Below are positions 1 to 64,000 of a stretch of DNA of 64,000 bases, in pieces. Both the position numbers and the translations under genes were made by a program. Under the pieces are notes generated by a model. The model saw nothing but the letters and a program-made list of their open reading frames with translations. It did no database searches and was not told where the DNA came from. Source of the stretch: Golubevia sp. BC0850 (Eukaryota > Basidiomycota > Exobasidiomycetes > Golubeviales > Golubeviaceae); the NCBI GenBank assembly GCA_012976225.1, contig JAAVVG010000007.1:957924-1021923 (forward strand). Direction: 5' to 3'. The first letter of the stretch is position 1. Each line of letters opens with the position of its first letter.

Positions 1-481
1 CACAACGGACCATCGGAAGTGGAGGACGTCCTGCTCAGCCATCCAAGGGTTGGAGACGCGGCAGTCGTAGGAATCAGGGATGGGCGTGGGAACAATTTGC
101 CCAGAGCTTACATCATCGAATGCGAATCAGGTCCGAAGACATCGGCAGAGGATTTCAAGGAGGAAGTTAGAGCTTTTGTTGCTTCCAAAGTCGCTCACTA
201 CAAGCACTTGAGAGGGGGAGCCGTAGTGTGAGTACTCTCAGAGAAGACAAGATTGATTGATTACAAAGATTCGAACTGATGTTCGGCCTTCTTCCACCTT
301 GAGCAGAGTCGATTCGATTCCAAAGAATCCTTCCGGTAAAATTTTGAGAGGGGTTCTTAGAGATGTAGCTCAGAAGGAAATGAGTCCAAGCTTTGATTCG
401 TGTTGGAACCCACGGTCTTTTGTTTTGCTGCTCTGTATTTCACATTACCTTCTGCTTTCAACAGTTTCTACCATAGTATGA
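1..481 (+). CDS. Acyl-CoA ligase (4-coumarate-CoA ligase-like), 3' end only
   Basis: This is the C-terminal part of an ANL-superfamily adenylate-forming enzyme (4CL/acyl-CoA synthetase type), which activates a carboxylic acid with ATP and transfers it to CoA. The window opens in frame with the linker SEVEDVLLSHPRVGDAAVVG, followed by the C-terminal lid. A donor GTGAGT at 230 and an acceptor near 305 define an intron. After it the frame reads VDSIPKNPSGKILRGVLRD, the conserved A10 motif with the catalytic lysine of the lid domain. The extreme C-terminus (to the stop at 479-481) is hydrophobic and unlike the family, so a further intron or an earlier end is possible. The 5' part lies outside the window, so substrate and location cannot be judged. 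Confidence 0.85.
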
Positions 482-573
482 GACTAAATTGAATTTGGAG
501 ATTGGCGAGAGACGAAATTGAGTCAAGCTTCCGACAACCCACATCTCTTGATTCTGTAGCACAGCTCAACGCA

Positions 574-1472
574 CTCACATGGTCATGGTTGAGGCTCAAA
601 CTTCGAGATGAACCAACCACTTGCATGAAGAAAGGAGAAGGTCTCTCTATCGGATCTGATAGCTAGATCGATCTTGAGGTTGTAGATTCGAGAGCAGATC
701 TGGTCGGCTTTGAAAGGAGTCTTCTCGTCCGTCTTCTCTTCCAGGCAAGACTCTAGATGTCCTGACGCAGAAAGAAGCACCTGACTTGAAGAAAGTTCCC
801 TGGAAACGGCCAGCCTTGAGGCTACGAGAGAAGCGAGACTGATGTCAGAGATCGGAGGAGTAGATTTTGTTGATTTGAAACACTCGATATCAATTGCTTC
901 TAGACCCGGAAGAAGTACTTGATCTTTGTATCCTCCCTGGATGCATTCTCTTGACATTGGCATTAGTAAACGAAAGAAGTGGTTGAAGAAAGCTGTGGGC
1001 TTGAGGTCCTTAATCCTGATCTTGGTCAGTCGATCCCACTTCTCGATGGAGTGAACCAATCTAGATGCTACTTGCTGCGCTTCTTCTGGATCTGAAGTCG
1101 AAGAGAGCCCTTCGATGACAGGTATCGTGAGCTCCCTTGGTGTTGAATTGGACTTGAGGAAACAGAGCTCATCCGGATGAATACAGCGAAGGTGTAGAGC
1201 TTGGAGGTTTGGTGCGTCGAAGTTCTTAAAGAAGCCTTTTGAGTCCCCAGAAGCGGTCGACTTCGGAGCTCGGCTCAAGGATAGAGATTCTAGCGAGGGA
1301 AGATTCAGCTCCGGCATGTCGTCCACCTCATCCATTTCTCCTAAAGGAAAGGCAACTCTCTGGAGATTTGGATTTGAAGCCAGGAACCTGACCACCCAAG
1401 ATGACTGGATGTTAGTTCCGTAGATCTCGACCACTGTTGCTGTTTGAAGGCACTTCAACAGAGCGTCATTGC
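574..1472 (-). repeat. Inverted segmental duplication, copy A (LRR-coding block)
   Basis: Reverse-complement of this ~900-bp block matches 41527-42426 almost base for base. It starts abruptly at the codons for NDALLKCLQ and ends about ten bases after the stop codon. Two base differences change residues (R/K near 1431 and E/G near 592). The stretches I compared base by base, around 1130-1200 and 1381-1440, otherwise match. Flanking sequence is unrelated on both sides. Confidence 0.93.
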
Positions 1473-2555
1473 TCAAGGAAGGATTGGAATTTCTCTCAAC
1501 CAGGAAGATTTCCAAGGTAGGCAGACTCTTGACGATTGAAAGAAGACGAATTATAATCTCTGTTTTCAAACTACCACCTTCCCAAACCTCGTCGGCATCT
1601 AAATCCCACTGAGTTTTGCGATCTGCCTCTTTGATGACAATTTTGACCTGCAATGATAGCTGCCTGACGTTTGAAAAATTGGCAGTATAAGATGAGTATT
1701 CTTTGAGGTACTTGAAATCAGTCATGCTAACGGCAAAGCCTAGATTGGCCACTTCAAGGTGAGAACAATTGATCAGGATCCAAGCAACATTCTTTGCCTT
1801 TAGACATATCTGATCTTGCATACCTGTTGGAATGGTTGGTTTCTTTAAACAGCTTGTTAACAAAGGATTTGGAGCTAGCTTCCCTTGAAGCTTGATCTGA
1901 AATGGAGGTAGTAAATATGTGTCTACTACAACTATAGTATGGATTCGATTGAGTTTCTCCCCTAAACCTTGAAAGATGTTCTTGAAGGCATCTTCAATTA
2001 CAGCAAGAGCTCCTTTGGAGACTGGAAGGCTAGACATCGAGACGAGTTCAGGACTTGCCACGAAGACATTCCCTCCAAGATCGATGAAGCTGATAGATCT
2101 GACCGTATTCGCATTTGATGGATGTTTCACGATTGATTGATAGAAGGTAGCAAGGTGGGCATTGCTGCAGGTGACGTTCGAAATGAGTGACTCGTGCCAA
2201 ACTCCATTGTAGGTTCTTCTACTGCAGAGAGCTACTGCTCTTAGATCGGAGTCTCTTGCTCTGGCCGTATTGTAATTGAGTTGATCGGAGATCAAGCAGC
2301 ATTAGAAAGCAGCCAAAATAGGAGTTTACGTATTCTAGAACAGATATGAACAAGTACTCACATTCTTGCAACCTCCCTTTCTTCAACGGATCCTCTCTCT
2401 GCCGCCCATCTTTGAATGAATTTGATGATATCCAAAGCCATTTCTTCAGGGATAGTGTCTAATCTTACTTTGGGACGAGACTTTGAGGAAGTTGAGGGTT
2501 TCTTGTTCATCAGACGCTGGAGCATGATTGAGAATTGAGACGGATCAACGATCAA
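583..2555 (-). CDS. F-box/LRR protein, 623 aa
   Basis: Two exons (2555-2362 and 2260-583) give 624 codons including stop. The intron uses a GTGAGT donor and a CCAG acceptor and splits the F-box. The F-box reads LDTIPEEMALDIIKFIQ before the intron and DLRAVALCSRRTYN after it, at residues ~33-80. The rest is a leucine-rich-repeat solenoid with strands such as LPTLEIFLV and LPSLESLSLS. F-box proteins of this kind are substrate receptors of SCF (Skp1-cullin-Rbx1) ubiquitin ligases; the substrate is unknown. The last ~295 residues are almost identical to the C-terminus of the locus at 40.4-42.4 kb on the other strand. Unlike the other four F-box loci here, this one has a fully open frame and is probably intact. 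Confidence 0.8.
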
Positions 2556-3203
2556 TTGAGTGGTAGAGAAGAGGAAAGATTCGGTTGAAGCGTTGAAGGA
2601 AAGTGAGAGAAGGGATTCGATATTTCGAAGAACGACTGGCTTTAATCAATCGTTTCGGCTTCTGATCTACTCTGATTGAGGCCTCGGTGCTGCGTGAAAC
2701 GCCGAGGTCTGGTGGTAGAACCTAGTATCAGAGACGGGAGAGATGGACGAAGAAAAAAGCATTGTGTTACTTAATTGGCTTTCCACGATTCTGGCTAAGA
2801 AACTGTGGTAACACACCTTAACGAAGAGAATAGCAAGACGGGATGAGGAGAAGAAAGAGAACCACCAAAATTGGGAAGAGGTGACGTCCCTCGTGCTTCG
2901 TGGCCGTGGCTCGGCGTAGCCCTGTCATGTAAGGGGCCGGCACCTTTGCTTTTTGACTTTTAAGCATCCATAAGGATTTAAAATGTAAGAAGAATGAGTA
3001 TGCTCATACTCGAAAATTCTGGGGAGCAGATTGGGACGAGGTCCTCTGAGTACCCTCTCGGATTCGATTTTTGGTTGAGCGCTTTTCTCTCTCAAGGATC
3101 ACACGCATCCTCGCTCAGAATCAGAACGAACAGAAGCAAGCACTTCGGTTGTAGATCTAGCAAAGAAACAACAAATACAGATTCCATCAACTCCCATCTT
3201 TCC
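2556..3203. other. Intergenic, 0.65 kb
   Basis: Promoter side of the F-box gene and 3' side of PEX6, both on the minus strand. It holds scattered short open frames, none with recognisable protein content. I see no RNA gene or repeat. Confidence 0.6.
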
Positions 3204-6200
3204 TCAAGCCTTCCCTTTGCCCTTTCCTTTATTCTTTCCTTTGCCCTTCCCGCCACTTGCTTCCTGCCCATTGGATTCTCCTTCGACTTTTTGATTTTTA
3301 TTCGGAGCTTCTATCGGAGGAGATATGACGCTGCCTGTTGCTGATTTAGCGACAGTAGACTGAGCCTCGGAGGCAGAGGCTTCGATTGTGCTTGAAGTTA
3401 CTTGCGAAGCTAGGTCGCAAGGTTCGGCTTCGACCTCGTCTTTTAGGTTTGAAGGATTGGGGACTGAACTCAATGTTGATTTTGAGGTTTGAGCTGGAAC
3501 TGAAGAAGAGCTTGAAGAAGAAGAGTCGATCAAACCCCCCACGGATTGATAGCCTAGTAACCTGGCAGCTTCTTCTGGATCCTTCTTCATTAGATCATAG
3601 AACATCTTCCTCTGTCTTTCAAGATCTGGGTTCTGAGATCCTAGACCTTCCATTACTTTTCTGTTCTCCGAAGCCTGCATCTCTTCCTTCCTCTCTTCAT
3701 CCTTTCCTTCTTTCTTAACAGTTTCGAACTTTTCTCTGACTGATCGATAATGTTGCATCTCAGCTTCCGAAACACTTGGAACTAATTCTCTCAAAGCATT
3801 TTCGAAATCAACCTTCGAAACTTTGATTTCGGTATCTTCTTTCTTTGATAGTTCAGCTAAATAATATTGCGGAGTTAAAGGATGTGGATGAGATCTGACC
3901 TTTCGTTTCGTAACGCCACTCATCGAATCCATCTCCCTTTCTTTCTGAATTTCGGTCTCATTTTCATCATTAATCTGAGCGATGATAGCATCGACTTCTT
4001 CAGCTTTTCTAGTCATAGCCTTTAACAATGCGTCAGAACATAAAGCATAGAAATCAGCTCCTGTTAAGTTCAAGGGACATTGATTTGCAATGACCGACAA
4101 ATCTGAGCAATCTTCAGCTAGTTTGAACTTTCGAGTTAAGGCTTCAATGATCGGCAATTGGTTGGCGTGCGTCTCCGCTACTGAAAGGTAGAGTAATCGA
4201 TCGAATCTGTGGCAAGGAAAGAAGATCAGTAAGTCACAACGAATGGATCCAGCATATCTCCTCTCTTCGCCTACTCACCTTCCAGGTCTCAACAGCGCCG
4301 GATCCAAAAGATCTGGTCTATTGGTAGCTCCGATGACGAAGACATCATTTCCCTCTCCACCTCCAGCCATACCATCCAATTCAGCCAACAGCTGACTGAC
4401 AATTCTATCCATAACTCCACCACTGTCACCTTGATTTCCTCTTTTGGGAGCCACGGAATCCAATTCGTCGAAGAAGATAACGCAAGGTTTAGCATCTCTA
4501 GCTCTTGCGAACACTCTCCTGACATTCGCCTCCGATTCTCCAATGTACATGTTCAGCAATTCAGGACCTTTGACCGAGAAGAAGTTCAAGGAACATGAAG
4601 TTGCTACTGCTTTTGCTAGAAGAGTCTTTCCGGTTCCAGGAGGACCATAAAGTAAGATTCCAGATCGCTTCTTCAGACCTGATGAGAAGAGTTCTGGATG
4701 TTCTAGAGGTAGTTGGATTGTGTCGAGAATATCTGATTTGACAGATGCCAGACCTCCTACGTCGTCCCAGGTAACCGAAGGAATCTTGGGAGCTCCAATA
4801 GAGGCACTGTAACTGCTTCGAGCAGCTGAAAGTGCAGATTCGAAATCGGATCCAGTGAGACAGAGTCCTGCGGTGAGAAGATCTGTATCTGTGGGAGGAG
4901 TGGAGAGATGAGAGCTTAAAGGAGGACGAAAGAGAGAAGTTGCAGATGATCAGAATCAAAGATCAAGACAAGGCAGCTGAGGATTACGAGCATTTGAACA
5001 ACTCACAAAGCTTTCCTGAGCCTCTCCATAGAAGCCAGCCTAGCTCTAGAAACCAAGTCCACCAAGTCAGCGGCCACAAGAGCAGCAGTCTGAGTTGCCA
5101 GATTCTTGAGACTGACGTCCAATCCAAGAGGCGAATCCTCGAGAGTGTTCTTCAAAATCTCAAGACGTTGGGATTCATTGGGAGCCTTGGATAGTTGAAA
5201 AATAGAAAGTAAAAAATTGCCTGAGTTTGCTTATTCGATGGACTTGGGAAACAGACGCGCCATCTCTTCCTATCAACTCACCTCTATCGAGAACTCGTGT
5301 TTGAAGCAAGCCAGAACTCCACTTGGACATTTCTCATGATCCGAGGTAGTAGCAACAATAGCAACCGGCTTTGGATTCTCATCTTCTTCGTCTTCTTCAA
5401 TCTCTCGATCCTCTTCTTCCTCTTCACCATCTTCTGGAAGTCCATTGACTCTCGATTGAATTTTCTTGTCCTTGTTTTTGTTCTTGTTCTTCTTCCCGGC
5501 TTTCCTTAGACCATCTATGCAGTCCTCCAAGATTCCAGTCATAGAAGGTTCCAATCCAGTTTCCATAGCTTGGGATTTCCTTGCTAAGGCATCGATGTTC
5601 TTCAATAGAAGAATAGAAGGAGAACAAGCAATAGCTTTATCGAATCTTGATCTTAGGATCCCTTCAGTTCTAACGTCTGTATCTGATAGGAGGGAGAAAC
5701 AATCGACCTGTAGGGAAAGAAAAAGACAGAAGCACTCTCAGCCTTCGTAGTTGAGAGAAAATTCAGGAAAAGGCAAACTGAACTCACCTCAATCAAATGG
5801 ACTCCACTTTTCTCAGCCAACCATTTCACCAAAGTTTTCTTCCCACTACCTCTAGCACCTTTTAACAAAACACTTAAATGAATCCCCAGATTCCCAGAGT
5901 CTTTTCGCATAGTAGCCTTCAGAAGATCTTGAAGCTTTTGATAAATACTTGAAGTTCCAGTCAAGCTCGAGGAAGAAGATAAAAGACTGGGTTTCTCCTC
6001 ATCTTCATCTCTAGGGAAAGTAGGTAGCCCATCTCTTTCAATCCCCAAATAATCTCCCATGAAGACCACTCTTTTGTTTTCCACTCCAGTTTGAACTAAT
6101 TTCGAGATCCTAGAGTCAACGATAGACCCCAATTTTCCTTTTCTAGCCTTTTCTTTAAGACTTAAGAGGTTTGAGATACTAGAAATTGAGGGATCCTCTT

Positions 6201-7857
6201 TGGAAGGAGGTAATAGCTCAGGAACGAGTGATGAGATATAGAAAAAAACTACTTGAGAAAGCTTTTCATCTTGAAGTTGATCGGTCTCATCAAATCTCAC
6301 CTTCTTGTTGCTATTCCCAACAGGTAAATCCCAATCCATCCCTTCTTCCTCTTCGACCTGTTCTCCATCTTTCTTCTCATCTTTCTCTCCTTCTTCTTCT
6401 TCATCTCCGCCACTTCCCAAATTCTTTACAAACCTACCACCTCTTTCGCCAATTCCGACGGCAATCAGATCCCCTTTCTTAACTACCCTCCTTTTGCCTT
6501 CGAAGTAACTCCTCAAGCCTGCCAAAAATAGAGGCTGGAAGTTCTTAGACGTTGATATTTGAGAAGGAACTCTTGAGATCGAAAGAGAATCGGCGAAAGG
6601 AAGGGAGAGAGGAATTGAGAGTGGAGTGGTTGAGGTTGAGAGACTCGAGTTTGGCAGTAATTGAATTCTGAGATGATGAGATGAGATTGACGACAGAGGA
6701 TCGAAAGAAGATGAACGCATCAGGTTTTGGTAAAGCAGGGGTGGAATGAGGGTCTTGGGTTGACTGCTTGAATGTCGTTTCGTTGGAGATTTAGAATCAG
6801 AATCTTGAGAACAGAAAACTCGAATCAATCTTTCCTTTTCTTTCCCTTTTCCTTTAGAATTCGAGTTCCCCTTTCTTTCATTGATCCGATTCTCTTCTAA
6901 TTTGACGACCACCCAATCTCCATTAAAAGCTCCTAATTTCAATAAATCTCTCTCGTTCATTAAAATCAAAGATTCTGAATCGATTTCTTCTTCTTCTTCT
7001 TGAGAACTTCCACCTTCTCCATTTTTCTGATCTCGGTAATTAGAGATAGAGTTGTAAACCAAAGCTCTAGATCTTAGAAGTTCCAAATCAAACTTGATCG
7101 AAGAATAAGATGAAACCTTAGATGTAGGATTCGACGAAAGGTTAGGTTGGCTTTGATCTCCATTTGGATTCCCATTGACCTGGCGACCATTGTTACCTAT
7201 CTGCAATCCCTCAAATCCTTGTAAGACGGATTGAGCGAGAAATGATTCATCAAATTCAATTTCCACTTCGTCTCCTTCTTCACTACCCTCCGCATCTTCG
7301 TCTGCATCTCCACCTCCATTAATCGAAAACGAAACTTCACTGTCAGTTTCGGACTCAGTTGTCTCCTGAGTTTCATTCAAAACCACGATCAATTCGGTCC
7401 TCTGTTCCTTTTCATCTTCTTCGTTCGAATCTTCTAAACCTAAATCTACTAAACCTTGCAGAACAGGTTCCACTCCAACTACTTTCCCTTCTGCTCCATT
7501 TCCTAAGTTGACTTTCTCTCCTACCCTCATGATCCGATTGTTTAGGAGGGTTTCTAGGTTTGAAGGGTCCTCTTGGATTTGATCAAAGGAGGATTGAGAG
7601 GAGATTGAAAGATAGAGGAAAGTTAGGAGAATTGGAGAATAGAGAGAGACTTTGGTTGAAGGTGAGGTGGAAGTCGAAGGGGAGAAATGTCGGCGGAGAA
7701 AATAGGGGAGAAGGATTGTTGAGGACTGGGTAGATGAAGGGTCGAGAGGTGGGGGAGAGGAAAGTGTGAGAAAGGTGAGAAGAGGCAGGCCGGAAGCCTT
7801 CTTCGTCTCCAAGCTGGGTAGCCCCGCTTTGAGTGACATGTTTAGAAGCGGAATCAA
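3204..7857 (-). CDS. PEX6: Peroxisomal AAA+ ATPase PEX6
   Basis: Five exons (7857-5788, 5707-5282, 5185-5007, 4914-4279, 4206-3204) sum to 1438 codons. Pex6 forms a heterohexamer with Pex1 that pulls ubiquitinated Pex5 out of the peroxisomal membrane. The D2 module is canonical: Walker [14 protein letters not shown], Walker [10 protein letters not shown], the substrate loop [13 protein letters not shown] and the arginine-finger region [16 protein letters not shown]1 is degenerate: [13 protein letters not shown] as P-loop and [10 protein letters not shown] where Walker B should be, as is usual for Pex6. The N-terminal ~500 residues are acidic and Ser-rich and expanded relative to yeast Pex6 (~1030 aa). 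The C-terminus carries a long low-complexity tail ending in Gly-Lys repeats. Start: Met at 7857, or six codons later at 7839. Exon 4 acceptor (TTTAAG, 4915) was chosen because it alone keeps phase. Confidence 0.93.
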
Positions 7858-7972
7858 CAGTGGTTTCTACCAATGTTTGACTTCCCCCGAAGGAAGGATT
7901 GGATTACATTCTTGCCTCTCATGGCTTGCCCAGCTCCGAGACCTTGCTTGACCTCTCTCTTCGTCAAAGGAT

Positions 7973-8419
7973 CTAATCGTAAAAGAGCCAGCTTCCTGGA
8001 TAAACCTCCCTGAGATAGTTCGCCTTCTCGGCCCGTCTGCGAGCTGCGAGTACCACCTGTCTGAAGTCCTCTTCTCTTCTCTCCCGATCTGTTCTCACCT
8101 CTTGAACCGCATCTGCAGCCACTTGTCCAATTTCTCCTTCTAACTGATTCCTAGCTTTGAGTACCAAGTTCTTGATTCCATCTTTGTTAGGTCGTTTGAG
8201 ATTGATAGCGATAGTGAGGCTGAGGCTTTCGGAAGAAGAACTGGCAGCAGATTTCAGTTGATGAAAGAGATGATTTGAGAGAATGGCAACTGTTTCAGAT
8301 GCATCTTGATTGTGAGATTGATGAAGATTCTTGGGTTGAAAGAGTACAGAAGCAGCGACTGAAACTGCTGAGCTGGAAGAATTGGAATAGTGAGAGGGGT
8401 TGGTGATTGCAACTGGCAT
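7973..8419 (-). CDS. Hypothetical protein, ~148 aa
   Basis: An open frame of 148 codons 116 bp upstream of PEX6 on the same strand. I do not recognise it. The N-terminal third is Ser/Asn-rich. The middle contains LSLTIAINLKRPNKDGIKNL, a plausible beta strand followed by a helix. Residues ~95-140 form a charged helix (VRTDRERREEDFRQVVLAAR). It ends in YPGSWLFYD. A small mitochondrial or nucleic-acid-associated protein would fit the composition, but this is guesswork. The last codons could instead belong to an intron (AG at CTATCTCAG). Confidence 0.45.
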   Translation of the reverse strand: MPVAITNPSHYSNSSSSAVSVAASVLFQPKNLHQSHNQDASETVAILSNHLFHQLKSAASSSSESLSLTIAINLKRPNKDGIKNLVLKARNQLEGEIGQVAADAVQEVRTDRERREEDFRQVVLAARRRAEKANYLREVYPGSWLFYD

Positions 8420-8961
8420 CTTATCTTTGAACCGTCAAAGTCAATAATGCAAGTCCAACTAGGTTGCTTGAAAGATGGAATGCCTTTTCTGAGGTAAACC
8501 TTCTCTTCGAGAGTTGCAATTTGCCAACGTTAACCTGATGAAGAAGTTGAAAGTCAAAACGGAAAGTTGGGATTCCTCCTTCTCCGCGTAAGTCGCAACT
8601 CGGTCTAGTTTATACCGAAGCCGTTCATTTTGTAAACGTCCCCTGTTTCTGGTCAACTTTCCCGACTTTAAATTCGACCATTGCTCAGGCGCTCAGACTA
8701 TGTCAAAATGCGAGTTTCAACAATCGAGAGTGGAGGGAGAAATTGATTGAACGAGAGGAATCGATGATGGGGCTAAGATAAACAAGGGGCTGAGAGAAGA
8801 GAGTGTCCTATAAAGGTGATAAGGCGAAAGAAAAGCAGATAAAGTGATGATCAAAGATCTAAGAAGCCCTTGATATTGTACAGTATGTGAGAAAACAAGA
8901 ACGAAGTAGTAGGTCTAGAGAGTTGCGAAGGATTTGCGAAGAGAGAAGGAGAAAGACATGT
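8420..8961. other. Intergenic, 0.54 kb
   Basis: Between the start of the small gene ending at 7973 and the stop of the KRE6-like gene. It holds the promoter of the former and the 3' region of the latter. No supported gene. Confidence 0.55.
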
Positions 8962-11900
8962 CTAGGTGTAGGCAGGAAGATCATTTGGATCGACATAAGG
9001 TGCTTTAGGAAGCTCTTTTCCGCGAATCCCGGGCTTGTTTTGAGGTTTGACTTCACAGCCTCCATCAAGAGAGTTCCTCGGCCAATCTTGTCCGTATCCA
9101 CCAACGGAAGGATCTTCTCCCCAAAATTGAAGTTGAGCGTTGCTGTATGCTTCTGGGTGTTTGTTGATGTAGTCAGTTGTCGGGTAGTCTTCTGGATCGC
9201 AGCCGATGTTGATGTTGTCCTCAGGCTGATAGACACGAACTGCGAAGACGAGAAAAAAGAAGAAAAGGTCAGTCAACAATCAGTCCTTCTTATTGGTTCG
9301 AAGGGTCATGACTTACCCCAATCTACTCTCATAGTACTTGGAAGATCGATGAGATCCCATTCGGGCGTTCCGAACGAGGTGCTCATTCCTAGATTGAAGA
9401 TGATGCTCATCGGTTCACTCGCGATTGGTCGACGAGAGATTTGACTGACAGCATCGGCTGCCATGGCATCTTTCGTGAGCTTCCAGGTCACTTTGCTGTC
9501 AGCAACGAAAGTGATTTCTCCTTCTTCGCCTGTCGAATATTCTCCGCCATCTGAAGTTGAGGACCAAGAGAGAAGGAAATGAGTGTCAGAGAAGTCGACA
9601 CCAACATAGCTGGAACTTGAATCTTCCTTGGATATCAAGAGAGAGAAACTCACAAGTAGAGAATTTACCTCCCGTACCGGGTTCTCCTCGAAGTCCCTTC
9701 TCTGTCGCAGCTTGGTCTGTCTCGGTGACTACTGAAATTGCTTGCTGTAGAAGAGAAGGTCAAGGTTCAGTCAGATCAGGGCACGCGATGACAGCTGAAG
9801 ACTCGGAACAAGGAAACTTACCTGGAAAAGACCTCCCGTGTACGAGTTGACATTTGAAAGGTCATAGTCTTTCACCTCGTAAGCTGGACCGGACGTGTTT
9901 GTGAGGGTGTACATGTTGTTGAACGGAGCAAATTGAGCGCTTTGAGATACAGTCATCTTCTCTGGAGTTCCATAAGTAGTCTGACCCTCGAAGAAATCGA
10001 TTTCGGGTGCCCCACGACCTTTCCACTTGCCATTAACCTTCGGTCCAGGATGAGAGTCGCCAGGGCAGGTCTGTGGGAAGAGTGAAGCGAATTGAAGTGA
10101 ATATGAATAATTTTTGTGGGCTGTTACTCTCGCTCCATTCGATCAACCCCCTTCGAACTCACGCAAGCCGAAAGTCTCTGACCAGGACTCCAACTCAAAG
10201 CACTGGAGTTGTAGTCTCTGTTGAAAGAGACTGAAAGAGATGAAATGGAGTTGAGTCAGGAAACGATATTGAGTCGAAAGAGCTGGTCTACGAGATGCAA
10301 CTCACCTGTTCCTCCCTTGGCATTAGAAGCAGGGGTTAAATCGTAATGAGTTTGATTGGGAAGAGTCCCTACATCACAAGACTCGTAAGAGTACCTATGA
10401 AAAGGTAGAAAATTTTGAAGATCAGCAAGTCTTCCTTATTCTGCGACTGTCTCGCTTTTTACTCACGGCCAGAGACCCTCTAAAGAAGCACCATAACCAG
10501 GACGTCCAAGGTTTCCCAATATCCAAAAGCCGGGCCATAGTCCTAGAGAAGAAGAAGAAGAGAGAGAAAAAGTTAGAGCGGAACGGAGAAAAGAGAATCG
10601 CTCAACTCAACTCAACTCGATGTTCACCTCTGACATTCGAGTAACCCGGAAGCGAGACTGAAGCCTCTATATAACCTCCAGTGAAGCACATTTTGTTCCT
10701 GAGATGAGAATGAAAAGAAATGAGTCAGTTAGAAAAGAAGTCGGCTGTGGAGAAGAATCGATTCGTTGTAGACCTCGACGAGACAGAGGGGTCTGGATTT
10801 CTCGTCAATCTCAAAGCACTTACCAGGATTGAAGCATTCCGCTCTTGAAGTTACGACCATTGATTGGTTCTTCAGTCAGTTTGATGGTAAGAGCTCCGTC
10901 TTGAGTAGTGATGGCGCTTGGATGATACCATTCCATGTCCCCGGTTTGCCAGTACTAATTTGAGTTTCAGAAATCAGAAAGACAGATCAGGAAATAGAGA
11001 AAAAAGTCGAAGGAAAGGAAGGGGCGGGAAGAAGGGATTGGGGATGGATGAGTCGACGGAGCTGAGAAGAGTCGATACGAGTCTGACTTCCGCTCTCTCA
11101 CTCTGAAGCCAGATTTTGATCTAGAGGTTCGAATGCTTCCTAATCGGCTAAGCACTCACCCAAAGATCGACAGCTTCCCAGAAAGGATCATCACCTGGCC
11201 AAAAAGTACGACCATCAGTGTTAAATTCATCCGAGAAGACCAACTGATAATTTTTTCCATCATATCCAACTCTAGTTCTAACATCTTGAGGAGTTTCAGG
11301 ATCTATCATAGAAGGTAATCCAAGTTCAGAAAGATCTGGAAGTTGACCCGAGCTATTGGTTCCACCTAAATTCGAAGATCCAGCAGAGGTGTACTCGACA
11401 AGATGAAAAGCTTGAAGCAAAGGATAACCAAGAAACAACATCAACATTCCAATCAAGATTAGAAAAAGAGTTCCAATGTTCAATAAAGCTCTCAAAGGAA
11501 ATCCTCCAGAGAAAACATTACCTCTCTCTGATTTTTTCATCCCTTGTGTGTCATGTAACCAGTCGTCATCTTCTTCTCCTTGAAAGAAATAAACTTTGGC
11601 ATCTTGTGGAATAGGTTTTGGACTACAACTATAAGTTGAAGAGAAATTTGAATTACGACTTTGTTCAGATAGACCTTTGAATCTCCTTTCATCTCCGTTG
11701 TTAGAAGGAAAAGGTTCTAAGAAATTGGAATCTGACCTTGAAGAAGTTGATCTATGTTGGAACTTTTCTGAAAGGATCAGATTCGGTGAATTATGACTCG
11801 GAGGTGAACGAGGCTGTTCGAGGGGAGGGGAGGGAGGACGAAGGTCGTGCAAAGAGGTCAGTGAACGTGGACTGCGGATGACGATTCTTTCGAAAATTGA

Positions 11901-12175
11901 AAATCAGACAGAGGTGGAAAAGATTGGATGTAGCTGATAATCAGAATAAGAAATCTCACATAAGATCTGGAAGCGTTTAAAGCAGAGGGCCTTCTTGATC
12001 CAGGGGGAGTGGAAGGGACTTGAGTGTTGAAAGGGTAAGAGTCTGAAGACCTTGGGATTAATGAAGCATCTGAATGATTCTCTGATGAAGATTCTTCTTC
12101 TAGATGCAAAAGTTTTGTTTCTGGAGAAGTTATTGGAGAAGAAGGATCGGAAAGACTTGAAGTTGAGCCAGACAT
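8962..12175 (-). CDS. KRE6: KRE6/SKN1-family beta-glucan synthesis protein (GH16)
   Basis: Type II membrane protein of the SKN1/KRE6 family, needed for cell-wall beta-1,6-glucan synthesis and acting in the secretory pathway. A Ser/Pro-rich cytosolic N-terminus (exons near 12175-11960 and 11871-11160) is followed by one membrane segment ([20 protein letters not shown]). The lumenal GH16 fold includes [34 protein letters not shown] and the catalytic signature [10 protein letters not shown] near 10010, with both glutamates present. It ends with [19 protein letters not shown] and a Cys-containing tail closing at 8962. Many short introns interrupt the catalytic part; the last two exons (to 9317 and 9239-8962) join in phase. 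The obvious join of exon 1 to exon 2 (donor at 11959, acceptor at 11872) is out of phase, so that boundary is unresolved. Confidence 0.88.
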
Positions 12176-12724
12176 CCTGAGCGGATGAGTGATAGAGTAA
12201 GAGTCAGAAGTGAGACTTGAAGCTGTAAAAGGCGATTGAGTGTAAAGGTAAAGTTAAAAGATTAAGGATTTAGAGATTTCAGGTTAAAAGAAAAGGATTA
12301 ATTTAGTTTGAGTGATGGTTTGGGAAGAAGAGAGAAGTAAGAGAGAAGAAAGAAAGAAGAGAGAAGATAAGAGAAGTGAAGATCATCGGAGAAGCAGCGA
12401 CGCCACTCTTTCCCGACCTCAACATACAGTGCGAACCTCACTTCGTCGATTTTTTTCCCTCTGGGCTAAAACGGCCAACAAATCAAAAGGTCAACGGGCA
12501 CTCTGTCACGGAGTTCAAAGTACCATCGTCCGAGCGTTTTCATGCGGTCATCCCCTTCTTCTCATGCTGACTTCTTTCATCAGGAATTCTCCTTCTAGCT
12601 GCAACTCCCTCTAAAAGATATGAGCATTTGAACTTAACGGAATAAGATGAACAAAGACAACAAGAGCAAATAGAAAGCAGGAGCAAGGTCCTCTGTTGAG
12701 CAACCGAACCCCCCCCCTCTTTTT
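12176..12724. other. Intergenic, 0.55 kb
   Basis: Promoter of the KRE6-like gene and 3' region of the asteroid-type gene. A purine-rich tract lies at 12310-12375 and a C-run at 12709-12717. No supported gene. Confidence 0.55.
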
Positions 12725-15700
12725 TCACTCCTCTCCCAACATATCAAACAAATTCCCGCCTTTCTTCCTAATTTCCGAATTACCCTTCTCTTTCACCTCG
12801 ATCTTAGCCAACTTCTTCTTCTCAGCTTTCCTAATTCTCCTTTCTTCTTCAACGTCGATTCCAAGTAAATCTTCTAATCCTTCAAGTAAGACATTCAAAT
12901 AAGCCTTGACTTTCTCCTCATCTTGTTGACCAAAGCCTTCTTCAGGAAGTTGAGATGAAACATCAGAGCCTTTCGACTTTATAGAATTTGCATTGGTAGG
13001 ATTTTCAATCTTGAACAATTCAAAGTGTAGTAAAGAACCATCGACATAATTTGAACAGGTTTGAAAAGACCCATTTCCATCTTCCAATAATAGAGCTTGA
13101 AGTAAATGTTGATTGGTCTCAAGGGTCAACTGTAAGGTGGTTATGAAATGAATGGATCGAGTCGTTGGAACTACCCAATCTAAGTTCTGCATGATTTCTT
13201 GAATTCCAATTTTCAATTCACCAGATTTGATTTTCTGATTTAAAGTAAAAGAACATAAACTAGTTTTCAAAGCAGCTTCAATTTCTTTTCTCTTCCAATT
13301 GTTTTTCTTTCTAAGAGTTCCCCAACGAATTGCGCCTTCGATGACTAAGAATCTAAGAGTGGTGACTAGAGGGAAAAGTTGTTTTGGAATGATTGAAGTT
13401 GAAGAAAGAGATTTGATATTTGAATGATTTGCAAGAAGATAGAGATCCATTCGAGTAGATAGAGGTTGTAAAGCCATTGGAGATGGGAAAGGATCTGACT
13501 TAATAGTCGAAATTGAAGCATTCATGGATTCTTCTTCTCCATTCCTGACTGGATCTAAAGATGAATTTGCAGCTTGATGTTGAGCTAAAAGATCACCTAA
13601 AGAAGTTGGTAAAGGATTAAAATTCTCATTTCTGATTCTCAAAATCGAAGCATCATTCAAAGAAGTTTCATTCCTTTCACCCTCCTCTTCGATTTCATCT
13701 CTCAACAATTCTGAAAGGTTTCGAATCCTAACAAGTTCAGGTTTAAGTTGATTTCCCTTTCTGACATATTCCAAAATTGCAGGGGGAGGTTTGTTGAATT
13801 GAGAACCGTTCTTACCTAAATGATTTGCATCATCAGAAGATGCTTCTGAAGAAACTGAACCAGGTCTGGAAGGTAAATTTGAAGCATCTAATCCTATATC
13901 TGAAGGTTTCAATCCACCTTCCATTTCTGTTTCAACAGGTTCAAGATCTCTCAAAGATTCATCATCACTTTTCAAAGATTCCATATCTTCTTCAGCAGAA
14001 CTTTCATCAATGACTGAAATTAAATCGTCCGGATCTTCACCGCTTGCATAGTCAGATCCTCCAATCCATTTACTCTTCCGCCTGATAAGGTTTCCATCTT
14101 GATCCTCCAATTCCTCGTCATCTTGATCCTCAACTTCAACTTGAGCAGGTAGACTCTTAGGGCTCTCCATGGTTTCTCTAGCCCAATTCATTCCCCAAGC
14201 ATCGAAAAGAACACTGAGCACCCATTTCCTAAGTCTTCTAGAAGGTCCACTTTGAGCAGAACTAGTATCTGGATCTTCCAAGAACTGTCTCGTAATCCAA
14301 TGCCTGCTAGTCAAAGCAGTAATCATAGAAGGATGAAAGTGACCTTTGAGGAAAGCTTCCTTGTAGAGTTTGATGACTGGTAAACCTCTTTTAGAAATGG
14401 ATGATTCGTTGAATAAGAAAGAAGTTCCAAGTTCAGGTTGAAAGAATTCCACAGCCGGATTCGAAAGGTTTGAAATTGAAGCCGAAGATTGTTGTTGAGC
14501 TAGTAGAGAATAAGAAGCTAAACCTTGAATGATGCCTTCTATTAATACTTCTTTCTCACCTGAAGAAACGTATAAATCTCTACTTCTACCTCCAGCTTCA
14601 GAATTAGCTTCCAATAACCTTTCCACAACGGATTGAACCAAAGATTTCACAGGATCTAAAACTCCATTATCATTCCCACCTGAAATCGTTGCAGCGTCTG
14701 TATCCGAAATCACAGAGTTAGAACTTTGATTTTGAAGGACTGAAGCATTACAAGCGGTTGCATTAGCCAATGCCAGGGTACTCAATTTAGATCCTAACTT
14801 AGCAGCTTCCTTAGCAGGAGTAGTAGTGGTTTGAGAAGAAGTACTTTTCCCACTTTCAGATTTTGAAGGAGCTGCTAAAGGTGTATTACTTCCAGAAACA
14901 TTCTTACTTGAATTCCCACTTGATTTCTTTGGGTTCATAGCGTTGATCCATTCGGTTCTTAGGGCATTTGAAACATGTACAACTTTCCCAATTCCTTTTC
15001 CCAGGTTTGAAAATAACATTCTTTGATGTTGTGAAGATGTGAAATCGTTTCCTAAAAGTGAGGCTAATAAAGGTAATAGAGTTGAGGGAATTTCTAGGTG
15101 GGATGCAAGTGTTAAGGGTGAATAACATTTGAAATTAAATGATGATAGAACTGGTGAAATTTCGAGAGAAGTTGCGATTGAAGGTGGAGGTGAATAAGAA
15201 ACATAGATTTCGTTTTCTTGATTTAAAATCGGACTATTGATTTGTTCATTTCTTTTTGAATTCCTGCCTTTAGATTTCTTGACTGGTGAAAACCCATCAT
15301 CTTCCAGCTCTTCTTTCTTAACCTCCTTCTCCTTTTCCTTTTGCTGAGACGGATTTTTCAACCTATATTCGAAACTTTCCAAAGGAACATAACCTTTACA
15401 TCCTCTAGCTCTTGAACATAAAATGAAAAAATCTGAATCTTGAGAACAAGCGTAACCTTTCAATCGATCAGCAGTTTCAGCTACTAAACCATCTGCTTCT
15501 CCTTCTGCAAAGATTTGTTCCACTTTCAATTCCCTTAAGGTTGAAACTGCGCAATCGAAACTTAAAGGTCCTGGCCAATGTTCTTTAAGGTTGGATCGGG
15601 TAATAGGTGAAGATCTAATGATACCCAGGTTCTTGGAAAGTTGGTCTGAAATTCTAGAAAGAATCGTTGGAATCTTTCGAGGTTCTTCTGGTCCATCCCA

Positions 15701-16057
15701 GATGAAGACGAAATTTAAACCTAGAGATCTGAAGGAAGGAAAAAGAGGTAAAAGATTCAGCTAAGAGAGGAGAGGGTCTGTAAAAGAAAGAAGGGAAATT
15801 AAAAGAAAGACTTACCTCCAAACATTGATTGTATCTCTGATATGTTGAGACCATAGAAGGTATTCACCACCTTTTAGAGTTTTATGGAAGTTATTCAGAT
15901 AAGCTTGAAATAGCCATGCCCAAGCGTCGATGACTAAAGTGGGAGAATCCGGATTGGGATTGGTTGGGGTTGTGGATTGAATTGGTTTGAATTCAACTTC
16001 TTGAGCTAAGTACTTTGAAGACTGATTGACATAAGAAGTCAAACCTTTGACTCCCAT
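12725..16057 (-). CDS. Asteroid-type XPG/FEN-like protein, 1081 aa
   Basis: Two exons (16057-15816 and 15728-12725) sum to 1082 codons including stop. The N-terminus starts MGVKGLTSYV, the family's Gly-2-containing start, followed by TLVIDAWAWLFQAYL with the first metal-binding Asp. The internal XPG region has EGEADGLVAETA and SQDSDFFIL, matching the acidic metal-site positions of flap nucleases. This domain order and the long, divergent C-terminal region fit the asteroid (ASTE1-like) branch, for which structure-specific DNA cleavage is described in mammals. Residues ~500-750 are acidic and low-complexity, with runs of Glu/Asp/Ser. Whether this copy cuts DNA cannot be judged from sequence. 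It is divergent from mtHSP70 with 266 bp between start codons. Confidence 0.8.
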
Positions 16058-16323
16058 CAGTAATAGAAAGAGAAACTCAAGTCAAAGAAGAGGAAGAAGA
16101 GAGAACCAAAGGTTGTCGGAAGATCGAACTTGCGAGAAGAAATTTTCCTCAGCGCGCACTGTGAAGAAATTCTCGCTGCTGGAGTTTCCTTCTTGTTTCC
16201 TCACCTAATCCATCCCATCCTTACCCTTACAATCCATTCTAATTCCAACTTTTAACTAATTTGGTCTTAAACTACAATCAACTACAACAACAACATTCAC
16301 CTTCAATTCTAACACATTCAATC
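16058..16323. promoter_or_regulatory. Divergent promoter, asteroid-type gene / mtHSP70
   Basis: 266 bp separate the two start codons. Pyrimidine-rich stretches and CAAC-rich sequence directly precede the HSP70 ATG. I could not identify a clear heat-shock element by eye. Confidence 0.5.
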
Positions 16324-19152
16324 ATGTACGGAATGCTTCGCTCTGGAATTTCACCAGCTTCAAGGAATCTCTCCACTCAATTACGATCTTCAAACCTTTC
16401 AACACAACTACCGGTTAGTACCCCTATTTTATATTGGTATGGATTCGATTGATTCACATAGATCTATCACATTGGACAGCCACGATTCAGCTGAGTTCTC
16501 CTCATTAGCTCATCCTCCATTGCCACTTCTCTTCATCCCAACTTCTTCTCTCTTACTCATCTCCTCCTCCCCTCCCGTCCCTCCTCTTTCTGCTTCTCTC
16601 TACTACTTCCATCATCGAACAGCGACTAGCCACTCAAGGAGTCAGATGGAACTCCGGTGGAAAAGTTCAAGGCTCAGTCATCGGTATCGATCTAGGTAGT
16701 AAGTAGTTCATCATCATCATCCTCCCCATCTCTTTCCCTATCCTTCATCTAACCTCCCTCTCTCCCTCTCTCTTCCCAAGCCACCAACTCATGTGTTTCA
16801 GTAATGGAAGGTCAAACCGCTCGAGTGATTGAAAATTCGGAAGGTGGTAGAACCACTCCATCAGTAGTAGCCTTCACAAAAGATGGTGAAAGGTTAGTTG
16901 GAGTTCCAGCCAAACGTCAAGCCGTTGTCAATCCAGAAGCCACCCTTTTCGCAACCAAAAGATTGATCGGTAGGAAATTCCAAGACAAGGAAGTTCAAAA
17001 GGATTTAAACAACGTTCCTTTCAAGATTGTACCTCATTCTAATGGTGACGCTTGGTTGGAAGCTAGAGGTGAAAAATATTCTCCTTCTCAAATTGGTGCT
17101 TTTGTGGTCGGAAAAATGAAGGAAACTGCTGCTGCTTATCTTGGAAAAGCTGTTAAACATGCTGGTGAGTTGATCTACAACAAGAGATGAGGATGAGAGG
17201 GAGAGGCCAAAGGGAGCGAGTAGGACGAGATACAAAGTTGAAAAGAAGAATGGAAGAAAGTATAGGATGAGACAGCCCCCTCGTCGAGAGCTGAACTGCT
17301 CATGGATACAAGACTTTGGATTTCCCATTTGTTCTATACAAAATTTGATGGGATTCTTGTTCCGCGAGTCTAGAGAGCTACGATATTGAGGTTTCGGGAC
17401 CTTCTCTTCTGAACCCAAGGTCTGACTGAAAAGTTCTTCTCACCTCCCTCGCTCCTTTCAGTCATCACCGTCCCAGCCTACTTCAACGATTCTCAACGTC
17501 AAGCCACCAAGGATGCCGGTACCATCGCTGGACTAGATGTTCTCCGTGTCATCAACGAGCCAACTGCTGCTGCTCTAGCCTACGGATTGGACAGATCTGA
17601 TTCTTCAGTGATTGCAGTCTTCGATCTAGGTGGAGGTACCTTCGATGTCTCAATTCTAGAAATGCAAAAGGGAGTTTTCGAAGTGAAATCAACTAACGGA
17701 GACACTCATTTAGGAGGAGAAGATTTCGACATTGTCTTGGTTGAACATTTAGTTAAAGAATTCCAAAAAGATTCAGGAATCGATGTCTCAAAAGATCGTA
17801 TGGCAATTCAACGTATTCGTGAAGCTGCTGAAAAAGCCAAAATCGAATTGTCTTCAACTTCTCAAACTGATATTTCTTTACCTTATATTACAGCGGATGC
17901 ATCTGGACCAAAGCATATCAACACTAAATTATCTAGAGCTCAATTAGAAGGTTTAGTTGGAAAATTGATTGATAGAACCGTTGAACCTTGTAAGAAAGCG
18001 ATTTCTGATGCTGGAGTTAAAGCAAGTGAAATTGAAGAAATCATTATGGTTGGTGGAATGTCTAGAATGCCAAAAGTTGTTGAAACTGTTAAAGGAATTT
18101 TCAAACGTGATCCTTCTAAGGGAGTCAATCCAGATGAAGCTGTTGCTATTGGTGCTTCTATTCAAGGTGGAGTTCTTTCAGGTCAAGTGACTGATATCTT
18201 ACTTTTAGATGTCACTCCACTTTCTTTGGGAATTCAAACTCTCGGTGGAGTTTTCACTAGATTGATTAATCGTAATACTACTATTCCGACCAAGAAATCT
18301 CAAGTCTTCTCTACTGCTGCTGATGGTCAAACTGCAGTTGATATTCAGGTTTACCAAGGAGAGAGAGAATTGGTTAGAGATAACAAATTATTGGGTAATT
18401 TCCAATTGACTGGAATCCCACCTGCTCCAAAGGGTGTTCCTCAAGTTGAAGTCACTTTTGATATTGACGCTGATGGAATCGTTAACGTTTCTGCTAAGGA
18501 TAAGGCTACTAACAAGGATCAATCTATGACCATCGCTGCTGGTTCTGGTCTTTCTGATGCTGAAATTGAACGTATGGTTTCTGAATCTGAACAATACGCT
18601 GGTGAGTAGATTGATTGAAATGGTGATGCGCCTCTCCAGTTCTCGGATGATAATTCGCCTCTGTTTTCTAACCTATTTTTTCTCTCTTCTTTCTTTCAAC
18701 TTCTTCCTCTCAGAATCCGACAAGGCTAGAAAACTTGTCATCGAGGAGGCTAACAAGGCTATTTCTGTCTCTGGTGAGACCTCTAAGGCTCTTGCTGAGT
18801 TCAAGGAACAAGTCGATGCTAAGGAAGCTGAGGAACTACAGGTTAAGATCAAGGAGCTCGAGGAGCTTGCTGCTAAGGCCCAGAATGTGAGTACTTTTTT
18901 GGATCCGTTCGTCTGAGAAATAGAAGATGTAATCAATCACCTTGCTCATCCTTTCCTCTTGCACCTCCCCTCTCAAATTTACAGGGAGACGAAGAGATCA
19001 CTGCTGATGGACTAAGGGAAAAGATCGATTCAGTCCAACAAGCGTCTCTAGGACTCTTCAAGAAGGTTTACGAGAAGAGAGCCGCTGATGGTGATGCTGC
19101 TGAGAAGCCAAAGGACGAGAAGAAGGAAGGTGGTGAAGAGAAGAAGGAGTAA
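16324..19152 (+). CDS. SSC1: Mitochondrial HSP70 (Ssc1), 676 aa
   Basis: Six exons (16324-16413, 16623-16698, 16781-17164, 17462-18601, 18714-18886, 18985-19152) sum to exactly 677 codons. It is the ATP-dependent chaperone and import motor of the mitochondrial matrix. The N-terminus is Arg/Ser-rich without acidic residues, as in a matrix presequence. ATPase-domain signatures are present: [30 protein letters not shown] and [13 protein letters not shown]. The interdomain linker region reads [19 protein letters not shown], and the substrate-binding domain and helical lid follow. The C-terminus is Lys/Glu-rich and ends in KKE, without the cytosolic EEVD. An intron splits the first phosphate loop (GGT-A|CC) between exons 2 and 3; acceptor 16780 (TTCCCAAG) restores GTTNS. 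Confidence 0.98.
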
Positions 19153-19891
19153 TCAATCCCCCCGACTACTCCAAAGATCAAATTACATCCAAAATAGAAT
19201 TCTTCAACAAAAACAAAACATCACCCCTTTTCTTTCTCATCAGCATTTTAATTCTCCCTTTTTCTCTCGTGTAAAATTGGTTTCACTTTCTCCTCGCATT
19301 TCCCCCTCTCTCCCTTTCTCCAGTTCAGTCGCATCTTCCCCAAAAACTCCTCCACGCCTCCCAAAAACAAGACTCTTCTTTTCTTACAGAGTTTTAGATC
19401 CTTATTGCATTGACCTTATCTCAAACTCTCACTCTACTACAAAATCAAACCATCTTATCTACCCACCACTCTTCTCGTTACTGCTCTCTATAGTTCCTCT
19501 CTTCTACCCTTTTTTTCTTGTGGATCTCTTTATTGTAGATTTATTCAAAGAAAGAAATTTGAAGATGACTTTTTTTTTCTCTTCCATGTTCGTTCTCGGA
19601 GTGGGTGTTTGAAACGTGCTTTGAGTAGAAGGAGATTCGAAACATTGGTCTATCACGCTGCTACTCGATCAATCGGCTAAAAAGGGAGAAGATCTTTTGT
19701 TTGAACCTCTCGGATGATCAAAATTTGTCTGGCAGAGTTTCCCAAGCCCCTGCGATCCTATTTTCACCTTCTCTCACTTTCTCGTCACCTCGAATCCGTT
19801 CCAGCCGTTTTCCAGCTCCTACTTTTCTAATTCCAACCCGCTGATCCTTCACATCTCCTCAAATGCGATATTCTTCTTTGCTCTCGACCTT
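19153..19891. other. Intergenic between convergent genes, 0.74 kb
   Basis: Pyrimidine-rich 3' flank of mtHSP70 and 3' flank of the F-box locus on the other strand. The frame open at 19088-19612 overlaps the end of HSP70 in another frame and has no recognisable content. Confidence 0.55.
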
Positions 19892-21238
19892 TCAATCTTC
19901 CCACTCTCCTAGATCTTTAACCTCAGCTCTTCCAGCCTCCCTAATCCATTCGGCACTGCCTGCCAAAATCTTGTCCTCTTCTTCTCTGAACTCTTCCATC
20001 TTACTTTTTTCCAGGAAGAGAGTCAATCTGGAACAAGAATAGAAAGTACTTTGTCCTGGAAGCGCTGGAAAATTGGAGGCCAGACGTCTTGAGAGAAGAC
20101 ATTCTGCTAACACTTGGCAACTATAATTCTGTTCTTTGCTGAGATAGAGTTCACTTAAACTTGGGCACTTTAGACTACGTATTAGCTTGACCTCGAGATA
20201 TTGAAGAAGAGGATCAATAGAAAAGCCAGGATTTTCTTCATCGTCTCTCGCCCCACAGAGCTTGAGCCATTCAAGGGCGTCTTGACTTTTGATTCGCTTG
20301 ACCGAATGTTCCTGGCATGCAGAGTACGATTCATACCAGTCGACTCTATACTCTGTGTGAGGATGAGGACCTCCGATGATGATTTCGAGAGTCTCCAGGC
20401 GATTATTCCAATCAGTCGGGAATCCTACTTCTCGAGATGCGCAAATCTTCTTCAGCTGGGGAGCTGATCCTATGATGCGGAGGCATGCGTAGGCAGCACT
20501 TTCATTCATCATATTGGAAGTCCTGAGCTTCGGGAAATTGAAGACTTGGGAGTCCTCTTCCTTTGAATCTCGGCCACAATCGACCGTAAGATTCTGGAGC
20601 GTGAGGCTGGCATCCTTAAAGATCTCGAGGAGCTGACTTGGATACGTCCACTCGATCTCAAAGTCGTATTATTGAAGAACCTGAAGGCGAGAAAGCCATT
20701 TGATGTCATCCTGGCTGAAATCCGGGGGTTCCATGACTGCGAAGAGAGAAAGTTTCCTTGGGACAGCTCTTCCCACTATTGGAAGATTTCTAGCCTTCAT
20801 CTGGTTGAGATGTTCCAATCGGGGAAAGGAAATTCGGAAGAAAAAGAGTCCAGGCCCGAATCTATAAGGATAATCGATCTGCAACTCGAAGAAGTGGAGG
20901 TGGAGATCCAGGACTTCCAGAGACGTAGAAAGTTGAAGTAGAGACAGAATGGGAAAGGTTACATTTATGTCGTCCTCTAAGAAGTCGTAGTTGAGGTTTA
21001 TGATCTTGACCGTCTCCAAGGAATGATTGGATCTTTCAGATGCTGCCTCGAATATTCTCCTGTATTGATCTGGCTTGATGAGCAGGTCCTCGTCCTGTAT
21101 CTCGATCGTTCTCCAGAAAGTAGATGAATCGGACAAGAGCTCGTTCCACTTTCGAGATACCATCATCATCCGCCCCAGCTGAAGAAAAGGAAGTCGTTTG
21201 AGAGTATCCGAGAGGATCTCTTCAGGAAGTCCTTCCAT
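19892..21238 (-). pseudogene. F-box/LRR gene with one in-frame stop codon
   Basis: A single uninterrupted frame of 449 codons except for one TAA at 20671-20669. The F-box is at the N-terminus (LPEEILSDTLKRLPFLQLGR, then MMMVSRKWNELL). An LRR-like region follows, with strands such as LEVLDLHLHF. Around the stop the frame reads WLSRLQVLQ-stop-YDFEIEW. A leucine there would complete an LRR strand, and TTA to TAA is one base. Downstream the frame stays open for 259 codons to a C-terminus (EWIREAGRAEVKDLGEWED) that is recognisably related to the end of the decayed locus at 34.2-35.5 kb. This looks like a very recent loss, a truncated allele, or a readthrough site. A 24-nt GT...AG segment spans the stop but is too short for an intron here. 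Confidence 0.75.
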
Positions 21239-21818
21239 TTAAGAGCTCACTTGTGTAGTCTATACTAGAAGTACGCCTATCGATATTAGCCACTTCTAGT
21301 GGAAAGGGTAAACGGAGCTGCTGGAAAGGGAAGGATAGAGCAGCCGTTTTTCAGAAAGAAGGAGTTAAGCAGCAGTGGATGAGGAAGTATACTCCACTAC
21401 TCATTATGCTTACCGGCCTTGAGTATAAAGGTATTCTGTACCAACTGATTGCAGCTCGAAGATGACACCCCAAAGTCGTGTAGGAGGGCAAGCTTGGGCC
21501 AACGGATAGTGCGAGCGAGAGAATGGACGAAGAAGAAGAAGAAGCTTGGGAAGTCGCTCTTTGAAGGGTCGGAAGATTACAGTCCTGCTACTTAATTGGA
21601 GGGCTTGTTTTTCGTCAAGATAAATTTGGCTATATTCGAGGTTGGGTTGGTTGTTGGGTGGTTGGAACTCGAAAACGCTTGCGCTGCCAGATGAGATTGA
21701 GGCTTCCACAGCGACCAGCAGCATCAAAGTCAAGCTCGACTTCTTCTTTTTTAATTCTTGAGGATTTCAAGGTCCAACTGAAAGGCTAATCTTCAACTTC
21801 TTATCTCACAACTTCAAC
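21239..21818. other. Intergenic, 0.58 kb
   Basis: Divergent spacer between the F-box locus and WBP1. A minus-strand frame at 21410-21733 has no recognisable content and is probably chance. Confidence 0.5.
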
Positions 21819-23694
21819 ATGCTTCTCTCATCTTCGAGGACGAGCTTACTTCCACTGTTGTCAATCTTCTCGCTGGTGCTGCTCTGCCTATCAACTCTAG
21901 TCGCTTCAAAAGGTTCTTCAACTGGGAATCGTCTCTTAGTGGTACTAGATTCTGCAAGCTCAAAGAAAACTTATTCAACGTTCTTTGACGATTTGGAACA
22001 GAGGGGTTATCAGATCAGCTTTAGAGGCTCAAAGGAAGTATCTCCACAGCTGTACAGTCATGAGGAAAGGGAATTCGATCAGCTTCTATTGATGGCTCCA
22101 ACCGCAAAGTGTGAGTAGAGCCAGTATGATCCAATCAATAGGAAAGGGAACCCAAAGAAAGAAGAGCATTGCTTGAAGGTTAGAATTCTAGTCCATCCTA
22201 CCCTAATCTTCCTACCACTCACTCCTCACCAATCCGTAGCTCTACCATCAGATTTATCTCCTCAATCCCTAGTCTCTTTCCTCAAAGGCGGTGGAAACAT
22301 GGTCATCTCGGTCTCTCCCTCTTTGACAGAATCTTATCGTGATCTAGCTAGAGAGTTCTCATTAGAGCTCTCCGAAAGAGGAAGTACTCTGATAGATCAT
22401 TTCCGCTATTCAACCAACAACGATGAATCGAAAGATCATTCTTCAGTACTCTTAGGACCTTCTTCAGATTTATCAGGAAGTGGTTTATCTTCAGGTGGGA
22501 TTTTAGTCAATGAAGCCATCTTCTCAAGAGAAACTCTAGCTCTTTCTACAACCCTTCCAATCCTCTACAAAGGTTTAACGCATAGAGTTGGAGCGTTACC
22601 TCTAGCTTTCCCAATCTTAAAAGCACCTGGTACTAGTTATTCTGGTGAAGCCCCAAAGGAGAATGGTCAAATCTCTCCGATTTTAGATGAAGCTAGCCCA
22701 GAAGTACCAATTTTAGGTGGGGAAGAAGATGTTTCTCTGATTAGTGGATTTCAACTTCGGGATAATTCTGCTAGAGTCGCTTGGGTTGGAAGCTTGGATA
22801 TGTTCAGTAATGACTTCTTGAACGCAAAGAAGGTCAAGAGCGCTGATGGAGCAATGTGAGTTACGAGATTTCACAATCAAATGTATGCGTCTCATCCCTT
22901 TGCTACCCTTGAGTACTGGTTTCACTTATTCTCTTCATCTCTCCCCCTCGTGATATAATTGATTCTTGAACAGCTACCCTTCCACTCTCAACGGCCCTCT
23001 TCTGCGAGACTTGACCTCTTGGACTTTCCAAGAACGTGGAGTCTTGAAGGTTTCTTCAACCCATCATGATAGGATCAGAACAGCCAAGGATGATGTCAGA
23101 GAACCATACGAGGAAGAAGGTTCTGGAAAGATGTACAGGGTCAAGGACGGCGTCGTGAGTAGCATTCTTTCCCCAAATCTGATGAGAGAACTCAAACACT
23201 AACCTCTTGTTCTTTCTCACCAGACCTTCACCATGGATCTCTCAACCTTCGATTCCGAAGCCGGCTGGATCGCTGCCCCAACAGATTTAGATCTTCAAGT
23301 TTCTCTAGTCATGCTAGACCCTTACATCACAACCTCTCTCTCAGCCTCTCCAACTGAAAATGAATTAACGACATTAGAATCAGACGCTCTATCGTCTCTT
23401 CCTGCAGTAACTAACACTACTACTCGTTACAGTGCTTCCTTCAAACTACCAGATCGTCATGGAGTCTTCACTTTCTCTGTCAAGTGGTCAAGGAACGGCT
23501 GGTCTTATGTCTCTACTAAGGACACAGCTCCCGTACGACCTTTTAACCACGATGAACATCCAAGATGGTTAAGCTCTGCTCATCCTTATTACGCCGGCGC
23601 TTGGTCTACCGTGGTTGCTTTCTTGGTCTTCTCTACTATTTGGATCATGACGGCGGAGAAGGAAATGAAAGGGGAAGGAAAGAAAGCCAAGTGA
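21819..23694 (+). CDS. WBP1: Oligosaccharyltransferase 48-kDa subunit (WBP1/OST48), 519 aa
   Basis: Four exons (21819-22110, 22240-22855, 22974-23154, 23224-23694) sum to 520 codons. It is an essential subunit of the ER oligosaccharyltransferase that N-glycosylates nascent proteins. A signal peptide (residues ~1-29, hydrophobic core SLLPLLSIFSLVLLCLS) precedes the conserved RLLVVLDS and YSTFFDDLEQRGYQISFRGS. Further family motifs are FLKGGGNMVISVSP, RVAWVGSLDMFSNDF and HGVFTFSVKWSRNGWSYV. One C-terminal membrane helix (AGAWSTVVAFLVFSTIWIMT) is followed by a short Lys-rich cytosolic tail ending KGEGKKAK, which resembles the dilysine ER-retention tail of this family. Somewhat longer than yeast Wbp1 (430 aa), mainly through loops. 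Confidence 0.96.
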
Positions 23695-24305
23695 ATGGTT
23701 TTGACGTAATTATCTGGAAGAATCGATGGAAGGAAATGAGGTGAAGAGCCGGCCTTTTGTAATTTCCTGGCTTCTCCATAGAATATAAAACTTGCTCTTC
23801 TTTTCAATTCTGTATCTTTCCCTCGCGACTCTTTTTCTTTTCGACAACCATCAACTCCAAACCTCGAGTCGGGGAGTTCGATGGATAACCATTCAGTCGA
23901 GGACAAACTTCATGTAGCCGTTCAACGAGGAGTTTAATTGACACACAAAAAGCTGAAGACAAGAACAGAAATTGCGAGATACCGAAAAAAGAGGGCAAGA
24001 TTAAAGACAATTGAAGCGAGGAAAGGAAGGAAGAAGAATAGAACTAAGCTGCGAAATTTATGAGAAACGAGGGGATCGATGGAAGGAGAAGTCGTTAACA
24101 GAAGTGTGATGGGAACAATCGTTAAGAGAGAGTGATAGACGGGAGGGCCGAAAATGGTCCACGATGATATAGTATAAAGAGTGAGGCTGTGAAAAGGAGG
24201 TAGATAGTCCATGACGAGTACTTGAACAGGGAAAGATAATTGCAAGGAATGCTTGTAGCGGGATTTTGAGATGGAGAAACTGAGGAAGACGCTTTCGAGG
24301 TTCGC
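23695..24305. other. Intergenic between convergent genes, 0.61 kb
   Basis: 3' flanks of WBP1 (+) and the chitin deacetylase (-). No supported gene; open frames are short and hydrophobic in a way typical of chance frames. Confidence 0.55.
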
Positions 24306-26648
24306 TTAAGCGAAAGTGAAGAAAGCGAAAGCTAGAGCTGATAAGGATCCGATGAGTTTGACGGAAAGGGTTGAAGAGACAGAGGCACCGGATTTACTTC
24401 CACCGAAATCAGAGTATGGATCAGTTTCAGAAGCAGCAGTGTCAGTTCCACCTAGATTTTGACCTCCGCTTGAAGTTAAGTCTGGCGAGAGAGAATGAGG
24501 GGGAGCGAGGTGAAGAAAACAAAGTCAGTCACGCATGAAAGCGAAATGAGAGGAAGTCGAAAGCCTCGTTACTCACTACCACCATTTGGTCCAATAGCTC
24601 TAGTTCCATCAGAGAACTTGCAGTCGTCGCTGTTGCACAGACACTTAGCTCCGATAGGATCCCAGAAAGGAGTTGAGCAGTCTGAAGGAATACGAGTACG
24701 CTCAGTTCCGTCGTTGTTCTTTTGAGGTGGGTTTGGTTGATCCGGGGATGGAGTGGTTGTTGGACATCCGTAACAGCTGGAGAAGATGAGAAAGGGAGAT
24801 GAAGACGACCGTCTATCAGTTGAGGTCATCTCTCGCAGAATTTCGTGCTCTTTCGTTCAACTCGGATAACTCACGTGAAGAAAGGACTGTTGTTCAAAGG
24901 ATCTCCAGCAGTATCAGAGATGCAGTGTTCCAATAAACCTTGTTGGTTTGGTAGCATACCGTTACAGATGTTCTCTGAAACTTGAGGAACTTGACATTTG
25001 AATTCATCTAGAGTGTTGAGCTGACTAGCAGGAACTGGGTTCTTCATCCAAGCCAAAAGTTGTTTGTTAGAGACCAGCCAAACGTTTTGCATGTTGTCAG
25101 AAGTAGTAGCCCAATCTAAGAATTCGTTGATCATGTTGATTTGATCAGTTGGAGCTGGGATTCCAGGATAATCAGTCGCTAAGTGAATAGGATGAGAGTA
25201 GAGACCGAAAGGTTGTTTCTTTCCGTTGTAGTGATCTGTGAAAGTGTTCTTCATCCATCCGAGAACATCAGAAGCTGAAGCATCCAACCAAGGATCCATC
25301 AAATGAGCTCCAGTAGCTCCTTCTCCTTCGAAGATGGCGTACATTGGGATCTCCCATAGACCAGGTAGCTTTGGTTCTCCTTTGCAAAGTCCGTCGACTG
25401 ATCCACAATCGTTGGCCATTCCATTATCTAGAGTGTACGGCCAGAAAGCGTCAGTGTCTGGATCCGTAACTGGGACGGCACTGGTGGAACTGGAATCGTA
25501 GGTGAAGTTTTGAGTGTGAAGGTCGATTAGGTTCTGTTTCGTGTAGTTGAGGAATGGAGCTCTGAATCCGATGATTTCCGAGAATGGAATTCCAGAAAGA
25601 GCGTTCAAGGCGATGAGATTACCAGAGACCTGTGAGGAGGAAGTGTAGTGGGAAGGGATGAGACTCGGAGCTTGGCTCCGTGCACTTCGATTCCTCTCCG
25701 ATTTCTGTACTCACCTCATTGACAGGAGGTTGGGCAACGTGAGTCATGGTGTGATCAGCAATGTCATTTCCAGCGACATACCAATCGGTGACCATAGAGT
25801 AGTTGGTGTAGCTCAAACTAGTGAAGTAAGTCATGAGAGGAGCACAACCGTTCGGGTTCCTTCTCTGGCCCAAGAAACCTTTGACTGTTTCAAGAGTGTA
25901 GGACTGAATTGCATCGTCGGCTGTGAAAGTGATGAACATTGGTACGTCCCTAAAGTTGAGAGACGGAGTGAGGAGAGCAGGTATTGATCAGACTTCACGG
26001 TGGGAGAAGAGGTGGAGGAAGGACCAAAGTTGAAAAAAGCTCTTTGGCTCTGCTTATTTTTAATCTTCCTCGACTACATATCCACCTAGACAGCGCAGCT
26101 CTGTATCTTCAAAGGAGGCTTGGAGAGAGGGAGCCTGTGGTCCTCCCGCGCCCTCTCCCCCTCCAAACTTTCTCGGAACTGAGTGGCACCCGTTCTGACG
26201 CTTCTGGCATTGTTTGTATCCCAGAACAAGTGTTCTCCCATGTCTTTCCAACTCTCCTCAGCCGAACTAAGCGCAGCGCCGGGTTTCCGAGTGACCTCCC
26301 TCTCTACTGAGCCCTTACGACACCACCCTCTCAAACTACTCACTTTGGATCTAAACCTCCAGGAGGATCAGTGCTAGCACAATGACAATTAGGTAATTTA
26401 CATTGATTGGGATCACAGCTGTAACCAGCAGCGCTAGCACCAGCCGTTGGACCAGAGATTTGACCTTCACCAGACCCTACAGCTGCTACCTGCCTCTTGG
26501 AACCTCTGATTGAAGAATGAGCATGCTTGTTGTCTCTGGCGATTGGTCTACATCCTTCGTGTAGTAAGGATCCAGGACCGTGTGCTTGAACGGATAGAGA
26601 TAAAGAGGAGAGAGCTAGAAGAGAGAGAAGGGTTGAGGAGGAGAACAT
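24306..26648 (-). CDS. Chitin deacetylase-like protein, GPI-anchor type, 556 aa
   Basis: Five exons (26648-26344, 25949-25715, 25629-24875, 24776-24577, 24481-24306) sum to exactly 557 codons. It should convert cell-wall chitin to chitosan by removing N-acetyl groups (CE4/NodB fold). Order: signal peptide (residues 1-22); a Cys-containing segment (YSCDPNQCKLPNCHC); motif 1 as ITFTADDAI, with the two Asp; motif 2 as DHTMTHV, with both metal-binding His; motif 3 as GFRAPFLNY; a C-terminal Cys-rich segment (CYGCP...CLCNSDDCKF); a Ser/Gly-rich stretch; and a hydrophobic end (LIGSLSALAFAFFTFA) suited to a GPI signal. The DDA form of motif 1 resembles animal-type chitin deacetylases more than the common TFDDG. 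Confidence 0.92.
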
Positions 26649-27402
26649 CGTTTGAAGAGGAGAGAGGGTAGGCGGTTTTGAGTGTTTGGCTTTGAAGGTC
26701 TGAACGTTTCACTCTTCTTGTTTGGATGTGAGGGGGCTGTGTGTAGAAGGGCAAGTTCAACTTGGTATTAAGAATTGAAGGTTGCAAAAGAGAGTGTTGG
26801 GGGAGAGGATCAAAGTTTATGTCAAGAAGGGGGATTTATAGTTCGAGATGAGTTCTCGAGTTCGGCAGCTGACTACGCAATTCCGCTCACACGACAACGC
26901 TACATAGAGAGATAACAAAGTTCGATTCAAAAGTGTATAGAAAGGACAAAAATCAAGAGGTATAGAGAAGAGAGAAGAGGAAAAGAAGAGAGATGTTACA
27001 GAACTGGAGAGAGAAAACCGCGAGCCCACCTGTCATTTCGTTCCTCTGGAGGAGGAACGAAGAAGCAGAGGCCATCAAAGACAACTTAGAGAAACAGCAG
27101 GAATGGTGGAGTTGAGTAAGAAGGGAAAGGAAGGGGTGGGGAAGCGAGAGGCCAGAAAAGGCAAATTGGAAGGACCCAGAGCTGAGAGAACTGTATAGCA
27201 ATAACAAAAAACTAGAGACACAAAATTAGAGAAAAGAAGCGGGATTTGCCGAAATTTGTTCAAATCGTTGACGGAAATTGTTGTAGAAGAATTGGGTGTA
27301 ATCTTGAGATGTTGGACCCGGACCAAGAAAGCTCTTGAGGGTTCCTACTTCCCAGGGGCAGAGAGATTAGTCACATTGTAGCAGAGTGATACTTGAAAAT
27401 TC
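26649..27402. other. Intergenic, 0.75 kb
   Basis: Promoter of the chitin deacetylase and 3' flank of the Cys-rich gene, both minus strand. Purine-rich on the plus strand. No supported gene. Confidence 0.55.
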
Positions 27403-28911
27403 TTAAACAAGAGTCTGAAGAGCACCCAAAAGAACACTCCCGAGCGTGAAGGCCACGATGGAGAGATGAGAGTTCTTGAGGTCGAAGGTTGGAGCAGCTG
27501 GAGAACCGAAGATGTCTCCTGTTGATTGATCTGTAGAAGGGGCGGAAATAAAAATTCATATTTCAGAAATGATGTGTCAAATGAGAATGGCATTCGAACG
27601 AAGAGAGAGGTGTGTTCAAATTCGATGATTGGGGAGGAGGGAGAGGGGAGGGAGGAGAATGGGGTTGGAAAGGACAGAGAAATGCAGACACTTACCAATA
27701 TAGCCAGCAGCACTGAAACGGATGTAGCACAACCAAGCGAGGCGAGAAAAGAGTGTCAGGTCGGTCAAAACAGGTAAGGAAAGAGTGTCAGTTCTGTAGG
27801 GACTCCTATGGGAAGTGAACGTCTCTTCAAACCATTTCCTGCCTCCCCGGGGAATAACAACACCATTATGTTCCAGCTCTCATGTCATACTATTCCTCCA
27901 ACGAGACTCACGTTGTGCTAACGTCGGTATAGGTTCCCGGGCTGTCCACAGTCAAATAGGTGTTGTTGACACTGTTGGCAGTTGCTACGCCTCCCAAAAG
28001 AGCGGATCCGAATCCACAGATCGATCTGATGTTGGAGACGATTTCTGGAGCTCCAGTTCCTTGAGGGTCAGTCCCTGTGGTGATGAGAGAGAAGGGGGGT
28101 GGTTAGATCTCGACAGATGGCCAGAGAGCTGGGAAGTCCCACTTCTATAAGCTAAAGAGACTCACCCAAGAACCAACATTGCTATAAGATGAGAAGGAGT
28201 CAAAATAGAGACATAACAACATTCAGTAGGGGGAACATATGTGGGAAACGTTCACAGATACCAATCTCTCTAATTCCTCTCCATCCATCCCGTTCTCCTC
28301 TTCTGGCTGTTAATTCAGTTGCAACGTAAACTCACGTTTGTGTTCTGGAAACAATCCACACATTGAGGGAAGACACTTTGGAAGGTATCGGTACAAGAGC
28401 ACTTGATAACCGCAATATAACTCAAAGGATCATTAAAGATCGAAGTAGCATTTGCAAAGACAGCCGAGGCTTTTGCGCAACTTGAGATTGAATCATAATT
28501 CTCTTGACATTTTGGACAAGAAGGAATGTCTGCTGGGAAAGTAGGTTCTGCTAACCAAGAAGTTGGAACTGGAGCTATATCATCTCTTTTCACTGGAGAT
28601 GGTGAATCTTCTCTCTTGACTTGTAGTTGAACTGGAGATTGGGCATGATGTTTGATTTCCCAAGGTTTATAAAAATCGTATAAATCATTTGGTGAATTTG
28701 ATGGATCTTTTGAATCTGGTGAATTTGGGATCGAAGGTAGTTGAAGGTGGAAAGGTAATGGAGTTGCTGTGGGTTTGGGTTGAGATTCATCTCTGATTAA
28801 AACCCTTGAGGCTGATGGAATTGGTCTCGGAGCTGGTGCAGCTGAAATTGAAGTTAGAGTTAAGAGGAGTAGAGTTAGGGAGAGAAGAGTTCTTAGGATG
28901 GTAGAACTCAT
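27403..28911 (-). CDS. Secreted Cys-rich GPI-anchor-type protein with two microexons, 299 aa
   Basis: Five exons (28911-28336, 28181-28166, 28074-27912, 27712-27696, 27530-27403) sum to exactly 300 codons; exons 2 and 4 are only 16 and 17 nt. The protein has a signal peptide (LLSLTLLLLTLTSISAAPA), a Pro/Ser-rich region with KR sites that could be Kex2 cleavage points, and a Cys-rich domain (CPKCQENYDSISSC, IKCSCTDTFQ, CVDCF, then QCWFLG from the first microexon). A hydrophobic C-terminus (IVAFTLGSVLLGALQTLV) looks like a GPI-attachment signal. I do not know a function. Similar Cys spacing occurs in unnamed basidiomycete surface proteins (recollection, unverified). Without the microexons the Cys domain would be disrupted and the phase lost. 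Confidence 0.8.
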
Positions 28912-29136
28912 GACTGGATGGTTGGATATGATGATCGTTAAAGTTGTTGAGAAGTAGATCGTTAAAATGGACGTTGGAGAATGAAATCCGTTCGTTAAGT
29001 AGTCGTTAAAAGGAGAAAAGGAATCAAAGAAGAAGGAGAAGCTGTAGATGAATGCTGTTTGGTGTTGGGAGGAACCCCCTGAGTGTCTTGTCTTTCGAGA
29101 TTCGATCTTCTGGACCGTACCAAACCTCATCCAATC
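28912..29136. promoter_or_regulatory. Divergent promoter, Cys-rich surface protein / PET117
   Basis: 225 bp between the two start codons. The minus-strand frame is open for 73 codons upstream of the signal-peptide Met, but that extension is not protein-like and is taken as 5' UTR. Confidence 0.45.
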
Positions 29137-29542
29137 ATGTCAAGAGCAGCCAAAGCGACTCTGTTGACTTCAGTTTTACTTTCGGGATTAACGGTCTGGG
29201 GAGTTCACTTCATGCAAGTTCAGGAGAGAGAGGTTTGTAGCAACCCAACTTTCAATTTACGATGACCAAACTCTATGCTCACTCTATTCCCTTCTCTCTT
29301 CTTTTCTCTTCTCTTCTCTTTTCTTATTGTATCTTGAAAATCTCTGACTTCTCTCCATACTCTCACAGGCGATGCAAAGAGGAGTAGACAGAGATACAGC
29401 CCGACAAGCAGAAAAAGCTTCCAAACGTCAGAAAGAACAAGAACAACAGGCAAGAGCTACTGAACATGAACTTAATAAGACTAGAGAAGAAGCTTGGCAG
29501 AAAATACAGCCCAGTGCTGGTTATAATAAGGGGAAGCAGTAA
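29137..29542 (+). CDS. PET117: PET117-like cytochrome c oxidase assembly factor, 89 aa
   Basis: Two exons (29137-29232, 29369-29542) sum to 90 codons. Pet117 is a small mitochondrial protein that couples haem A synthesis (Cox15) to cytochrome c oxidase assembly. The N-terminus MSRAAKATLLTSVLL, the single membrane segment and the following GVHFMQVQEREAMQRGVDRD match the family pattern (SRxSK...VHxxQxxER). The rest is a charged helix rich in Glu, Gln, Lys and Arg. The length fits the family. The donor GTTTGT at 29233 is weaker than the GTGAGT usual here, but phase and family conservation support it. Confidence 0.85.
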
Positions 29543-29981
29543 ACGGAACATTCAAGTACTTTAGAAGAATATCCTTTTGAAATGTCAAAACTCAGTCCTT
29601 ACTCCTTACACTCAACCTCCAAGATCAATCTTAGCTTCTTTGCTTATCTGTATTTGTATTATTCCAGAGCATTCAATCTTTTAGAAATCATTCAGAAAAT
29701 CCCTCACCTCTCACATTTCAAAACGGGAATTCTCTAGACTGTTGTTTGACGAGCTCTCAACTGCTTTACATCTCTGTGCTTCGAACTCTCCAGTCAACTT
29801 GATTTTCAAGTGATTCATCAAGAGACTCGCAGGAATTACAATGAAAGCAGGGGAGTGAGAGTTGGATCTCGAATTGCTCCTTCGTTTCAAGCAGTATCTA
29901 CTATACTGTTATATTATGTTACAATGCCTCCCATCCCATCAGTGCTGTTCGAACACAAAGACCTCAGCATACCAAGCCTCT
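29543..29981. other. Intergenic between convergent genes, 0.44 kb
   Basis: 3' flanks of PET117 and the S9/PIG-H gene. Bases 29939-29981 still look coding in a shifted frame: they would encode the usual C-terminal helix of the S9 family (see findings). Confidence 0.55.
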
Positions 29982-32900
29982 TCAGCTTCCAAGGCTTTCT
30001 TTTGATTCTCCGATTGACGGAAACCTGAAGAGAGAGAGAGAAAGGTTCGGAAGGAGATTCAAAGATTCAGCAGGGGTGAGCTTTAGAAGCTATCGAATTT
30101 GTCTCGTTTTTGACTCACCATGACCTTCACCCTCAAACAGAATGTACTTCGTTATCCCTCCATTCTTCTCTACAGCTTTGGAGATCTCCTCGCTTTGATT
30201 GGGAGGGACGATTTTGTCTTCCGAACCTTGAAGGACCAGAATTGGAGCCTTGATCTTGTCAGCTTTGAATAGAGGAGAACGTTCGTGATAGACTTCAGGA
30301 ATCTCTTCAGGAGTCCCACCCATGAGGACTAGAGGATAGCGAGATTCAAACTTGTGAGACTCGTGAGCCAAAGCTGTCACATCGGAGACTCCATAAAGCG
30401 AAGTTCCTGCATTGTAGACGTTCGGATGGTCGGTGAGACAGGCTAACACTGTGTACCCTCCGGCTGAACCTCCACTGATGACCAGCTTGTTGGGATCGGC
30501 TCGAGGGATAGAAGAAGAAGAGGATTGAAGTGTGGAAGTCGAATCATCACCGAATACGACTGGGTAGATTGAACTGAAGATTCTTTGGACCAGAGGGAGA
30601 CGAGGGGAAAGAGACTGCAAAGGGAAGACGTAGCCAAAGGGGGGGGGCAGAGAGAGAGAGAGAGATGAGACGGTCAGAGGGCAGCGACGCAGTGCCAGGT
30701 TTCTGGGTCGTTCTAGGACCTCCACTCACTGGGAACAGGACCTTCAAGTCTCCTTCTTCTCCAATTCCTTTTTCCAGGGCCTCTCTACTCCCTCTACTCC
30801 TACTAGCTTTGGTCGCCACGACGACTTGAGTTCCGACGTTCCATCTCTTGAAAGACTCAGTGACCATTACGTCCAAGATGGAATCTCTGGCTATAAAGTG
30901 AGAAGAATACGAAGAGATCCAGAAAGGATTCTTCTCAGTCGAGACAGAGCTTCGAAGGGAAGCGAGGCTTCGAGGCAGAGAGAGACCTCTTGTGGTGGAA
31001 AGCTGAAGTCCCATCGAGGGAATCGCATTCACGGTCTCATTCTGGACCCTGAACATTTTACCAAAAAGCCAGGTAGCAGCTGCAAGACCTAGAGGGTAGC
31101 GAAGTTCCGAGAATTGAACGACTGAAGAACCTAGATTGGTGAAAGAAAAGACTGATCCAATCGATAGAGCCGCTGCGATGATTCCATCGCTCCAGGTCCA
31201 AGCTTTAGTCCAATTGTCGAACTGAAGCTCGACAGCTCCGTTTGCTTGTCTCGATTCCTTGAGAGCCGATTCTTGAGCTGAGAGGTCTTTTGAAGAGGAT
31301 TGAGTCGGCATAGAAGACGAGGTAGAAGGGGTAGAAGAAGAGACCGAACCAAGGAATTTGGCAGCGTGGACGCAATCCAGAACGTCAGTGATTCCCCACT
31401 TGGAATCGAGTCTTTCCATGAACTTGCGACCGTCTGGGAGAAGATAAGGAGAGGGAGAGAAGCGTGAGTTTCAGCAACCTTGACAGGAATTTAGAGGCGC
31501 AGAGCGTACTCACATCCAGTAGATCCTCCATAATTGACGACACAGACTAGAAGGGCGGTGTATGACAGAAAGGCGAGATGAATCGTCAGATTCTGCTCTG
31601 AGGACAGAGGACCAAGAGAGACCTTTGTTTGTTACTCACCCAGCCATCCTCTACTAGTCCAGTAACTCCAGTTCAAGTTGAATCCAGCGTGAGCAGCCGC
31701 TGTAGGACCTCCATGAACGAAAGTGATACAAGGAGGTGAAGTTCCAGCGGGTGGAGAGAAGTTGGGATTCTTAGGTGGGAGGAGAAGAGCGTGGGCAGTC
31801 GAAGAACTTCCGTCCTGCCGGAAGGAAAGCCACAGCAAAAAGATACCAGTGAGAAAGGACCAGAATTGATAGATTAGAAATGGACCGATTGGAGGTACTC
31901 ACTGGCAACTTGGTAGGATATTCGATCTCCTCAACCTGACTGATCCAATCTTGATCCAGGATCCCGTCTTTAATGAGCTTGGAGCTTCTCTTAATTACCT
32001 TGATACTTTCTCTGTTGATTTGGACATCGCCTCCAGCTTGAATTCCATTCTTGACTCCTTCCGTAATCCTTCTCTTGCAATCTTCTAAATCCAAGACCAC
32101 GAGTTCAGAAGGAAGGTCATGACCTCCAACCGCGCAAATTAAGTGAGTGGAGTCTATTCTTCTCAGCTGTCCGAAGGAGATGTAATTGTAGAAAGTTCGA
32201 AGAGGATGAAGAGTTGAGGAAGGGAGATGGATGAGTGAAAGTTGAGTGAAACCTCCTTTGATTTGAGTGCAGACAAGGAACTTGGGGCAAAGCTGAATGT
32301 AGGAAGAGCTGAGAATACCAATGGTGGCGATGCAACATTAGGAAGATGCGTTAGTAAGATGAGCTGAGGTGAAAGGTGGAAACGGGGCGTACAGTCTTGC
32401 TCACTTGTTCAAAGTCCAAGCTGGGTCTTGGAAATCAGTTTCGACAACTTCCGACAAGACACTCTTCGATTCAGTAATCTTCAACTGAGTAGAATCCTCA
32501 GTGGACTGTACATCCAAAAAGTAAAGATTAGAATAACCGGTCCTATCACTAGTGTAGAAAAGTCGATTCGAATGATTAGGATCCAAATTCCAAAGAGGTT
32601 GATGAATGACTTCTCGCTTTGAAGGATCAAATCGTCTGATCATAGTCTTTTGAGATAATAAACCTTGATGGCTAGAAGAATCGCTAGAGACTAGAGCTGC
32701 AGTATCGAACTTGGCGACCCACAATTCCGTGTTCCAGAAAGGCATTTCAGGATGATTCCATTCTACCCAAGCGAGATAGGTGCCTTCTTTTGAGAAAGTA
32801 GCATTAGAATAGAAGTCAGAACCCGAAACCAAAGTTTGATGAGATTTGGTGGTTGGATCTACTAGGACCAGAGAGTTGAGGACCTGAGATGGGGTGTCGT

Positions 32901-33746
32901 GGGTGTGATCTTCTAGGATGGAGACGAAGTGCGAGATCGATGGAGAAGGGTGAGGAGAAAAGTCTCCAAATCTATGAAGGGGATTATCTGGATGGGACAA
33001 GGGGTAATCATAGATGATACAGATGAAGGGAAGATCAGAGGTGGGTTCCAAGTCCCATCCTGGTCGCTCTCCCCGTCTCTCGCTTCTTGCTCCTAGATCT
33101 TATGCTTTCCAGGACTATATCTATAGCTACTGAATGTTTCTTTATCAAGCACCCAACTGAATGCGATGCACTCACCTGGCGTGACCAACTGTGGCTCTCC
33201 GCTCTCCCTTTGCTCTCCCTCCTCCTTGACTGAATAGACACCAAAGCTCTTAGGGTCGTAGTCTGTGAAGAATATCCCACCATTTGAATCCGATCTAACA
33301 GATCCACCGCCATATTCATGAATTCCAGATCTAGAGTTGAACTTCCCAAGAGTTAAGTCTTTGCCATCCTCTCCTTCTCCTTCTCCTCCCTTTCCTTCCA
33401 ACTGTTCGTCTAAATCCAAGACTTTTGAATCCAAATCTATGATTCTCTTGACCAAAGCCGCTCTTCCCTTTTCGCTTGGTCTGTTCTCCACGTAAACTAT
33501 CTGAACCTGGTTCTTGCTCTTATCAGTCGAATTCAAAACTTGAATCTCTCCGAATTTGATATTCTTTTGAATGATTAAATCCGATGTAATCTTGGATTTC
33601 CATGATCCGTACGGAGCAATCGTTTGGCTTTTTTGCTTGGAAGTCATTCTTGAACGAAGAGTTGAACGAGAATCAAAGAAAGAGGACAATCGCATCGATG
33701 AAGTGCAATCAATGGAATCAAAAAATGAGCTTATTGGCTTCTTCAC
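29982..33746 (-). CDS. S9 prolyl-oligopeptidase-family protein with inserted PIG-H/GPI15 domain, ~1040 aa
   Basis: Eight exons (33746-33176, 33098-32405, 32308-31903, 31814-31640, 31546-31514, 31433-30730, 30614-30119, 30025-29982) keep phase to a stop at 29984-29982. The N-terminal half is the beta-propeller of S9C-type peptidases (IAPYGSWKSKITSDLI, GIHEYGGGSVRSD, FGDFSPHPS). The alpha/beta-hydrolase half has FVHGGPTAAAHAGF, VNYGGSTGYGRKFMERL, KWGITDVLDCVHAAKFL, the nucleophile elbow SGGSAGGYT, the Asp in QGSEDKIVPP and the His in EGEGHG, so the catalytic triad is intact. Between AAKFL and ADPNKL lie ~245 extra residues that form a PIG-H domain (separate entry). Translation may begin at the Met at 33647; the longer start adds a Ser/Arg-rich segment. 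A run of five A's near 30000 shifts the frame and removes the usual last helix. Confidence 0.85.
30501..31350 (-). other. GPI15: PIG-H (GPI15) domain inserted in the S9 catalytic domain
   Basis: This is an in-frame insert of about 245 residues. It starts with a Ser/Thr linker, then two hydrophobic segments (DGIIAAALSIGSVFSFTNLG; PLGLAAATWLFGKM). The PIG-H core follows: QNETVNAIPSMGLQLST, HFIARDSILDVMVTESFKRW, DLKVLFP, a 115-nt intron (30729-30615), then PRLPLVQRIFSSIYPVVFG. A Ser-rich linker (STLQSSSSSIPR) closes it. PIG-H is a non-catalytic subunit of the ER enzyme that adds GlcNAc to phosphatidylinositol, the first step of GPI synthesis. Both termini of PIG-H face the cytosol, so insertion into a cytosolic enzyme is topologically possible. 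The family was assigned from motif memory, not a search. Confidence 0.78.
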
Positions 33747-34231
33747 TCAATCATCATTCTCTTTTGACGACTCTATTTGAATTAAGGGGTAAGATCAAGT
33801 AACTGTGCTAACCTTTGTCGTATCAGTGAGTCTTACTTGAAGGTTCTTTCGAAGTCTTCTCTGACTGACGCTCCCAGCACTGAGTACTCCCATTCCCCCT
33901 TCTCTTCTACTCATCCCTTCGCTGGCAGCTGGCAATCCCGGATACTCGCTCTCTTTAGCTTACAATAAAGCTACTACTTTTGTCATCTCGCGTGAGACGT
34001 CATCTTCTCTAAGGATTCTTCGTTCTTCCTAACCGCTTCTCCATCGTTCAATCAGTCTACTCTCGGTGATATCTTCTCCATTGGATCTCGCTTTGGTGAT
34101 CTTTACTGGTATGCTATCACCTTCATGAGGATTCGTGGTCATCGCAGCGTCCATGATTCAGCTGACTTTTTCTTCCTCTCCCTTTCACCATCTGTTCAGG
34201 ACTCTCAAAGAACTACTGATGTCTCTCAGAC
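33747..34231. other. Intergenic, 0.48 kb
   Basis: Promoter of the S9/PIG-H gene and the space before the F-box pseudogene. No supported gene. Confidence 0.5.
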
Positions 34232-35514
34232 ATGGTCGAACTACCGGAACAAGTACTCCCGCTCATACTCAAGAGACTGCCTACTATCGATCTAGGTGGC
34301 ATGATGCTAGTCTCACGACAGATCCATGACACGTTGTCCAGCACGACGGCTCTTTGGAGGAATGTCAGCATCTGCTGGAAGATCCAAGACCTCAGATGCG
34401 AGAAATCATTCGGGAAGCTTCTCAAAGATCTAACAACAATCTGGAATCTGTTGAAGTTCTTCGCCACTTCGTCGGAGAGACAGCCTTTCGAATCCTAGGC
34501 GTATTAGAGCTTTCGAAAGCATCCCTCAAAAGCATCGATATCGGCATCGAGCTCGATCTAATTCGATTCGCACCTGGAGGAGTACTAGACAACGGGTTTT
34601 CTTTCTTTAGGGGGTTTTCTCAACTGGAGGTCCTAAATCTATCGGGGGAGAAGTTGCCAGAGGTCGTCCCACTCGTTTCAGGTCGACTGAGCTCCCTCGC
34701 CATTTCATCCCTTCCAGAACTCTCAGAGGATGACTTGGAGTGGCTTTCTCACCTTCAGGCTCTCTCTCTAACGGAAGCTGATAGCCTCGATGAAGCAGAC
34801 GAGATGCTCGACGTCCTGGAGTTCTGCAGTTCAACTCTATCGGAATTATGGGTCTTCAACCGGGACGCTAGGGAGAGAACCGCGTCTGTTCCAGCTCTCA
34901 AATATCTAAGGATCAGAACTCTGTGGCTGAAGGATCCAGTCGGACTATCCAAGATTCAAGCCCAAACCTGAAGGAACTCAACGGTGCTCTACTGGTCCGC
35001 CTCAATCTGCCCTTTCCTAACCTAGAGTCCCTGAAGATCGGATTGCCTTCAGGTGAAGACCGTATCATTCCCGAAACAGACTTGGTGGAGACGGTCCGAC
35101 GCCAACACTCAACCGTGAAGCAAATTCAACTCCTCTCCGATTTTTGTCCAACTCGTGGGGGCGGTGCTTGTCAAATAAACGTTCTTTTCCAATATCTGAA
35201 GCCCGATCTAGCCACCGAACTAAGTGTCCAAATCTTACTCAACTCTACATTAGCAAAGTTCATACTTATGATGAAAACTTCCTATCACAGGTCTTGCTTT
35301 TACGTCGCCTGGGCTCACTTCTCTCAATTTCGATTCCAGGTCAAGAACACCAACTTTGGTAGTCTTCTGCAAGATCAAAACTCTTCCTAGATATATTTCA
35401 TGCTCCCAGATTTAAGCTTCAAAAAGACTTTGTCCTCGATGAAAGTCTAGAGTGGGTTCGGGAGACTGGTGGCATAGCTGAGGTGAAAAGATTGGAGGAA
35501 TGGGTAGACGCCTA
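34232..35514 (+). pseudogene. Decayed F-box/LRR gene
   Basis: The start encodes an F-box (LPEQVLPLILKRLPTIDLGG, MMLVSRQIHDTL, ALWRNVSI), then the frame must shift near 34370 to continue as EDPRPQMREIIREASQRSNN. It shifts again near 34930-34970 (PNLESLKIGLPSG) and near 35200 (CPNLTQLYISKVHTY). A final stretch at 35385-35514 reads LEWVRETGGIAEVKRLEEW before a stop. Each segment aligns in order with the locus at 19.9-21.2 kb, so this is a paralogue with at least three frameshifts. None of the shifts has plausible intron signals. It sits in a spacer between the divergently placed S9/PIG-H gene and the MFS gene. Confidence 0.75.
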
Positions 35515-35819
35515 GAGCAAAGTTCTGGTAATCCTTAGTGCATCTCAAGCTAGTTTTCTCAAAGCTTCCAGTTTCAGTTCCTCCAAAAAGTGACTTTCAG
35601 CGATTCAATCGTTTCAGAGATCCTTGCTTCAATGGATGGTTGTTGGAAATAGATAGCAAAGTCTTTGTTGAAATTTGACAAATTGATGATGTTGGAATCG
35701 ATTCTATGTCGTTGGTCTAGATGTGTATGCAGGTCTTTAAGGTTATGAGAAGGGAACAGAAGGAGCGAGATGAGAGGAAGGGATGACTGAATTCGGATTT
35801 TTGTATAAGCATTTTCTGC

Positions 35820-36999
35820 TCAATTCTGGTTCTTCTTTTCGAGTGCGTCCATCTTAGATTCGTCGTCAGAGACTTCGAATTCTCCAGCTCCAGTGTTAGC
35901 AGCAGCGTATTTGGATCTCGATCGGATAGACTCCCCCTTTGCGAAGAGAATGAAAGGTAGAGGCGCGATTAAGAAACCGATGAGAGCCAACAAGAGCCCA
36001 GCGTATTGATATCCCATCCCGTTGAACATCTGAGTAGCGAATAGTGGAAACGAGGCGGCGAACTGTTGATGAGAAGAGGAAATCAAAAAGCGGAAGGTCG
36101 TTAGAAAAGGAAGCGCTGATGTTCAACGAGCATCAACACCCTTATGGCAATTCTACTTACCATGTTTCTCATGAATCCTTGGCCAGCAATAGCGGAACTC
36201 GCGAACTCTTGATAACTATCCGAGGTATAAGAGTAAACACTTAAGAAGACATGATAGACTCCAACGATGATCAAAAAGAGAGCGATGCAAGGAGCAATCC
36301 AATGAACGAAACTGTATTGAGTGAAAGAGAAGATCACGATTCCAATAGGGAAAAGAGGTCCGAAGATCATTGCTCCGTATAACCTTGCTTCCGGAACTGC
36401 TTTGCCAGCTTTCGAACAGGCTTGATTGTAAAGATGATCTTGCCAGAATCCAGTTGCAAAACCAAAGACGCATCCTAGAACCAGAGAGATGTAAGGTAAA
36501 CCTGCGACACCTTCCGACCAGCCATGATTTCCGGCGAAAGTCAATGGAATGACCGAAAGGAAAAGGAAGACGACACCTGGAGGATGAAGAAAAGGGGGAA
36601 TATTGGTACTGGCACATGATCGCAAAGCTCCTGCCGAACTCACCCCAACAAAGAGAAATGTAGAATCCATAAAGAAATACCACAGGTTCTCGAACCAAAA
36701 GATAGATTGCTCTGACACTAGACTGTCTGAACATGTCCATCAGAGAGTCACCTTCCAACTCTGCTTGAGCTCTAAATCGGTTGTCGCCAGTTTCTTTCCT
36801 CAATCTCTTTGCTCTTGAAGTCAGAATCGCTGAACCTCTAGTTTCTTTCAGGAGAAGAACTTCAACTATCAAGACTGCTCCAGAGCTGAGGGAGAATGGA
36901 AGAAAATCGAGCTTGATTCAGCGATCAATCTTCGCTAAATACAATAGATCTCGTTATCACTTCTTTCCTTTGCTGAGCGCTGAACAACGATCGAACGCG

Positions 37000-37077
<78 letters not shown>

Positions 37078-38327
37078 AACTCTCACAAAATTAAGTGAAT
37101 GTACTGGATCCATCTCCAACCCAAATTCTGATCTATAAAGCCAGAATAAGTTGGAGCAGCAATCGTACTGAAAATGGCGGTGAAAGTGAAGAGACTCATA
37201 GGAACCGAGATATTTTCAGTCTTCCAGATGTCAGCTAAAGTACCTCCAACTAAGATGGTTCCGATAGAACCAAAAGCTCCTTGCAGCAATCGACCAACAA
37301 TCTCTGAAGCCAGGTTCCGACCAAACGCCAAGAGAAAGGTGATGGCAACGAAGAGACCGAAAGCTGAGAGATATATGATTCTTCGTCCAGCTAATTCACA
37401 GATAGGGGCTAAAGCCAGAGGGACGATTGCACAAGCTGCGTTGAATGTGAACATTCCTGTGAGGGAGAGGAGAGATTGCCGTCTGGGATCAGAAATGTCA
37501 CCCGAGCTGTCTTTGTCGATCTAACTCACCTACTTGTCCAGCCACCTGAGATACTCCGAATTCTTCAGACATTTTAGCAATTCCAACTGAATAGGCAGAA
37601 GTACTCAAACCGATACACATCGTCATGGAACACAGTAATATCGTCTGAGTCGACAAGGAGAAGAATGAAGAAACGAAAGTCAGAAATGACTTTCTCAATT
37701 ATCCACTTCCCCGATCTCTCGAGATTCGGCTCCTTTTCTGAAGCCTTTTCTAGCTTATTGTGGCTCTGTAACGTAGAGAAGCGAAATGAACTCACGATTT
37801 GCCACTTCTTCGCGTTGCTCCACTGCTGCGGATCCTCTGAGTCTTTCTCTTCGAACTGGACTAGCACAACCTTCTCCGAATTGAAGTTCCTTGATCCCTG
37901 ATCACATTAAAGGATATAAATATCCACAAAGTCAGTAGCTTTCCAGATAGGACCACAACAAATGAAGCTGATGGCGTCACATCAAAAAATCCGGGGGCGG
38001 CAAGATTTTGAAAAGGGGTGAAGGATTTTTTTCGAAGATGGGTGGAAGCGTGGAAAATTCCAAAAAACTCTGAGATCTTCAATGTAACAATTCCAACTTA
38101 TTGAGAAAGATGGTGACATGAGGCTAAGTGCAAGGAGGGGTCCAAAGGCAGGGACTCACCTCGAAAGAATTGGTAGCAGAATTTTGATGACTCTCATCTC
38201 GGATTGAAGGAGGCGCAGTTTCGTCGTTTACATCTTCTGTAGCGTAATTCGTAGTTGGAGCTGAAGGTTGACCACCATCTGGAAAGTATGTAGAATTGAT
38301 CGTCGTTTTCTTCAAGGCGGAAGACAT
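35820..38327 (-). CDS. MFS transporter, DHA1-like (polyamine/drug exporter type), 551 aa
   Basis: Seven exons (38327-38160, 37897-37796, 37644-37530, 37456-37087, 36885-36644, 36576-36161, 36062-35820) sum to exactly 552 codons. A hydrophilic N-terminus ends in the DHA1 hallmark EDPQQWSNAKKW, just before helix 1. About twelve hydrophobic segments follow. The loop after helix 2 (ICELAGRRIIYLSAF) is the MFS motif A region, and GRLLQGAFGSIG, NLGWRWIQYIHLIL and VLLLKETRGSAIL match the later conserved segments. A proton-coupled exporter at the plasma or vacuolar membrane is expected; the substrate (polyamines, drugs) cannot be read from sequence. Intron 4 contains a 73-bp (CT)n microsatellite next to the donor. 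Confidence 0.92.
37003..37075. repeat. (CT)n microsatellite, ~36 units
   Basis: A perfect CT dinucleotide run on the plus strand ((GA)n on the sense strand of the MFS gene). It begins 11 bases inside intron 4, which has its donor at 37086 and its acceptor at 36886. No interruptions are visible. Confidence 0.97.
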
Positions 38328-40408
38328 TGTAAGCTGGAAGGATGGAAGGGGGGCTTCACAAGGACTCTGATTTTGATTGACTCCTTTTTGTAGTCGATGG
38401 AGAATGTGGATTTCGGGACATTATCTCCATTTGATCCTAGGAGACAAGAGGATGAGCCTTTTTGGCTTTTGATGATGACGAGGCCAAGTTGTGAAGCTGT
38501 GAGATTTTCAAACTCTCCGTCGAGGCATAAACCGATTTGCCACCTTCTTAATCAAGGATTCTATTTTCAGGGATGTTTCTGAGGCAAACGCTTGGGAATT
38601 GGTACGGAGAAAACCGATTTCATCGTCAAACCGGATCAAACGATCTAACCGATGGAAGGGAGGGAGAAGTAGGGGAGGTGTCGTACACTCGACGCAGCCA
38701 AATCTCGAAATGAAGTTCGACTTCTTTCTTCGTCTTTAATATCAACGTCAACTGAAAATGCAAGAGAAAGTACATGGGGTGTGATATCGGGAAGCCCAAA
38801 GACAGAAGGACGAATCGTGGTGTACCTGAAAGGGGGGGGGGACAAGGATTTCTTCCTGTTTCTTGCTTGGTGAGTTTTTCTCTTCAACAGTCACTGTCCA
38901 GAGCTGAGAATCTGAAAGAAGGGGTATGATAGGACAAGAGCCATATCTCTAGCGTCTTCGACAAGATGGCAAGAGCCAAGTGGGAAGGGAACTGGAGGAG
39001 GGTAGGAGGTGGTGCTGCAGAGGAAGGAAGAAAGGAAGAAAGAGACCTCTGAGCTTCGGAAGTTGACCATTGCGAAGCGTCTAGAGTCTTCACGAAGTTC
39101 GATGTTGATTTCGGATTTCACAATTCAATCTTCGACAACATCCACCCAAAGAATTCGAGAGTACCTGCCCTGTGCTCTCAAATCCTCTGCTCACCCACCT
39201 TAACCCTCTCCCCTTCACTCAGACTCTATGCTATCCACTCTGCTTGATGGCATTCAGCTAGCGTCAAATCTGATTGCATCTAGTGAGTTTCAAGGTCTCC
39301 TTCGAAATCCCTTCGTTCTTCAAGAGCCAGCCCGCACTTCCACTTTTCGACATGATGCCATATTTAATTTTAATTAGACTATGAAAGAATTCGAGGGATC
39401 TAATCCCACTTCGAAATCTTGATTCCAAATACTCAAATACCTGATCCAGAAAACGAGTGGCTTTTCCTCCCAAAGGAAATAACCTCTCCGCTACAAGTCT
39501 CCCCCTTCACTTTGCTTGAAAGAAGGGATCTTTTCCTCTCCTAGCCTGTGACTCTCTGCTGTTCTCTGCTTTTCTCTGCTTGTTATTTGCGATGATTCAC
39601 TGACTCAACACTCTTCTCCCGCTCTTCACTTTCTTCCGACCTTTGATTTCGCTTCTCAAGTCTGCAGTTCCTCGAGAATAAGATCTTCTTATGAAGGTCA
39701 ACCTCAGTTAAATGAATATCATAGAGGTGAGCTCAAGATACAATCAAGGGGAATCGATACATCGACCTCCTCTTTGGCTGGAAGTTCTACACGCTGCTCG
39801 CCCAAAGGAGGTGGCCCAACCTGTCTAGCTCTCTCCGTTCTATTCTTTCTCGCTTGTTAGCCGGCGAATCTTGAGATCTTTTAACTGCGGTGTCGTTGGA
39901 AAGAGAATGAGGTGGAGCTGGTGAGGAAGAACAAAGATCAGGATCAACGGCCTCTGGGAATAGCCCTTCTTTCGTTCGTTGATAAATCAGTCTATGTCCG
40001 TAACGTATTGCAGTAATCAAAAGATAGCTTTTGATTCCTTGTCTTCGTATTCCATGTGAAAAGACTTTTTGTTACGAGATGCAAGTTCGCTGGAAGTTTG
40101 ATGCGATTTCGTTTCCACCTGTCTGTTCCTGATGATGCCTGTCTGGCTGTCTCTCTGGCTTTCTTCTTCAGGGGTTTCCAATTGTATTCAAAGCTATTGA
40201 GAGGTATTTGAAAGAGGGCGATTTCTTACGCTCGGTTTTCGGTCAGAAGAGAGGAAAGTGAAGGAGACCAATTCTTTAATCTTCCAACCCTTCTTCTTTC
40301 CCAACCATCACGACGAAGCTTCCTTTAGCCTAGTTCTTCTTAACGAGCAGGACCGAATTATCTATAAGTAACGATCATCAACCGATCAACAACAGGTGTA
40401 ACTTCGGC
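38328..40408. other. Long gene-poor stretch, 2.1 kb
   Basis: The longest stretch here without a recognisable gene. Minus-strand frames at 38645-38887, 38884-39121, 39264-39473 and 39787-40020 are 60-80 codons long and match nothing I know; the last (starting MITAIRYGHRLIYQRTKEG) looks the most protein-like. A G-run lies at 38829-38837. It includes the promoter of the MFS gene on the left and of the TPR/F-box gene on the right. A small lineage-specific or spliced gene cannot be excluded. Confidence 0.5.
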
Positions 40409-42416
40409 ATGGTCAAGAGAGCCAACGAGGATCCACAGCAATCCGAACCAGCAGCGAAGGGAGCTGCTGTTGTCTCTGAGAAGGATTTGCTTCAGGCGGC
40501 GCAAGCTTCTTTGGATAGAATGGACTATAAGACAGCACATGAGATCTGTACAGAGGTGAGCTCAATCGAGCGAATGGGAGATGAAGCCCTTCCTCTTCCG
40601 CGCCATCCCACTAACTCTACACACTCGCATCTCTTCAGATCATCTATTTCACTCCTTCTGACCTTGTGAATCCACTCTTATCAAGAAGCCACAGTTTGGA
40701 AAGGACTGGGAAGCTGTACGAGGCAGTGGAGGATGTAGAGAGGGCGTTGCAAGAGAAGAGTGGTGGTGGTGGTGGTAAGGTAAACTTGGCAATTCGGGGA
40801 GAATGTTGCTTAGTTTCCCTCTTCCTGACATTCCATATCTGTCAACTCATTCTCACAGACTCACATGAGAGCTACGTTTGCGTACCTCTCACTGGCTTTG
40901 CACCATCTGGAGATGGCGAGGAAATCGTTCGAGGACGAGGAAGAGCGTATACCTCCAGTAGTACTCAAAAGCCAAGTTGGAAGTCTGGTGTCGGAACTCA
41001 GATCGTCGAAGCGTCGTGAACTCAGAGGTCCCTTCGAAAGACTCTCGCCGGAGCTCTTCCTCAAATTCGCCTCGCTTTGCGACTCTCCCTCTCTAGCGAT
41101 CTCGACCGCTGTCAGCAAGACCTGGAGGGAATCCATTCTCCGATCTTCCGGACTCTTCAGTGACTTTAAGATGGTAGGAAATGGACCTCAAATTGTTTCA
41201 GGAATCGAGCTCTTCTCCACTAGGTGCGAAGGATCGATTCGAATCGTGGAGGTGGAGATCAAGGACGCACTCGATTCATCAGACCAGGAAAGCCTGCAAG
41301 CAGCTATCCCGCCTTCTAGACAATCGCTCAAACATCTGAGCCTCCGTCATCAAGGTGATCTGTGCAAGATCATTTCGTCGATTGCGGCCGAGATTGAAGA
41401 TTCTGGCTTCAACGATATTGGATCACAGCAAATTCACTCAACCTCAAGGTACGATTGCTTTACCACCTTCCTGGAAAGCAACCTTGGACACCCTGATTTG
41501 GAAAGCACTACGAGAGAATCTGGTCTGCAATGACGCTCTGTTGAAGTGCCTTCAAACAGCAACAGTGGTCGAGATCTACGGAACTAACATCCAGTCATCT
41601 TGGGTGGTCAAGTTCCTGGCTTCAAATCCAAATCTCCAGAGAGTTGCCTTTCCTTTAGGAGAAATGGATGAGGTGGACGACATGCCGGAGCTGAATCTTC
41701 CCTCGCTAGAATCTCTATCCTTGAGCCGAGCTCCGAAGTCGACCGCTTCTGGGGACTCAAAAGGCTTCTTTAAGAACTTCGACGCACCAAACCTCCAAGC
41801 TCTACACCTTCGCTGTATTCATCCGGATGAGCTCTGTTTCCTCAAGTCCAATTCAACACCAAGGGAGCTCACGATACCTGTCATCGAAGGGCTCTCTTCG
41901 ACTTCAGATCCAGAAGAAGCGCAGCAAGTAGCATCTAGATTGGTTCACTCCATCGAGAAGTGGGATCGACTGACCAAGATCAGGATTAAGGACCTCAAGC
42001 CCACAGCTTTCTTCAACCACTTCTTTCGTTTACTAATGCCAATGTCAAGAGAATGCATCCAGGGAGGATACAAAGATCAAGTACTTCTTCCGGGTCTAGA
42101 AGCAATTGATATCGAGTGTTTCAAATCAACAAAATCTACTCCTCCGATCTCTGACATCAGTCTCGCTTCTCTCGTAGCCTCAAGGCTGGCCGTTTCCAGG
42201 GAACTTTCTTCAAGTCAGGTGCTTCTTTCTGCGTCAGGACATCTAGAGTCTTGCCTGGAAGAGAAGACGGACGAGAAGACTCCTTTCAAAGCCGACCAGA
42301 TCTGCTCTCGAATCTACAACCTCAAGATCGATCTAGCTATCAGATCCGATAGAGAGACCTTCTCCTTTCTTCATGCAAGTGGTTGGTTCATCTCGAAGTT
42401 TGGGCCTCAACCATGA
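40409..42416 (+). pseudogene. TPR/F-box/LRR gene (Dia2/Pof3-like), chimeric and frameshifted
   Basis: Exons 40409-40555 and 40639-40779 and a third starting at 40859 join in phase. They encode a TPR-like helical N-terminus (LLQAAQASLDRMDYKTAHEI; GKLYEAVEDVERALQEK; MRATFAYLSLALHHLEMARK), then an F-box (FERLSPELFLKFASL, ISTAVSKTWRES). This TPR-then-F-box-then-LRR order is that of Dia2/Pof3-type SCF receptors. Near 41390 the LRR reading moves from one frame (LCKIISSIAAE) to another (RPRLKILASTIL) with no canonical intron, so the gene appears frameshifted. From 41527 to the stop it carries the LRR block shared with the gene at 0.6-2.6 kb, joined in frame after WKALRENLVC. Either a recent pseudogene or a gene with an intron I could not place. 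Confidence 0.7.
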
Positions 42417-42426
42417 CAGTGTGAGT
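41527..42426 (+). repeat. Inverted segmental duplication, copy B (LRR-coding block)
   Basis: Near-identical to the reverse complement of 574-1472. The left edge is inside codons (GC|AATGACGCTCTG); the right edge is a few bases past the stop, where the two copies diverge after TGTGAGT. The duplicated block is therefore almost exactly the 3' coding end of one gene attached to another. Confidence 0.93.
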
Positions 42427-42932
42427 CGAGCTATTGGGAGTTGAGATTCATGGACAAGTGTCTCTTTTGTGCGAAGTTGATCGCATCTCTCAACTTTCGA
42501 GGTGAAGAAATCTTTGACCGATCTCTTCTTTGGTTTCTTCGCTTTTCCTATCTTCTTTCTTCTTCGGATTCAATCTTTTGATCCTCAATACAATGCAGTT
42601 TCTGAATGCAGACCTACCCTGAGATACGAAGCCAAAATTTACTGGTTTACAAGCAAAAGTTAGAAATTGAGGTTTGACTGAGACTTTGTTGGTTTTGAAA
42701 GGGACTGAAATAATCAAGAAATGAAGAGAAATGGAAAATCCAAAACAAGGACACGTCAACAACAAGAGCAGAATCATAGTCTACCTTAAAAAGGATCAAG
42801 AGAGAAAGAAAAAAAGGGAGAGTGAGAAAATTTTGTCTTGATTTGAAGGGATGAATGAGAATGGAGCATTTGACGTTTTTTTTTTTGCTCTTTTGGGTGT
42901 CAAAACTGATCCTCTTTTGATTTTGAAGCTTG
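42427..42932. other. Intergenic, 0.5 kb
   Basis: 3' flank of the chimeric F-box gene. A T-run lies at 42880-42889. No supported gene. Confidence 0.5.
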
Positions 42933-43311
42933 TCAACAGATTTGTTTGATGGTGAAGACTGCGTTCATCATCAAGACTTCTTGAGATTCAATAGCTTTGA
43001 AGAACTCTTCTTGAACTAGCAGATCTGGAGACGATGCTGTTGTAGACAATTTGAAAGATGAGAAATCAACTTTGATGAGTTCTGGATAAGGCCTTGCAGG
43101 TTGAAGAATGAAGAGTGGCCTCAACCTTCAACTGAGCGCTGAAGTTGGAACCAATGAATCGGAGATTTGGACCTTTTGTTTGAGAAGATCCAGGCAATCT
43201 AAGAAGCCCTTCTAGAACCACCCCCTTCCCAATCAAAATCATCTCACTCCCTCGAGCTCTTTCCCTTTCCACACAAGTCGTCGAGCACCCCTTGTCTTTC
43301 AACTCTCTCAA
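42933..43311 (-). CDS. Unknown gene or gene fragment
   Basis: Two overlapping minus-strand frames look like parts of one protein. The upstream frame (43311-43066) contains GPNLRFIGSNFSAQLKVE. The downstream frame (43124-42933) contains PARPYPELIKVDFSSFK and ends in NAVFTIKQIC. The change of frame near 43125 has no usable intron signals, so this may be a frameshifted remnant. I do not recognise the family. Confidence 0.3.
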
Positions 43312-43429
43312 GCAAAAAAGAAATTCGAATTTCTAAAATAGAGTCTTACTCCAAATTCTACAACATATCATTTGAAACAAAAGAGAAGGATGCATCTAAA
43401 AGGAGGTACCTTCAACCTTTTTTCCCCCC

Positions 43430-45046
43430 TTAATGATGTTCCTTCTCGACATCCCTAACAGCTTCCTCCAAATAAGCCTTAACGTTTCCAGAAGAAGCGC
43501 TACCTTCTGAAGAAGCAAGGACCTTCTCAGCCAGATCAGGTTCAGAGGAAGAGTATTCTGAAAGTTGAGAAGACAAATCAGAGGAAGATGGAGCTGAAGG
43601 AGCTTGAGGAGATTTTGGTGAGGTGAATTCACGAACTTGTCCTTTGTGAGCGTCGGCGGCCTGAATCGGAGATGAGGGAGGAGAGCAGAAATGGGAAAAG
43701 GGAGGAGAGAGGAAAGGTGAGAAACGGTTTGGGACTTTTCGAAAGATCCAATGTGTTTGATGGTATTCTCAGAAAGGTAGAAGATGGAAAAACGCTCCGT
43801 CTCTTGTTCACGTGAAAAGAGGAACTTGAGAGGGGGAGTAAGCCTCCCCTTCCCGGGAGATCCCTTTTCCTTTTCTGAATCGAAAGGTTCTCCGTAGTAG
43901 TGTTGGCATGATTCGAGATGTTCTCTTTCCTCACGTCTCTTACATTCCTCTGAAATCTAAGATTCTTAAACTCCCATAAGCAATTCTTCCCTTTTCCCCT
44001 GAAATAAAGGAGGAATCCAAAGAGAGCCAAAAAAGAAACGAGACCTCTCATAGAAGAATCCCTTCCCCCTCTAGATGTGGATGAGATTCAAAGTCCAGCC
44101 TAGAGATCTTAATTCAATTGAAACTCGAAAACTATGAGTGATATCCTACGGAAGAGTTTTATGAGACAAAGCCCCAGTAATCTTTGAGTAGGAAGCCAAA
44201 CAACCCCTCATGAAATGGTTCGCTCCTTTTAGGTCTTGGTGCTTCCAATCTCATACTCTTTTAAACTTCTTTCGCTTTCCCCTTTTGAGGCTTCTCATAG
44301 AATCCATAGTCGATCGTTTTCTTCTCTAGAATTCCCCTCTCTTTGTAGGGTTGAAGAGTAGAGCTGCATGAATGAAGACATTCTTTCCTTCCAATTCGAA
44401 ACCTTCTAATCTCCCAAGAGATCTGCGGATCGTTCCCCTCACCTCTCCTTTCAAATCGTTTCGGATGTGAAATACGCTACTTGAGTCCTATTTGCTCACC
44501 TTGGCTGGAGCTTTGTAAGCTTTTAGTTCACGAAGGTAAGCTTCTTGAACAAAGTCTGAGATTTGAGGATGGGGTGGGAAGAAAGAGGGAATGGGATGAG
44601 TCTCTCTCTCTCTGGATTCAACCAGGTCTGTCGACTCTGATGAAGCAAGACTGACCCTTTGAGACGACGGCGGAAGATGTAATTGAACGAACTGAAGTCG
44701 AACGAGAAGAAACGCGGACCTGGGTAGAGGAGAGGGGAGGAGGCGTCAGAGTTCCTGATTGAAGATGATGGGACTGGATCGGGCTTGAGATTCAGGGTTG
44801 AAAGAAAAGAGAGTAAAGTTGATGTATTTGAATAGAATGGTAGAGAACAGAATAGAATGAAGTTGAGAGTCGTAGAATTGAAGGTGTTCTGTTCGGATGA
44901 AATCGAAGTTGAGTTGGAAGAGTCTTAATTCCCTTGAGTCTCTCTCTGTGTCGATTTGATCTTCTTGATGCTGTCGGATTCATTCTACTTCTCTTTCCTC
45001 TACTCACAGCGTTAACAGCGCGAGCAGCGATTAGAGAAGACACCAT
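43430..45046 (-). CDS. ATP14: ATP synthase subunit h (Atp14), 129 aa
   Basis: Four exons (45046-45008, 44719-44656, 44555-44500, 43660-43430) sum to exactly 130 codons. Subunit h belongs to the peripheral stalk of mitochondrial F1Fo-ATP synthase. The first two exons give a basic Ser/Arg-rich presequence (SSLIAARAVNA, VRVSSRSTSVRS). Exon 3 has the family's best-conserved stretch, DFVQEAYLRELKAYKAPAK. Exon 4 is acidic and ends VKAYLEEAVRDVEKEHH. The length matches yeast Atp14 (124 aa precursor). Intron 3 is 839 nt, far longer than most here. The gene is divergent from INH1 with 186 bp between start codons. Confidence 0.88.
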
Positions 45047-45232
45047 AATGACTTGACAAGTGAAGGTTGCAGGTCAGGAAGGAAGGAAGGTTACCCTCGC
45101 GCTCAAGCGCTCAAGTCCAAGGTCTTGCCTCGGCAGGTCTGGCTCAACCTCGGCGATCCAAACTCACCTGAGGGTCTACTCCTCCACTCTCTTGTTCCAC
45201 CAACCACTCATCTACTCCACTCCTGATCCAGC
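45047..45232. promoter_or_regulatory. Bidirectional promoter ATP14/INH1
   Basis: 186 bp between the ATGs of two genes for the same enzyme complex. It contains a palindromic-looking AAGCGCTCAAG and an AGGAAGGAAGG tract near ATP14. No TATA box is evident. Confidence 0.6.
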
Positions 45233-46231
45233 ATGTCATTATCTTCAATCAGACGCTCAACCTTTTCTCTCTCTAGAAACTCTCTCGTTCCCATGAGAGC
45301 CTATTCAAACGGTCCCTCAACAGGCGCAACAGCTTCTTCGAAGACTTTCAGTGATAGAGAGAAAGGTCAGGAATCCGATTACATCAGAAGACAGGAATTG
45401 GAGAAAGTTAAGAAACGTGAGTAACAGGTAGAAGTAGATGCTTGCTTGCTTGTACAGAAGAAAGCAAGACATTTCAATTGAGAGTGTGATGGAAATAGAA
45501 TGGGCAAGGCGCAGCAGAGAATGTCAGAGAAGCAGTGGCTCTGCAGACTTCCGAGACGAAGAGAGATTAGAGTCCAAGGTTCTAAGATTCACAGAAGAAG
45601 CATGAAAGGAAGGAGAGATGAACGAGGTTCCGTTCAATAACAACCCAACACCCATCTTCTCGTCCTTCTATTCCGAGCCTCCCTTAGGGGCCTCGACAGA
45701 GTTTCCCTCTCCTCATCCTCAGTTCCAACTCAAATCTTTCTACTTCTACAATCTTTGAAGTTTCTTTGCTCTTCTCCAATCCAAGTCCGACTCAACTGAA
45801 GCGTCCTCCTATAACCCTCTCCACTTCAATCTTCATGCTCCACCAAAGTCCAAGAGAAAATCAAAGCTCAACGTGCTCATCTAGATGAAGTGAGTATGAG
45901 CCTTCTCTCTTTAAAAAAATTGTTCATCCCAATTCCATCTGGTCCCTCCTCCTTCTTGATCTGTCCTTTTCGTTGCTTCGAAAGGAGGGGGGGGTTCTCT
46001 TTCCCGTTCCTTCGTTTCCTGAAACCACAACACTTCTGAGAATCCAATGCATGTTTCACCCTTTCCTCCTTTCTTAATCACCCAACTTTCCAATTGTTAC
46101 ATCTCCACATATCTCTGATTTCCCATTTTTTCTCTTTCTTCTTAAAAACTAACCTACCCACCCCCTTCTCTCTCTCTCTGCAACAGGTCGAATCTGCTTT
46201 AAATGATCTTCATCCTTCGGAGAAGAAATAG
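45233..46231 (+). CDS. INH1: Mitochondrial ATPase inhibitor (IF1/Inh1), 89 aa
   Basis: Three exons (45233-45416, 45849-45889, 46187-46231) sum to exactly 90 codons. Inh1 blocks ATP hydrolysis by F1-ATPase when the membrane potential falls. The N-terminus is a mitochondrial presequence (SSIRRSTFSLSRNSL). The inhibitory helix follows (FSDREKGQESDYIRRQELEK), then the dimerising coiled coil LQEKIKAQRAHLDEVESAL ending HPSEKK. Exon 2 is only 41 nt and the two introns are 432 and 297 nt. Size and motif order match the family. Confidence 0.93.
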
Positions 46232-46788
46232 AAATTTTCATTCTTCTCAACGTACAGCCAAACGTGAGACCTTTCCTTAAACCCCTCTTTGACTGCTGAG
46301 CTGAAAGGTTTTCCGAGGGGAAAGTTCTTGCGAAAAAGGGGTGGGAATCAGGATCTGTAATGGAGATAAAGTTTTTCAACGCAATGAAATGCCAAGATCG
46401 TTTTGGTCCGAAAGTACCACCGCAAGCCTTGTCCTTCTTCCAAAAGATAGACAAACTTTTTTCTCGAAGTATGAGAGAACGTAGTATCTTGATTTCCGCT
46501 TGATTCGAGCCCTCCCCTTTTTTTGCTCTCCATGTTTCCATCTCTTTTGAACCTCAAAGCATCAGACCTTCAAACAGCAAGATCATGAAACGGTTTCGAA
46601 TTGTCTCTTTTAAAGTCGAAACGCCTTTGGGATGGATGGAGATGAGAAAGGGACACCTCTATCCCTTTGTTCTCTCGAGTGGATGATCAGATCAAGAGTC
46701 GATGCCTTTCAGAAAGGTATTTAAGAACTTGAAAGAGAGTTTCCTCTCTCGAAACTCTCACATCTAATTCGAACTATTTTCACGGCTA
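46232..46788. other. Intergenic, 0.56 kb
   Basis: 3' flank of INH1 and promoter of the unknown gene that follows. Minus-strand frames at 46149-46557 have no recognisable content. Confidence 0.5.
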
Positions 46789-47682
46789 ATGTCACGGAAT
46801 CTCCTCATAACCGCAGCCATCACAAGTCAATCACTTCGAGGCCCGATCTTCCCCACCTACCATTCATCTCTAATCAAACCAGCGACTTCCAAGCTTCAAA
46901 CTGACAAGCTTCAACTTCTATTTTCTCCTAGACAATTCTCAAGTAGTAGTGGTCAGTGGAACAAGGAACCCCTCAGTCAGCTCTTCAAACTCTCCCGAAG
47001 AACAAGAATCTCTTTACAAGTACAACAACGATGCAGAACGTCTTTGTGGTCTTTTGCATGTTCAAAAATCATGGCAGACATGCAAAAGACCACAAAGATT
47101 GATTTTGGTAAGGTTTCACCAGAAGACCTGAAGGCATTTGATGAAATTCAAAAGGACCTTCTGCTCAAGATGGACAGCGTCTCAAAGTGGCGGATTTAGG
47201 CTTGGAGTCCCAAGATTCTAAAGACGATGATCAAGTGGTCGCTTTTAACAACCTGCAATATTTTCCAGAGGCGTCTCTATATGCCTTCTTCACTTGTATT
47301 AACGGTTTGTATTTATTTGACCAGTCAAGAAAAGAAAGGAAAGCGAAGCTGATCAATGAACTTGTGGCAACATTTGAAACTGTTCCTCAGGAAGAATCAA
47401 GCAGAGAGGAATCTTCCAAGAAGGCCCAGGAGGTCTTGACAGCCCTTAGCAAAATACAGAACCAGAGGTGTATGGGAACGTGGATCTTATCAGCTCCTGA
47501 AAGATGTGATGTACGATTTGAAAGTTGTACCTTTTCAGTCTGTTTATTGATATACAATGTAGTACTTGTACAGCTTTGATCTTCAGAATTTGGTCAAAAG
47601 AAATCAAGGAAGAGTGATTCACAATACTGAACTGCTCAGAGCTGCTCAACATGTTGATACGACTCAAATTTACAAGGACTGA
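46789..47682 (+). CDS. Unknown gene, possibly mitochondrial, possibly frameshifted
   Basis: The first frame starts with a basic Ser-rich leader (MSRNLLITAAITSQSL...QFSSSS) that resembles a mitochondrial presequence. Coding-like stretches then occupy more than one frame: EEQESLYKYNNDAERL, KIDFGKVSPEDLKAFDEIQ, VAFNNLQYFPEASLYAFFT and a last exon (from 47588) reading RVIHNTELLRAAQHVDTTQI before a stop at 47680-47682. A donor at 47511 and an acceptor at 47587 join the last two in phase. The change of frame near 47190 is not explained by an intron. A perfect 21-bp inverted repeat lies inside the coding part. I do not recognise the protein. Its stop is 34 bp from the convergent stop of VPS45. Confidence 0.4.
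47041..47098. repeat. Perfect hairpin, 21-bp arms, 16-nt loop
   Basis: 47041-47061 and 47078-47098 are exact reverse complements (left arm begins TCTTTGTGGTCTTTTG). There is no mismatch in 21 bp. It lies inside apparent coding sequence. Confidence 0.97.
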
Positions 47683-47716
47683 GCACTTTACAAGAACTTG
47701 AAACCCTTCTACTGTA

Positions 47717-50525
47717 TCACTGCAAAGAGATTCCTTCGACTCCTCTCCTCAATCTACCAAACAGATCAGTAGCCAACTGTTTGGCGCCATCGGCTGCATC
47801 TCCCAACCTCTCCGGATCCAGTAGTTGATTCCCGATCGCCCCCAATCCGCTTTCATCCCCCGCTGTCGCATTCCTCCCTCCAACAGCCAACTGTACTGGA
47901 CCAATAGAGAGATTAAGAGGCGTAGACCCAGTTCCAACCGGAGGAGGCTTGGCTATCGAAGGAGGAAATCTAGAGGCTGAGTCTTGAATCAAATCTAAAA
48001 AGGAGGTAGAATTGTGAATGCACGTTCCACCTAGAAGAAATCGAGCTCCTCCACCTGGACCTGAGGCTCCTTGAGAATTTAAGAGGGCTATTGTTCGAGC
48101 CTCTATGATGAAAGAGGTGTAAAGAAGAGTGAGGTCAAGAGTCAGGAAATCGCTTATGAAGAGAGGTTTAGAGTGCTGTTGTTTATCCTTCTTACCTTCA
48201 TAAGTAGCTCCGCCGATCATGAAAAGAATGACATCTTGAGGTCTGGAAGATCGAAAGTGGCAGATAAGAGACGTTTAAGGAAAAAGAAAAAAAAAAGAAA
48301 AAACAAAAACAAAAAAAGGAGGAGGTTGGAGAAGTTCATTCTCAGCTTCACTCACTTCTGCATTCCCCCAACTCCAGCTGCATTCGGCTGTCCATTAGCT
48401 TGAGTAGGAGCTTGACCAACAAAAGGATAACTCGTCTCTCTAAGTCTTCCCTTCATCAACTGCTCAACTGTCTCCAACAAATGTGGAGAATGTTGAGTAT
48501 AAACATTCTCGACTCCCTGAAAGAAGAAGGAAAGATCAAAAGAAGGTCAACAATTTGAGACTTCACCAGGCTTTGGTCTTCAAAAGGCAAAGGGAAAAGA
48601 TCTTTCCACTTACCTTCAATCCTTTCAGAGCACTTTTCCCCCTTGAAAAGAAATTCTCATTCGCAAAGAGATCATCTTGTCGTTGATCTGCTCCAGCAAG
48701 GTTCAACATGACGAATACGAGCTATAAAAAGTATGCCAAAAATTAAAAAGTCAGTTGCTTTCGTCTTGACTTCGAACGTACTTGGGTTGAAGGGTTTTTT
48801 CATCTAGAGATTGGAGATCACTCACCCCAGCTCTACTTTCCTCAACTCCAACTTCCAACAATTTCTTGACTATGTTTGCGATTTGATTTCCACCATATTT
48901 CTGATATCTAAGAGCATAAAGAATTGCGAGCCTTAATTTCGCATCTTGAGAGATAGACGAATCTTCAAGAAGTGATTGAACGTTCTAAGAGGATTTGGAA
49001 AGTAATTGATCAAACTCTTTAGATTCTCAAGTATTGCTTCAGATAATAATCTATCGCTCGTACCTCCTAACTCACCTTCAAATCTCCAGCATGACTTTCC
49101 TGACTAGCCAAACTTTGTTCAAGTTCACTGACTTGCAAACTACTTTGCTTCTCTATCCTTCTACTCAATTCTCCCACAAGAGCCACATGTTTACTAACGT
49201 TGCCACCCAACTTTTTGAATTCAGGATAAGCTTCAACAAACCTTTTCATATCTTGAACCGTATCGATTTTAGCATTTGAAGCGGTTCTAGATTGATATTC
49301 CAAAACGTATTCTTTGATGGAAGCCCCTAGGTCTCCGAAATTGTTGTACATTTGAGAAGAGAAGAATGGGTCTGAGATGGAGGAGAGGACGATTTCCTGC
49401 AAGAAGAGGTTGAGGAGGTTAGGGAAAGGGAGGAGTGGGATGGCAGGAGGAGAGGTAGAAAGAGCTACTCACCTTCATGTCATCTCGAACTCCTTCAGCT
49501 CCATTCAGATCTACTCTTCCATTCTTGATTCCTAGCATCTCGTGTACCATGGCCATGTAAGTCCATTGAGTCAATAGAGGAGTGACTGGATCATTCCTTC
49601 GATCTAGGATGATCAGAAGAGGTTGAGGATCCGTTCTTCGGAAGGAGAAGAGGGAGGAATGAGAGGGAGAGTTGTGTATCCGCGTCTGGAGTAAAGATAG
49701 AGGAAGAGAAGGAGTCAGCGTAGAGAGCGAGTGGTGACCGAAAGGGCACGGAGATAAGCACCATCGATAGCTAAAGACAGCCCTCTCTCTCTTGGAACTC
49801 CCTTGGTTGACATATTTACTTCGCGGAACTGGTAAGAGGTATACAACATCTCGAGCCACTGGTTCCAGCTCTTGGACCATCAGCTATGCCCTTTTCTCTC
49901 TCGCTCTCCACACTGAACTCACATTCAATTCCTCTCCCAAAGTCTTTGCCAAATTACTCATCCTCTCATATCTGATCAGAGGTTTCTTCTTGAGACTCAG
50001 TAAGAGACTAGTGAGACCGTCATTATGCCTGTTCAAAGCCTGGTTATCCCACTGATTAGGATTCTTGTCCCAAAGCCTCCTCTCTGCCAAAGGTGGTTGC
50101 CAATCTAAACTGAAAAGTGAATTAGTGACTGGTAAATAATCCATAAAGAATTCTTGAACTTCTTGAACAAGATTATGAACATCTGCTTCAGCCAATCTCT
50201 CAATCGCAGTCTTTGTCAGATAATTAGTGAAATAGAGATGATAAGATTTGTATCTTGGTCTTGTTGATGATAATTCAGTTTCCAAGAAGGATAAAGTTTC
50301 CTCTGTTGGTGATAAAATTGAAATGCATTTCAAATGAGTCATGATATCTCTATTGGAATTTGATAAAATGTCTGTCAGATAAACATCTTTTAATAATAAA
50401 TCTGATTGAGTTAAAGAAGTTGAAATGATTGGAGTCGTGGAGGAATCTAATAGTAACACTTTAATTCCAGAAGTGCAAGAGATAATCTTGGAAATGTAAA
50501 GTGAAATCGCTTTAGTCGCATCCAT
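47717..50525 (-). CDS. VPS45: Sec1/Munc18-family protein VPS45, 665 aa
   Basis: Eight exons (50525-49923, 49685-49473, 49396-49076, 48984-48826, 48721-48614, 48516-48356, 48242-48196, 48102-47717) sum to exactly 666 codons. Vps45 binds the syntaxin Tlg2 and its SNARE complex for traffic into the endosome/vacuole pathway. Diagnostic stretches: [92 protein letters not shown] and [17 protein letters not shown]. The C-terminus extends ~80 residues beyond yeast Vps45 with a Gly/Pro-rich tail. Met 50525 is the conserved start ([14 protein letters not shown]). Confidence 0.95.
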
Positions 50526-50819
50526 ACTAACAGTTGGAGGAGGATGAGTAGAAGTTAGCGAAGCGAGATGAGAAGTGTTGTTTGAATCGAGTTGCTCTCG
50601 AACCTCATCGACTCATCCATCCTTTCTTCTTCGCAAGATAGGTTCTTCTAGAAATAGATCATCAGAATGAGCTCTGGAAACACCTCCGAGACTTGAACAA
50701 GTCAGGTGCCCCCACAGGAAGAGAGCAGACAGCATCTTACCGCTTCGTTAAAACTTAAAAGTCCTTCTATCTGAACTTCAAACGCTTACTGCCTCAATTC
50801 TATTGACTTCTTTCTGCTG

Positions 50820-51436
50820 TTGACCCATCCAAGAATATCATTTTGGGGGGTCCAGCCATTTTCTTCGGACGTAGCTCTAGCCTGCTTATCGTCTGAGCTC
50901 TTCTTTCATGTCGGCTCAAGGTCATCCAGCCATTCAGCTCGGAGAAATGCACTCTTCAGCTGCTCTCAGTCGCTCAGGCACCTTTTCATCGAGATTTACA
51001 TTCAACCTTTAGCCGGACAGTCTCTACTACCGTTTCGTCTTCCAAAGTCAGAGGTACTGGAGCTTTGGAAAGGTAGCTCTCAATTTCCGGACTGGATCAG
51101 GGCTCTTCTCATTTTCAGACTTTTTACCTTCTACATCTATTTAGATTTACCTGCAATTATAGAACTGTGGGTCGGCAATGTTTGGAAAACGGAACGACTC
51201 TGGTCTAGACGTCCAAACCTTCAAGTCCTCAAATCGAAAGCGAGGATAATCTCTTGGCTCTCCTCAGAGAAAGAAGAGAGAACGCGGAAAGCGATCTGGT
51301 AGAAAAGACCAAGATGGAACCACTCAAGAAGCTAGTTATCCACTTTGACAGGTTCTCTGCCGAAGAGCTGAAACAATGCAGAGAATTGATAGGAGAGGTG
51401 GTAGACTGGGACTCGTTGTGGGAGGTTGAGATTTGA
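50820..51436 (+). pseudogene. F-box/LRR relic
   Basis: Two overlapping frames (50820-51302 and 51254-51436) with LRR-like text. The first has LACLSSELFFHV, which could be a worn F-box, and RPNLQVLKSK. The second ends EPLKKLVIHFDRFSAEELKQ and closes at 51434-51436. LVIHF...EEL endings are common at the C-termini of LRR F-box proteins. The change of frame near 51240-51260 and the short length argue for a relic. I could not tell which of the other F-box loci is closest. Confidence 0.45.
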
Positions 51437-51731
51437 AAGATACAATGATTTTGGTGAGTATGAATTCAGATGCATCAACTCAGCTTTCTGTCTCAATTCT
51501 TTCAGATATCCAAGAGCGTGACGTGACAGGCGCAGTGTCGAAGTGAAAGGGGAGAGGCTCGTGCTCCTTTGAAAACCTCGCACCTCCTCTTTCCCGCGCT
51601 TTCCCCCTTTTAGTTCTTTTAGCTGCTTTTGATTTCTCGTCTCTTGTCTCCTCTCTTTCCTTTCTCTCTCTCTCTCTCTCTTTCTTTTTCTCTCACTTAA
51701 CAGCTCCATACTCTACCTTCAAGATCCAAAG
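51437..51731. promoter_or_regulatory. Promoter region of the alpha/beta-hydrolase-like gene
   Basis: Pyrimidine-rich sequence with a CT-rich run at 51660-51680 ahead of the ATG at 51732. No other feature. Confidence 0.45.
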
Positions 51732-54020
51732 ATGCCATTCCTCACTCTACCTCCTTCCACCACCTCTCCGACGAAAGGCTCAACGATGTTCAACTATCAA
51801 ATCTCGACTCCCAAGAATCAGCTGTTCAAAGAAGTTGAGAGATATTCGCAATCCATCTCTCAGTCTACAGGGTCTTCTTCTTCTAACAACAGCACTTCTC
51901 CCAGAAGAAATCGCGGTCTTTCAGTCTTAGAACGGGATGGAAATCCCAACTCTAGTTCTAGCTCCCTTTTGAGTCCAACTGGGGAAGCGGAAGCGGAAGA
52001 GGCTGAGGCTGAGGCTGAGGCTGGAGCTGGAGCTGAAGTTGATCACCCAACTAGCAGAAACGAAGGTCTACCAAAACCTGAGTCTGGATATCCAATTCTG
52101 TTGTTTCTGGGAGCTGAGATGTTGACGACTGCTCATATGTTCAGTGGTGAGTTGAGGAGATAGGGGCTGTGTCTTGAGGGATCAAAGCGTAGGGCTCGGA
52201 GTAAGGGATCAAAGCGTGTTCTCGCTCCGAGCCCTACGCTTTGATCTTCCAGGCAATGTCGAGGGGTGATCCGAGAGCTTTGTGCCCCTCACTTCTCCAT
52301 CTTCTATGGTCCGAGGTTCAGATACTCGAACGCATGATCGTAATTCTGAATCGAATCGAGGAGAGACTTTTGAACCTCTTTCTGTTTTGGAGCGATTTGA
52401 TCTTGACTGACTCCCTTTCCCCCCCCCTTTTTGAACTGTCCGCACTGAAAATCGTTTCGACAATGAAGATCAACTATGTGATCCAGAGCTCTCTGAGAGA
52501 TACAATCTAATAGCTTTGGATGGTAGAGGATATGGATTGAGTTTGCAAGTGAGTAGTAGATCAAGGTTCATCCGCTCATTAATTCGACTTCTCCTTCACG
52601 TCTCCTTCTCTGGACTCGTCTGATCAACGATTTGATTGCAAGTTCTTTGTATCTTTTCCATCTCTGACGTCAGAAGATTCGACAGAAACTTGCTCGTGAT
52701 CAAACCTCATCTTACTCACAGTCTCCCCCCTCTTCTTCCTTCGCCAGGGAGAGCTCTTACCAAATCGAAAAGACTACAAACAAGACGATCAAGCCACAGA
52801 AGTTCTTTCATTCCTATCTACTCTTCTCTCCACTTCTCACTCTCCTTCCATCTCTCAAGACTCAAACTATCCAACTTCCTTCTCCTGGCCTTCCGGAATC
52901 CATCTCATCTCGGTCTCTATCTCAGGTTTAACATGTCTTAGAATGGCTGCCACTCCAAATTGGAGAGATCTAATCAAGAGTGTTATTTGGTCAGCTCCCG
53001 TGAAAGCACTAGAATCAGAAGACATCATAGCTGCCTATCAAGGATTACAGGAAGTTGCTAGTTTGAAGAATCCCAGTATGCCAAAGGAAGTCTTGGAAGG
53101 CGTAAAGTTTAGATGGGGTGGTGAGAAAGAAAATTCAGACGAAAAGGTTCCAAAACGAGTCATTAGAGATCTGAAAAAAGGCTGGTTAGCTTTAACTCTT
53201 GGAGACGATGGAGTTGAGAAATCTTATGCTATGGTCTTCAGTCCATATTGGACCAGAGAGACTATGGAAGATGAGAGAGCAGAGATGGTTAAAGCCAGAG
53301 TCGTGGTGGTTGAAGGAACTGAAGATTTACCTTATGAGAGACAGGTTGGAATGGAAATGAAGGAGCAGTTGAAAGGTTGTGAAGAGTTCAAGTGGATTCA
53401 GATCGAAGACTCTCCTTGGGTGAGTCAAGCGGTTTGGGTGATGGAAGGAGAAGAAAGGGAGTTTTGCTGACCCTCTCCCTTTGATCGTTTCATTTTTGCG
53501 TGGTATGAAGCTCACTCCTGTGGTTAGACCTAAAGAACTTTCAAAGATTATTTTGGAAACTATCGAACAAGTTTCGGATTCAAGTAACAAATCCGAAGCA
53601 GCTCCTGAGACTCCAACTACAGCTAAACCTTTCACATTCCAATTCCCAAGTCATCTAACCAGAATCGAAAGATTACATCTTCTAAGTATGTTTCACGATA
53701 CCGAGTCTCTAACAAAGGTCAATAAATCAAACTGCTTGCATCTACCCAATTCTTCTCCTAAAACTTCGAGTAATTCTTCAAGCTCTACCTTAACTCTCTC
53801 GCCTTTAATTGAAAACTTCCAGGACTTTGCAGGACCTCAAGATTCAGAAGATGATTCAGGATCTGAAGATTCTTTCGCTTCATTGGAAGAAGATCTGATC
53901 CAAAGTTTGAAGAGAGGCAGCATCAATGACGTTGGGAAAAGAAACGATGCTTTCAAAGGATTCTATCAAGATTTGTTGTTGGAGGAATTGGAGGAGACTT
54001 TTTATGATGCTGAGTGGTAG
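51732..54020 (+). CDS. Alpha/beta-hydrolase-like protein, multi-exon
   Basis: Supported exons are 51732-52146, one around 52450-52550, 52748-53419 and 53511-54020 (stop). The first encodes a Ser-rich leader, a Glu-Ala hexanucleotide repeat at 51985-52035, and GYPILLFLGAEMLTTAHMF. The second reads CDPELSERYNLIALDGRGYG, the typical strand 4 and D/GxRGxG turn of alpha/beta hydrolases. The third has LLPNRKDYKQDDQATEVL and ISVSISGLTCLRMA, where the nucleophile elbow would be, then a cap-like insertion. The last is acidic. Substrate unknown. Boundaries between 52147 and 52747 are not resolved; the first intron contains a strong hairpin. Confidence 0.6.
52180..52246. repeat. Perfect intronic hairpin, 22-bp arms, 23-nt loop
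   Basis: 52180-52201 and 52225-52246 are exact reverse complements. The loop contains a second direct copy of GGGATCAAAGCGT, the start of the left arm. It lies in intron 1 of the hydrolase-like gene, 33 bases after the donor. Confidence 0.97.
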
Positions 54021-54847
54021 TGACTACAGAAGAAGTGCATCGAATTTTTCGAATTAAACCTAACAATTCAAGACATTCTCATTTCCTTGACCCTTTCTTT
54101 CTTTGAATCCAACTTCAACATGAATCTCATTCGGCCCTTGCGTTCTGGTTCTCTTCACTTCTCAACTCATAAACCCTCTTAACGATGTCCCGCAACAGCG
54201 ACATTTCAAATCTCAAGAGCGATTTATAAGTTTGACTCTCTCTCTCTCCCTTCAAAGTCACCTTCCTCACTGGAGTTTTTGTCTGCTTCTTCTTTCTTGT
54301 TTCGACTTTGACTTCACATTCCCTTCGCTTCACTTTCTTGGAATCACGTTTTTCCCTTTTCAGAAGTGCTAAATAATTCCTGTCACCAATTTTTCAGATC
54401 CAAGAAACTCGTCTCATTTTGGAAACTTTTGACTGATCGACCGTGCTCCCTGTAAAGATCTCAAACAGTTGGAACAAGAGACGCAAAATCAGCAATTGAA
54501 TTTTTGGTTTTGAATTTAAAGTTACAGCAGAAGAAGATTGAAGATTAAGTGAGAATGACAGAGATTTTGAGCTTGGAGATATTGTGGTTGTAGGGGCTGA
54601 GAAGAAAGAGATTTTTCAGACGAAGGTTCTTGATTTGTCTGCCGAACTCTCTCAATCGCCTAAGACTCATACGATCTCCGAAGATCCTTCTTTGGTGAGA
54701 GTAATTGATTCCAGCTGTTTCCCTTCTCCAATATCTGACCTCTAAAGATCTAACCTCTAAGCCTCAACACTACCTTTCCCTTCCACCAACTCCTCTCCAA
54801 ACCATCTCTATCAGTGTATCCATCTTCGATCAAGGATTAATTGAGTT
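54021..54847. other. Intergenic between convergent genes, 0.83 kb
   Basis: Between the stops of the hydrolase-like gene (+) and the mitoribosomal gene (-). A 68-codon minus-strand frame (54333-54127), Lys/Arg/Glu-rich, has no recognisable family. No other feature. Confidence 0.5.
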
Positions 54848-56387
54848 TCATCCCAACCTCTCATATTCCTCCCACCTCCTCTGAAGAACCTCCCAATCCA
54901 CGCAGTCCCAAAAGTTAATCATGTACCTCTCTTTCCCCCACATTCCATAATCAGGTAACCAAGCATGCTCCATGACGCTACAACAAAGTAGTGGAAATAG
55001 TTCGTCTCCATCTTGATAAGCTTTGGAATTCTTGCGAGAAGTGCTCGACGTATACGAAGAGGTGGTAAATCTTCCTACCACATCCCCACTTCCTCTCATA
55101 TAGTCCTCTTCTTTTGATAACTCCATCGCATCAGGATTCTTGTAACCCGTCAAACCAGTATTAGTCCCTTTCTGTTTCCTGTTCTGAACCAAGACAGTTC
55201 CACTACCAAAAGTTGGAACGATTCCAAGGTTTCCATTGGCATCTGTGACCAACCAAACCCAACCACTAGATGTCATAGACATTGCACAACTTGAGAAACT
55301 GGATTTGAAAGAAGTTAGAGATCCGTAAGTTGAGGTAAGAGCTGAGGATAAAGAATTCTGTTTAGGAGAGAAGGAAGAAGTTGGGGGTAGAGGTGGACCT
55401 AATTCTGGTGATAGATTTGGTTTCTGTAGAGGAAATAAAAGGGGGATAGGGAAAGGTAATGGAGGCATGTGAGATCGAGGGGAAGCGGAGCAGCAGGGAG
55501 AAGATCGAATACTTTCCCAACTCTACCTCAAAGTTGAAGAGCCCCAGTCTCATTCAATACCATTCCTACTGCTTCTACCTCTCTACTGTCCAACTACATC
55601 TCCGAAGCTCCAGCCACATCAACTCACCAAAGAGCTCAAGAAGAAACTGTTGTTAAGAGCCAAAGAAGCCCAATTGAAAGCTTGAATCAAAGTCTTGTCC
55701 TGAGAAGTTGAAATGACAGTCTCCACCAGACTTGAATTCTCGAATCCAGTTCCTAATAGAATGAGATCCGGAGAGAAGGAGTAGGGAGAGAGAGAGAGAG
55801 GAGAGAGGAAGGTTAGGTCTGTCTCTCTATCTCTATAGTCCTCTCCCTCTCGATGCAATGTTGATCTGAGCCAGAAACAGTAGGGCTCAAGTACATCTCA
55901 TGAGGTTCAAAGATAAGATGAGTGAGTTCAGAAGCAGAAGAACTTGAGAAGGAAGATAGTTTCAGCTCCCAGCTCCAGCTGCTCGCTCCTTCCCTTCCCT
56001 TCCCTTCCCATCAGTTCCAAACCCTATTGACCAAATCAATGAGTCGGTAATCGGTACTACACTATACTCGAGTCCTGTCCTGCCCTACCTGTGCTACTGA
56101 TACTGCGCTGTTACTGGTGACTAACCTTTAACTTCCTCATTCAACCTCTTCAACAAACCACCCTGCCAAGTGTTACCAATCAGATTCACAGCGGTTGAGC
56201 TGAGTAAGGGTTCACAACCATCTCTAATGGGTTCGGGTAAAGCTGGAAGAGAGTGAAGTGATCGAGAGGTAGAGGAAGTTGAAGGATTGATGACTGATGT
56301 ACTTGTACTAGTAGATGAAGAACACAACAGAAACCTCGAAGCTGTCGCTGTCCGTGTGGTTGATGATCTTAAAGTTGAACTCAACAT
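54848..56387 (-). CDS. Mitochondrial small-subunit ribosomal protein with Fe/Mn-SOD fold (mS42/mS43 type)
   Basis: Exon 1 (56387-56126) starts MLSSTLRSSTTRTATASRF, a presequence, then SLHSLPALPEPI, the usual opening of SOD-fold proteins, and WQGGLLKRLNEE. A middle exon (~55790-55625) has SSLVETVISTSQDK and FNWASLALNNSFF. The last (to 54848) has SGWVWLVTDANGNLGIVPTF, SVMEHAWLPDYGMWGKERYM and INFWDCVDWEVLQRRW. These follow Fe/Mn superoxide dismutases, but the metal-ligand DVWEHAYY motif is replaced by SVMEHAWLPDY. That is expected of Mrp1/Rsm26-type proteins of the mitochondrial small ribosomal subunit, not an active enzyme. I cannot decide between mS42 and mS43. Middle exon borders are approximate. 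Confidence 0.78.
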
Positions 56388-56684
56388 TCTCGTTATTAAA
56401 AAAGAATAGAGAACCGTATTAGATGAGAAGGTGGTCGTAATGGTTGGGGGGTTGGACAAACAGTTGGATTTCTTCTTGTCCTTCCCTATGTTTTTCTGCT
56501 ATAAGATTAGGCAGCGCATCTTCCCCTTCTCAAAGGTACGAGGGCCTACAGACTCTCACTATCAAAAGAATTAATCTAAAAGGTATGTTCGACATTTCTT
56601 TGGTTCTGAAAAAAGAAAAGGAGCTCTTGAACTAACTTTCTAGCTGCAGATGAAAAGGGAGAGAAGTGAACAACTTGACTCCTT
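56388..56684. other. Intergenic, 0.3 kb
   Basis: Promoter of the mitoribosomal gene and 3' flank of SED5. No other feature. Confidence 0.5.
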
Positions 56685-59389
56685 CTAACTGACGAGAATG
56701 AACAGCAAGAAAAAGACGATCAAGGTCTGGTTAGAGAAATGTTAAAAAAGAAGGCAAGTCAGTAATCTTTTGGCAGCCTTTTGAAGAGTGACGCTTCTTT
56801 TTCACACCCTCTTCTCTTTCTGAAAGGAGAAGCAGTTTTTACTCACCCCGAAAATCTTGAGCATCAACCACCTATTGGAACTGACACTAGCATAATACCT
56901 CAACAATTCTCTTTGAGCTCCAGAAACGTTGTCAGCCACTTCCATCACATTGTCATCGATTCTCTGAACCGTTTCTCTTTGTTCGGAAACCATGGTGGCC
57001 AATTGAGAGAAGATCGATCCTAATTCTGAAATGGTGGATTCTATCGATTCGATCGCTGTTGAACGTGATTGAGAATACGCATCCTGAACAAGGGGAGAGA
57101 GGGAGGGGGAGAGAGAGAAGAAGCAGAGATCAAAAGGAGTGAAAACAATCGAGCTCAGTCGATAGGAATGTTTGGGAGTCAAACGAAAGGAATTTCAAGA
57201 GCTTAAAAGCAATTGACAAAAAGTGATCCTTCACCGCCAAGAAGAAAAACTCTGCAATCACTCTCCCAAAGAACCTTTTCGAAAAACTCACCTCTCCACC
57301 ATTTTCCATCATTTGCATTTGCATATATCCCCCATCTCCTCCTCCTCCATTTCCATTCCCAGCACCTCTACTACCCATATCCAAAGCCAAGAAATCATTT
57401 CCTCCCGCTCCAGTAGGAGCACTTGGACCGGAGTAAGTATTCCCATTTCCTCCTTCCAGAGCTCCAGGACCTAGATTCGAAGGTCCAGCTTTGGATCTAC
57501 CTTTGTTCTTTCCACTAGGATCGTACTCATCGAATGATGGAGAACTTTGATTTATATTCCTGGCTGCTGAATAGAGAGGTGAATCTGAAGGATGATTTGG
57601 AGAGAGATCAAAGGGACCCCGACGAGAACGAAGAACTGGGAGGAAAGAGTCAGAGAGGAGTTTCAATCTTCTCAAGAGAAGGGGAAGGGGGGAGGAAAAG
57701 AAAGAGAAAGGGAAGGAATGAAAGCGAGAGAAATGTAGACTTAACTCACCTGAATTCTCTCCCATCCCCATTCCAGAATTTGAACTCCCAGAAAAGGCAA
57801 ATTGCTCAGTTCTATCTCTTTGAGCTTTCATATTCTGATTAATAGAAAGTAGGAGAAGAAAAAGTGAGATGAAGTCATGATTTTGAAATTGGGGTCGGGT
57901 CAATTTAGAAAGTCTTAATCTAAGAAACCACAAGCTTCATCTCTTTTGTTTTTTTCAAAAGTCATAGAACTTTCCTAGTATCCTCGATAATCCCTCTTGC
58001 TCAATCACAAATGTCCCATCCTCTACTTCAATCTCATCCCCTCCGCTCAAAACTCACCTTAGTCCTAACTTCCAAAACCTCCTGGAAACTATTCGTCGTC
58101 CCAGCCAAACTGGTTTGTAGCATGATCAATACATTCCCTTTATGTTCTTCTTCCTTATCAATTCCTTTCCCTTTCCCTTTATTCCCACCAGACTTCTGAG
58201 ATCTTTGGAAACTCTGAAGATCTGAAAGTTGTTTGTTAACACTTGCAATATCGTGCTTGATGATATAAGTCAATTCTGAGATTTCAACTGGACGATCATC
58301 AAAGAGAGTTTTACGTTTGGCCACTGTGAGAAAGGAGAAGGGGGAAAGAGATATCAGAACAGAAAAGCTTGTCAGTCGCCTCTAGAAATGGAAACTGTTG
58401 TTGTGTTTATTGTGCTCTTGGGATTACTGTCTTGAGAAACCTCTAGAGCATCAACTTGAAGGTAGAACCGAGACAGTCATCTCATTGGAACCCATAAGCC
58501 CTAACCCTCAAATCAACAACCTCAATGGTGTTATGAAAGACACTTCTTCCATTTTAGCTGAGAGATTGAATGTTGGTCAACAGTCGAGGGAGACAAATTC
58601 AAAGGAGAAAGAGATACAGGAGCCCCTTGCTCCTGAAACCCCTTCTTCTCGAGGATTCATTTTTCTGACTTTCTACCTCTGATATTTCTCTCTTTTCCCA
58701 ATTTCCATCTTGAAAGCGTCCCTTTCATCGTTTCTCCTCTCTCCAGATCTGTGGTCCACCTATCCAAATTCCAGGCTGGCCTAGCTCCAAGCCTCTCTCT
58801 TTTTCTCGTTCGAAGATGACCAAATCAAAGATTTCTTAATTATTCTTTGACCTATTCTAAGCCCAACGTTCTTTAAGAAACGGCGAGGGAGAGAGAACCT
58901 GAGTCCCTTGCTGGCAACGTCCCTCGAGTATAACCTCTCAAGGTGTCTAACTTGGGAGAAGTGCTCAACTACACTCGGCCATCATGATCAGGTCAGAACG
59001 TTCGAGTATAAATTCGTTCAATCCACTACTCCAGACCTAGTATACCAAAGGAAAGGTGATGCTTTGTTGACTTCTCCTCAGCCACGTCCTTTCTATCTCT
59101 CTCTCCTCTCCTCTCCTCTTCTTCTGTCCACTCTCCCCTCCTCTTGGTTCTACTCACGTTGAGCTAATCTCTGTAATTTTGTGGTGGTATCCTGAATGTC
59201 CTTCCCAATAGCAGCAGCTCTCCTACCGAATTCCCCTCTAGCTCCACCACTGCCACTTCCACTCCCACTCGATGGCTGCTTGCTGTTGATTGGATGATCA
59301 GGTGTTAAGGATTGAAGTTTCTGCTTGAACTCTTGAGTTCTAGATCTCAAGGGAGCTGAAGTATGAGAAGCTAGTAATAGATGTGACAT
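56685..59389 (-). CDS. SED5: Golgi t-SNARE SED5 / syntaxin-5, 401 aa
   Basis: Six exons (59389-59158, 58323-58058, 57834-57750, 57635-57292, 57083-56847, 56726-56685) sum to exactly 402 codons. Sed5 is the Qa-SNARE for ER-to-Golgi and intra-Golgi fusion. The N-terminal peptide and Habc helices include RSRTQEFKQKLQ, LAQLAKRKTLFDDRPVEI and ELTYIIKHDIASVNKQL. A Gly/Asn/Ser-rich linker (exon 4) follows. The SNARE helix contains RSTAIESIESTISELGSIF and VSEQRETVQRIDDNV, with the zero-layer glutamine in VSEQRE. The last 14 codons, on their own exon, complete the C-terminal anchor (LMLKIFG + TLIVFFLLFILVS). Intron 1 is 834 nt. Divergent from SRP9 with 93 bp between ATGs. Confidence 0.95.
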
Positions 59390-59482
59390 GGTTTGTAGGT
59401 TGTGGTTATGACTTGCGGGGAGGAGAGGATCTTCTGAATCTCAACCTCAACAGCAACGTCGTCAATTTCATTCCAGTAGATT
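59390..59482. promoter_or_regulatory. Very short bidirectional promoter SED5/SRP9
   Basis: Only 93 bp separate the two start codons, so the 5' UTRs and core promoters of the two genes must be packed together or overlap. Confidence 0.6.
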
Positions 59483-60652
59483 ATGGTGTACATCAAACAT
59501 TGGCATGAATTCCATTCTCAATCCATTCAGTTATACAAGAACAGTCCTTCAAGGGTTAGTATCAGTATCTAGTAGAGAGGAGGGAGAGAGACAGAGTTGG
59601 TCTCCTTCGTTTCAGATGAGACAAGCTGGACAGGGCTGAAGGAAGGAAGGAATCGAGTTCAACGAAGTTTAGAAAGATGAAATCGTAGCAACAAATAAAA
59701 ATTAAAGCAGAGGCAGGAGCAGCGTCTTCAGCTGGAGCTGGAGTCGAGTTGGGCTTTTGATAGGGAAGTAGAGGGAGAAATGAAACAGAAACTGGGACAC
59801 AGTACAGCTCTAAACGGAAGGAATTGAACAGCAATCCTCATAGAGTACGAATACCATTTCAGCTGAGTTCATGACAAAAGGAAAGAGTGAGAGAGGGATC
59901 AAGTGAAGGGAAACAGAGAAAGAGGACTTGGAGCACCTTGAAGGAACAAGATCGGACAGTCGAAGGTCAGATAAGAGATCAAATGCTATCTCATATATGG
60001 AAAAGATCGATCTTCAGTCTGCTGATGGCCAGATAAGCGAACATTGGAAGAAGGGGTTAAGAGTATCTCAAAACTGGGATCTATCACTGATTCTACATCT
60101 TCCGTACCTTCCTCCTACCTTCTCTCCATATCAATCACAGTCTCGATATCTAGTGAAAGTTCATCCTTCTTCTCAATGGTTGGTTTTGAAAGTCACTGAC
60201 GATGTCACAGTGAGTACCTATAATCTTCTTCTCAATCCCTTTCCATCTCTGTCCGTCTCTTCGTCCTTTTTCCTCATCCTTTGCTCCCTTTTTCTTCCCG
60301 TGCCACTTCATCTGATTCTATTTTCTTTCTTCTGTATTTGATCCTCTCTTCTCCCCCCCCCCCCTTCTCTTCTCAGACCCTCAAATACAGAACCAAATCC
60401 ACAGTCATCCTAAACCGATTCGAGACTTTCCAGAAAGAGATCTCAAGTGCCATAGCCAATCTTCCCGTTCCGATTACTAGTTCAGTTTTGGAAACTTCAA
60501 CATCAACTTCAGCTGCGGCTGCTGCTACTCAAGGAGAGGAACTCAAGGATGTAGAAATGGAGGCTGTGACAACGACAACAGGAGCTGGGACTAGTCATAG
60601 CAATACGACGGGAGGAGGAGGGAAGAAAAAGAAGAAGAAAGGGAAGAAATAG
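59483..60652 (+). CDS. SRP9: Signal recognition particle subunit SRP9/SRP21, 138 aa
   Basis: Three exons (59483-59554, 60141-60209, 60377-60652) sum to exactly 139 codons. SRP9 binds the Alu domain of SRP RNA and takes part in elongation arrest. The start MVYIKHWHEFHSQSIQLY matches the family's opening helix. The strands follow as SRYLVKVHPSSQWLVLKVTD and TLKYRTKSTVILNRFETFQK. A low-complexity Ala/Thr/Gly region and a polybasic end (KKKKKKGKK) follow, similar to the lysine-rich tails of fungal SRP subunits. Intron 1 is 586 nt; intron 2 contains an 11-base C run at 60352-60364. The basic tail may help RNA binding (inference). Confidence 0.85.
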
Positions 60653-61109
60653 TTGTAGGCGAGGAAGGAGAAGATGGGAGAGAAGAGGGAGGGAGGATGA
60701 AGGAGTGTTGGTGAAGGATTTAATTGTTCAATAGTTCAAGTCATAATCCGAAGAACATGTTGAACGTTTCAACGATGTTGTTGAGAAGAATTGTGGCTTC
60801 TTTGAGCTTGAGAATAGCTAGGGCGAGGAGAGCAGAAGAGAAAAGAGAGGTTTACGGAAGAGAAAGAATTGAATTGAGGCTCTTTCACACATAGCTTCTT
60901 CTGTGATCTGTTGGTGAAAGGGCGTCTCTTAAAGATGTGAAATTGTAACATGGAAACAAAAGGAAGTATAAAGAAGAAAAATTCGTTTGAGCACCCGGTC
61001 ATAAGAAATCGTTCGACCCGTTCGCTTTTGAGTTTTGAATCTAGTCGCTTCATCATCTTCTCTTGTTCTCTTCTTCACCTCGCCCATCAACTATTTGAGC
61101 AAAACAACA
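60653..61109. other. Intergenic, 0.46 kb
   Basis: 3' flank of SRP9 and promoter of the ABM-domain gene. No supported gene on either strand. Confidence 0.55.
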
Positions 61110-61669
61110 ATGGAAGTCCCTTCATCTCTAGCTAACAAGAAGTTCTGGGTGGTGGCCGATGTGAGTTGCAATTGGGCTTTTTCTCAAATTTCCACCCTCA
61201 TCTATACTTTCACTCTTGCTCTCTTCCTCCTCTCAACGCCCTCACTGACTACCTTTCGCTTTCAATTACTTCTCTCGCTCAACACAGCTAACGATCAAAG
61301 ATCAAGAGACCCTTGAGAAGATTCAACCTTTAGTTGCAGCTGTCAAGGAATCGACCGTCAAAGATGAACCAAATTGTCATCATTACCACGTACTTCAAAA
61401 CGCTAAAGATGGTCTGATGTTCACTGTTGTTGAACAATATGAGAATGGCAAAGGTTAGTTCTCTCTGAAGAAGAAGATAGAAGGAAATGAAGAGAAAAGA
61501 TGACTGACCTTTTTCCTCTTCACCTCCACATGGACGAACGATTTGGAATTGGAATTGGAAACATGCAGCCTTCGAAGATCACTGCAATACTCAAGCTTTC
61601 AAGACTCTCTTTGCTGATACCAGTGTCTTCACCAGCGTCAATTTAAAGTTCTTGGAGGAATTGATGTAG
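61110..61669 (+). CDS. ABM-domain (dimeric alpha-beta barrel) protein, 105 aa
   Basis: Three exons (61110-61160, 61288-61453, 61569-61669) sum to exactly 106 codons. The order is beta strand (KKFWVVADLTIKD), helix (LEKIQPLVAAVKESTVKD), then CHHYHVLQNAKD, LMFTVVEQYENGKAFEDH and QAFKTLFADTSVF. That is the layout of antibiotic-biosynthesis-monooxygenase (ABM/YgiN-like) domains, whose hallmark is the E-x-Y/W...F-x-x-H strand-helix here seen as EQYENGKAFEDH. These small proteins act as quinol monooxygenases or on unknown substrates. There is no signal peptide. It is the last apparently complete gene before the telomere. Confidence 0.8.
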
Positions 61670-62210
61670 AGACAATGATGATGTTTTGGGAAGGGTGGCG
61701 CAAGAAGTATGGTTATCCTTGTGAAATCTCTTCTCTCTTTCCTTCAATCAAGATGTCTTTGAATTCCGATGGTCTAGATTGAGGTTTAGTCCCGGTTTTT
61801 GTTTAGGAAGGGGGGGGGAAACAAAGCTGATAGATTCAAGATCTATCAAATCCAATTTGCTTCTTCCCCTCTTACCCTTTCACTTCCTGCTATTAACTTT
61901 CTGTCAATAGCCTTCTAAATTTTTGATTCAAGGAAAGAATTCTCTCGGCCCCTTTTCAAGCGCGTGTTCTTTTCAGTGAAGGCATACAGGAAAGTGAAGA
62001 GCTCAGAGGCTCCTGCTATTTTGACACGCTTGTAACGGGGGCTAACTAGTAGAAGATAGGTAGAGTGATAAGGAGGTAGACTTGAGACTTGACAAAGGCT
62101 GAGGGAAGTTGGGAATCAGCGTTGGGAACTTGGTGGCAAAGGCTAAGGGTGGAGTGGCAAAGACTTGAGGTTGAGACTTGACTTGGGGGACTTAAGGAAC
62201 TTGAGCAGGT
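61670..62210. other. Subtelomeric spacer with short degenerate repeats
   Basis: Non-coding. From 62070 to 62195 several short motifs recur: GAGACTTGAC (62076-62085 and 62174-62183) and GGCAAAGGCT/GGCAAAGACT (62134 and 62156). TGTAACGGGGG at 62031 resembles the start of the LTR-like element that follows. Confidence 0.55.
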
Positions 62211-62620
62211 GTTACGGGGGTTGATGGCGATACGAGGGGCACAGTTACGAAGGTAGAATAGGCTGGAAGTCAACAAGAGCTGAAGATTTAGGACAGAGAA
62301 CAATAGAATATCGGATGAGGAATTATTTATGTACAAATGAGTGGTGGTTTATATATGTGTTTGAGAGTCAAAAACAAAGGGGTTTTGGGAACAAAGGTTG
62401 GAACAACACAGCCCAGGATCAGAGAACAAGGGAACACAAAGAACAAGGAGACAGTTAGAGAGGAGGGAGGGGAACAAAGGGAACATATGGTCTGTGCGCA
62501 ACAACGACAAGGGACAAAGGGAAAACGGTCTATGCGCTTGCCTCAGAATCAAGCAGAGCTTGAGACTTGTGTAGAGTTCGACCATAGGATGATCGGGCTG
62601 CTATGATGGGCCCTGTAACA
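62211..62620 (+). mobile_element. Possible LTR relic (410 bp)
   Basis: Starts TGTTACGGGG and ends CCCTGTAACA, so TG...CA with the inverted ends TGTTAC/GTAACA. A TATA-like TTTATATATG lies at 62349. Directly after it is TGGTGGCGATGG, whose first eight bases differ by one from the TGGTAGCG initiator-tRNA primer site of fungal Ty1/copia elements. No reverse transcriptase or second LTR is in the window. Target-site duplications are not evident, so this would be a truncated 5' end rather than a clean solo LTR. Confidence 0.4.
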
Positions 62621-63318
62621 TGGTGGCGATGGTGAGACATCAGTCCAAGTCAAATTCGTGAGTAGTCTGTCCATCTTGAGCATTGGAGTTGATTTAGTAG
62701 ATGACTAGAAAGTAAGTCGATAACCCTAAGCCGCTCTTTCCGACACCTTGAGCTGAGGCGAAGGAGGGAACGGTCTGGAGATGGGAGGAGGAGTAGAGAG
62801 GGGAGAGCGATATCAGCAGCCTGCTGATTCCCACGGTTCCAACGCATCTTCTGCAGGCCGATGAAACAGGAGCAATGGAAGATAGAAGAGGAGGTAGAGA
62901 GTACTTAGAGCTGGGACAGAAGGGCAATGGAAGGAGAGGTGGGGGGGTCGGCCTGATGCGAGCGACTCACCAGGTGAGTAGACTCCCTCCTCCTAGCGAT
63001 GTGAGGCTACCATAGATTAAATGGCCAGTGAATTAGTTGGATGGATGCAATAATCAATGAGTGAAAGTCTTCCAAGGGACATCTGGAGAGAGCATGAAGG
63101 TAGTTCAAATGAGAGGTGGGGGTTATTGGTGAACAGCGTCGACGATCCTCGATCCTCGTCCTCGACGAAATCACTGGATGACGAGGATAAGCTGGTGAGA
63201 TGCTGCAGCGCGGCCGCGCGGCCGGGCGTGCGGCGTGATATCCGAAATCAAGTGACCGAGGAGCGACGAGGATAATTAACCTCGCGCTAGGGCATATTTC
63301 ACGAAATCACCGGAGGAA
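62621..63318. other. Subtelomeric non-coding sequence
   Basis: No supported gene. A G+C-rich patch with a NotI site (GCGGCCGC) lies at 63209-63235, in sharp contrast to its surroundings. Short motifs (GACGAGGATAA; ACGAAATCAC) occur twice within 150 bp. Confidence 0.5.
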
Positions 63319-63357
63319 TACAGAGGAAGCAAATAAGGTTTACAGGATTGAATAAGG
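63319..63357 (+). repeat. Direct repeat, first copy (39 bp)
   Basis: Begins TACAGAGGAAGCAAATAAGG. It matches 63520-63558 with four mismatches in 39 bp, spacing 201 bp. Confidence 0.85.
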
Positions 63358-63519
63358 CAGCCGTCGTCTCCAAACTCAACCTCGAAAGGAGGCTTAATCA
63401 AGGCTTGACGCTGAAGGAGATGCTGGGGCAGGTGGCTGGGGAGTGGGGAGAGGGGAAGGAAGGCGCGGTCGACTCTGACAGGCTAGGCAGCTCGCATCGG
63501 CTCTGCCGTGCTAACCATC

Positions 63520-63558
63520 TACAGAGGAAGAAAATAAGGTTTATAGGATTGAAAAAGG
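63520..63558 (+). repeat. Direct repeat, second copy (39 bp)
   Basis: Begins TACAGAGGAAGAAAATAAGG; second copy of the repeat at 63319-63357. Confidence 0.85.
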
Positions 63559-63747
63559 TTTCTACATAGAATTGCTTTGGAATCCAAGGAGTGGAGAAAA
63601 ACTCTATTTGAGAGACTTTGCATATAAAAAGGAGCATATTCATTTGTACCCTTTCCTGTTCCCCTCTTCATCCTTCTATCCTTTTCTCTCTAGTTAGACT
63701 CTCAACGTTCCCTCTTACTCCGAGACGGCCTCTCTCATTCAATCGCA

Positions 63748-63893
63748 ATGTCATTTCTAAGATCAGCAAGAGCTGGATTGGTGAGTAAAGTCATAAAAAG
63801 ATAGACAAGATTGGCTGCTAAAGATCTTCAGCTCTTAATGTCTACTCCTTACTTCTTCTTCTTGCATCGTCACCATCTTCGATTCTCTTTAAA
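63748..63893 (+). pseudogene. Gene start truncated by the telomere
   Basis: An ATG at 63748 in CGCAATGTC context opens MSFLRSARAGL, then a perfect GTGAGT donor at 63781. This looks like the first exon of a nuclear gene for a mitochondrial protein. Upstream is a normal-looking promoter: GCATATAAAAAG at 63620-63631, then a long pyrimidine-rich leader. About 113 bases of intron-like pyrimidine-rich sequence follow, then the telomere begins. No second exon exists, so the product cannot be identified. Confidence 0.55.
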
Positions 63894-64000
63894 TAGGGTT
63901 AGGGTTAGGGTTAGGGTTAGGGTTAGGGTTAGGGTTAGGGTTAGGGTTAGGGTTAGGGTTAGGGTTAGGGTTAGGGTTAGGGTTAGGGTTAGGGTTAGGG
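63894..64000 (+). repeat. Telomere, (TTAGGG)n
   Basis: About 17.8 perfect TTAGGG units from 63894 to the window end, G-rich strand running 5' to 3' toward the end. This orientation marks the right chromosome end. No degenerate units and no interstitial sequence. Confidence 0.99.

Follow-up and report, generated by a model that had tools for sequence, protein, structure and literature searches.

A PIG-H (Gpi15) domain within the catalytic domain of a putative S9 peptidase in Golubevia sp. BC0850

How can PIG-H, normally a small stand-alone protein, come to lie inside the catalytic domain of a peptidase, and would the two be made as one chain? The question is raised by a gene in a 64,000-nucleotide stretch of contig JAAVVG010000007.1 from Golubevia sp. 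BC0850 (the window), which occupies 33647..29939 on the minus strand and encodes 984 amino acids in eight exons (33647-33176, 32987-32405, 32308-31903, 31814-31640, 31546-31514, 31433-30730, 30614-30119 and 30024-29939). Joined, these exons give 2955 nt whose only stop is the terminal one, and the seven introns (80-188 nt) all start with GTGAGT or GTGAGC and end in AG, in agreement with an earlier sequence-only reading, which had described a frame with no stop and with all introns in phase. The product, read on the minus strand, begins with an N-terminal region that is probably an S9 propeller (31903..33647, aa 1-487), followed by a first S9 hydrolase piece (31351..31814, aa 488-584) with the motifs HGGPT, NYGGSTGYGRKFMERLDSKWG and AAKFL, an insert of 245 codons split by intron 6 (30501..31350, aa 585-829), and a second hydrolase piece (29939..30500, aa 830-984). 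The limits of 30501-31350 given earlier for the insert are exact, 31350 being the first base of aa 585 and 30501 the last base of aa 829. Judging from the sequence, the gene probably makes a single polypeptide, a cytosolic S9 peptidase with an entire PIG-H/Gpi15 subunit inserted at one of its surface loops.

The peptidase part was characterized by profile and structure-database searches. Pfam placed Peptidase_S9 (PF00326) on the protein in two stretches, the better of which covers aa 830-979 (E 2.5e-42), with PIG-H between them, which is the split of PF00326 around PF10181 that had been anticipated; an NCBIfam profile search gave no match over its cut-offs. The best PDB relatives were 7c72 (E 2.1e-69) and 3azo (E 4.7e-65), named in the PDB table as prolyl oligopeptidase and aminopeptidase, and both align to the protein before and after the insert. 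Piece 1 (aa 488-584) aligns to 7c72 with an i-E of 1.6e-22 and to 3azo with an i-E of 3e-23. Further upstream, aa 208-425 align to the N-terminal region of 7c72 (i-E 6e-7); none of the Pfam propeller models matched the protein at its cut-off. Piece 2 carries, in this order, S841 in GGSAGG, D924 in GSEDK and H956 in GEGHGF, all aligned with 7c72 and 3azo, and the catalytic triad claimed by the sequence-only reading is thus present. The counterpart of S841 is Ser in 3azo and Ala at the same position of the 3azp chain. The fusion therefore shares its catalytic Ser, Asp and His with peptidases of the 7c72 / 3azo type, but differs from them in that its pre-nucleophile loop measures 245 rather than 5 residues and holds a membrane-protein domain. 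An insert of this length in a catalytic domain could disturb folding, so that the peptidase might be a dead scaffold on which PIG-H alone works, or vice versa. We consider this improbable, because the triad, HGGPT and the remainder of the catalytic domain have been retained (the last 153 residues are 46-47% identical to two bacterial PDB relatives) and the assembly holds no other PIG-H match, as described below.

To place the insert against the usual length of this loop, the distance from the last residue of AAKFL to the first of ADPNKL was measured in relatives found among genome contigs with an S9 alignment search. At least 561 relatives were confirmed, and the loop has 5 residues in all 80 of the best 80 that were measured, all of them prokaryotic, against 245 in the fusion. 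Since the C-terminal part of the catalytic domain served as the query, an insert N-terminal of it would not have excluded a relative. An S9 paralogue from the same genome, on contig C10, likewise has a loop of 5 residues (VDMSI) once its intron is removed. The sequence-only reading had put the two peptidase segments of S9C enzymes about 10 residues apart, and this figure is to be corrected to 5 on the evidence of these relatives and the paralogue. The fusion accordingly lacks a contiguous hydrolase domain in which just a short loop precedes the nucleophile strand; contiguity is a usual trait of the family and not a curated criterion of it. Relatives with the same domain order were sought in three further searches: viral contigs queried with the open frame that surrounds the insert gave 2 pattern matches and no relative, genome contigs queried with a piece of exon 7 gave 50 pattern matches and no relative, and viral contigs queried with the S9 alignment gave 53 matches and no relative.

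Within the insert, PF10181 matches aa 693-783 of the spliced protein (30754..31026, minus strand) with an E-value of 1.6e-7 and 31.4 bits, against a curated cut-off of 25; on the unspliced open frame the match scores 32.9 and 35.4 bits. The score is thus above the cut-off, yet modest in size. Intron 6 (30615..30729, phase 0) lies within PIG-H, between VLFP and SLSPRLPLV. Members of the PIG-H family carry a membrane hairpin of two segments ahead of the domain, and two such segments had been proposed here from the sequence. The first agrees with hydropathy, as aa 640-658, N-terminal to the PF10181 match, form the most hydrophobic 19-mer of the entire protein (mean 1.5), whereas the second candidate (aa 669-684) is weak and falls outside the top 25 windows. 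The hairpin is therefore rated likely, short of demonstrated. A PDB search with the PIG-H part of the insert returned no chain at E<=10, and AlphaFold2 run without an alignment on aa 613-791 (179 aa) gave a mean pLDDT of 35.7, which therefore lends no fold support to the PIG-H part.

The Ser/Thr linkers that had been described on both sides of PIG-H were recovered, one on the 5′ side of the insert (31207..31350, aa 585-632, S+T 38%) and one on the 3′ side (30501..30554, aa 812-829, S+T 50%); their boundaries within the insert are of our choosing. With such probably flexible stretches at both junctions, the translated fusion could be cleaved in the linkers, freeing PIG-H and leaving the peptidase halves as a nicked enzyme or to be degraded. 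Cleavage of both linkers would, however, split the hydrolase core, and we regard this course as rather unlikely.

Several lines of evidence bear on whether the insert is coding and native to this gene. The insert frame contains 0 stops, versus 6, 11, 8, 10 and 15 in the remaining five frames; its codon usage comes closer to that outside the insert than does the usage of any other frame (0.206 per codon, others -0.138 to -0.003), and its GC3 is 0.457 against 0.453 for the remainder of the gene. Seventeen S9 matches were found in the genome, and among the 12 loci compared, the fusion gene included, the one closest to the fusion shares about 32% identity with it over 102 residues. An artefact of assembly or sequencing is therefore highly improbable even though a single assembly was examined, given that the frame is held at both junctions and across seven introns, that codon usage is uniform, and that no separate PIG-H copy in the assembly and, among the S9 loci compared, no close copy was found.

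We then asked whether the genome encodes another GPI15. Searched by profile and by protein, the assembly (25.8 Mb, 64 contigs) gave no second PIG-H match at E<=10, so that the independent GPI15 against which the sequence-only reading had to be checked did not appear. These searches proceeded exon by exon, with 1 and 2 first-look candidates scored, and could therefore miss a second GPI15 that is much split or highly diverged; as the Gpi15 of C. albicans is described as poorly conserved in an excerpt of PMC6559964, a very diverged copy may still exist. The partner subunits PIG-A, PIG-C, PIG-Q and PIG-P were each found at one locus (by the models PF05024, PF06432, PF08510 and PF08288). According to the excerpted sources, deletions of GPI-GnT genes are lethal in S. 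cerevisiae, except those of GPI1 and ERI1 (PMC6559964), and the mammalian enzyme requires PIGH for activity (PMC7125958), for which reasons the sole PIG-H copy likely works. The same excerpt of PMC6559964 describes C. elegans and E. histolytica as being without PIG-H, so the complex does not require this subunit everywhere.

Two RNA products of a nested gene, an S9 message minus the insert and one for PIG-H that has a separate start, were weighed against the single chain. An in-frame GT..AG pair at 31349..30501 would join AAKFL exactly to ADPNKL, an intron interrupts this very loop in the C10 paralogue, and an ATG at 31311 lies within the 5′ linker. The donor of that pair, GTTCGG (acceptor CTCGAG), nevertheless agrees with GTGAGT at only 3 of 6 positions, whereas each inferred intron begins with GTGAG. 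The whole gene contains seven GTRAG sites, identical to the seven inferred donors, and the sole one in the insert is that of intron 6; thus no GTRAG donor would remove the insert, which answers in part the case of an S9 mRNA lacking 31350-30501 that the sequence-only reading had named against itself. Excision of 31349..30501 would also leave 0 loop residues, against 5 in each relative measured (80 of 80, the best of at least 561). As for a separate PIG-H message, the base at -3 is T for the ATG at 31311, versus A for the one at 33647, and reading in frame meets no stop until the end of the peptidase. Six alternative acceptors for intron 6 were tried as a way to a separate PIG-H end and rejected: one leaves the frame open, and the five that reach a stop all lose SPRLPLV. 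We therefore hold two RNA products to be unlikely. In a survey of GT/GC..AG pairs that combined donors close to aa 585 with acceptors in 30590-30451, 14 pairs keep the frame open, of which none restores the 5-residue loop and none has a GTRAG donor; these candidates for an exitron or nested gene were likewise set aside. If intron 6 is retained, the frame stops at 30549-30547, and a tandem TGATGA is seen here (30549-30544, minus strand), near the end of PIG-H, which could be chance or the relic of an old stop.

The C10 paralogue also offers a clue to how the arrangement may have arisen. Its loop corresponding to the PIG-H insertion site holds a 94-nt phase-1 intron (L007:1076-1169), which splits the codon immediately before ADEDEL. 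In the fusion gene, an unused AG that follows a pyrimidine-rich tract stands at the 3′ border of the insert (CTATCCCTCGAG, with its end at 30500); its use would split the first ADPNKL codon in phase 1, one codon from the site of the paralogue intron. As a likely origin, suggested by this phase-1 intron of the paralogue, we infer that a PIG-H gene nested in an S9 intron at this loop later became exonic. Such a conversion of nested gene into exon would explain the Ser-rich linkers, and the route can be followed in related fungi. Since the PIG-H part contains an intron, a processed copy is a less likely source of the insert, unless the intron was gained afterwards.

The best reading of the locus is that the polypeptide serves both as a cytosolic S9 peptidase and as the cell's Gpi15, the peptidase being tethered at the ER face of the GPI-GlcNAc transferase. 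The earlier proposal of peptidase and Gpi15 in one chain is thus supported by this analysis, and both activities would survive in that chain. On this reading the alpha/beta-hydrolase would assemble from two separated halves. In this fold the nucleophile strand starts at the end of the beta-sheet distal to the active site; the insert loop precedes that strand and, by this general topology, should lie at the sheet end remote from the active site, which means that the insert can exit as a separate domain. The Ser-rich linkers would carry PIG-H out of the hydrolase loop, and PIG-H would dip into the ER membrane with both of its ends cytosolic, so that the peptidase would remain in the cytosol. Such an arrangement requires both flanks of the insert to be cytosolic, and none of the 25 most hydrophobic windows of the protein lies near the N terminus. 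The human complex, as modelled with AlphaFold3, has PIGH partly in the membrane and partly on the cytosolic side, according to an excerpt of PMC12182360. The fusion chain would join PIG-A, PIG-C, PIG-Q and PIG-P as their Gpi15, a role that would fix the peptidase to the cytosolic face of the complex, at the ER. We propose tentatively, as a possibility somewhat short of even, that an essential GPI subunit of the ER exists here solely as a domain in an S9 catalytic fold, and that every GPI-GlcNAc transferase thus bears a peptidase. In that case the peptidase carried by each complex could provide a link between GPI synthesis and the turnover of peptides close to the ER.

Compared with known systems, the fusion resembles PIG-H/Gpi15 in passing the Pfam cut-off, in the hydrophobic stretch before the domain and in the partner subunits matched in the genome, and it differs in that its copy sits inside a peptidase, between S/T-rich linkers and with no stop of its own. 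Gene fusions and domain insertions as such are familiar events. Chimeric genes that occur naturally in basidiomycetes are described in an excerpt of PMC10051792, for example spermidine synthase-saccharopine reductase, whose parts are encoded by separate genes in ascomycetes. That chimera is alike in that one gene provides two distinct household functions, as far as the excerpt goes; it joins two metabolic enzymes, whereas in the fusion a membrane-complex subunit interrupts a catalytic core. No PIG-H/S9 fusion is announced in the titles or abstract openings of the literature surveyed, and the same architecture may lie unremarked in fungal protein databases. Excerpts of a Polyporus umbellatus study mention a PIG-H-domain gene and say nothing on a fusion, those of a Cryptococcus gattii study have S9 terms as rows of a Pfam table, and those of Trypanosoma brucei and yeast splicing studies have no bearing for or against it.

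In our judgement, workers on either family would not expect a soluble peptidase to have a membrane subunit of an ER complex within its catalytic core. If real, the gene is a natural experiment that tests to what extent an alpha/beta-hydrolase can be interrupted. It would likewise give a lead on what can be attached to both ends of PIG-H, a protein whose specific role is unclear according to an excerpt of PMC7125958. A further consequence would be that annotating the GPI pathway gene by gene can overlook a GPI15 that is recorded as a peptidase.

Two further features of the window were recorded. An upstream in-frame ATG of the fusion gene (33695-33648, minus strand) would add 16 Arg/Ser-rich residues (MRLSSFFDSRSTLRSR), which in our judgement resemble a mitochondrial presequence; the base at -3 is T at this ATG (33695) and A at the ATG at 33647. 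Elsewhere, the window holds a likely PEX6 gene (3207-7866, minus strand), in which the fourth PEX6 domain was matched by Pfam with E 4.6e-29 and the AAA lid weakly, below its cut-off, together with ordinary neighbours, namely the frames for HSP70 (17413-18606, plus strand), OST48 (22119-22856, plus strand), a Sec1-family protein (47720-50612, minus strand) and an Fe/Mn superoxide dismutase (54851-55522, minus strand).
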